Assembly: GCA_009886125.1 (NCBI GenBank) | Contig: VFJK01000046.1 | Location: 1-33,601 of the forward strand | Source: Geobacter sp. | GTDB lineage: Bacteria; Desulfobacterota; Desulfuromonadia; Geobacterales; DSM-12255 | Direction: 5' to 3' | Length of the DNA: 33,601 nucleotides | In this document: piece by piece, positions 1 to 33,601 of the stretch | Layout: each line of letters starts with the position of its first letter | Numbering within the stretch: the first letter of the stretch is position 1 | The notes under the pieces: generated by a model | What the model saw: only the letters and a program-made list of their open reading frames with translations | Told to the model about the DNA's origin: nothing | The model's database searches: none | Position numbers and translations under genes: made by a program

Positions 1-135
1 AGCGCCGCCTGAACCGCCGCTGCCTGTGCATCAGCCGATGCCTGTGCATCAGCCGCTGCCTGTGCCGCCGCCGCCGCCGCTGCTTCAACAGCAGCTTTTG
101 CTTCGGCCGCAGTCTGTGCTGCTACCGCAGCCGCT
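1..135 (-). repeat. Short tandem repeats coding an Ala-rich segment
   Basis: Two adjacent 18-bp units (19-36 and 37-54) differ at only one base, with a third degenerate copy starting at 55 and further GCN-rich sequence to about 135. In the minus-strand protein they encode Ala-Asp-Ala-Gln-Ala-Ser type hexapeptides and then poly-Ala. The periodicity is a multiple of three and in frame with the gene, so this is coding repeat rather than a CRISPR or intergenic element. Such tracts often expand or contract, and can also break assemblies. Confidence 0.8.
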
Positions 136-596
136 GCCTCTGCTACAAAGTTAGCAGGGTTCTTAATCGTGTGTTGGATTTTAATACCGCTCGGCAGGGT
201 AAGTATCGAACTTTGAATGGAGATATTGGGCGATGTACCTGCTACTGAAGTGAATCTTATTGTTGCAAGCACGCCGGTCCCGTTCATAGAGAGTGGAGTA
301 GTTGATCCAATCTTTATTCGATTAGAAGTGCTCTCAAAGTTCGGGACGATGAAAGCCACTTGTTTATTCAATAAATCCATTCGAGGCAAAAAAGCCCCTT
401 TGGTTGCGACCGGATTTTGCAGGGTAGTATTGTCGTACTGGATTATAATCTCGACTCCGGAAACATTCACAAAGTCTACCGCTTTAAGCGTATAGAGATT
501 ATTACCATCAGTATTCAGTTCCAACGAGACCGCATGCGCCTTGATTGTGAACTGGAGCAGAAAGACGATGATTAAGACTATATACAGCTTCTTCAT
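1..596 (-). CDS. Secreted cohesin-like domain protein with Ala-rich repeat tail (3' end missing)
   Basis: Translated from the minus strand, the protein begins MKKLYIVLIIVFLLQ and has a clear Sec signal peptide ending near AHA/VS (about residue 22). Residues about 23-145 form an all-beta module with cohesin-like hallmarks (VEIIIQYDNTTL, GTGVLATIRF), then an Ala/Gln-rich stretch from about residue 150 to the window edge. It has no stop, so it is partial (198 codons visible). I chose ATG at 596 because GAGGT lies 7 bases upstream. An in-frame ATG at 602 sits too close to that site. It lies 26 bp after ctpA and is probably the last visible gene of the long secretion operon. Cohesin folds mediate protein-protein binding, and the secretin of the same operon carries one too. 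The role is unknown; export through the encoded machine is inference. Confidence 0.75.
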   Translation of the reverse strand, partial: MKKLYIVLIIVFLLQFTIKAHAVSLELNTDGNNLYTLKAVDFVNVSGVEIIIQYDNTTLQNPVATKGAFLPRMDLLNKQVAFIVPNFESTSNRIKIGSTTPLSMNGTGVLATIRFTSVAGTSPNISIQSSILTLPSGIKIQHTIKNPANFVAEAAAAVAAQTAAEAKAAVEAAAAAAAQAAADAQASADAQAAAVQAA

Positions 597-622
597 ATGC
601 ATTACCTCACGATTACTTCTGT

Positions 623-1951
623 TTACTGCGGTGCGGTTACCATGACCTTTTTGAGAATCTCCCACCCTTTGAGAAGATCGAGTGCCCGCAGGATCTGATA
701 ATCGTTCTTCACCTGGTCATCGGTCTTGTACAGAGGGAGAGTGTCGGATTTCTCTGTTGACTGCGCCTTCTTGTCGTTCTCGAAATGATTATCCAGATCT
801 TTCTCTCGCAAATGCATGGATTCTTTCTTCTCGTTGGAAGCAAGCTCCATTTTCTCGGCAACGATATCAGGAGTTATCCCTTTCGCCTGTATCGACCGGC
901 CGCTTGGGGTAAAGTATCGTGCTGTTGTCAACCTGAGTCCCGAGTTGTCGGAGAGCGGGATTATCGTCTGGACAGAGCCTTTTCCGAAACTCTGCACACC
1001 CATGACAACTGCTCGCTTATGGTCCTGAAGCGCACCGGCAACGATCTCGGAGGCACTGGCGCTTCCGCTGTTGATAAGGACTACAATCGGATAGTTGGCT
1101 TGTTTATCACCTTTACGGGAGGAAAAACGCATCTGGGAATCTTTCTCACGTCCCTCGGTGTACACCACCAGTTTACCCTCATCCAGAAAGGTCTCTGAAA
1201 CCCTGACCGCCTGATCCAGCAGCCCGCCGGGATCGTTCCTGAGATCAAGGACAAGACCTCTCAATTTCCCCTTGTTGTTTTCATTCAGTGTTGCAAGCGC
1301 TTTTTGAAGGTCATCCGCCGTTTTCTCCTGGAACTGGGCAATCCTGACATAGCCGTAACCGTCATCAAGCATCTTGAATTTGACACTCTTCACCTGGATT
1401 ATATCCCGGACGATCGCAAACTCTTTCGGACGATCAAAACCTTCGCGCATAAGCGTTAAAGTGACCTTGGTCCCCTTTTCGCCCCGCATTCTCTTTACCG
1501 CATCCATTATGGTGAGGTCTTTCGTGAACTTGTCATCGATTTTCAGGATCTGGTCGCCGGATTTTACCCCGGCACGAAACGCAGGAGTGTCCTCGATCGG
1601 GGAGATAACCGTCAGCAGACCGTCCTTGATCGAGATCTCGATTCCCAGCCCGCCAAAAGCCCCTTTGGTCTCGATCTTCATCTCTTTATACGTCTCCGGT
1701 GGCATAAAGGAGCTGTGCGGGTCAAGAGCTGTCAGCATACCGTTTATCGCCCCGTATATCAGTTTCTTGGTGTCCACTTCCTCAACATAGCTCTTTTTGA
1801 CAATAGCCAGCACATCAGTAAAAAGCTCGATCGACTCGTAATCATTACCTGCAGCAGTAGCACTGCGATAAAATGTCACCGATGCAGCCGCAATACAGAC
1901 AGTAACTACCGAGATCAATAGATTCCTTCGGATTCGAAGTTTTCTGAACAT
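623..1951 (-). CDS. ctpA: S41 family carboxy-terminal processing protease (CtpA/Prc-like)
   Basis: A 442-residue periplasmic serine protease. An N-terminal membrane or signal segment (residues about 10-33) is followed by a PDZ domain (about 97-170, starting FGGLGIEI) and the S41 catalytic domain (about 190-365). By spacing to CtpB-type enzymes the catalytic residues are Ser299 in NSGSASASEI, Lys324 in SFGKGSVQ and Gln328, all present. The family trims or degrades periplasmic proteins at their C-termini and often controls cell-wall hydrolases. The start at 1951 has GGAGGGG just upstream. It lies 33 bp after the envC-like gene and directly before the cohesin-like gene, so it is co-transcribed with ftsEX-envC. 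Its substrate (EnvC partner, amidase or secreted protein) is not visible. Length is normal for the family. Confidence 0.95.
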   Translation of the reverse strand: MFRKLRIRRNLLISVVTVCIAAASVTFYRSATAAGNDYESIELFTDVLAIVKKSYVEEVDTKKLIYGAINGMLTALDPHSSFMPPETYKEMKIETKGAFGGLGIEISIKDGLLTVISPIEDTPAFRAGVKSGDQILKIDDKFTKDLTIMDAVKRMRGEKGTKVTLTLMREGFDRPKEFAIVRDIIQVKSVKFKMLDDGYGYVRIAQFQEKTADDLQKALATLNENNKGKLRGLVLDLRNDPGGLLDQAVRVSETFLDEGKLVVYTEGREKDSQMRFSSRKGDKQANYPIVVLINSGSASASEIVAGALQDHKRAVVMGVQSFGKGSVQTIIPLSDNSGLRLTTARYFTPSGRSIQAKGITPDIVAEKMELASNEKKESMHLREKDLDNHFENDKKAQSTEKSDTLPLYKTDDQVKNDYQILRALDLLKGWEILKKVMVTAPQ

Positions 1952-1984
1952 TACCCCTCCACTAACGAGTTGATTAATTGTACA

Positions 1985-3172
1985 TTATTTGAACCAGGGT
2001 CCTGGATCGATCGGTTTCCCCTGATATCTTATCTCAAAATACAGCTGAGCTCCGCTGGGTGAATCTGAATCACCGACATTCGCAACAACATCGTTTTTAC
2101 GGACCGTCGAACCGACTTTCTTATTTATTCTGGAAGTATGCGCATAGAGTGTGAAATAACCACCGCCATGGTCAATGATCAACATATTTCCATAACCTTT
2201 GAAGCGGTCGGCGAAAATGACTTCTCCATCGAAAACCGCCTTTATTTCGGCATTCATTGAAGATGAGATCGTTATACCGTTATTAAACGTATATGAGTTG
2301 AACTCCGGATGCTTGTGCTTTCCGAATCTGCTTACCACTTCTCCTGCTGCAGGCAGAGAAAACCTGCCCCGCTGAGAGCCGAATCCTTTGTCAGTAACCG
2401 GTGGCTGATGGTGGTTCCCCGGGATCAGTCTTTTCTTCTCATCTTTTTGAGTATAGCCCTTTCTGCTTCTGGCTTCAAGCCTTTCAACCATGTTCTGAAG
2501 CCGTCTGGCATTAGCCTGCAGCTCCTTCAGAGATGACTGATATCCTTTCTTTTCCAAACGTACCTGTGAGAGATACGCTGATTTCCTTGATTTCTCACTC
2601 TCGATTTCAAGTTTTTTTGCTTTTATCTTTCCGGAAAGACGCTCTTTTTTCTCTGCTTCCTTCTCAAGAGAGTCCTTCAGACCCTTCAATTGCTGCAGCC
2701 TGCTCTGATAATCATGGAACAGAGCTCTGTCATGCTCAAGGACTGATCGCATATACCGGCGGTTCTCAAGAACCTCAGGTATCGACCCTGATGAGAAGAA
2801 GATCCTTACATTCCCCATCTCTCCGGATTTATATAACGAAGCAACCCGCCTGGATATCTCGTCCCGTTTCTTTTCCAGCTCTGCAAGCATGATCTGAATC
2901 TGTTTCTGTGTAGAAATCACGCCTGACTCGACAGTTTTCAGTTCACTGTGCAGATGAGCAAGAGCCGACTCTTTCTCTTTAAGATTCTTATCTATCTGCG
3001 ACAGCTCCGAGGTGACTTTACTCTCGACCTTTCTGGTCTGCCTGAGAAGCAGCTGTTTTTCCTTTATCTCACTGTTGATCCCTTTCAGTTCGTCACGGAC
3101 ATCAGCAAAAAGGGTTCCTCCTGCTGACAAAAACAGGATGGTCATGAGTATAAGTCGGAAAAACGTTGTCAT
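1985..3172 (-). CDS. envC: EnvC-like murein hydrolase activator with degenerate M23 domain
   Basis: The 395-residue protein has a signal peptide (to about residue 23), a long coiled coil (about 25-235, rich in Glu/Lys heptads) and a C-terminal LytM/M23 domain (about 270-395). Both zinc-binding motifs of active M23 peptidases are lost: HxGxD is replaced by FNNGITI (about 297-302), and the terminal HxH by QLY (377-379). As in Escherichia coli EnvC, this predicts a regulator that activates amidases rather than a peptidase. The ATG overlaps the ftsX stop by one base (TGATG), so translation is probably coupled. In known systems FtsEX ATP hydrolysis moves EnvC through its coiled coil to license septal peptidoglycan cutting. 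No amidase gene is present in this window. Confidence 0.9.
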   Translation of the reverse strand: MTTFFRLILMTILFLSAGGTLFADVRDELKGINSEIKEKQLLLRQTRKVESKVTSELSQIDKNLKEKESALAHLHSELKTVESGVISTQKQIQIMLAELEKKRDEISRRVASLYKSGEMGNVRIFFSSGSIPEVLENRRYMRSVLEHDRALFHDYQSRLQQLKGLKDSLEKEAEKKERLSGKIKAKKLEIESEKSRKSAYLSQVRLEKKGYQSSLKELQANARRLQNMVERLEARSRKGYTQKDEKKRLIPGNHHQPPVTDKGFGSQRGRFSLPAAGEVVSRFGKHKHPEFNSYTFNNGITISSSMNAEIKAVFDGEVIFADRFKGYGNMLIIDHGGGYFTLYAHTSRINKKVGSTVRKNDVVANVGDSDSPSGAQLYFEIRYQGKPIDPGPWFK

Positions 3173-4116
3173 CAGATAGTGATGAATTTCTTGAGAGATG
3201 CAAGACTGCCGATAAAACCGATAAGGACTCCGCCAGATACAAGAGCCGCGATATAAGAGGCCGGAAGGAAAACAAGTCCGGCATCGGCAGGATTGAAGGT
3301 CAGGAAATTGCCTGCATTTGAAAGGATGGTGAAATATCCGGCTGAGAGCAGGGAAACAGCCAGCAGGGAGCCAACAGCCCCCTGGAGCATCCCTTCTATG
3401 AGAAACGGAGCTTTTATGAAAAACGGGGTTGCTCCCACGAGCGCAAGAATCTCAAGCTCATCCTTGCGGGCAAATATTGTCAATCTGATAGTGTTGGATA
3501 CAATAAACACAACTGAAAGGACAAGAAACAGGGCTATAAGAGCGCCGAGTATCCTCACAAACTGGAAAAAGAGCATAAACTTTCTGACCCACTCCTCCCC
3601 GTACTGGACCTCACCAACCCCCTGGAGCTTCTTTAATCGCGCAACATAGATATTGACTGCATCAGTGGAGCGGAACTCCTTTTTCAGTGTGATCTCTATG
3701 GACGACGGCAGGATATCAGGGGAGACCCCTTCAAGAAGGGATTCCTGACCCTTCAAACGGGATCTGAACCGTTTCAGAGCCTCTTCCTTAGAGACAGTTG
3801 TAATTGATTCAGTCCCGGAAAGTGAGGTGATGCGCCCTTTCAAGCTCATCAAGTCCTGAGGTGCAGGCTCCTTGTCAAAATAAACAGTCACAACGACTTT
3901 TCTGCTCCACTGCTCGATAGTACCTTCCAGATTCACATACATAAGCATAAACAGGGAGATAATAAGAATTGCGATAGTGATTGTGCTGACCGTAAGGATA
4001 GTAACCATTCTGTTAGATCGGAGGTTCTGCAGTGCCCTGGAAAGAAAATAACCTAATTTTGACCCGCCACCCATGGTAGAGGCCTTTGGTCGGATATTAT
4101 GCTTTTGACTGGACAT
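3172..4116 (-). CDS. ftsX: Cell division ABC transporter permease FtsX
   Basis: A 314-residue membrane protein with the FtsX layout: a short cytoplasmic N-terminus, one transmembrane helix (near TILTVSTITIAILIISLF), a large extracytoplasmic loop that binds EnvC-type partners, then three more helices. I place the start at the ATG at 4116, which has AGGAGA six bases upstream (4123-4128). A longer reading from a TTG at 4155 has no ribosome site and would overlap ftsE by 59 bp. With the chosen start the overlap with ftsE is 20 bp. FtsX pairs with FtsE at the inner membrane and transmits ATP hydrolysis to the periplasmic EnvC-like protein encoded next. Confidence 0.94.
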   Translation of the reverse strand: MSSQKHNIRPKASTMGGGSKLGYFLSRALQNLRSNRMVTILTVSTITIAILIISLFMLMYVNLEGTIEQWSRKVVVTVYFDKEPAPQDLMSLKGRITSLSGTESITTVSKEEALKRFRSRLKGQESLLEGVSPDILPSSIEITLKKEFRSTDAVNIYVARLKKLQGVGEVQYGEEWVRKFMLFFQFVRILGALIALFLVLSVVFIVSNTIRLTIFARKDELEILALVGATPFFIKAPFLIEGMLQGAVGSLLAVSLLSAGYFTILSNAGNFLTFNPADAGLVFLPASYIAALVSGGVLIGFIGSLASLKKFITI

Positions 4117-4774
4117 TGCCACTCTCCTGCAAAACCCCTTTTTCAAGGTGGACAACGCGGTGATGTCCGGAGTGTATTACACGACGGTCATGCGACGCTA
4201 TAAGCACGGTCGTCCCCCGCAGATTCGCTTCTTTGAAAATCTGCAGGATCTGATCCTTGTTATTTTCATCAAGATTGCCGGTCGGTTCATCTGCAAGCAG
4301 TATCCGGGGTTCGTTCACAAGGGCTCTTGCAAGTGCGACTCTCTGCTGCTCTCCTCCTGAAAGCCGTATTGGCGGGACATCCAGTTTATGCTCTATTCCG
4401 AGGCGTTTTAACGTATGAAAGACCTTCTTCTTGATATCATTATGCTCCCAACCCAGCACCTCAAGGGTGATTGCAACATTATCAAAGACTGACCTGTTCT
4501 GCAGAAGTTTGAAATCCTGAAAAACCACGCCGATATTTCGCCGCAGAAAAGGGATCTGCCTTCTGGACATCCGGGTAACATTCTGGCCATCCACGACAAC
4601 ATGACCGTATACAGGCTGCACGGCTCCATATACAAGCTTGAGAAGGGTGGATTTTCCGGCACCTGAAGAGCCGGTCAGAAACACAAAATCCCCTTTGGGG
4701 ATAGTTATGCTGACGCTTGAGAGTGCAGGGGCGTCAGTCTGGTATCGTACTGTTACATTATGAAGTTCGATCAT
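4097..4774 (-). CDS. ftsE: Cell division ABC transporter ATP-binding protein FtsE
   Basis: A 225-residue ABC ATPase with all functional motifs: Walker A GSSGAGKST, Q-loop VFQDFKLL, signature LSGGEQQR, Walker B ILLADEPTG and the switch histidine in IASHD. The ADEPTGNLD sequence and short length are typical of FtsE. It lies only 9 bp after the last pseudopilin gene, so ftsEX appears to be embedded in the secretion operon rather than with ftsY/rpoH as in enterobacteria. It forms a complex with FtsX at the inner membrane and drives amidase activation through the EnvC-like partner. Confidence 0.96.
   Translation of the reverse strand: MIELHNVTVRYQTDAPALSSVSITIPKGDFVFLTGSSGAGKSTLLKLVYGAVQPVYGHVVVDGQNVTRMSRRQIPFLRRNIGVVFQDFKLLQNRSVFDNVAITLEVLGWEHNDIKKKVFHTLKRLGIEHKLDVPPIRLSGGEQQRVALARALVNEPRILLADEPTGNLDENNKDQILQIFKEANLRGTTVLIASHDRRVIHSGHHRVVHLEKGVLQESGNVQSKA
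4123..4128 (-). promoter_or_regulatory. Ribosome binding site that fixes the ftsX start
   Basis: AGGAGA on the minus strand, six bases upstream of ATG 4116 and inside the end of ftsE. It supports the shorter FtsX start over the TTG at 4155. Confidence 0.75.
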
Positions 4775-4783
4775 CTGTTCATA

Positions 4784-5191
4784 TCACCATTCATTGTAAG
4801 GGATATTGTTGGAACCAACCTCAAGGGAACCGCTGTGCACCTGAGAAACTCCCCCTTCCGCCCTGCTTCCGTCTGAAGGAGCCATAGGACCCTGGGTCTG
4901 CCAGGTATCATTTTTACCGGTAATGTCTTTCGGGATATCTCTTAAATACTGACGATCCGATTTGGTGAGCTCTGGCAAGTTGTCCGGATATCTACCCTGA
5001 TCAGCGAAAAACTGATTGATCGTTGATTGGAGAGTGTAGAGGTTCTCGCGCAGAACCGCCTCCCTGGCTTTTATAAGACCCCAGCGATAATTCGGAACTG
5101 ATATAGAAGCAAGAATGCCGACAACCGACATGACAATCATGAGTTCGATAAGACTAAAGCCTGACTTGTTCAAACGGCTGAAAAAACGCAT
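4784..5191 (-). CDS. Type II secretion/type IV pilin-like pseudopilin
   Basis: A 135-residue protein with a prepilin leader MRFFSRLNKSG cut before Phe12, a mature N-terminus FSLIELMIV with the conserved Glu at position 5, and one hydrophobic helix. The C-terminal part (ending SNNIPYNEW) resembles the GspG C-terminal loop but lacks the full aspartate set. The ATG at 5191 is used: the codon at 5194 is TTG, and the upstream gene stops at 5195-5197. AAGGA lies about 10 bases upstream. It sits between another pseudopilin and ftsE. In Geobacter a pseudopilin in a comparable cluster (OxpG) is needed for exporting metal-oxide reduction proteins. Equivalence here is inference from context. Confidence 0.88.
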   Translation of the reverse strand: MRFFSRLNKSGFSLIELMIVMSVVGILASISVPNYRWGLIKAREAVLRENLYTLQSTINQFFADQGRYPDNLPELTKSDRQYLRDIPKDITGKNDTWQTQGPMAPSDGSRAEGGVSQVHSGSLEVGSNNIPYNEW

Positions 5192-5194
5192 CAA

Positions 5195-5713
5195 TTACCA
5201 GTCCTTGTACTTTGATTCATCAATTGCTGTACCGTCGCTTTTTGAATACACATCGTACACATCCTCTCTCCCCCATTGGGACGAGTCAGATTTGTCAACA
5301 TACGACCTTAATCCCCATGAATCCTCGCACTTCAGAGGTTTTTCAGATATGAAAGGGTCACAGGGAAACCTCCGAAGGAACTTTTTCTTCTCTGACTGTA
5401 TTCCACCAAAATCATGGCCTTCATATAGAACTTCAGGTGTTTCCGGATAGCCACTTTTGTTAACAGGGCAAAGTGGATTACTTATATTTGTATTCCCCTG
5501 AGGGAAACACGCTTTGTCGTAAGTCTTTTTATAGTCATCTATTGCATTCCGTATAACCCGTAGGCTTCTTCTCAGCTCTAGCTCCTTGTTCCGCTTCGAT
5601 ATCAGCTGCGCAGAGGGAAGGATCAGTGACGCCAGAATCGAGAGAATTGAAAGAGTCATGACCAACTCGACCAGACTCAGTCCTGATCTTCGTTCAGAAA
5701 AGAAACCGGTCAA
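5195..5713 (-). CDS. GspG-like major pseudopilin
   Basis: A 172-residue protein with prepilin leader MTGFFSERRSG cut before Leu12, mature start LSLVELVMT with Glu5, and a single N-terminal hydrophobic helix. The C-terminus contains YDVYSKSDGTAIDESKYKDW, which matches the calcium-binding loop pattern of GspG pseudopilins. Four cysteines lie in the globular part (KACF, PLCP, PCDP, KCED) and may form disulfides. The start overlaps the secretin stop by four bases (ATGA). It probably assembles into the periplasmic pseudopilus that pushes substrates through the secretin. No prepilin peptidase gene is in the window, so processing must use one encoded elsewhere. Confidence 0.9.
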   Translation of the reverse strand: MTGFFSERRSGLSLVELVMTLSILSILASLILPSAQLISKRNKELELRRSLRVIRNAIDDYKKTYDKACFPQGNTNISNPLCPVNKSGYPETPEVLYEGHDFGGIQSEKKKFLRRFPCDPFISEKPLKCEDSWGLRSYVDKSDSSQWGREDVYDVYSKSDGTAIDESKYKDW

Positions 5714-8289
5714 GGCTTCCTGATCTCCACAACAGCATTGTACAGAGTCGACTCGATCTGTTTACCACCCTTCCCTGTCAGCTTGACATTGACGAATCCG
5801 ACGCTTGCAGGCCCAGGTGATTTAGCCTTGAACAGTGCTGAGAAAAGTTTACCGGAACCCTTTACACCTTCACTCTCCGGGCCCTTGGAAAGTTTGACAG
5901 TCAACAGCCCCCCCTGATTATCAACTTTTTCAGTAAAAACAGAGGGTTTGCCATCTATCTTGAAGAAATCCCCCTCAACAACTGAAAGTATCTCCAGGGC
6001 AGCCGGATCATAGACAAGATTCATCGGCGCTGAGTAGAGGGCATCAGCGTCAGAAGCCATGATTTCTACAGTAAAGGTATCGTTCAGTTTGACAAAGGAG
6101 GGCGTGGAAACCTTTAACGACACCTTTGGTGCAGGAGGGGGAGGAGGAGTTACCTCTGGCAATGCTGGTTTTGGCTGAACAGCCGCGACAGGACTCTGAG
6201 ATGGCGGAGACTGAACTTTGCCGCCATCCGGAACTGCTTTCTGATTGTCTGTGACCGGCTTCGTGTCAACAACCGGAGTCACGGGTAGTTGCGGAGGAGT
6301 CACGGGTAGTTGCGGAGCAGTAACGGGAGCAGCAGTCGGATTCGGCGTTGGAGCTGCTGAAGGTTTCAAGAGTGGCTTAGGCTGCGTAGCCTCAGCAGAC
6401 GCTGTTTTGGTGATTTTTGAAGAAGGTGCCACATACTCCGGCTCCTGTACAAAGGAGGAAAAGTGCTTTGAAACCGATGGGTCATCCTCAACACCGGACC
6501 AGAATGAGGCTGTCTCAGGGTCGGAAACAGTAACTCCGCGCACGATCCTTGGCGTTATCGCAAGTATCAGCTCGGTTTTGTCTCCGGTATTATCATGATT
6601 GGTAAACAGCTGGCCGATAATTGGAATATCCCCCAGCAGAAACACCTTGTTAGAGTTCTGCCCCTTGGTATCCTGAATAAGACCGCCAATGACACTCGTC
6701 TCGCCATCCTTGAGAGAGAGCACTGTATCAAGATTCCTCGTGCCGATTGTAGCTACTGTGGTATTACCGTCCGTACCCACTTTTGCCTGAGAGAGAATCG
6801 AACTGACCTCAAGACCAAGTTTAATATTGATATCGTTGTTCAGCTGTATTGTCGGCTCGGCATTGACTTTGACACCGACGTCCACATACTGGACGTTAAC
6901 ATTGTATGCTCCCGTCCCGCTAGATGAAGTAGTTGTTATCGGGACTCTGGTGCCGACGTTGAATTTTGCCTTTTCACGGTTTTTGACCCGTATTTTCGGG
7001 TTTGAAAGAGTCTCGGCGTTTCCGAGAACTTTTCCGAAATTGAAAGTCGCATTCGGCACAGTAATATAATTACGATAATCACCCCACCTGAAAAGATTCA
7101 CAAGCTGGCTGGTGGTTGACGTTGATACAGTTGCAGCCGCTGAGGTTCCTGTGGTTGAAGCTGTAGCAACTGGTGCAAAATTGTCGCTTAAAAACTGTCC
7201 GGAAGGGCCTTGTGTGTTCGTTCCGACAGCATACCTACTTAAAGCAAGTCCGAAGCTCTCACTGTTTTTCTTTGAAAGTTCGATAACCTCGACCTCAAGA
7301 ATAACTTCAGCGTCAGGCACATCGTTGGCATCAAGTATCCTCCTGGCGACCTCGATCACATCGAGAGTGTCCCTGATGACCAGAGTGTTCATCTCCTCAT
7401 TTACATAGACCTTTTTTACCTGAAGCATTGTTCTGATAAGATTCACTGCTTTTTTTGCATCCAGCTTGTTCAGGAAGAACGTCTGTATGTAGAGCTCTTC
7501 GTACTGCTTTAATTTGTCAGGTGTCTTGGCAAATATGATTATCGTCGACTCATTCAGTGTTTTCCTGCCGAGCTTCTGCATTCCGCAGATAATATCAAGA
7601 GCCTGCTGAAAGGTTGCGTTTTCGAGATAAATCGTGACATTAGAATCTTTGAGAGACTCATCAAAAACGAAATTGATTCCTGACAGCTGCGAAATAATAT
7701 TGAAGACGTCCTTGATCTTGGCATCCTTGAACTTAAGAGTAATCGGCTTGGTCGACTTGAGATTGAGCTCGAAGGCTTCAGCCTTGGACCGCCTGGTCTT
7801 CAAAAGTCTGTCAAGTGCGTCCGACGCTTCCTTGTTCGCTGCATTCAGATTAACTGCTTTCTGATAAGCACGGACTGACTCTTTTGTTTTATTCTCCCTT
7901 TCAAAAGCAGCACCCTCAATATAAAACTGGTTCGAGCTCTTGTACTTGAGAGCGATCTCGCCCTGCTGTCGTGCCTTGTCAAGGCCCGGATCCATAGCCA
8001 TTGCATTCTGGAACTCCTGGTAGGCTTCATCATAGTTTTTCGCGCCAAGCAGATCCTCACCACGCTTGAGATGAACTTTTGCAGCGTGTTCACTTGCCTT
8101 GAGAAATGCAAGCCTGTACTCACTGGCATCCGGGTTATTCGCCACAGCTTCGGCGTACTTTTTTACCGCCTCATCGTATCTTCCGCTTTTCTCAAGCTTG
8201 CTAGCGTTGTCATACGCTGTCCGCCCGGTTGCACAGGCAGCAAGCAGCGTTAACAACAGGATTAATGCTATTTTTGGTACGATTTTCAT
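5710..8289 (-). CDS. gspD: Outer-membrane secretin lipoprotein with N-terminal TPRs and C-terminal cohesin domain (GspD/PilQ family)
   Basis: 859 residues in an unusual order: lipoprotein signal with lipobox LLAAC (Cys19), three or so TPR repeats (about 25-165), an STN/N0-like domain (about 180-255), an N1-like secretin domain (about 265-320), the secretin pore domain (about 330-585, with VPNATFNFGKVLGN and ETSVIGGLIQD), a Pro/Ala/Thr linker (about 630-722) and a cohesin-like domain (about 723-857). GAGGAG lies upstream of ATG 8289. It forms the outer-membrane channel for the pseudopilins and substrates. The lipid anchor and TPRs could replace a separate pilotin such as PilF (inference). The cohesin module is absent from classical GspD and could hold substrate or the cohesin-like protein at the operon end. 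Confidence 0.93.
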   Translation of the reverse strand: MKIVPKIALILLLTLLAACATGRTAYDNASKLEKSGRYDEAVKKYAEAVANNPDASEYRLAFLKASEHAAKVHLKRGEDLLGAKNYDEAYQEFQNAMAMDPGLDKARQQGEIALKYKSSNQFYIEGAAFERENKTKESVRAYQKAVNLNAANKEASDALDRLLKTRRSKAEAFELNLKSTKPITLKFKDAKIKDVFNIISQLSGINFVFDESLKDSNVTIYLENATFQQALDIICGMQKLGRKTLNESTIIIFAKTPDKLKQYEELYIQTFFLNKLDAKKAVNLIRTMLQVKKVYVNEEMNTLVIRDTLDVIEVARRILDANDVPDAEVILEVEVIELSKKNSESFGLALSRYAVGTNTQGPSGQFLSDNFAPVATASTTGTSAAATVSTSTTSQLVNLFRWGDYRNYITVPNATFNFGKVLGNAETLSNPKIRVKNREKAKFNVGTRVPITTTSSSGTGAYNVNVQYVDVGVKVNAEPTIQLNNDINIKLGLEVSSILSQAKVGTDGNTTVATIGTRNLDTVLSLKDGETSVIGGLIQDTKGQNSNKVFLLGDIPIIGQLFTNHDNTGDKTELILAITPRIVRGVTVSDPETASFWSGVEDDPSVSKHFSSFVQEPEYVAPSSKITKTASAEATQPKPLLKPSAAPTPNPTAAPVTAPQLPVTPPQLPVTPVVDTKPVTDNQKAVPDGGKVQSPPSQSPVAAVQPKPALPEVTPPPPPAPKVSLKVSTPSFVKLNDTFTVEIMASDADALYSAPMNLVYDPAALEILSVVEGDFFKIDGKPSVFTEKVDNQGGLLTVKLSKGPESEGVKGSGKLFSALFKAKSPGPASVGFVNVKLTGKGGKQIESTLYNAVVEIRKP
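6275..6316 (-). repeat. Two tandem 21-bp copies in the secretin linker
   Basis: Two exact adjacent 21-bp copies (6275-6295 and 6296-6316) encode the repeated heptapeptide pattern PQLPVTP in the proline-rich linker between the secretin pore and the cohesin domain. They are in frame and coding, so linker length could vary between strains. Confidence 0.85.
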
Positions 8290-8317
8290 CGTGGATTCTC
8301 CTCAAAGGACCGGTTTA

Positions 8318-8932
8318 TCATTTCTTTGGTGCATTCAGCGGTCTGTTTTCGATCAATGGTATAATTATCTCACCTGAATCCTGCAGACTGGTAATCGTAA
8401 GGGACTCATCGGTAAGAGAAGTCACATTATACTTATTAGCTATTTTATCGCCCTTCTTTACAACAAAAATCTCTTTGCCGTTCGTCAGAAATATTGTCTT
8501 TCTGCCATCCCTTTTCAGAAACCCTAAAAATGTGAAATTAGCCAGATCACGCTGAAGTGGTGTCTGTTCGACCACAACAGGTTCAGTAGCCTGACTCTGG
8601 GGAACAGGAATGGCTAAAGGCTTTTTCTCCGGTGGTGGAGGTGGAGGAGGCAATGGTACTGAAGATTTTTTTATTTCATCCGGGAACAGGCTCAGGAATA
8701 TATTTTTCCCGCCGGTAGGTGCATAAGCAGAAACCCTGTCCAGAAGATCCAGTCTGACTCTTTCAGTATCGTTGTCTTTACCCGGTTTCGACTCTACACG
8801 GGTAGCTGCCATTCCGGTCTGATATTTCAGTTTATCAACCGTTTTCAGCCTTGGCATCCGGATATAGCTGTAAAATAAAGATGATGCAAAAATAACCAGA
8901 AGCAGTGCAAGAATCAATCTCTGACGGTTCAT
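8318..8932 (-). CDS. PilP/GspC-like inner-membrane to secretin connector
   Basis: 204 residues: one N-terminal transmembrane helix (about 6-24), a periplasmic linker with a polyproline run (residues about 95-102), and a C-terminal beta domain (about 128-195) containing FTFLGFLKRDGRKTIFL and VVKKGDKI. This matches the homology region of GspC and the core of PilP, which dock the inner-membrane platform to the secretin N-domains. The start overlaps the preceding PilO-like stop by four bases. The gene lies just before the secretin, the usual place for PilP. Membrane topology is closer to GspC, while its position in a PilMNO block is closer to PilP, so I leave the symbol blank. Confidence 0.8.
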   Translation of the reverse strand: MNRQRLILALLLVIFASSLFYSYIRMPRLKTVDKLKYQTGMAATRVESKPGKDNDTERVRLDLLDRVSAYAPTGGKNIFLSLFPDEIKKSSVPLPPPPPPPEKKPLAIPVPQSQATEPVVVEQTPLQRDLANFTFLGFLKRDGRKTIFLTNGKEIFVVKKGDKIANKYNVTSLTDESLTITSLQDSGEIIIPLIENRPLNAPKK

Positions 8933-9477
8933 CTGACCTCCATAGTAAAGTAGGAGGTCATCTGCAGCTGCAGCTGAACAATCTCAGAATTATTGGCAAG
9001 CATGGATATGGAGTTTATGACCTGTATGTTGCCGTTTGAACCGAGATCATAAATATACTTCTTCAACTGACCGTATTTTCCGCTGACCGACATTGTAAGG
9101 GCATAACTTAACAACTTCTCATCCTTGTTCAAAGTTGGCTTGTAGGTAATAGTATCAATTTCAAGACCGTTCTTCGCTCCAAGATCGTAAAATTCGCCGA
9201 TATAGCGTGCAAACTGGCTTTTCGGGTAGACCCTCGCCCTGAATCTGGCAAGGTCCGAGATACCATTCCCGTATAATGACACCCTGTCGCGAAGGATTGC
9301 CCCGCGGCCTTCCAGCTCGCGAAGCCTCATCCACTCAGCCTGGAGCTTCTCCATTTTAGGATTCTGATAAAGACTCATAAAAAGCTGAGAAGAGATCGCA
9401 ACTGCACACAGGAAAACAACTGCATACAGTGTCATTTTTCTCATAACCATGATCTGTTTCAGTATCGTGAAATTCAT
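8929..9477 (-). CDS. pilO: PilO/GspM-like inner-membrane platform protein
   Basis: 182 residues with a single transmembrane helix (about 14-36), a coiled-coil stretch (EKLQAEWMRLRELEG) and a C-terminal ferredoxin-like fold region, the PilO/GspM plan. I start it at ATG 9477, where ATGA overlaps the pilN stop as elsewhere in this operon. An earlier ATG at 9495 has no ribosome site. It should dimerise with the PilN-like protein in the periplasm, linking PilM and the ATPase to the connector and secretin. Sequence identity to named PilO is not obvious by eye, so the assignment rests on topology and gene order. Confidence 0.8.
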   Translation of the reverse strand: MNFTILKQIMVMRKMTLYAVVFLCAVAISSQLFMSLYQNPKMEKLQAEWMRLRELEGRGAILRDRVSLYGNGISDLARFRARVYPKSQFARYIGEFYDLGAKNGLEIDTITYKPTLNKDEKLLSYALTMSVSGKYGQLKKYIYDLGSNGNIQVINSISMLANNSEIVQLQLQMTSYFTMEVR

Positions 9478-10007
9478 AAGATGGAAGCTCTGCATGTTAC
9501 GGTAAGATTAATTCCGATTTTTTTGTTTGCTTCTTTCATAGTCGACTGGTCGGTAAGGTTGACCTCGGTAAAAGATTTTGAACTCTCAAGGTTCTCGATG
9601 AATTTTCTTAACGAAGCAAAATTTCTGGCAGTGGCAGTAAGCTTCAGAAACTCACCCTTCCCTGAAGGATCGAGGCTTTTAAGCGCAACACCTTCTGGTA
9701 CCAACTGTTCAAGATTATGAAGAAGTGCAAGCCAGTCATAGGATCTGCTGTATAATATGGCGTTGACACTTTTTACATCAGCGAGAAACCTGGAGTACTC
9801 ACTATCAGAGACTTTATTCCCCTTAGAACCTGAAGTCTGCTTGGATACGTACGCTTCCAACTTGTCTGCTACATCATAACTCATGGTAAAGCTATAGAGA
9901 TTCAAGGAAATCCATGAGACCAGGATAAAGATGAAGAGAATCAGGAGTGCATTCACTTTCCTGAAATCTACATATACTCTTGTTGCCAGATTTATATCGA
10001 AGTTCAT
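9474..10007 (-). CDS. pilN: PilN/GspL C-terminal-like inner-membrane protein
   Basis: 177 residues: a short cytoplasmic N-terminus containing INLATR (the INLLP-type motif by which PilN binds PilM), one transmembrane helix (about 19-41), coiled coil, and a periplasmic ferredoxin-like region (LVPEGVALKSLDPSG, LRKFIENLESSKSFTEVNL). This last region is the typical PilN/GspL fold. The start overlaps the PilM-like stop by four bases (ATGA). Together with the PilM-like gene it replaces the single GspL protein of a classical type II system. Confidence 0.88.
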   Translation of the reverse strand: MNFDINLATRVYVDFRKVNALLILFIFILVSWISLNLYSFTMSYDVADKLEAYVSKQTSGSKGNKVSDSEYSRFLADVKSVNAILYSRSYDWLALLHNLEQLVPEGVALKSLDPSGKGEFLKLTATARNFASLRKFIENLESSKSFTEVNLTDQSTMKEANKKIGINLTVTCRASIL

Positions 10008-10930
10008 CGAAGGCCCCTTGACGAAGCCCCAAGGGCACTCATGATATTCGGCAGAAAAGAGCGATCGATCTGCTGCTTTGAACTGCTTATGAACGAATCC
10101 GTATCCAACAGAAACGGCTCCACACCGGAAACTTCAAAAATCACACTTTTAAATAGAGGTCTCTGCTCAACAGAGCTGTAGTAGAAAACCTTTTGCGGCC
10201 TCCAGCCGCCTTTTGTGTCCGAATACACGAGAACAGAGCTGTTTATCTCCCGGTAAAGCCTTACCGGATCGATTTCTGCTGCACCCATTAACTTGCTCCT
10301 GAAAAAATCAAGAACCCCGTCCTGGAACACCATTACGCTAAGACTCCCTCTGTGATGCAGTACAAATGTCAAGTGATCCTGCACTTCAAGCCTCGGTGAA
10401 AAGAGGCGATAGATGTTGAAAGTCGCAAAATCGATCTTTACCGGTTCCAATCCGGAGGAGAGTAGAAGCTCTTCGTATTCAGTGATTACGGATCTTGAAA
10501 CAAGAGCTACGAGTAACGTCGCATTCCCCTCGTCATCCTCCTTAAGAACCTGGTAGTCGAGATGAAGCTCGTTCGGGTCGATGGGGAAACTTTTTTTCAA
10601 CTTCCATTTGACCTGATCTGTCCCCTCTTCCTTGTTTTTTGTCAGAGACTCAATTTCAAGTGTCATAACTCTGCCGGAAAGGTCCGGGATTGACATTGAA
10701 ACTCTTTTCGTGTCAGTCAGAAGCTTAAGATACGACTCAGAGATCGCTGAGCCTAAAGCCTTTATATCGAGAATATTTGGATCTTTCAGAGATCCCTTGA
10801 GAATATCTTCAGGATAAAAGACTGTTTCGTACCTCTCGATCACAGGAGAACTTTTTGCGCCGGATGCTAGCACCCAGACAAAACCGTTCTGATAAATCTC
10901 TATCCCCAGAGCAATATTTGAAAACAACAT
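10004..10930 (-). CDS. pilM: PilM-like actin-fold cytoplasmic protein
   Basis: 308 residues with no membrane segment. The N-terminus (NIALGIEIYQNGFVWVLASG) and the IPDLSGRVMTLEI and IDPNELHLDYQVL segments follow the PilM/GspL cytoplasmic fold, which binds the PilN N-terminus and the GspE ATPase. A longer reading starting at 10984 overlaps gspE by 50 bp. I use ATG 10930, which lies 4 bp after the gspE stop and has GGAG seven bases upstream. Divergence from textbook PilM is considerable, so nucleotide binding cannot be judged by eye. Confidence 0.85.
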   Translation of the reverse strand: MLFSNIALGIEIYQNGFVWVLASGAKSSPVIERYETVFYPEDILKGSLKDPNILDIKALGSAISESYLKLLTDTKRVSMSIPDLSGRVMTLEIESLTKNKEEGTDQVKWKLKKSFPIDPNELHLDYQVLKEDDEGNATLLVALVSRSVITEYEELLLSSGLEPVKIDFATFNIYRLFSPRLEVQDHLTFVLHHRGSLSVMVFQDGVLDFFRSKLMGAAEIDPVRLYREINSSVLVYSDTKGGWRPQKVFYYSSVEQRPLFKSVIFEVSGVEPFLLDTDSFISSSKQQIDRSFLPNIMSALGASSRGLR

Positions 10931-10934
10931 ACAA

Positions 10935-12656
10935 CTACTCCACAAAAGTGACTCTGTTGATTTCCTTGATGGTAGTTTCGCCATTCAAGACTTTTTCTAC
11001 TGCCGATTCACGTAAAAACATGGTACCTGCCACACTGGCCGCCTTTTTCAAGACCGCAGCAGGTGCCTTGGATACGATCAGCTCCCTGAGTTCATCAGTG
11101 AGATCGAGAAGCTCAACAATTGCCGAACGCCCTCTGTACCCAGTTCCGTTACACTCATCACACCCTTTTGATTCGAAAAAAGTTGCCGAAGTAGTCAACT
11201 CGGGCTTGATAGCTGACTCAATAAGAAAATCATCCGAGTAGGTCACCGGGACCTTGCAGACCGAACAGACTTTTCTCACAAGCCTCTGAGCCATAACACA
11301 GTTCAGACATGAGACGAAGTTATAAGGATCTATTCCCATATGAATAAAACGGCCGATGACATCAAAGACGTTGTTCGCATGGACGGTAGTAAAGACAAGA
11401 TGACCGGTAAGTGCAGATTGAACGGCTATCTGTGCCGTTTCTGAATCGCGGATTTCGCCGACCATAATCTTGTCCGGGTCGTGTCTCAGGATCGAACGAA
11501 GGCCTCTCGCAAAAGTAAGGCCCTTCTTCTCATTTACCGGGATCTGTACAATACCTTTCAGAAGATACTCGACCGGATCCTCAATGGTGATAATCTTCTC
11601 TTCGCCGGTATGTATTTCAGTAAGTGCAGCGTACAGTGTCGTTGTTTTGCCGGAACCGGTTGGCCCTGTCACAAGCACCATCCCGTAAGGTTCTCGTATC
11701 ATCTTCCTGAATCGTCTGATCTCATGATCCGACATGCCGAGCACGGTAAGTGTCAACCCTTTCAGGTCGCTTGCGATGCTCTCTTTGTCAAGAATCCTTA
11801 TGACAGCATCCTCTCCGAAAGCACTCGGCATAATGGAAACACGGAAGTCGATCGACTTGCTGTTTATTCTGAGTTTGAAACGCCCGTCCTGAGGCACCCT
11901 CCGCTCGGATATATCAAGTTCGCTCATAACCTTGAGTCGCGAGATGATAGGTCCCTGAAAATGCATATCGATAATATCGGTAGCCTTATACAGAACCCCG
12001 TCAATCCTGTACTTTATGACAACCCCTTCCATAGCGGTCTCAATATGGATGTCACTCGCCCTTCGCGTCAGGGCATCCATTATCGTTGAATTAAGCAGCT
12101 TGATTATGGGACTTGTATCAGCTGAAATCGCCTCTACAGAGAGAACTTCCTCCCCTTTTTCAGTCTCTGTGACAAGCTGAAGCATAAAGTCTTCAGAAAC
12201 TTCTTTCAGAACTCTGCTGGTACCCTCACCCTTCTTGATAATGATTTGAATGTTTGAAGGCGTCGCAATTTTAAGAAGAAGCTGCCTGTCAAGCAGGAGC
12301 TCAAGATCGTCGAGCTTGACGACATCAGTCGGGTCAGAAATAGCTATTGCGATAGAATTGCCGACAATCTCAAGGGGCACGAAAGTATACCGGTACACTA
12401 TATCTGCCGGGAAAGTTGCAAGGATATGCTCATCGATCCTGAATGAAGAAAGATCGATAAATTCAAGTCCGAACTGCTCAGCCAGGGCCCTGTAGAGAGT
12501 ATCCTCAGACACAATCCCTTCCTGAATACAGAGATCTCCAAATCGAAGCTGCGAACTCTTGAGCTTCTCGATGATAAAGGCAAGCTGACCGACCGTTATG
12601 TCACCACGATCAAGAAGTATCTCACCTATTTTTTTTCTGGTAAAAGATATGCTCAT
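10935..12656 (-). CDS. gspE: Type II secretion/type IV pilus assembly ATPase GspE
   Basis: A 573-residue secretion ATPase. An N-terminal MshEN-type domain (about 1-150) is followed by the N2 domain and the RecA-like ATPase core. Visible motifs: Walker A GPTGSGKT (331-338), Asp box IEDPVEY (about 358-364), Walker B IMVGEIRD (397-404), His box TVHAN (424-428) and a tetracysteine zinc site (Cys464, Cys467, Cys499, Cys502). It powers pseudopilus extension from the cytoplasmic face through the PilM-like and GspF proteins. The ATG lies 3 bp after the gspF stop. All catalytic residues are intact and length is normal for the family. Confidence 0.96.
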   Translation of the reverse strand: MSISFTRKKIGEILLDRGDITVGQLAFIIEKLKSSQLRFGDLCIQEGIVSEDTLYRALAEQFGLEFIDLSSFRIDEHILATFPADIVYRYTFVPLEIVGNSIAIAISDPTDVVKLDDLELLLDRQLLLKIATPSNIQIIIKKGEGTSRVLKEVSEDFMLQLVTETEKGEEVLSVEAISADTSPIIKLLNSTIMDALTRRASDIHIETAMEGVVIKYRIDGVLYKATDIIDMHFQGPIISRLKVMSELDISERRVPQDGRFKLRINSKSIDFRVSIMPSAFGEDAVIRILDKESIASDLKGLTLTVLGMSDHEIRRFRKMIREPYGMVLVTGPTGSGKTTTLYAALTEIHTGEEKIITIEDPVEYLLKGIVQIPVNEKKGLTFARGLRSILRHDPDKIMVGEIRDSETAQIAVQSALTGHLVFTTVHANNVFDVIGRFIHMGIDPYNFVSCLNCVMAQRLVRKVCSVCKVPVTYSDDFLIESAIKPELTTSATFFESKGCDECNGTGYRGRSAIVELLDLTDELRELIVSKAPAAVLKKAASVAGTMFLRESAVEKVLNGETTIKEINRVTFVE

Positions 12657-12659
12657 AAA

Positions 12660-13868
12660 TTAGCCGACCGTTCCTGCTATTTTGAATACCGGCAGATACA
12701 TTGTAACAATGATTGTCCCGATGACTACACCCATTACGACCATTATTGCAGGTTCAATTGCAGTGCTGAGCAGATGAAGACGCTGATCAAGTTCTTCCTC
12801 AAAATAGTCTGAAATCCCCTCAAGCATCTCCTCAAGGGAACCGGTAGACTCGCCGACACTCAGCATCCGGAGCGCAAGAGATGGCATCAATTTGGCGCCA
12901 TCTATAGCGACACTTAGACTTACCCCCTCTTCGACTCGTTTGATCGCTGCTGTCATCCTCCCTTCCAGCACCTTGTTATTCAAGGTGCCTACAGACATCT
13001 TGAGAGATTCGACAATGGGTATCCCGCTCTCGATTATTGTTCCGAGAGTCCTGGTAAAACTCACAATCGAATATTTGGACAATATATCACCGATTACCGG
13101 TATTTTTAAGGATATTGTATCAAAGGTTAATCTTCCGGACTCAGTCGTAAGCCACCTCTTGAAGAGATACATTGCTAAAAAACCCAGAGCAATAAACAGG
13201 AAAAAGTATCTTTTCAATACAGCGGTAAAAGAGATAAGTATCAGTGTCGGTGTCGGGAGTTGACTCCCGGCATCAGCATATACCTGACTGAATGTAGGAA
13301 CAACATAGACAAGCAGAAGGGTAATCGCCACAAACGCAACTGAAACGAGAATTGCTGGATAAAAAAGTGCCGTTATGACTTTCTTTTTGAAACCATCTGT
13401 TTTCTTCAGGAAAGTAATATATCTACGGATAGTCTGAACGAGGTCACCGGTACGTTCTCCTGCACGAATTGACGCAATATAGAGATGAGAAAAAGCACTG
13501 GGATGACGTTCAAAGGCGTCAGAGAGAGAACTGCCGCCCTTTATATCCTCTCTGATAACCTCCAGAACCTCTGCAAGCCTGCCCTTATCGATCCTCTCCA
13601 GGATTGTGTCAAGAGAATGTATAATCGGAAGACCTGCCTTGATAAGGACAAGCAGTTCCTGATTAAATGCAATCAGGGCTTTAAGGTCAATTTTTTTTCG
13701 GGAAGCTCCCTTACTCCAGAGAAACTGGAAGGGTTTTTTGGTTATACTGAAAACGAAAAAACCCTGTGAAGCGAAACCCTGCTTGAGAATATCAGAGCTT
13801 AAAGCTTCATACTCCTTCTCAATAATCTTTCCGTCAGCAGTTCCGATTTTACATTTAAATAGTGGCAT
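12660..13868 (-). CDS. gspF: Type II secretion inner-membrane platform protein GspF
   Basis: 402 residues with the duplicated T2SSF domain (about 70-195 and 275-395) and three transmembrane helices (about 170-195, 220-238 and 370-395). Conserved stretches include FNQELLVLIKAGLPI and LSVGESTGSLEEML. It is the polytopic core that GspE acts on to add or remove pilin subunits. This is the first gene of the secretion operon in the direction of transcription. Its upstream region is the long palindrome at 13901-14095. The site before ATG 13868 (CCGGAAT) is weak, so expression may depend on readthrough from the cytochrome genes or on structure in the palindrome. Confidence 0.96.
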   Translation of the reverse strand: MPLFKCKIGTADGKIIEKEYEALSSDILKQGFASQGFFVFSITKKPFQFLWSKGASRKKIDLKALIAFNQELLVLIKAGLPIIHSLDTILERIDKGRLAEVLEVIREDIKGGSSLSDAFERHPSAFSHLYIASIRAGERTGDLVQTIRRYITFLKKTDGFKKKVITALFYPAILVSVAFVAITLLLVYVVPTFSQVYADAGSQLPTPTLILISFTAVLKRYFFLFIALGFLAMYLFKRWLTTESGRLTFDTISLKIPVIGDILSKYSIVSFTRTLGTIIESGIPIVESLKMSVGTLNNKVLEGRMTAAIKRVEEGVSLSVAIDGAKLMPSLALRMLSVGESTGSLEEMLEGISDYFEEELDQRLHLLSTAIEPAIMVVMGVVIGTIIVTMYLPVFKIAGTVG

Positions 13869-13900
13869 ATTCCGGTCAGTTGTACCTGAGTAGAGTTCGT

Positions 13901-14095
13901 TGTCTTAAGGGACTCGGAACTTACCAATATACCGTTTTACATCTCATCTTCTGGCCATCTTTGCCGCCCCATCAATCACAAAATCCTCAGCGTAGCCGTG
14001 TTACGCCTGCGGTTTTGCTCAATCAGGAACGACAAACCTGACCAGAATCTGTGCGTAAAACTGGTACATCGGTAAATTCCAAATCCCTAAGCTGT
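13901..14095. repeat. About 195-bp imperfect palindrome filling the cytochrome-gspF gap
   Basis: The left half (13901-13994) read 5' to 3' aligns along nearly its whole length with the reverse complement of the right half (14002-14095). The innermost stem is GCGTA/TACGC around a 7-base loop (13995-14001). Outer matching blocks include CTTA-GGGA, GGAA-TTACC, GTTTTAC and TTCTGG. The right end abuts the TGA stop of the octaheme cytochrome gene, and there is no credible coding frame. It resembles, from memory, a dispersed intergenic repeat seen in Geobacter genomes. That recollection needs a search. It could be a mobile REP/MITE-like element or a structured RNA acting as terminator, mRNA stabiliser or attenuator between the two gene blocks. 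Confidence 0.75.
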
Positions 14096-15172
14096 TCAAT
14101 ATGACTTAGGATTATGTTCCACTCCGTGACAAGTCAGATAGCACTCGCCGCTAAACTTTGAAGTCCCCTTTTCAACAAATTTCAAGAGTGCTCTGGCGTT
14201 AGGTGAAACTACAGACCTGTTAAATTTTATCAGATACTTATAATCAGTGCTGCCGTGGGAGTTGTGACAGGTAAAACAGGATGTGCCCATCCTTGAAAAT
14301 GATGTTCCGTTAATATGGAGCGAATGATACTTAAAGCTTTCATTACCCAGGATACTGGTACGGCTGTGACATCTATAGCAGAGCGCATAGGCCTGTGGAC
14401 TCTCTGAAATGTTGTCGGAAGCGTCAAAATTGTCTTTCAGGATATACCTGAACCTGGAACCATGGACACCCTTAGGTCCATTGATCTCATCATTACCATG
14501 GCAATCGGAACATGAGATTACGGACACATCAGCTGCAGCGACTTTCTTCTCATGATAAGGACGTATCAGACTTATGACAGCGGAATTCCTGCCCTCTCCC
14601 TCTACTGGATGAAATGATGGATTATTAAGTGAGAACTCAATCCTTTTATTGGTGTACTTCCCTGGAAGGTTGACTGAATCACCATGACACCGGTAACAGA
14701 CTTCTGCTTCACGTGAGGCGGCAACGGTCTGATTTACGACTCTTTTGCCCTTTACACCGGCAAACCTGTTCTCTTTTGTCACAAAATGAGGGTGATGGCA
14801 GTCGACACAATCTGCATGCCTCAATACTTTAGGATCGACCTCTGGAAGAATCTCATTCTGGGAATGCCGCCCCGGAGCATCAAAAGTCGGGTGCCTGAAG
14901 GTCTTTCCGAACTCCGCCTCTATATCCTTCAGATCAGATCTGCTGACAACAGCACCTTTTGGCATCTTATGAGCAAGCACCTTTCTCTGCTTTGCCCCGT
15001 GACAGGTAATGCAGGCTACTGAGCCCCCTCCACTCTTAAGGTTTGCCTTGTAATGACAGGTGGCACAGCCCATCGGGAGATTCTTTTTGTCAAGATGAAC
15101 TGCATTATCTGCATAAGCAGTACAGAATGTGAACAAGAGAACCATTATGTTTGCGAGCAGGGGAAAATACAT
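14096..15172 (-). CDS. Periplasmic octaheme c-type cytochrome (seven CXXCH plus one CX3CH)
   Basis: 358 residues with a signal peptide ending near AYA/DN and eight heme sites at Cys36, Cys54, Cys122, Cys159, Cys221, Cys265 and Cys299 (all CXXCH), then CYLTCH at Cys344 (CX3CH). Many extra histidines (for example HHPHF, FRHP) can be distal ligands. I use ATG 15172, which directly follows the upstream stop. The longer frame from 15229 would overlap the tetraheme gene and put about 19 residues before the signal peptide. It probably transfers electrons in the periplasm or beyond. It follows the tetraheme cytochrome gene and precedes the palindrome and secretion operon. The exact family is not recognised. 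Confidence 0.9.
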   Translation of the reverse strand: MYFPLLANIMVLLFTFCTAYADNAVHLDKKNLPMGCATCHYKANLKSGGGSVACITCHGAKQRKVLAHKMPKGAVVSRSDLKDIEAEFGKTFRHPTFDAPGRHSQNEILPEVDPKVLRHADCVDCHHPHFVTKENRFAGVKGKRVVNQTVAASREAEVCYRCHGDSVNLPGKYTNKRIEFSLNNPSFHPVEGEGRNSAVISLIRPYHEKKVAAADVSVISCSDCHGNDEINGPKGVHGSRFRYILKDNFDASDNISESPQAYALCYRCHSRTSILGNESFKYHSLHINGTSFSRMGTSCFTCHNSHGSTDYKYLIKFNRSVVSPNARALLKFVEKGTSKFSGECYLTCHGVEHNPKSY

Positions 15173-15174
15173 AT

Positions 15175-15936
15175 CTATTTCCAGGGATAGGGATTCGGAG
15201 AAGGAACTACATTGTGACAGGCGCCGCAAATATCGTCATAGGTACCGGCTGCCCAGAACGGAGTGGTCGGGCTCGGGACGTTCGACTTATCCTGATGCGG
15301 ATCATGGCAGGTAGTACACTGCATCCTCTCGAGTTTGTCGGTTTTTACATTATTGAGGGGCGGATAAAAATAATTCTTTCCAAAAGTGTTTTGGAGAATA
15401 TTAACGACATCTGAACTGTACTTGAAAGAAACGGGATGATGGGAGGAAAAGGTCTCATAGGCAAGGGTGACACCTGGGCCGGTATTACCCTTGGAATCGG
15501 TAAAATGGATGGGTTGCGGAGTCATAGTAAAGGGTGTACTGAATACTGCGCCAAGTGCAGTAACACCATCATGGCAACTCAAACAGAGGCGAGAGGACCC
15601 GTTCGGCTGACCATATTCGCTTGCAGACCTTAATGCAGGATCATCAATTGAAAGAGTAGTGGATGAATAATGTTTGAACGTCTTTGTAGTAGCCTTCCTG
15701 TTCCAGAGCGGGCCCTCAGCGCTTGCATGGTGAGGCGTGTGGCAGAAAACACAGATCTGCGAGCTTTGCGGAAGGCGTGGATCATCATTAGTCGGAAGCG
15801 CACGATAGTTTACAGAAATATTTGAATACGAAAAATTATGTTTATTACCGTTCTCGGAAATACGTTTCCCGGCTCCTTCTGAAAGGCCTGAAACGGCTAA
15901 GATGATAAATCCTGCTGTAATAATAAGAAATCGCAT
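15175..15936 (-). CDS. Tetraheme c-type cytochrome with CxxCHTPHH motif
   Basis: 253 residues with a signal peptide (to about residue 22) and four CXXCH sites: Cys62 (CVFCHTPHH), Cys118 (CLSCHDG), Cys207 (CTTCHDPH) and Cys237 (CGACHN). The CHTPHH and CHDPH pairs are typical of the doubled-CXXCH cytochrome family of Geobacter and relatives. Between hemes 2 and 3 lies a region with extra HH and His residues that can ligate heme. It starts 4 bp after the NHL lipoprotein gene and runs straight into the octaheme cytochrome gene, so the two cytochromes are likely made together. A redox role in the periplasm or at the cell surface is inferred. Confidence 0.92.
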   Translation of the reverse strand: MRFLIITAGFIILAVSGLSEGAGKRISENGNKHNFSYSNISVNYRALPTNDDPRLPQSSQICVFCHTPHHASAEGPLWNRKATTKTFKHYSSTTLSIDDPALRSASEYGQPNGSSRLCLSCHDGVTALGAVFSTPFTMTPQPIHFTDSKGNTGPGVTLAYETFSSHHPVSFKYSSDVVNILQNTFGKNYFYPPLNNVKTDKLERMQCTTCHDPHQDKSNVPSPTTPFWAAGTYDDICGACHNVVPSPNPYPWK

Positions 15937-15940
15937 GATA

Positions 15941-16981
15941 TTACTGCTTTTCCTTTAAATATTGAAATATCTGCAAACGTTGGTTGTAAGAATCAGAGAC
16001 ATAAATTCTGTCCTCATGATCTATGAAAATCCCGTTCGGCATAAAAAACTGTCCCGGCATTTTACCGGTGTTGCCGATATAAAGCAGAAGCTGCCCGGCC
16101 TGGTTGAAAATCTGGAAATTATCAAAATTCGCATCAATTATATAGATATGAGACTCACTGTCGATTGCAACACCTTTTGGCCGTGCAAAAGTCCCGGGGC
16201 TGTCACCAACAGTACCGATTGTCTTGACAAGATTACCCGCGGGGTCAAACATCTTTATTGTAAAATTGAACGCGTCAGTAACGTAAACATTCCCTTTCGG
16301 ATCAATGGAGATATTTACGGGTCTGTTCAGATTGACTATCTCCGGACGGTTAGGGAACTCCCTCAAAAAACGGTCTTTATCATCAAAAACATTTATTTTA
16401 TTGGCAAGTACATCAACCACATATTTATAGTCATTCCTGCCGACCGCAATCCCGGCCGGGCGCCGGAACTCAACTACACCGGAGCCTAAAACACCCAGAT
16501 ATTCAGAATCCTTACTGTATTTATAGACTTTAGCCTTTACCGAATCGGTCACATAGATATTACCATAACTGTCAAGCGCGACACCTACCGGGCTCGCCAG
16601 AGGCTCAGTCCCTGAATGAGTAATATAGGTGATTTCATTATCGACAAAATCTACTCGGTGAACCAGTCGTGCTGAAGGGTCTGCAATGTATATAAACCTC
16701 TCTCCGTCGGACACGATACCCGCCGGAGTCATAAGTCCAACACCTTGCGGAAGTTCTCCGGTGACAGCTTCAAAGAGTGATTTGAAAGCGCTTTTCGGAG
16801 CGGTAAACTCATCTGGCCCGGTAAATACTTTTAAAAGCTTCACTCTTGGCTGCTCAGGGGGCGGAGGCCATACCTGTGAGACTCCTGAACCGGAAAAAAA
16901 CTCAGATTTTGCCCGTTGATGTGAGCACGCGGTAAGCGATAAGAACAGAAGAACATATATGAATGATTTTATTCTGTTCAA
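15941..16981 (-). CDS. Six-bladed NHL-repeat beta-propeller lipoprotein (TTG start)
   Basis: 346 residues with lipobox LTAC (Cys near residue 19), so membrane-anchored. Six NHL-type blades are visible, each with a PxGI/V start and YV/IxD core: PAGIVSDGERFIYIADP, PVGVALDSYGNIYVTDS, PAGIAVGRNDYKYVVDV, PVNISIDPKGNVYVTDA, PKGVAIDSESHIYIIDA and PNGIFIDHEDRIYVSDS. No in-frame ATG precedes the signal; the start is TTG 16981 with AGGAG six bases upstream. NHL propellers are binding or scaffold modules and are often encoded beside multiheme cytochromes in metal-reducing bacteria. Here the gene sits directly before two of them. The ligand is unknown. Confidence 0.92.
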   Translation of the reverse strand: MNRIKSFIYVLLFLSLTACSHQRAKSEFFSGSGVSQVWPPPPEQPRVKLLKVFTGPDEFTAPKSAFKSLFEAVTGELPQGVGLMTPAGIVSDGERFIYIADPSARLVHRVDFVDNEITYITHSGTEPLASPVGVALDSYGNIYVTDSVKAKVYKYSKDSEYLGVLGSGVVEFRRPAGIAVGRNDYKYVVDVLANKINVFDDKDRFLREFPNRPEIVNLNRPVNISIDPKGNVYVTDAFNFTIKMFDPAGNLVKTIGTVGDSPGTFARPKGVAIDSESHIYIIDANFDNFQIFNQAGQLLLYIGNTGKMPGQFFMPNGIFIDHEDRIYVSDSYNQRLQIFQYLKEKQ

Positions 16982-16987
16982 ACAAAG

Positions 16988-16992
16988 CTCCT
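16988..16992 (-). promoter_or_regulatory. Ribosome binding site supporting the TTG start of the NHL gene
   Basis: AGGAG on the minus strand, six bases before TTG 16981. It supports an unusual TTG initiation codon for the NHL lipoprotein, because no ATG or GTG is available ahead of the lipoprotein signal. Confidence 0.7.
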
Positions 16993-16994
16993 GA

Positions 16995-17177
16995 TCAGGC
17001 TAAAAGCATTCCGGTAATCCAGAAAAGAAAAAAACTGAGTGATATCAAACCCCATTTCCCTGCTGCTCTGACAATGAACTTGTTGTCAGCCGGAAAAGAG
17101 TAGTGAATGAAAAAAATAACGGTTACTATCCAGCCCCATAACCCGATCTGTGAAACCAGCCCCCAATATTCGTTCAT
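16995..17177 (-). CDS. Small two-helix membrane protein (60 residues)
   Basis: A short hydrophobic protein with two predicted transmembrane helices (about 10-26 and 41-59) joined by a loop containing PADNKFIVRAAGKWG. It is likely real: it has GGGGAG six bases before the ATG, overlaps the glycosyltransferase stop by four bases (ATGA) and is followed 13 bp later by the NHL gene. No family is recognised. Its position suggests a helper of the glycosyltransferase or a small subunit of a membrane complex with the NHL/cytochrome proteins. Neither can be shown from sequence. Confidence 0.75.
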   Translation of the reverse strand: MNEYWGLVSQIGLWGWIVTVIFFIHYSFPADNKFIVRAAGKWGLISLSFFLFWITGMLLA

Positions 17178-17917
17178 TTGCTGCTCCCCGAGCTGAAGAT
17201 GGACCTGCTGATTGTCCCCAGTTTGAGTTTCCAGACCATAAGTACTGCTTCGCGTACTATCTGTTTTGACATTTTGGAAGTCCCTGCGTGCCTGTCAATG
17301 AAAATTATAGGGATTTCGCCGATTCTGAACCCACTCTCATTACATCTGTAGTTCATTTCAATCTGGAAGGAATATCCATCCGACTTTATGGATTCGAGGT
17401 TTAGAGATTCCAGGACTCTCCTGCTGAAACATTTGAATCCGCCCGTGCAGTCAGAAAGATGAAGCCCTGTTATAAGGCGAGTATACACACTTGCACAGTA
17501 GCTGAGAATGAGGCGTCTTATAGGCCAGTTTACAACACTGACTCCGTTAAGGTAACGAGAACCGATCACAAGATCATATTCTGACATCTTTTCGATGAAC
17601 AACGGCAGCATGGTAGGATCATGTGAAAAATCAGCATCCATCTCTACTATGTAATCAGCACCATTATCCAGTGCTATCCTGAAACCCTCCCGGTATGCTG
17701 AACCAAGACCAAGCTTTCCCGCCCGGTGAAGGACCTTGACCCTTGAAGAATTCAGGGCAAGAGTGTCAGCAATTGCACCGGTACCATCAGGAGAGTTGTC
17801 ATCGACAAAAAGGATATCGACTCTTTCATCCTGGGAGAGAATCAACCCTGAAAGCTTTTCAATATTGTCACGTTCGTTATATGTAGGTATGACTACAGTA
17901 ATCTTCAATTGACTCAT
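17174..17917 (-). CDS. GT2 family polyprenol-phosphate sugar transferase (DPM1-like)
   Basis: 247 residues with the dolichyl/polyprenyl-phosphate mannosyltransferase pattern: VVIPTYNERDNI at the N-terminus, FVDDNSPDGT, the metal-binding DAD at 94-96 in MDADFSHDP, DLVIGSRY, and CTGGFKCFSR. It lacks C-terminal transmembrane segments, so it is a soluble DPM1-type enzyme that transfers a sugar from a nucleotide donor to a lipid phosphate at the inner membrane. The sugar cannot be read from the sequence. It is the first gene of the cytochrome block; co-expression with secreted cytochromes and manC elsewhere in the window could point to protein or surface glycosylation (inference). Confidence 0.92.
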   Translation of the reverse strand: MSQLKITVVIPTYNERDNIEKLSGLILSQDERVDILFVDDNSPDGTGAIADTLALNSSRVKVLHRAGKLGLGSAYREGFRIALDNGADYIVEMDADFSHDPTMLPLFIEKMSEYDLVIGSRYLNGVSVVNWPIRRLILSYCASVYTRLITGLHLSDCTGGFKCFSRRVLESLNLESIKSDGYSFQIEMNYRCNESGFRIGEIPIIFIDRHAGTSKMSKQIVREAVLMVWKLKLGTISRSIFSSGSSK

Positions 17918-17942
17918 CCGCTAATATAAAATGTATTTTAAA

Positions 17943-17971
17943 AGAATAAATGAATACTCAAAATCATGCAA
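17943..17971 (-). promoter_or_regulatory. Possible sigma-70 promoter for the glycosyltransferase-cytochrome block
   Basis: In the 72-bp AT-rich gap after the TPR gene, the minus strand shows TTGCAT (17966-17971), 17 bases, then TATTCT (17943-17948). The match is partial (3/6 and 4/6), but the gap is the only non-coding break between these two gene groups. No hairpin terminator for the upstream group was seen. Confidence 0.3.
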
Positions 17972-17989
17972 GGGAAAGGGGGTTGTGAT

Positions 17990-18928
17990 TCAATTTTGAC
18001 CAGCCTGTGACCTCGATGAACGGAGTTTCTCAAGAGACCCTCGTGCATCTGATGCACTCATGTCATCACCTGCTTTCATGTAAATTCTGACTGCCTGATC
18101 CAGATCCTCCTCTGCCCTGCGAAACTCTTTACCAGCAACATTTATTGCCGCAGATCTCTTGAATGAGAGGGCAGCCGTATTATTGTCGCCAAGAAGCTCA
18201 TAAACTCTTCCCATCCCGCGAAGGTCATCAGATACCCTGATTGAAACCGCTACCTCTTTGTCCAGAAGAAGTGCTGTTTGAAAAAGAATCAGAGAATCAG
18301 TAAGCCTTTTTTCAAGCAAAGCTGCCTCGGCGAGAATCCTCAGAGAGTTCCCCTCCTCCCTCTTTTCACCTAAAGACCTGGCTAGCTTTTCAGCAGCTGT
18401 CGCGTTCTCTTTAACATTGAGCAACATCCCTTTCTTAAGATAAATCGAGGCTAAAAAATTCAGCATCCTCGGTCGGTCTTTTTCTCCGGCAGCTTTGACT
18501 GCTTTGCCAGCCCAGAATTCCGAATCATCGAGTGAAGTTTTTTGCAATAAGGATTTAGCTTTTTCGAAATAAACCTCCGCCTCCAGCTCTGGAGTATGCG
18601 CCGATAAATTCAGTGCGTAGTCGATAGCAGCGTCAGCTTTTTCCGAATCACCAATCTTCCTGTTCACTCGGGAACTGTTAATAAGGGTCAAGACCATGCC
18701 GTGGAAATTCTCAACAGAGCTGAAAAGCCGATGAGCTTCCAGAAATTCTGACTCTGCCGCGATCAGTTTCCCCTGAGCCTCTGCATTTACACCTGTCAGG
18801 TTCCTCCGCTCAGCCTGCTGCAGAAAAGACGAAGGCTTCTGCTTTGGTGTTGAAACGCATGAGACAAGAAGAACTGGAGTCAGGATAAAGAGCACGAGTG
18901 GTAGAGTGACATTAATCAGCCTATTCAT
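17990..18928 (-). CDS. TPR-repeat lipoprotein of the Mla-like operon
   Basis: 312 residues with lipobox LLVSC (Cys24) and about six helix-pair repeats rich in Ala/Leu/Glu (for example AEAALLEKRLTDSLILFQTALLL), a TPR superhelix. The start is ATG 18928 with AGGAGGGA just upstream, overlapping the MCE gene stop by eight bases. A longer frame from 18976 would lack a signal peptide. As the last gene of the permease-ABC-MCE operon, it may be the outer-membrane or periplasmic partner of the MCE protein, a position held by MlaA or ABC-type auxiliary lipoproteins in other systems. The exact role is unknown. Confidence 0.85.
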   Translation of the reverse strand: MNRLINVTLPLVLFILTPVLLVSCVSTPKQKPSSFLQQAERRNLTGVNAEAQGKLIAAESEFLEAHRLFSSVENFHGMVLTLINSSRVNRKIGDSEKADAAIDYALNLSAHTPELEAEVYFEKAKSLLQKTSLDDSEFWAGKAVKAAGEKDRPRMLNFLASIYLKKGMLLNVKENATAAEKLARSLGEKREEGNSLRILAEAALLEKRLTDSLILFQTALLLDKEVAVSIRVSDDLRGMGRVYELLGDNNTAALSFKRSAAINVAGKEFRRAEEDLDQAVRIYMKAGDDMSASDARGSLEKLRSSRSQAGQN

Positions 18929-19892
18929 TACTGTCCCTCCTGATAAGGGGGTTCTGTTCGGAAGGTGCAACAGCACTGCTGAGCGGCCATATCCATCTCA
19001 TCCCCTCAAGCAGATCCTGACTCTGCCCTATCACTCCATCAGTCTTGTTTATCAACCTGGGTATCTGCGGAAGAGCCTCAGCTGAAGTCTGTTTCAACTC
19101 CTTTGAGAGAAGCTGAATGTTCTGAAGTGTTACATCAAGTTTTTGAACCATTGGGGGGAGGCTTTTTTCGACAATATTCATGGATCTGTCGACTTTTGAA
19201 AGTACCGGCTCGATCTGCTCGATCCTGGTTCCAGCCATAGTGAGCAGAGAATCGAGTTTTTTACCGGCACTTTCGACAGTGTATTTGCCACTGACAAGCA
19301 ACAGATCGACGCTCTGTCTGCTCTTCTCGAGATTACCAGACACTTCTCTCAGATTCCGGATAGCCTGCTTGATATCGCCGTCTTCTCTATTGATGTAGGC
19401 AATGATATCCCTGATATCCAGAAGCACAGGAGTAACTTTTGAAGCAAGTTCATTGGCAATATCTTCAAAAGCCATGGAGCTTCCGAGCGTAATCACTCCG
19501 TTCTCAGGAATAAGTTCTGGTGAGGTCCCGCTGGTGATTTCGATGATAAAGTCACCGATCATCCCTTCTTTGATCAGTTTGGCAATTGAGTCCTTACGTA
19601 TCCATTTCTTGTACTTACGGTCAATATGAAGAACGACATCAACAGCCGCTGAGTCATTAAGCGTTATTGACTTCACTCTCCCGATCCGGAAACCGGAAAG
19701 CTTGATCGGCATCCCCTGTGAAAAGCCAGTCCCCTTTGGAGCGATGAGCCGTATCGAATAGGTAGACGTCAACAAATCACTCTCAACTGCTATGAAGAGG
19801 ACAACCGCAAGAACACCGATCACCGCGGTCAGAACGAATATGCCGACCTTTCTTTCAATATTCTTAAATCGTGTGTCAGTACCTGTGATCAT
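18921..19892 (-). CDS. MCE family (MlaD-like) lipid transport protein
   Basis: 323 residues: one N-terminal transmembrane helix (about 16-36), then a single MCE domain (about 44-122, with GTGFSQGMPIKLSGFRIGRV and MIGDFIIEI), then a long helical C-terminal extension (about 140-300) with coiled-coil character. MCE proteins form hexameric rings that carry lipids between the inner and outer membranes. The long helical tail resembles the needle-forming type (PqiB/Mce-like) rather than short MlaD. It overlaps the ABC gene by four bases (ATGA) and has GGAGG about 11 bases upstream. Confidence 0.92.
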   Translation of the reverse strand: MITGTDTRFKNIERKVGIFVLTAVIGVLAVVLFIAVESDLLTSTYSIRLIAPKGTGFSQGMPIKLSGFRIGRVKSITLNDSAAVDVVLHIDRKYKKWIRKDSIAKLIKEGMIGDFIIEITSGTSPELIPENGVITLGSSMAFEDIANELASKVTPVLLDIRDIIAYINREDGDIKQAIRNLREVSGNLEKSRQSVDLLLVSGKYTVESAGKKLDSLLTMAGTRIEQIEPVLSKVDRSMNIVEKSLPPMVQKLDVTLQNIQLLSKELKQTSAEALPQIPRLINKTDGVIGQSQDLLEGMRWIWPLSSAVAPSEQNPLIRRDSNE

Positions 19893-20536
19893 GACGGTGT
19901 GGCACCTCCCGCATTGTAGATGAGATCGGCCTGAATACCTCTCAGAGAGTCCTGATTTGAGGTGATATACATTGAAGTCCTTCCCGCGTCCTGTTCATGA
20001 TAAGACTGTGCGAGTGAGGATAAATGCTTCTGTTCACTTCTACTCAGACCGTCAAGGGTTGACTGATACACCATCAAAAGAGGTTCCTTGAGAAGTGCCC
20101 GCGCAAAGGCTATCTGCCTGCGCTCGAACATGGAGAGACGGTTCGGAAGAACGGAAAGTGATCCATCATACCCTACAACTTCAAGGACCTTACGCCCGCG
20201 TTCCTCAATCTCTGATTTTCTGACAATGCCTTCGTAAGAGATCTGTAACGTAAGGTTCTCCCATACATTCAGATTGGATATGAACCCTCCGTCATCGTAG
20301 ATCACACCGATCCCTTTCCTGAAATCAGAAAGTTCCTTATCATTAAGGAGATACGGCTGGATATCATTGACAGAAAGAACCCCCTCCAGCGGGGGAAGAA
20401 ATCCTGTCAGGAGCCTGACAATAACCCTGGTCTCAATCTCCCTGGAGACAACAATAGCCGCTGATGATCCGCGCCTGACAGAGAAATCAAGCATTGAATC
20501 GACTTCGGCAGCAATAACTTGTGAGAAAAGTACCAT
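19889..20536 (-). CDS. Degenerate ABC transporter ATP-binding subunit (MlaF-like pseudo-ATPase)
   Basis: 215 residues aligning with the ABC fold in order, but every catalytic motif is altered. The Walker A position (about 30-37) reads VSREIETR instead of GxxGxGKS/T. The Q-loop glutamine is lost (IGVIYDDGGF). The signature is LSMFERRQ instead of LSGGQxxR. Walker B reads LLMVYQST instead of LLLDEPT, and the switch histidine is lost (MYITSNQD). The frame is intact, and the gene overlaps the MCE gene by four bases, so it is a maintained protein rather than a decayed pseudogene. It may be a structural subunit, pair with an active ATPase encoded elsewhere, or have lost activity. No clear ribosome site was seen before ATG 20536. 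Confidence 0.82.
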   Translation of the reverse strand: MVLFSQVIAAEVDSMLDFSVRRGSSAAIVVSREIETRVIVRLLTGFLPPLEGVLSVNDIQPYLLNDKELSDFRKGIGVIYDDGGFISNLNVWENLTLQISYEGIVRKSEIEERGRKVLEVVGYDGSLSVLPNRLSMFERRQIAFARALLKEPLLMVYQSTLDGLSRSEQKHLSSLAQSYHEQDAGRTSMYITSNQDSLRGIQADLIYNAGGATPS

Positions 20537-20550
20537 AGAAGAGTCCGATT

Positions 20551-21327
20551 TCAGAAAATGAACGTGAACGAGATAAGAACGTCCAGTATGAAAACAATAA
20601 CCAGACTGTGAATTACTGACTTTGTGCCGGCTTGCGGAATCTGGGTTATACTGTCACCTACCCGCAACCCTGCATTGCATCCAAGTGCTGCAATAACAAC
20701 TCCGAATAAAAGACTTTTTGAAGAGGAGATCAGGAGTTCTCGTAGAGAGAGTACTGAAATAATACCCTGCTTGATATGTGAAAGCGGAATCTGCCAACCG
20801 AGCCATGAAACAAGCAGACCCGAGGATACAGCGATCAGGTTGAAATATGCATTAAGCACAAAAAGAGCAATACCGACGCCTACCACTCTGGGCAAGAGCA
20901 GATACTGCTCTCCCGGGATACCGAGAGTCTCAAGATACTCTATCTCGCCCTTAAGCTTCATCTGGCCGAGCTCGATAGCTATCGCTGACCCACTTCGGGC
21001 GATAACTACCAGGGCCGTTATCAAGGGAGCGAGCTCCCGGATAACGACCCAGACAAAAACTTTTCCAATGAGCGATCCCCTGCCGGCATCAGTTACATTC
21101 GACATCTGGGAGATAATGGCTATTCCGACTGCAATAGATATGACAAAAACAACCTTGAAAGCTTCGTTCCCGGTGAAAAAAACCTGCCTCATGCAAACCT
21201 GCATAACTGATCTGCGGCCACTGACAAGAGTATCTACCAGGCTCTTGAAAACACTTAATAATAGTGTTATCAGGTCAGCGACAGTGATATATGCGGCTAA
21301 AGCGCTTCGTCCCAGGTAAGAAACCAT
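20551..21327 (-). CDS. MlaE family ABC permease
   Basis: 258 residues with the MlaE/YrbE topology of about five to six hydrophobic helices and family-typical stretches: VVFVISIAVGIAIISQ, VIRELAPLITALVVIARSGSAIAIELG and GEIEYLETLGI. It is the inner-membrane permease of a lipid (phospholipid or related) MCE transport system. It is the first gene of the operon. Its coupling-helix segment (EIEYLETLGI) is intact although the ABC partner is degenerate. The short gap upstream (21328-21380) contains no convincing promoter, so readthrough from the helix-hairpin-helix gene is likely. Confidence 0.93.
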   Translation of the reverse strand: MVSYLGRSALAAYITVADLITLLLSVFKSLVDTLVSGRRSVMQVCMRQVFFTGNEAFKVVFVISIAVGIAIISQMSNVTDAGRGSLIGKVFVWVVIRELAPLITALVVIARSGSAIAIELGQMKLKGEIEYLETLGIPGEQYLLLPRVVGVGIALFVLNAYFNLIAVSSGLLVSWLGWQIPLSHIKQGIISVLSLRELLISSSKSLLFGVVIAALGCNAGLRVGDSITQIPQAGTKSVIHSLVIVFILDVLISFTFIF

Positions 21328-21380
21328 GTGCTCGCTTTCAATGTAAAGTCAGGAGACAGAGAACAGTGAACAGATCTTTT

Positions 21381-21746
21381 CTATTTTTTACTTTCTGCCT
21401 TTGTCTGCCTGGCAATGATCTTGTCCTTGATCTTCTCATACACAGCTGGAGGGATAATCTTCCTGCTAATCAACTGGTCTTTCTTGGCATAAGGGCGACC
21501 GGAGATTATCTTTTTTGAATACTCTTCACCGATTCCCGGGATCTTCTTCAACTGCTCCTCGTTAGCGGTATTAATATCTATAAGTTCCTCTTTTGCAGGA
21601 GCAGTCGGCTTGGTGTCTGTCTTCTTCTCAGCAACAGGAGCAATCGGTGTTTTGGTTGCAGCAGGTTTATCTGCAGCAAAAGTAAAACCGGCGGCCAATA
21701 CCAGGGCAAATGCCAGAGAGGTTACCAACGTCACGAGTTTTTTCAT
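21381..21746 (-). CDS. Secreted ComEA-like helix-hairpin-helix protein
   Basis: 121 residues: a signal peptide ending at FA/AD (about residue 24), a Lys/Thr/Pro/Ala-rich linker (about 26-53) and one helix-hairpin-helix domain (about 55-115) with DINTANEEQLKKIPGIGE. A lysine-rich tail follows. HhH domains bind DNA non-specifically, and periplasmic ComEA does so in natural transformation. However, many Geobacter-type proteins of this size have no proven role. AGGAGGA precedes ATG 21746. It stands between the TonB-like gene and the Mla-like operon with its own candidate promoter. DNA uptake is possible but unproven, since comEC is not in the window. Confidence 0.85.
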   Translation of the reverse strand: MKKLVTLVTSLAFALVLAAGFTFAADKPAATKTPIAPVAEKKTDTKPTAPAKEELIDINTANEEQLKKIPGIGEEYSKKIISGRPYAKKDQLISRKIIPPAVYEKIKDKIIARQTKAESKK

Positions 21747-21777
21747 CTGATTCCTCCTGAGATAAGATTGTCTACTG

Positions 21778-21808
21778 ATTAAGTAACAGGAGGTTCAAAG
21801 GGTGTCAA
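21778..21808 (-). promoter_or_regulatory. Candidate sigma-70 promoter for the ComEA-like gene
   Basis: The minus strand has a perfect -35 TTGACA (21803-21808) and CTTAAT (21778-21783, 4/6 of consensus) after 19 bases, slightly long. It lies in the 104-bp gap between the TonB-like gene and the ComEA-like gene. The rest of the gap shows no other signal beyond the ribosome site. Confidence 0.4.
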
Positions 21809-21850
21809 GAGATTGATGCCTTGAGAGTGCATGGCAAAGTGGCTGTGAAT

Positions 21851-22600
21851 CTAATGTGGGTTGACCTTCTTTTTGGCAATGCCGGGAAGCATAAGCCTGA
21901 GAGGTGGGACGAAACGGATGGGAGCATTAAAAACCCTGCCATAGAAGCTCCGGGGAAGCGGTGGAAGAGGCTCGGCCTTTTTGATTGAATCAAGTAGAGC
22001 CAGATCCTGTTCACTGCTCCCTGAGCTCTCGATAAGATCGCAGCCAAGAACCTTCCCTTCTCTTGAAATATGGATGTTGACCGAAGCAGCAGAAGTAAAA
22101 GTGCCTTTCGCAGCACCGCTCACCCACCAGACCTCGTTGATACGCCTCATAAGAGTGAAATAATAGACCCTGATATCATCCTTCAGACTCTCACCCTCGG
22201 CAAAACTGGCAAAATGCCCGGAAATCATCCCGAGCCCTATAGAAGTCTCATGAATTGCTTCAGGCGACTGGAGAGCTTTCCGGAGAGAATGCTCTATTCT
22301 CTTGTCAAATTCGGCGACTTCCGGAGATATTTCCGGTACCGGCTGGGTATTCGGCGGAAGAGGGTCGACGGCCTGCGACTGCTCATCAAGGGGTTTTTCA
22401 TCTGGATCAGGAAGAGAGGATATGTTCTGAAGATCGAGGAATACAGGTGGAGCAGGCGGGGCTGTAAAACGACCGGGAAGAGTAAGAAGTGCCGTGACGG
22501 CAATATGAAGGATCAGTGAGATCACAACCGTACAGACGAAGATGTCTACTGATCTTCGTTCCCCGAGAAGGGAGGATGAGGGGTCTGACTGATCGATCAT
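21851..22600 (-). CDS. TonB C-terminal domain protein
   Basis: 249 residues: a cytoplasmic N-terminus, one transmembrane helix (about 20-41), a Pro/Asp-rich periplasmic linker (about 45-95) and a C-terminal TonB-like domain (about 140-235, with INEVWWVSG, VNIHISREGKVLGCDLIESSG and AEPLPPLP). TonB proteins pass proton-motive energy to outer-membrane receptors with ExbB/ExbD. Neither exb gene nor a receptor gene is nearby. The start overlaps the AOR gene stop by four bases, which is unexpected functionally. The Pro-rich linker is short for a span-reaching TonB, so a TolA/TonB-family envelope role is also possible. Confidence 0.85.
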   Translation of the reverse strand: MIDQSDPSSSLLGERRSVDIFVCTVVISLILHIAVTALLTLPGRFTAPPAPPVFLDLQNISSLPDPDEKPLDEQSQAVDPLPPNTQPVPEISPEVAEFDKRIEHSLRKALQSPEAIHETSIGLGMISGHFASFAEGESLKDDIRVYYFTLMRRINEVWWVSGAAKGTFTSAASVNIHISREGKVLGCDLIESSGSSEQDLALLDSIKKAEPLPPLPRSFYGRVFNAPIRFVPPLRLMLPGIAKKKVNPH

Positions 22601-24336
22601 GGCAAAGACGTGAGGAAATCAGTCGCTATAAATGTTCCATGCTCAGTCAGTCCTCTGATTCTATAGTACTTCTGCATCTCCAGATCGAACCTGAGTCTAT
22701 CAAGAGATGGTATCTGTATCCCTTCACCGCTCGACCCGGCTTCGATGAAGAATCTTTCCGGAAGAGTGTCATCACTGGCTGAAAATCCATTCGAGCAGTT
22801 GTAGAAGCGTTCAGTCAGATAGATGTTTCTGCCGATCTCCTTTAACCTTTGCGGGGTAAACTCTTCCCCGGTGGCTGCTGTCAAAAGTTCAGCATACTCT
22901 TCCAGACTTGCACCGAAGAAAGAGAATTTGCAGGCAACCAGAGAATCTATTGCGGCGTTGGCGTCCTCGGCCAGGCTGATTATTCTCGCTTTGCCGTCAA
23001 AAGAGAATCTGTCAGTTGCAACCGGTTTTCTGAGTATTTCATGCGAGACAGGATACGCTCTCAGATGACAACCGCCACGATTACTGGTGCAGTAGGCGAG
23101 CGCCATACCGTATGCGCCTCTGGGATCGTAGGCAGGCAGTTCAAGGCTTTTTACCGTCATTGAGAGATCCGGTCTGCCAATACTCTCCGTATAGCGACGG
23201 GACCCCTGAGAAAGTGAAATCCCTTCTCCAGTCATGGAAGCAATATTGCGAAGGAGGTCGTCGACCTCTGCCGGAGACGGGAATCTTCCTCTTGCCTCAC
23301 CAAAAGCTGAAAGGGTTGCAGCTGCGGAAATCGTATCCATACCGAGTCTGTTACAGAGTGTGTTTGACTTGACGATAGACGCCAGTGAAGAAATCCCGTT
23401 GAGAGCGCCGAAGTGCGAGACGGTTTCATATTCCGGCAGTGGCTCCCCTTCCTTCGTGCTCTTTTTGCACTGAATCGGGCAGCCGTAGCAACCATCCTTT
23501 TTTGCTCCGCACTCCTGCCTGATTGCAATACCGGAGTATGCTGAAGAGTCAGCAAAAACGGTCTTTCTGAAGTTTTCAGTGGGAGCCATCCGCCGTTGAC
23601 GCATCAGATCTACAAGAGCAGGTGTACCGTACTCGGCTATTCCAAGTTCGCCGAAAATGACCGGAGAAGCCCTGAAAAGTCTCAAGACATCGTTTCTGGC
23701 ACTGTCGAAGAGTTTTTTGTCCGCTATCTCCGTTTTACCGGTGCCATTAACGACAATCGCCTTTAGCCGCTTCGACCCCATGACAGCACCGAGTCCACCC
23801 CGACCGACAGAGTTACCCTCACCCATCATGATGTTAGCAAAAAGCACCCCGTTCTCGCCGGCAGGACCGATTGCAGCCACGCTGCCACGATCCGCCAAAG
23901 CAGTGACCGTCTCCTTTACATCACGGCCCCAGAGGGCATCAGCAGGAAGGAGACTGACTACAGCATCTTCGATTGAAAGAGTAACCGGTGTCTTGCTGCG
24001 ACCGGTTATAAAGAGTGCATCTACGCCGGAGGATTTGAGTCGCCAGGCAAACCTCCCGCCGGCAGAACAGTCGTATATGGTACCGGTAAGAGGTGATCGG
24101 GAGACAACTGAGAGCCTGGCAGCAGTTGGTGCGGATGTCCCGCAAAGCGGTCCGACAGAAAATATCAGGGGAATAGCCGGGTCATCAGGCTGAAGCTGGA
24201 AGAAGTCACGCATCAAGCGGACACCAAGACCTCTCCCCCCGAGATAGGCATGAAGAATTTCCTGCGGCAACTCCTCCCGGGCTATAGAACCAGTGGTGAG
24301 ATCGACTCTGAGGATCTTTCCGTTCCAGCCGAACAT
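22597..24336 (-). CDS. Aldehyde:ferredoxin oxidoreductase family protein (tungstopterin, 4Fe-4S)
   Basis: 579 residues spanning the full AOR family: the N-terminal domain (NGKILRVDLTTG, YLGGRGLG, FSVGPLCGTSAP) and the middle and C-terminal domains. The 4Fe-4S ligands are Cys283, Cys286, Cys290 (GCYGCPIQC) and Cys469 (VACKF), with AOR spacing. The pterin-binding region (GRGGLGAVMGSKRLKAI) is present. The family oxidises aldehydes to acids with ferredoxin as acceptor, or works in reverse, using tungsten or molybdenum. It starts 4 bp after manC and overlaps the TonB-like gene. No signal peptide, so cytoplasmic. The substrate cannot be assigned; AOR-like enzymes of anaerobic deltaproteobacteria may act on aliphatic or aromatic aldehydes. 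Confidence 0.93.
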   Translation of the reverse strand: MFGWNGKILRVDLTTGSIAREELPQEILHAYLGGRGLGVRLMRDFFQLQPDDPAIPLIFSVGPLCGTSAPTAARLSVVSRSPLTGTIYDCSAGGRFAWRLKSSGVDALFITGRSKTPVTLSIEDAVVSLLPADALWGRDVKETVTALADRGSVAAIGPAGENGVLFANIMMGEGNSVGRGGLGAVMGSKRLKAIVVNGTGKTEIADKKLFDSARNDVLRLFRASPVIFGELGIAEYGTPALVDLMRQRRMAPTENFRKTVFADSSAYSGIAIRQECGAKKDGCYGCPIQCKKSTKEGEPLPEYETVSHFGALNGISSLASIVKSNTLCNRLGMDTISAAATLSAFGEARGRFPSPAEVDDLLRNIASMTGEGISLSQGSRRYTESIGRPDLSMTVKSLELPAYDPRGAYGMALAYCTSNRGGCHLRAYPVSHEILRKPVATDRFSFDGKARIISLAEDANAAIDSLVACKFSFFGASLEEYAELLTAATGEEFTPQRLKEIGRNIYLTERFYNCSNGFSASDDTLPERFFIEAGSSGEGIQIPSLDRLRFDLEMQKYYRIRGLTEHGTFIATDFLTSLP

Positions 24337-24340
24337 GCTT

Positions 24341-25417
24341 TTAGAGGTACTCCGTGAGGTTCAGCAGCTGAAGTTCTTCCACTATTTTTTTTACATCCTG
24401 GGCCCGGTCACTGCGGCAGACCAGAAGAGCATCAGGAGTGTCGACGATAATCAGATTGTGCACTCCGACGAGTGCGGTCATCTTCCCCCCGCCGTAAACC
24501 ATGCTGCCTGAAGAGTCTATTGAGATCAGGCCCCTGGTTTCAATAGTGACAATACCGTCTTTATCGCCTTCGATCACTTCAGGGAGAGCACTCCAACTGC
24601 CGACGTCGCTCCAGCCGAAGCTCGCAGGGATGACCTTCACTGAATCAGCACGCTCCATGACACCGTAGTCTATGGATTCGCTCCTTAATGTCAGATAGAG
24701 AGCATTTATCTGGGGTTTCAGCTGTTCAAGCTCCCAATTTGCAGTTCCGAACCGTATCCCCCCGACAGCAACTGCGAGATCGGGCATCTGCGCTGAGAGC
24801 TCTTTCCGGATAGCTGAGACCTTCCAGATAAACATGCCGCTGTTCCAGAAGAAATTTCGTGCATCAAGAAACTCCGCAGCTCTGGCGGCATCAGGTTTCT
24901 CAATAAAACGTTTGACCGGCAGAGCAGTCCCGTCACCTTCATTGGTGGCGGCTTCGATGTAGCCGTAGCCTGTCTCTGGACGTGTCGGTTCGATCCCGAG
25001 AGTGATCAGTGAACCTGCCGAAGCTTCATCACAGGCAATGCTCACGACCCTGCAGAACTCCTCTTCATTCCTGATGTAGTGATCAGCAGGGAGGACCAGC
25101 ATGGTCGCATCCGGGTCGTGATGAGCAATGATAGCAGCTGCAAGAGCAATAGCAGGGGCAGTGTTACGGCCGACAGGCTCCTCTACGATATCTATTGGAA
25201 AAGCAGTGTACCCTGAAAGCTGCCGGGCAGTCTCTTCGGACTGATGGACATTCGTAACGATCATGACTCTTTCAGGATTCAGAGGAAGCACTCTGTCCAG
25301 AGTCCTCTGCAACATCGATTTCCCTCCGAAAACCGACATCAACTGTTTTGGGCTCTTTATCCTCGAAAGCGGCCAGAAACGTGTCCCTGACCCGCCTGCC
25401 ATAATGACTACGTACAT
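24341..25417 (-). CDS. manC: Mannose-1-phosphate guanylyltransferase
   Basis: 358 residues of the nucleotidyltransferase type. The signature GGSGTRFWPLSR starts at residue 8, followed by PKQLMSVFG, VEEPVGRNTAPAIALAA, VLPADHYI, ETGYGYIE and FIEKPD. It makes GDP-mannose from mannose-1-phosphate and GTP. It lacks the C-terminal phosphomannose isomerase domain of bifunctional ManC/AlgA, so it is the single-domain form. AGGAGA precedes the ATG. GDP-mannose could feed the glycosyltransferase encoded at 17174-17917 or surface polysaccharide synthesis (inference). Confidence 0.95.
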   Translation of the reverse strand: MYVVIMAGGSGTRFWPLSRIKSPKQLMSVFGGKSMLQRTLDRVLPLNPERVMIVTNVHQSEETARQLSGYTAFPIDIVEEPVGRNTAPAIALAAAIIAHHDPDATMLVLPADHYIRNEEEFCRVVSIACDEASAGSLITLGIEPTRPETGYGYIEAATNEGDGTALPVKRFIEKPDAARAAEFLDARNFFWNSGMFIWKVSAIRKELSAQMPDLAVAVGGIRFGTANWELEQLKPQINALYLTLRSESIDYGVMERADSVKVIPASFGWSDVGSWSALPEVIEGDKDGIVTIETRGLISIDSSGSMVYGGGKMTALVGVHNLIIVDTPDALLVCRSDRAQDVKKIVEELQLLNLTEYL

Positions 25418-25427
25418 TGAATGTCTC

Positions 25428-26774
25428 CTACTGTCCGCTTATCTCAAGTGAGTGTATTCTGAGTGACGGTGAGCCGACCTGACTGAAAAAACGGAGATCA
25501 TCCCCGATCATCTCGACATTCCTGAAAACGTCAAGTACATTCCCGGAAAGTGCGACACCCTTTACCGGGACCGTAACGTGACCATCTTCGACAAGAAATC
25601 CGGTCGCTCCTATTGAAAAATCTCCGGAAACAGGATTCGCGGTATGCATCCCTATAACCGAAGTAATCATCATCCCTTTTCCTATGCCAGAAAGCATAGC
25701 AATCGAGGATGAAGAGCCATTCTCAATAAAGAAATTGCTGATCCCGAGATGCGGGAGTCCTTTCACACCGGCTCTGGAGGAGTTCCCGGTTGATTCAGCC
25801 CCCATTCTGGCAGCATAGGCAGTATCGAAAAGATACCCTTTGACGATTCCCTCCTCGACCAGGACCGTATTTTGGACCGGAACACCTTCGCCATCGAACG
25901 GTGCCGTAGCCAGTCCACCCTTAAGCGAACCGTCGTCTCTGATCCGGATGATATCGGCGAAAAGACACTCACCGACCTTCCCCTTCAGCAACGATTTACC
26001 CTTATGAATGTTTTCAGCACTGAATGAAGGGGCCAGCAGCTCAAGAAAATCCGCAGCCACATGATTCTCAAGGATGACCGGGCAACACATCCCCGGTGTC
26101 CTCACCGCACCAAGCTGCCTGAGAGCCCGCACTGCGGCTCCTTCAGCTATAACGACTATATCGATTCCATCAAACCGGTTGGAATGCCCGAACTCCCAGC
26201 CCATCTGTGAGTCACCGTCTGATTCTGCGATCGCGGAGACAGAGCTTGAGAAAGCTGTTCCGGAGTAGTCACCGCATAGACCTCGCGAATTGCGAAGATG
26301 AACAGAATATATCGATTCGCCGTACACAGCTTTTCGAACCCGTTTTATCCTGGAGTCCTGAGCGAGTGTCACTCTTTCAAGCTCAAGGGCACGTTCGACC
26401 TTGCTGCCCGGATCTACTTTCAGAACATCAGGGTCGAATAGCTCCGGCATATCACCGTAGACAGCAGCAGGGGGAAGGAGGCCGAAGGGGTCGGGGGTCT
26501 GCATTGCAGCACCGACACAGGAGGAGTCGATCATTCGTTCAAGGTCTGAGTCTGAAAAAGCTGAAGCGTATGAAAACCCTACACCTGAATCCTTCAGCAC
26601 TCGTACGGCAACAGCGACAGGTTCTGCAGTCTTGAATGAATCGACTTTGGAATCCTTCACTTCGATCGACAGGGTCCGGGAATGACCCGTCATGATCTCG
26701 TAGCCATCAAGTTGACGTTTCGTCAAAAGCCGCTCGACCCGCTCTGCTATCTCAACGATTTTCACGTTGCTCAC
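25428..26774 (-). CDS. pmbA: TldD/PmbA family protein, TldE (PmbA) subunit
   Basis: 448 residues with the PmbA/TldE pattern: a variable N-terminal domain (about 1-200), then the conserved C-terminal barrel with LLKGKVGECLF, DGEGVPVQNTVLVEEGIVKGYLFDT and NSSR. It lacks the HExxxH zinc motif that marks the catalytic TldD partner, so it is the non-metal subunit. The TldD-TldE pair is a protease that degrades or matures certain modified peptides and antitoxins. No tldD was seen in the window. Initiation is at GTG 26774, with a second in-frame GTG at 26765 nearer to GGTGAG; the exact start is uncertain. Confidence 0.92.
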   Translation of the reverse strand: MSNVKIVEIAERVERLLTKRQLDGYEIMTGHSRTLSIEVKDSKVDSFKTAEPVAVAVRVLKDSGVGFSYASAFSDSDLERMIDSSCVGAAMQTPDPFGLLPPAAVYGDMPELFDPDVLKVDPGSKVERALELERVTLAQDSRIKRVRKAVYGESIYSVHLRNSRGLCGDYSGTAFSSSVSAIAESDGDSQMGWEFGHSNRFDGIDIVVIAEGAAVRALRQLGAVRTPGMCCPVILENHVAADFLELLAPSFSAENIHKGKSLLKGKVGECLFADIIRIRDDGSLKGGLATAPFDGEGVPVQNTVLVEEGIVKGYLFDTAYAARMGAESTGNSSRAGVKGLPHLGISNFFIENGSSSSIAMLSGIGKGMMITSVIGMHTANPVSGDFSIGATGFLVEDGHVTVPVKGVALSGNVLDVFRNVEMIGDDLRFFSQVGSPSLRIHSLEISGQ

Positions 26775-26777
26775 CGC

Positions 26778-27227
26778 TCAAAGGTCCATGGTCATAGCAA
26801 TCTCATCACAATCCGGAAACTTGACGCACTTGATGCAGTCGCTCCAGACCTTGTGAGGAAGCTGCGATTTATCGACGATTGTGAAACCGAAACGTGCGAA
26901 GAAATCGGGTTTGTAAGTCAGACAGAAAAGTTTTTTCAACCCCAGTTCGCGGGCTTCGGAAATGCAGGCAGAAACGACTTCAGTCCCTACACCCTTCCTC
27001 CCGGCATCCTCAGCTACCGCAACTGAGCGGATCTCGGCAAGATCGTCCCAGACGATATGAAGTGCTGAAACACCGAGAAGCCGGCCTGACTCTTCAATAA
27101 TATAGAAATCCCTTATGGCCTCATACAGCTCAGAAAGAGAGCGGGAGAGCATGTCTCCGCGATTGGCGAAGTGCGTCAGAAGTCTCTGTATCTCTTTTAC
27201 ATCGGTTATCCGGGCTTTACGCAGCAT
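26778..27227 (-). CDS. GNAT acetyltransferase, short ArgA-like N-acetylglutamate synthase
   Basis: 149 residues of a single GNAT domain with the acetyl-CoA loop in VAVAEDAGRKGVGTEVV and the LFCLTYKPDFFARFGF segment typical of ArgA C-terminal domains. The lone-GNAT form of N-acetylglutamate synthase, without the amino-acid kinase domain, occurs in actinobacteria and several deltaproteobacteria and starts arginine synthesis from glutamate. A ribosome site (GGGAG) precedes ATG 27227. It lies 18 bp after recN. Other GNAT substrates cannot be excluded without comparison. Confidence 0.85.
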   Translation of the reverse strand: MLRKARITDVKEIQRLLTHFANRGDMLSRSLSELYEAIRDFYIIEESGRLLGVSALHIVWDDLAEIRSVAVAEDAGRKGVGTEVVSACISEARELGLKKLFCLTYKPDFFARFGFTIVDKSQLPHKVWSDCIKCVKFPDCDEIAMTMDL

Positions 27228-27245
27228 GGATTCGTTCTCCCGTCA

Positions 27246-28922
27246 CTATTTCCGCTCACAGTTATCTGTTGCTGCCAGGATCATCTCGGCAGCATGCTCA
27301 CGACTCGTGCCGGTTACATGTGCACCGCCGAGCATCCGTGCTATCTCTTCGATCCTGGCTTCGTCCGAGAGCCTCGTCACATCGGTTCTGGTCCGGCCGT
27401 TGTCGATCGATTTGGACACAAGATAGTGGTTATCTGCGTAGACAGCCACCTGGGGCAGGTGCGTGATGCAGAGTACCTGCTGCCCGGATGCCACCCTTTT
27501 CAGCTTGCTGCCGACCATCGATGATGTAGCTCCGCCTATGCCGGTATCGACCTCATCGAAAACAAGAGTCGGCACATCGCTTTCGGGGTGCAGCTGCTTC
27601 ATGGCAAGCATGATCCTTGAAAGCTCTCCGCCTGAAGCTATTCTGGATAAAGGTTTCGGCTCTTCACCCGGATTCGGAGAAAAGAGGAACTCTGCTTTTT
27701 CGAAACCTGACTCTCTGGGTTCAGGCAGTTCCTCAAACTTTACCGAAAAAGCGGCATGATTCATCGCCAGTTGGTGGACCTCTGCCTCAAGAGCCGCGGC
27801 AAGCCTGATTGCGGCTTCCCTGCGAAGAGATGAGAGAGTACCGCCCTCATTTTTCAGCTGAGCTTTAAGAAGTTCTGCAGCGCACTCAAGCTCTTCTTTC
27901 GAAGTTTGACCGTCCACCAGAGCTGCAAGTTCATCCTCGATTTCCTGCATCCGGGAAAGGATGCTTTCAACAGTATCGCCGTATTTCTTTTTCAGCCTGC
28001 GGATCAGCTCCAGGCGATCCTCGACAGTTTGAAGCCTTGCCGGATCACTTTCGATCCTGGAAGAGTAATCACGCAGGGTAAGCGCTGCATCCTCCAGTTG
28101 AAGAGCCGCTGTTGAAATATCGGCAAAAAGAGGCTTCAAGGTTGGATCGATAACCGATGCGTCCGATAAAGCGGCTTTGACGGCAGCGATAATACCTAAG
28201 GCTGACTCCTCAGCACCGTAAAGAAGATCAAATGCAGAGTGTGTCTTCAAAAGGAGTTTTTCAGCATGGACAAGGAGATTCCTCTCGTGATCCAGAGACT
28301 CATCCTCGCCGGGGAGCAAAGCAGCAGTGCGAATCTCATCAAGCTGGTAGGTGAGGAGGTCCTTCTGCTTCTCGGCATCCCGTGCACCGACCTCAAGAGC
28401 AGACAACCTCTCGATGACTTTCCGGTATGAACGATATGTCGACGAGAACGCACCCTTGATCTCTTTCAGAGAAGCAAAGCTGTCCAGCATCTGAAGATGA
28501 TTATCTACTTTCAGAAGAGTCTGTGATTCATGCTGGCCGTAGATATTGATGAGAGTGCCGGCGATTTCCGAGAGTGTCGAGAGCGTTGACAAAGAGCTGT
28601 TTATAAATATCCTGTTCTTCCCTGACCGGGAGATGACCCGTTTCAGAAGGATATCGTCATCTGCATCGATCCCCTTCTCTGCCAAAGACTCGATAAGTTC
28701 CGGTTCACCGGAAATATCGAACATCGCCTCGACAGAAGCCTCTTCAGCTCCCGAGCGGATAAGGTCGGCAGAAGCTCTCCCTCCAAGGACAAGGTTGACC
28801 GCATCGATTATGATCGACTTGCCTGCCCCGGTCTCACCGGTAAGGATATTAAGTCCGCTGCTGAAAGTGATATGCAGGGAATCAATAATCGCAAAGTTTT
28901 TGATCGAAATATCAGTGAGCAT
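27246..28922 (-). CDS. recN: DNA repair protein RecN
   Basis: 558 residues of the SMC-like family: N-terminal ATPase half with Walker A GETGAGKS (29-36), a central coiled coil (about 150-370) and a C-terminal half with signature LASGGELSRIMLAMK, Walker B LVFDEVDTGIGG and switch histidine ITHLPQVA. All motifs are intact. RecN helps recombinational repair of double-strand breaks. It is 18 bp after nadK, a common nadK-recN arrangement in many bacteria, and is followed by the acetyltransferase gene. Confidence 0.97.
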   Translation of the reverse strand: MLTDISIKNFAIIDSLHITFSSGLNILTGETGAGKSIIIDAVNLVLGGRASADLIRSGAEEASVEAMFDISGEPELIESLAEKGIDADDDILLKRVISRSGKNRIFINSSLSTLSTLSEIAGTLINIYGQHESQTLLKVDNHLQMLDSFASLKEIKGAFSSTYRSYRKVIERLSALEVGARDAEKQKDLLTYQLDEIRTAALLPGEDESLDHERNLLVHAEKLLLKTHSAFDLLYGAEESALGIIAAVKAALSDASVIDPTLKPLFADISTAALQLEDAALTLRDYSSRIESDPARLQTVEDRLELIRRLKKKYGDTVESILSRMQEIEDELAALVDGQTSKEELECAAELLKAQLKNEGGTLSSLRREAAIRLAAALEAEVHQLAMNHAAFSVKFEELPEPRESGFEKAEFLFSPNPGEEPKPLSRIASGGELSRIMLAMKQLHPESDVPTLVFDEVDTGIGGATSSMVGSKLKRVASGQQVLCITHLPQVAVYADNHYLVSKSIDNGRTRTDVTRLSDEARIEEIARMLGGAHVTGTSREHAAEMILAATDNCERK

Positions 28923-28940
28923 TATTTTGCAAGAGTCCTG

Positions 28941-29795
28941 CTATCTCTCCCCCCACTTCAGCTTTGTCCGAAGCACGGCAAAATAGTCCCTCTCCTTTGA
29001 CATCACAAGTTTGGCGGTATGGCGTGCCCTCCGGACGTGAATCATATCCCCTGAGCGGAGTTCAAGACCCACCTGACCATCAAGCGTCAGATAGATATCC
29101 TCGTCATCAAGCGAGTTAACCGTCACTTCGACATCAGAACCATCATCAATGACAATCGGCCGGTTTGTGAGTGTATGAGGACATATGGGGGTTATGACTA
29201 TGCAGTTCATGGAGGGATTCACAATTGGTCCGCCAGCAGAGAGTGAATATCCGGTAGACCCTGTAGGAGTGCTGATTATAAGACCATCTGCCTTGAACGT
29301 GGTGAGATCCAGCGAGTTCACCTTTGTTTTAAGATCAACGATTCGTGCAAGCGCACCTTTGTTTATGACAACGTCATTGAGCACAAGATGGGAAGCCATC
29401 TCCTTCCCGTCCCTGGTCACTACTGCATGAAGCATCAGCCTTTCAGAAACGCGGTAATCTCCCTTAAGGCATTTTTCCAGCGCCGGATAGAGCTCATCCA
29501 GTGCAATTTCAGTGAGAAAACCGAGGCTGCCGAGATTGACTCCCAGGATCGGGATATCACGTTCACCGATTATCCTTGCAGTTGAAATGAGCGTTCCGTC
29601 ACCGCCAAGGACTACAACCATATCCGCACGCGAGGGGATATCTTCAGCAGCGACACCAGGGCAGGCCAGATGCCGGGCAAGATGAGCCTCTACCAGAGGT
29701 TCGCATCCATGCTTTTGAAGCCAGCTGAAAAGTTCCCCGGCAACCCCTTGACAGCGTGGATCATGCACCTTTGCGAAAACAGCGATTTTTTTCAT
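28941..29795 (-). CDS. nadK: NAD kinase
   Basis: 284 residues with GGDGT at 64-68, NLGSLGFLTE, the substrate region DGLIISTPTGSTGYSLSAGGP and a conserved C-terminal beta region. It phosphorylates NAD to NADP with ATP. I choose ATG 29795 because AGAGG lies about nine bases upstream and a promoter places transcription start near 29810. A longer reading from 29846 begins inside that promoter and adds 17 poorly conserved residues. It is the first gene of an operon of recN, ArgA-like, pmbA, manC, AOR and TonB-like genes. Confidence 0.95.
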   Translation of the reverse strand: MKKIAVFAKVHDPRCQGVAGELFSWLQKHGCEPLVEAHLARHLACPGVAAEDIPSRADMVVVLGGDGTLISTARIIGERDIPILGVNLGSLGFLTEIALDELYPALEKCLKGDYRVSERLMLHAVVTRDGKEMASHLVLNDVVINKGALARIVDLKTKVNSLDLTTFKADGLIISTPTGSTGYSLSAGGPIVNPSMNCIVITPICPHTLTNRPIVIDDGSDVEVTVNSLDDEDIYLTLDGQVGLELRSGDMIHVRRARHTAKLVMSKERDYFAVLRTKLKWGER

Positions 29796-29816
29796 CTGAA
29801 GTGCCCTCTGCCTCTG

Positions 29817-29846
29817 TTTATAGATGATTTTAGTAGCACGGTTCAA
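29817..29846 (-). promoter_or_regulatory. Sigma-70 promoter upstream of nadK
   Basis: The minus strand reads TTGAAC (29841-29846), 18 bases, TATAAA (29817-29822), giving 4/6 and 5/6 matches. The predicted start near 29810 leaves a very short leader (about 15 bases) containing the AGAGG site. This supports the shorter NadK start. Confidence 0.55.
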
Positions 29847-29881
29847 TATAGTGTGTCTATGGAAAACCAGAATATATCAGC

Positions 29882-29887
29882 TATAAT
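29882..29887 (+). promoter_or_regulatory. Perfect -10 element upstream of glycogen phosphorylase
   Basis: TATAAT on the plus strand about 48 bases before the ATG at 29935. No good -35 box is present at 16-18 bases upstream (only weak matches near TATGGA), so an activator or an extended element may be needed. It is divergent from the nadK promoter in the same short gap (29796-29934). Confidence 0.4.
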
Positions 29888-29934
29888 AAATCATTTGAAT
29901 CCGGCTCACATAGTCCTTCCCGAAAGAGGTCAAC

Positions 29935-32466
29935 ATGAACGTCAAATCTGAATCACTTACTGAACCGAACCCCGACCTTGACATCTCCATGCAGATCATA
30001 AAATCGTTTCTTGAGCATATGGAGTACACCCTGGGCAAGGACCGGTATACATCCCTGCAGCGTGATGTCTATACTGCCCTCTCCTACGCAGTCAGAGACA
30101 GACTGATTACCCGATGGCTCGACACACAGCAGAGTTATTATAACGATGACCCGAAGCGGGTCTATTATGTCTCCATGGAGTTTCTGATGGGACGTTCACT
30201 GGAGAACTCTCTGATTAACCTGGGGCTACTGGATGATTTCAGGAACTCGATGGAATCTCTCGGATACGATTTTTCAACGATCCTCTCTGAAGAGGAGGAT
30301 GCAGGACTGGGGAACGGCGGCCTGGGAAGGCTTGCTGCCTGTTTTCTAGACTCCATGGCAACCATGTCGATACCGGCATACGGCTACGGAATACGCTATG
30401 AATACGGCATATTCAGACAGAAGATCATCGACGGTGCTCAGATCGAAGTCCCTGATAACTGGCTTCGCTATACAAACCCCTGGGATCTCGACCGCCAGCA
30501 TCACCTTCACGAAGTCAAATTTTACGGCAAGGTCATAGAGACCATCAACGGGAACGGCGAACGCCATCACCAATGGGTAGACACCGAGAATGTCATGGCC
30601 ATGGCTCATGACACCCCGATCCCCGGGTACGGCACGAACACAGTGAACACTCTCCGTCTCTGGAGTGCAAAAGCGACCAGAGAGTTCGACCTCAAGTTCT
30701 TCAATGAGGGGAACTACATCCGAGCTCTCGAAAAGAAGATGACTTCGGAGAACATCTCAAAAGTACTCTATCCGGCTGATAACGTTCAGGAAGGGCGGGA
30801 ACTCCGCTTGAAACAGGAGTATTTTCTGGCCTCTTCGACCATCTTCGATATCATCTATCGCTACAAAAAAATCCATAAAGATCTGAGGAATCTCCACGAA
30901 AAAGTCGCGGTACAGCTGAACGACACTCACCCTGCCCTCTGTATTCCCGAATTGATGAGAATACTCATGGATCACGAAGGATTCACCTGGGATGAAGCCT
31001 GGGAAGTAACCCGCAAGACTTTCGCTTACACGAATCACACTATCCTTCCTGAAGCACTCGAAAAATGGCCGATCTGGTTTTTCGAGCATATACTCCCGAG
31101 ACACCTCATGATCATCTATGAGATAAACGATAAATTCCTGATAGAGGCTCGGAAGCGTTTCCCGAATGATGAAGTGAGGATCGGCCGTATGTCGATCATT
31201 GAAGAGAACTGGGAGAGGAAGATCCGAATGGCTCATCTGGCGATCGTCGGCAGTTTTTCTGTCAACGGTGTAGCGGCTCTTCATTCAGAGATACTCAAAA
31301 AAGAGCTCTTTGCCGATTTTTACGAAATGTATCCCGAGAAGTTCAATAACAAGACAAACGGGATAACGCAGCGAAGATGGCTGAAAAAGGCAAATCCCGG
31401 GCTTGCAGGTCTTATTACCGAGGCAATAGGTGACTCATGGGTCACTGACCTTGCTCAACTTAAAAAACTTCTCCCGCTTGCCGAAGACCCTGCGTTCAGG
31501 AGTAGATGGCATGATGTTAAAGTCGCAGCGAAAATGCATCTGGCCGAGTACATCTTTAAGCATAACTGTTTGAAGATCGACACCGGATCCATGTTTGACT
31601 GCCAGGTGAAGAGAATTCACGAGTACAAACGTCAGCTTCTTAATGTCCTGCATTTAATCGCGCTCTACAACAGGTTAAAGCGGGGACTGACCAGTGATAT
31701 CCCGCCAAGGACTTTCATCTTCAGCGGGAAATCTGCGCCCTCCTACACCATGGCCAAGCTGGTGATCCGTTTGATCTGCGGTGTGGCAGACGTCATCAAT
31801 AATGACCCTGAAGTCGGCGACCGGTTAAAAGTGGTCTTCCTTGCCAACTACAACGTCTCGCTTGCGGAGATGATATTCCCGGCATCAGATCTTTCAGAAC
31901 AGATCTCGACTGCCGGCACAGAAGCTTCAGGAACCGGGAATATGAAATTCACCCTGAACGGTGCACTGACAATCGGGACCCTGGACGGCGCCAATATCGA
32001 AATTATGGAAGAAGTCGGAGAAGAGAACATATTCATCTTTGGCATGAATTCGAAAGAGGTAGAAAATCTCAGAAAAAATTACAGCCCCAGAGACTGGTAC
32101 AACGGAAACTCTGAACTAAAGACCGTAATAGACATGATCGGCTGGGGAGCTTTCTCACCCGGCGCTCCGAATCTTTTCCAGCCGATCATCGAGATGCTTC
32201 TTTCCAACGGCGACTATTATATGCATCTGGCAGATTTTGCATCCTATCAGGCAGCCCAGGAACTGGCCGGCAGAATATACCTCGACAAGGATGAATGGAT
32301 CAGAAGATCTATCATCAACACCGCCGGGGTCGGCAAGTTTTCAAGTGACCGGACTATTCAGGAGTATGCCAGCGAGATCTGGGGAGTCGTTCCTCATCGT
32401 GTTGGCGGTTGGAGCAGAAACCCTGGCGAAGAGAGCTCAGCAGCTCATTCTGTGGTGCAGAGCTGA
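29935..32466 (+). CDS. glgP: Glycogen/starch phosphorylase
   Basis: 843 residues of the GT35 family, full length. Visible segments include YYVSMEFLMGRSLENSL, the QLNDTHPAL motif, and the PLP site EASGTGNMKF with the pyridoxal lysine at residue 671. It removes glucose from glycogen ends by phosphorolysis, giving glucose-1-phosphate. GAGGT lies a few bases before ATG 29935. It is transcribed away from nadK and its stop overlaps the next ATG by one base (TGATG), so it is translationally coupled to the RarA gene. Confidence 0.97.
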   Translation: MNVKSESLTEPNPDLDISMQIIKSFLEHMEYTLGKDRYTSLQRDVYTALSYAVRDRLITRWLDTQQSYYNDDPKRVYYVSMEFLMGRSLENSLINLGLLDDFRNSMESLGYDFSTILSEEEDAGLGNGGLGRLAACFLDSMATMSIPAYGYGIRYEYGIFRQKIIDGAQIEVPDNWLRYTNPWDLDRQHHLHEVKFYGKVIETINGNGERHHQWVDTENVMAMAHDTPIPGYGTNTVNTLRLWSAKATREFDLKFFNEGNYIRALEKKMTSENISKVLYPADNVQEGRELRLKQEYFLASSTIFDIIYRYKKIHKDLRNLHEKVAVQLNDTHPALCIPELMRILMDHEGFTWDEAWEVTRKTFAYTNHTILPEALEKWPIWFFEHILPRHLMIIYEINDKFLIEARKRFPNDEVRIGRMSIIEENWERKIRMAHLAIVGSFSVNGVAALHSEILKKELFADFYEMYPEKFNNKTNGITQRRWLKKANPGLAGLITEAIGDSWVTDLAQLKKLLPLAEDPAFRSRWHDVKVAAKMHLAEYIFKHNCLKIDTGSMFDCQVKRIHEYKRQLLNVLHLIALYNRLKRGLTSDIPPRTFIFSGKSAPSYTMAKLVIRLICGVADVINNDPEVGDRLKVVFLANYNVSLAEMIFPASDLSEQISTAGTEASGTGNMKFTLNGALTIGTLDGANIEIMEEVGEENIFIFGMNSKEVENLRKNYSPRDWYNGNSELKTVIDMIGWGAFSPGAPNLFQPIIEMLLSNGDYYMHLADFASYQAAQELAGRIYLDKDEWIRRSIINTAGVGKFSSDRTIQEYASEIWGVVPHRVGGWSRNPGEESSAAHSVVQS

Positions 32467-33601
32467 TGCAGAAGCAGATCGACCTTTTCAACAATTCTGC
32501 CGGAAGCAGCATCGAGGCTACCGCACCGCTTGCCGAACGTATGCGCCCGAGGAATATCTCCGAATATGTCGGTCAGGAACACCTCCTCGGAGAAGGTAAA
32601 CTTTTACGCATGATGATAGAGAGCGATGCCCTCTCATCACTAATATTCTGGGGACCCCCGGGCTCAGGCAAGACGACTCTTGCCAGAGTCATAGCAAATG
32701 CCACTCAATCACATTTCATTTTCTTTTCAGCTATTCTCTCCGGTGTCAAGGAGATCCGCGAGATCGTCAAAGAGGCGCAGGACCAGTGGAGATATCAGCG
32801 GAAAAAGACCATTCTCTTTGTTGACGAAATCCACAGGTTCAATAAAAGCCAGCAGGATGCCTTTCTCCCCCATGTCGAAAAAGGCCTTTTCACCATAATC
32901 GGTGCGACTACGGAAAACCCTTCGTTCGAAATCATCGCCCCGCTCCTTTCACGCTGCAAAGTCGTGGTCCTGAAACCGCTCGCCATAGATTCCCTGCGCA
33001 GCATACTCAGCGCCGCAATGGATGACAGTGAGCGAGGGCTTGGCGCCATGGGCCTGACCATCTCGGATGAAGCGTTATCAGCTCTTGCAGATTATTCGGG
33101 CGGCGATGCCCGGATAGCACTCAACACCCTTGAGACCTCCGCCAGACTCAACTCAGGAACGGACATAGACCTGACCACTGTCCATGAGGCGATCCAGGAG
33201 AAGCCTCTGATGTACGACAAAGGGGGCGAAGAGCATTACAATGTCATCTCGGCATTCATCAAGTCCGTGCGAGGTTCAGACCCGAATGCCGCCTTGTACT
33301 GGCTCGCACGGATGCTTGAAGCGGGAGAGGATCCGATTTTTATCATTAGAAGGATGGTGATCCTCGCTTCCGAAGATATCGGTAATGCCGACCCGCGAGC
33401 CCTGCAGATGGCAGTTTCGACGCTTCATGCCTTGGCCGCGGCGCGCGAGAATCTCAGTCTGCGGATTCGCGAAGACGGCATGACCGGGCGTCCGGACTTA
33501 CCGCTTCTCCGCGTTTACACCTCAGAGCACGCGCATTCCGTTGTCGATAAAGCTGCGATGACTCTGGGACTCGGCCAGCGCTCGGTCCGCAAGATTACAG
33601 C
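32466..33601 (+). CDS. rarA: Replication-associated recombination protein RarA/MgsA (with an unexpected C-terminal change; partial)
   Basis: Reading from ATG 32466 (overlapping the glgP stop), residues 1 to about 317 are typical RarA/MgsA. They show [17 protein letters not shown], Walker A GPPGSGKT (63-70), Walker [22 protein letters not shown] (Asp120-Glu121), sensor 1 [11 protein letters not shown] and the tetramer region ending [15 protein letters not shown]. RarA is an AAA+ ATPase at stalled replication forks. After about residue 317 the sequence no longer follows RarA (expected AAQAFDFVG-type) but matches a PLP-dependent decarboxylase; see the separate entry. The frame stays open to the window end, 378 codons visible, no stop. 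Normal RarA is about 430-450 residues, so the native C-terminus is missing here. Confidence 0.93.
33414..33601 (+). other. Group II PLP-dependent decarboxylase-like segment joined in frame to RarA
   Basis: From about base 33414 the frame reads [31 protein letters not shown] and [17 protein letters not shown]. These are hallmarks of aromatic-L-amino-acid/tyrosine decarboxylase-type enzymes in the region before the PLP lysine, residues roughly 145-205 of about 480. Base composition is visibly richer in GCG/CGC runs than the rest of the window. The enzyme's own start is absent. A chimeric assembly join at a short shared stretch around GCAGTTTCGACG is the simplest explanation. A genuine fusion is possible but less likely. 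Confidence 0.75.

Follow-up and report, generated by a model that had tools for sequence, protein, structure and literature searches.

The stretch of DNA analysed here (33,601 nucleotides of Geobacter sp. contig VFJK01000046.1, called the window below) carries on its minus strand a four-gene operon that encodes a permease, an ABC-like protein, an MCE protein and a TPR protein. The permease (20551..21327, minus strand) belongs to the MlaE family (Pfam PF02405, 167 bits with a cut-off of 22.5), and both the permease tree and a residue table place it in a distinct clade, denoted MlaE*. Its stop codon is followed after a 14-bp gap by the gene for the ABC-like protein (19889..20536, minus strand), a 215-aa pseudo-ATPase (pseudo-MlaF) with a full ABC fold and no catalytic motif, and this gene shares 4 bp (19889-19892) with the start of the MCE gene. 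The MlaD-type MCE protein, from the same operon as the permease, has 323 aa (18921..19892, minus strand; Pfam PF02470, MlaD, 49.9 bits), and the TPR protein (17990..18928, minus strand; Pfam TPR_12, 38.8 bits) is a probable lipoprotein with a lipobox-like LLVSC; we placed its start at the ATG at 18928, the listed open reading frame beginning at the GTG at 18976. The original prediction had described an ABC subunit that keeps its open frame, its fold and its overlap with the MCE gene, in the company of a permease and an MCE protein that look intact, and on each of these points the gene coordinates and profile scores agree with it.

The locus thus has the MlaE permease, the MCE protein and the ABC-fold nucleotide-binding domain (NBD) adjoining the permease that are expected of an MlaFEDB-type (type VIII) transporter, while an NBD with Walker A, Walker B, signature and switch histidine is what it lacks. 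Since the pseudo-ATPase nonetheless scores 30.5 bits against Pfam ABC_tran (cut-off 25), such proteins can be annotated as ATPases. It falls well below the cut-off of 441 of the MlaF equivalog NF008809 (42.9 bits), as does the intact MlaF of the same genome (192.2 bits). Elsewhere in the window there are a cytochrome-like protein (Pfam doubled CXXCH) adjoining an NHL-repeat protein (15175-16981), an aldehyde ferredoxin oxidoreductase (22597-24336) and after it a protein whose C-terminus is TonB-like (21851-22600), and an intact ABC ATPase (L004, 4097-4774) that is FtsE-like by sequence reading.

An ABC fold without its catalytic motifs

The AlphaFold2 model of the pseudo-ATPase shows a full ABC fold (pLDDT 93.5, pTM 0.89), and among solved structures VIA-align ranks MlaF in MlaFEDB highest (6xbd_I, Z 26.7, rmsd 2.1 over 213 residues); ranked by E-value, Foldseek puts FtsE first, closely followed by MlaF and the ATPase chains of the Mce1 complex. 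The match stops at MlaF residue 242, and the C-terminal extension of MlaF appears to be absent. Since this extension is reported to be what E. coli MlaF needs in order to stay on the complex (PMC7367683), docking of the pseudo-ATPase must be stabilised otherwise. The system shares with E. coli MlaFEDB the three-part core of permease, NBD and MCE protein, the MlaF-like fold and the Pfam MlaE permease, but its permease and its NBD each fall into a separate clade, neither mlaB nor mlaC was seen alongside in the window, and a TPR protein follows instead. Its permease retains the core MlaE residues and the region of the coupling helix, which in MlaE is described as lying between TM2 and TM3 and binding MlaF (PMC7790496). 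Within K126-G127-E128 of the window permease, a glycine stands where all 24 ordinary MlaE examined have glutamate, a replacement present in 88% of the 48 rows. The MCE protein consists of an N-terminal membrane helix, one MCE domain and then long predicted helices; its model has a pLDDT of 64.2 overall and of 73-88 per ten-residue block over residues 11-140, the helical tail being of low confidence. At 323 aa it is longer than E. coli MlaD (183 aa), resembling in this the Veillonella system, where the same MlaE-MlaF-MlaD core has an elongated MlaD and is reported to form a minimal transenvelope bridge (PMC10665443). In contrast to that system, the MCE protein here has no predicted C-terminal barrel (in a low-confidence model), the ATPase is dead and there is an additional TPR protein. 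MlaEFD is described by the same source as the likely ancestral core, and MlaF annotations as uncertain (PMC10665443).

The original prediction held that every ATPase motif has been replaced, and alignment of the window protein with 12 MlaF, among them the intact one of its own genome (L068), bears this out. In the former Walker A (residues 30-37, VSREIETR, 20426..20449, minus strand) the positions of G/G/G/K/S are taken by V30/E33/E35/T36/R37, and the Q-loop glutamine is D81. The former signature (residues 134-138, LSMFE, 20123..20137, minus strand) has S135-M136-F137 in place of SGG. In the former Walker B (residues 154-160, LMVYQST, 20057..20077, minus strand) the Asp-Glu pair is Q158-S159, these two residues being matched by their spacing to the D-loop, where the aspartate has become S165. 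Finally, the switch histidine is Ser193 (19958..19960, minus strand).

The same losses run through the whole family. Among 45 full-length sequences of the order, counted by alignment column, none has a complete Walker A, the Walker A lysine, the signature SGG or the switch histidine; the Walker B Asp-Glu pair is kept in one (L079), the D-loop aspartate also in one, and the Q-loop glutamine in four. Thirteen relatives from outside the order, counted in the same way, have no complete Walker A, SGG, Asp-Glu pair or switch histidine, whereas the 12 MlaF controls have Walker A, its lysine, SGG, Asp-Glu and switch histidine in 12 of 12 each and the Q-loop glutamine in 11. These counts, like the ABC tree, are made without L083 (one half of a broken frame that lies in two pieces) and L181 (incomplete, without the Walker A stretch). 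Walker B was tallied per alignment column, as a regular expression (0/60) demanded a set residue after the glutamate and was too narrow; the regular expression for the signature matched 6 of 60 sequences, none of them at the signature position. Depending on which of two alignments is used, 11 or 12 of the 13 outside relatives have a lysine at the Walker A position, with the glycines gone, and 12 of the 13 retain the aspartate of Walker B. These remnants suggest descent from an active enzyme, with a decay that would have been uneven, since L079 still has Asp-Glu and nearly all outside relatives the Walker B aspartate. In sum, an intact site was seen in no orthologue, whether from the order (0/45) or from outside it (0/13), so that the conserved pseudo-ATPase of the original prediction stands. 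An assembly or sequencing error has a negligible probability: the same losses occur in 46 genomes of the order and in the 13 outside relatives, and this sharing by independent genomes excludes it. Decay specific to one lineage was rejected on the same distribution.

The two trees are in line with this. The 60 permease rows (48 from the order and 12 from outside) stand apart from 24 ordinary MlaE with support of 100/100, and so do 58 pseudo-ATPases from 22 active ATPases (100/100). One ancient loss of the ATPase motifs is the simplest reading, although the long branches and the midpoint rooting, which was chosen for drawing only, call for caution.

In an ABC dimer, each ATP site combines Walker A and B from one subunit with the signature from its partner. 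The pseudo-ATPase has lost both halves, so that a complete site is missing from its homodimer and equally from a dimer that pairs it with an intact MlaF, from which we infer strongly that the pseudo-ATPase complex would not hydrolyse ATP and would not power itself. Degenerate NBDs kept by selection are described also in heterodimeric ABC exporters such as MsRv1273c/72c. The family differs from these in that no complete ATP site is possible with a pseudo-ATPase subunit. TAP is a heterodimeric ABC exporter with one degenerate site, and such exporters keep one full ATP site.

Spread, co-inheritance and selection

With the window permease as query, a close relative (E <1e-50) was found in 48 out of 141 genomes of the order, with a clear gap between these MlaE* relatives and ordinary MlaE (E about 1e-25). 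In 21 genomes the ABC-like and MCE genes adjoin the permease (among them G049, in which the ABC-like frame is broken). A pseudo-ATPase profile (A1) built from 20 sequences found a close relative in 46 of the 141 genomes, all of them among the 48 with the permease (Fisher p 3e-35). The two permease genomes without a pseudo-ATPase are G072 (66% complete) and G083 (76% complete), while every genome with the pseudo-ATPase (46/46) has the permease. One TGA lies within the profile match in each of G113, G114 and G116, and the G113 match extends one codon past the gene end.

For 27 genomes in which the permease stands without ABC and MCE genes, an orphan permease was considered and rejected, as the profile search located the partners elsewhere in 25 of them. 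In these 25 genomes the permease lies apart, and its three partners, the genes for the pseudo-ATPase, the MCE protein and the TPR protein, are clustered together (25/25). The split-locus genomes form a single group in both trees (27 rows, support 98/96, in the permease tree; 25 rows, 100/99, in the ABC tree). Permease and pseudo-ATPase are therefore inherited together although unlinked, which is good evidence of parts that work together. Of the 27 split permease loci, 10 had visible neighbours; in all 10 a metallo-beta-lactamase-fold gene lies beside the permease and in 9 of them a fructose-bisphosphatase gene as well, both identified from sequence. In one genome (L181, G088:C23) a second, partial cluster of the split type accompanies a four-gene operon, perhaps as contamination. 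The TPR gene is present in 44 of 47 loci, two of the other three stopping at a contig end; a crude lipobox expression matches 34 of the 44 TPR proteins, some of the matches lying upstream of the likely start. The MCE alignment was made from 32 of the 47 loci, and L113, at a contig end, has no permease row. Hence this is an old family in which the ATPase is dead by sequence, the ABC fold is retained, and the subunit is co-inherited with the permease, the MCE protein and nearly always the TPR protein.

The 13 outside relatives comprise one genome of the same phylum (L185), eight Gallionellaceae/Nitrosomonadales, one betaproteobacterial MAG, two proteobacterial MAGs and one Prosthecobacter MAG. 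Scanning contigs with one short peptide pattern gave 64 loci, namely 14 from the order, 12 pseudo-ATPases from outside it and 38 ordinary ones; the 12 were classed by reading the alignment, and the 38 show ordinary ABC motifs. A DNA pattern of the conserved block (see below) was found in at least three of 395 genomes of the phylum (G000, G124, G289) and, with up to two mismatches, in at least one of 240 Verrucomicrobiota, which is the Prosthecobacter MAG itself; since the pattern is insensitive, recovering two of five known positives of the phylum (G000, G124, G070, G138, G140), these counts are lower bounds. The verrucomicrobial case is one MAG contig with a very long branch in the trees. In 1949 plasmid records there was no match at 60% identity or more.

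Motif loss is also what one would expect of a decaying remnant without function, and the rate ratios of the gene might be read in the same way: in the ten close pairs listed with all three genes, its omega exceeds that of the permease in 10/10 and that of the MCE gene in 8/10. The values themselves, however, are well below 1. Among 18 close pairs, taken as those with more than 40 shared pentapeptides and not independent of one another, omega (Nei-Gojobori) is 0.11-0.29 in 17, and 0.42 in L083/L085, a pair that includes a broken frame. The pseudo-ATPase is under purifying selection in the testable pairs, less tightly than the permease and the MCE gene. The check for purifying selection proposed in the original prediction is thus borne out for the family; the window gene itself has no ABC pair close enough for dN/dS, and its MCE gene is saturated in dS with the two nearest genomes (L070, L071). 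Across 47 loci all frames are open except those of L083, which is broken, and L181, which a contig end truncates; the fold is intact, and 13 columns are invariant in 20 pseudo-ATPase rows. With so much against it, a remnant is very improbable, and a pseudogene was rejected. The broken frame (L034/L083), which lies in two pieces, is probably a draft error, since a gene about 3 kb upstream on the same draft contig is likewise split, into three ORFs.

Selection has kept one part of the protein above all others. Residues 83-98, just past the former Q-loop (GGFISNLNVWENLTLQ, 20243..20290, minus strand; common family form GGLISNLKVWENxTLP), are the 16-residue window of lowest entropy, with 0.62 bits as against 1.52 for the best window elsewhere, and Asn88, Leu89, Glu93, Asn94 and Leu97 are identical in 45 of 45 sequences of the order. 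Mean entropy in the pseudo-ATPases is 0.78 bits over residues 83-100, 2.35 in the P-loop, 1.68 in the signature, 1.88 in Walker B and 2.13 over the whole protein; the corresponding values for the 12 MlaF are 0.89 (post-Q-loop block), 0.61, 0.23, 0.80 and 1.33. The motifs that once were catalytic are thus loosely conserved in the pseudo-ATPases, close to the average of the whole protein. In ABC proteins the segment after the Q-loop meets the coupling helix of the permease, and by this analogy the block is expected to be the docking site for the coupling helix.

It is also conceivable that the pseudo-ATPase is a sensor, gating the permease in response to a different ligand, or a partner protein, that occupies its former ATP pocket. 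The former P-loop is indeed non-random (threonine at residue 30 in 34/45, arginine or lysine at 32 in 28/45, glutamate at 33 in 28/45), but the mean entropy of residues 30-38 (2.35 bits) lies above the protein mean (2.13), so that no strict new pocket is visible and this explanation appears rather improbable.

Energy source and a possible lipid bridge

The original prediction had left a choice between a structural or regulatory role and a system energised by a different ATPase, and had proposed a search for a second mlaF. The genome has one, an intact MlaF on C125 that adjoins an mlaE and an MCE gene of its own, as well as a third, an orphan intact MlaF-like ATPase on C186 (L208:1321-2199) whose fetched surroundings contain no MlaE. 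The complex might thus be energised by borrowing an intact MlaF that belongs to another MCE system, the pseudo-ATPase filling the site at rest or regulating the exchange. There is a precedent in the mycobacterial Mce1 and Mce4 systems, which likewise have an MCE channel on a YrbE (MlaE-like) permease and whose active ATPase, MceG, is reported to be encoded elsewhere and is thought to be common to several MCE systems (PMC9882608); the system described here differs in keeping a dead NBD. However, the orphan MlaF (E up to 1e-60), present in 81 of the 141 genomes of the order, is no commoner with the permease (26/48) than without it (55/93, Fisher p 0.59), being absent from 22 of the 48 permease genomes. 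It does not co-occur with the permease as an ATPase of the MceG type would, and thus is not tied to the pseudo-ATPase system; its co-option by the MlaE* permease was rejected. Moreover, the pseudo-ATPase gene accompanies the permease in 46 of 48 genomes, which is what one would expect of a constant partner, and the loss of its signature spoils the site of a mixed dimer too, although a full swap of an MlaF pair for the pseudo-ATPase pair is possible. Overall, we regard a borrowed MlaF as unlikely.

The orphan MlaF may instead serve MlaE loci without an ABC gene, as MceG does. Such loci make up 12 of 24 ordinary MlaE rows, judged within the fetched stretch, and fall in one clade. This clade of ordinary MlaE is well supported and consists of L069, on C111 of the same genome, and 11 more rows; an MCE gene lies downstream of the ABC-less MlaE at L069. 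The same genome also has, at C139:28810-29853, a single open frame of 628 aa in which three MCE domains follow one another (PqiB/LetB-like).

Thus, of the choice left by the original prediction, the structural part is favoured by the conservation of the expected docking block, the lack of association with the orphan MlaF and the loss of the signature, although sequence cannot fully separate it from the part that invoked another ATPase. We consider it somewhat probable (roughly 0.6) that the operon encodes an MCE lipid transporter in which the nucleotide-binding subunit has turned into a permanent structural part. By homology, two pseudo-ATPases would dock beneath the permease dimer, with the conserved GGLISNLKVWEN block and the coupling helix making the contact, and the docked pair would hold or gate the permease. 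The MCE proteins would form a hexameric channel above it, with the TPR protein touching the outer-membrane side. Lipids would then pass through the permease and the MCE ring without ATP hydrolysis by the complex, moved by affinity or along a gradient, most simply outwards.

Several observations count against a structural role: ordinary Mla needs catalysis, the decay of the motifs is uneven, the C-terminal extension of MlaF appears to be absent, the MCE protein has a poorly modelled helical tail, and the genome has two intact MlaF-like ATPases that might be borrowed. As to the first, E. coli MlaF K47A and E170Q are reported not to complement (PMC7367683), and since a catalytically dead MlaF fails in this way, the job of the pseudo-ATPase system would not be ordinary Mla function. 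Passive flow of lipids through the system is likely. In E. coli Mla, a review reports spontaneous transfer of lipid from MlaD to MlaC, which ATP hydrolysis prevents (PMC10212509), and a dead ATPase would therefore leave such a passive route open. The presence of an outer-membrane lipoprotein is reported for Pqi (PMC10897342). Other MCE systems, too, do without their own ATP hydrolysis, PqiABC and LetAB, but the system described here keeps the ABC permease and the NBD fold. PqiABC and LetAB are MCE systems without an ATPase, and PqiA and LetA are unrelated to MlaE.

Searches of the full texts open in PubMed Central, a collection outside which most subscription papers and bioRxiv lie, listed nothing that by title or start of abstract describes a dead ATPase in an MCE system. 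Whatever the pseudo-ATPase system does, no ATP hydrolysis of its own is probably involved, and the evidence suggests that a complex of the Mla kind with a dead ATPase is a lipid bridge not driven by ATP of its own. More tentatively, this may be an ABC-type family that gave up ATP altogether and became a passive lipid bridge spanning the envelope, in which the former motor serves as a fixed bracket or gate beneath the permease and phospholipid flow towards the outer membrane is favoured, a direction reported to be suppressed by ATP hydrolysis in Mla. The route by which phospholipids reach the outer membrane, the direction of MCE transport and its power source are open and disputed. A natural Mla-like machine in which evolution has switched off the ATPase separates the lipid path from the motor and so makes the question testable.
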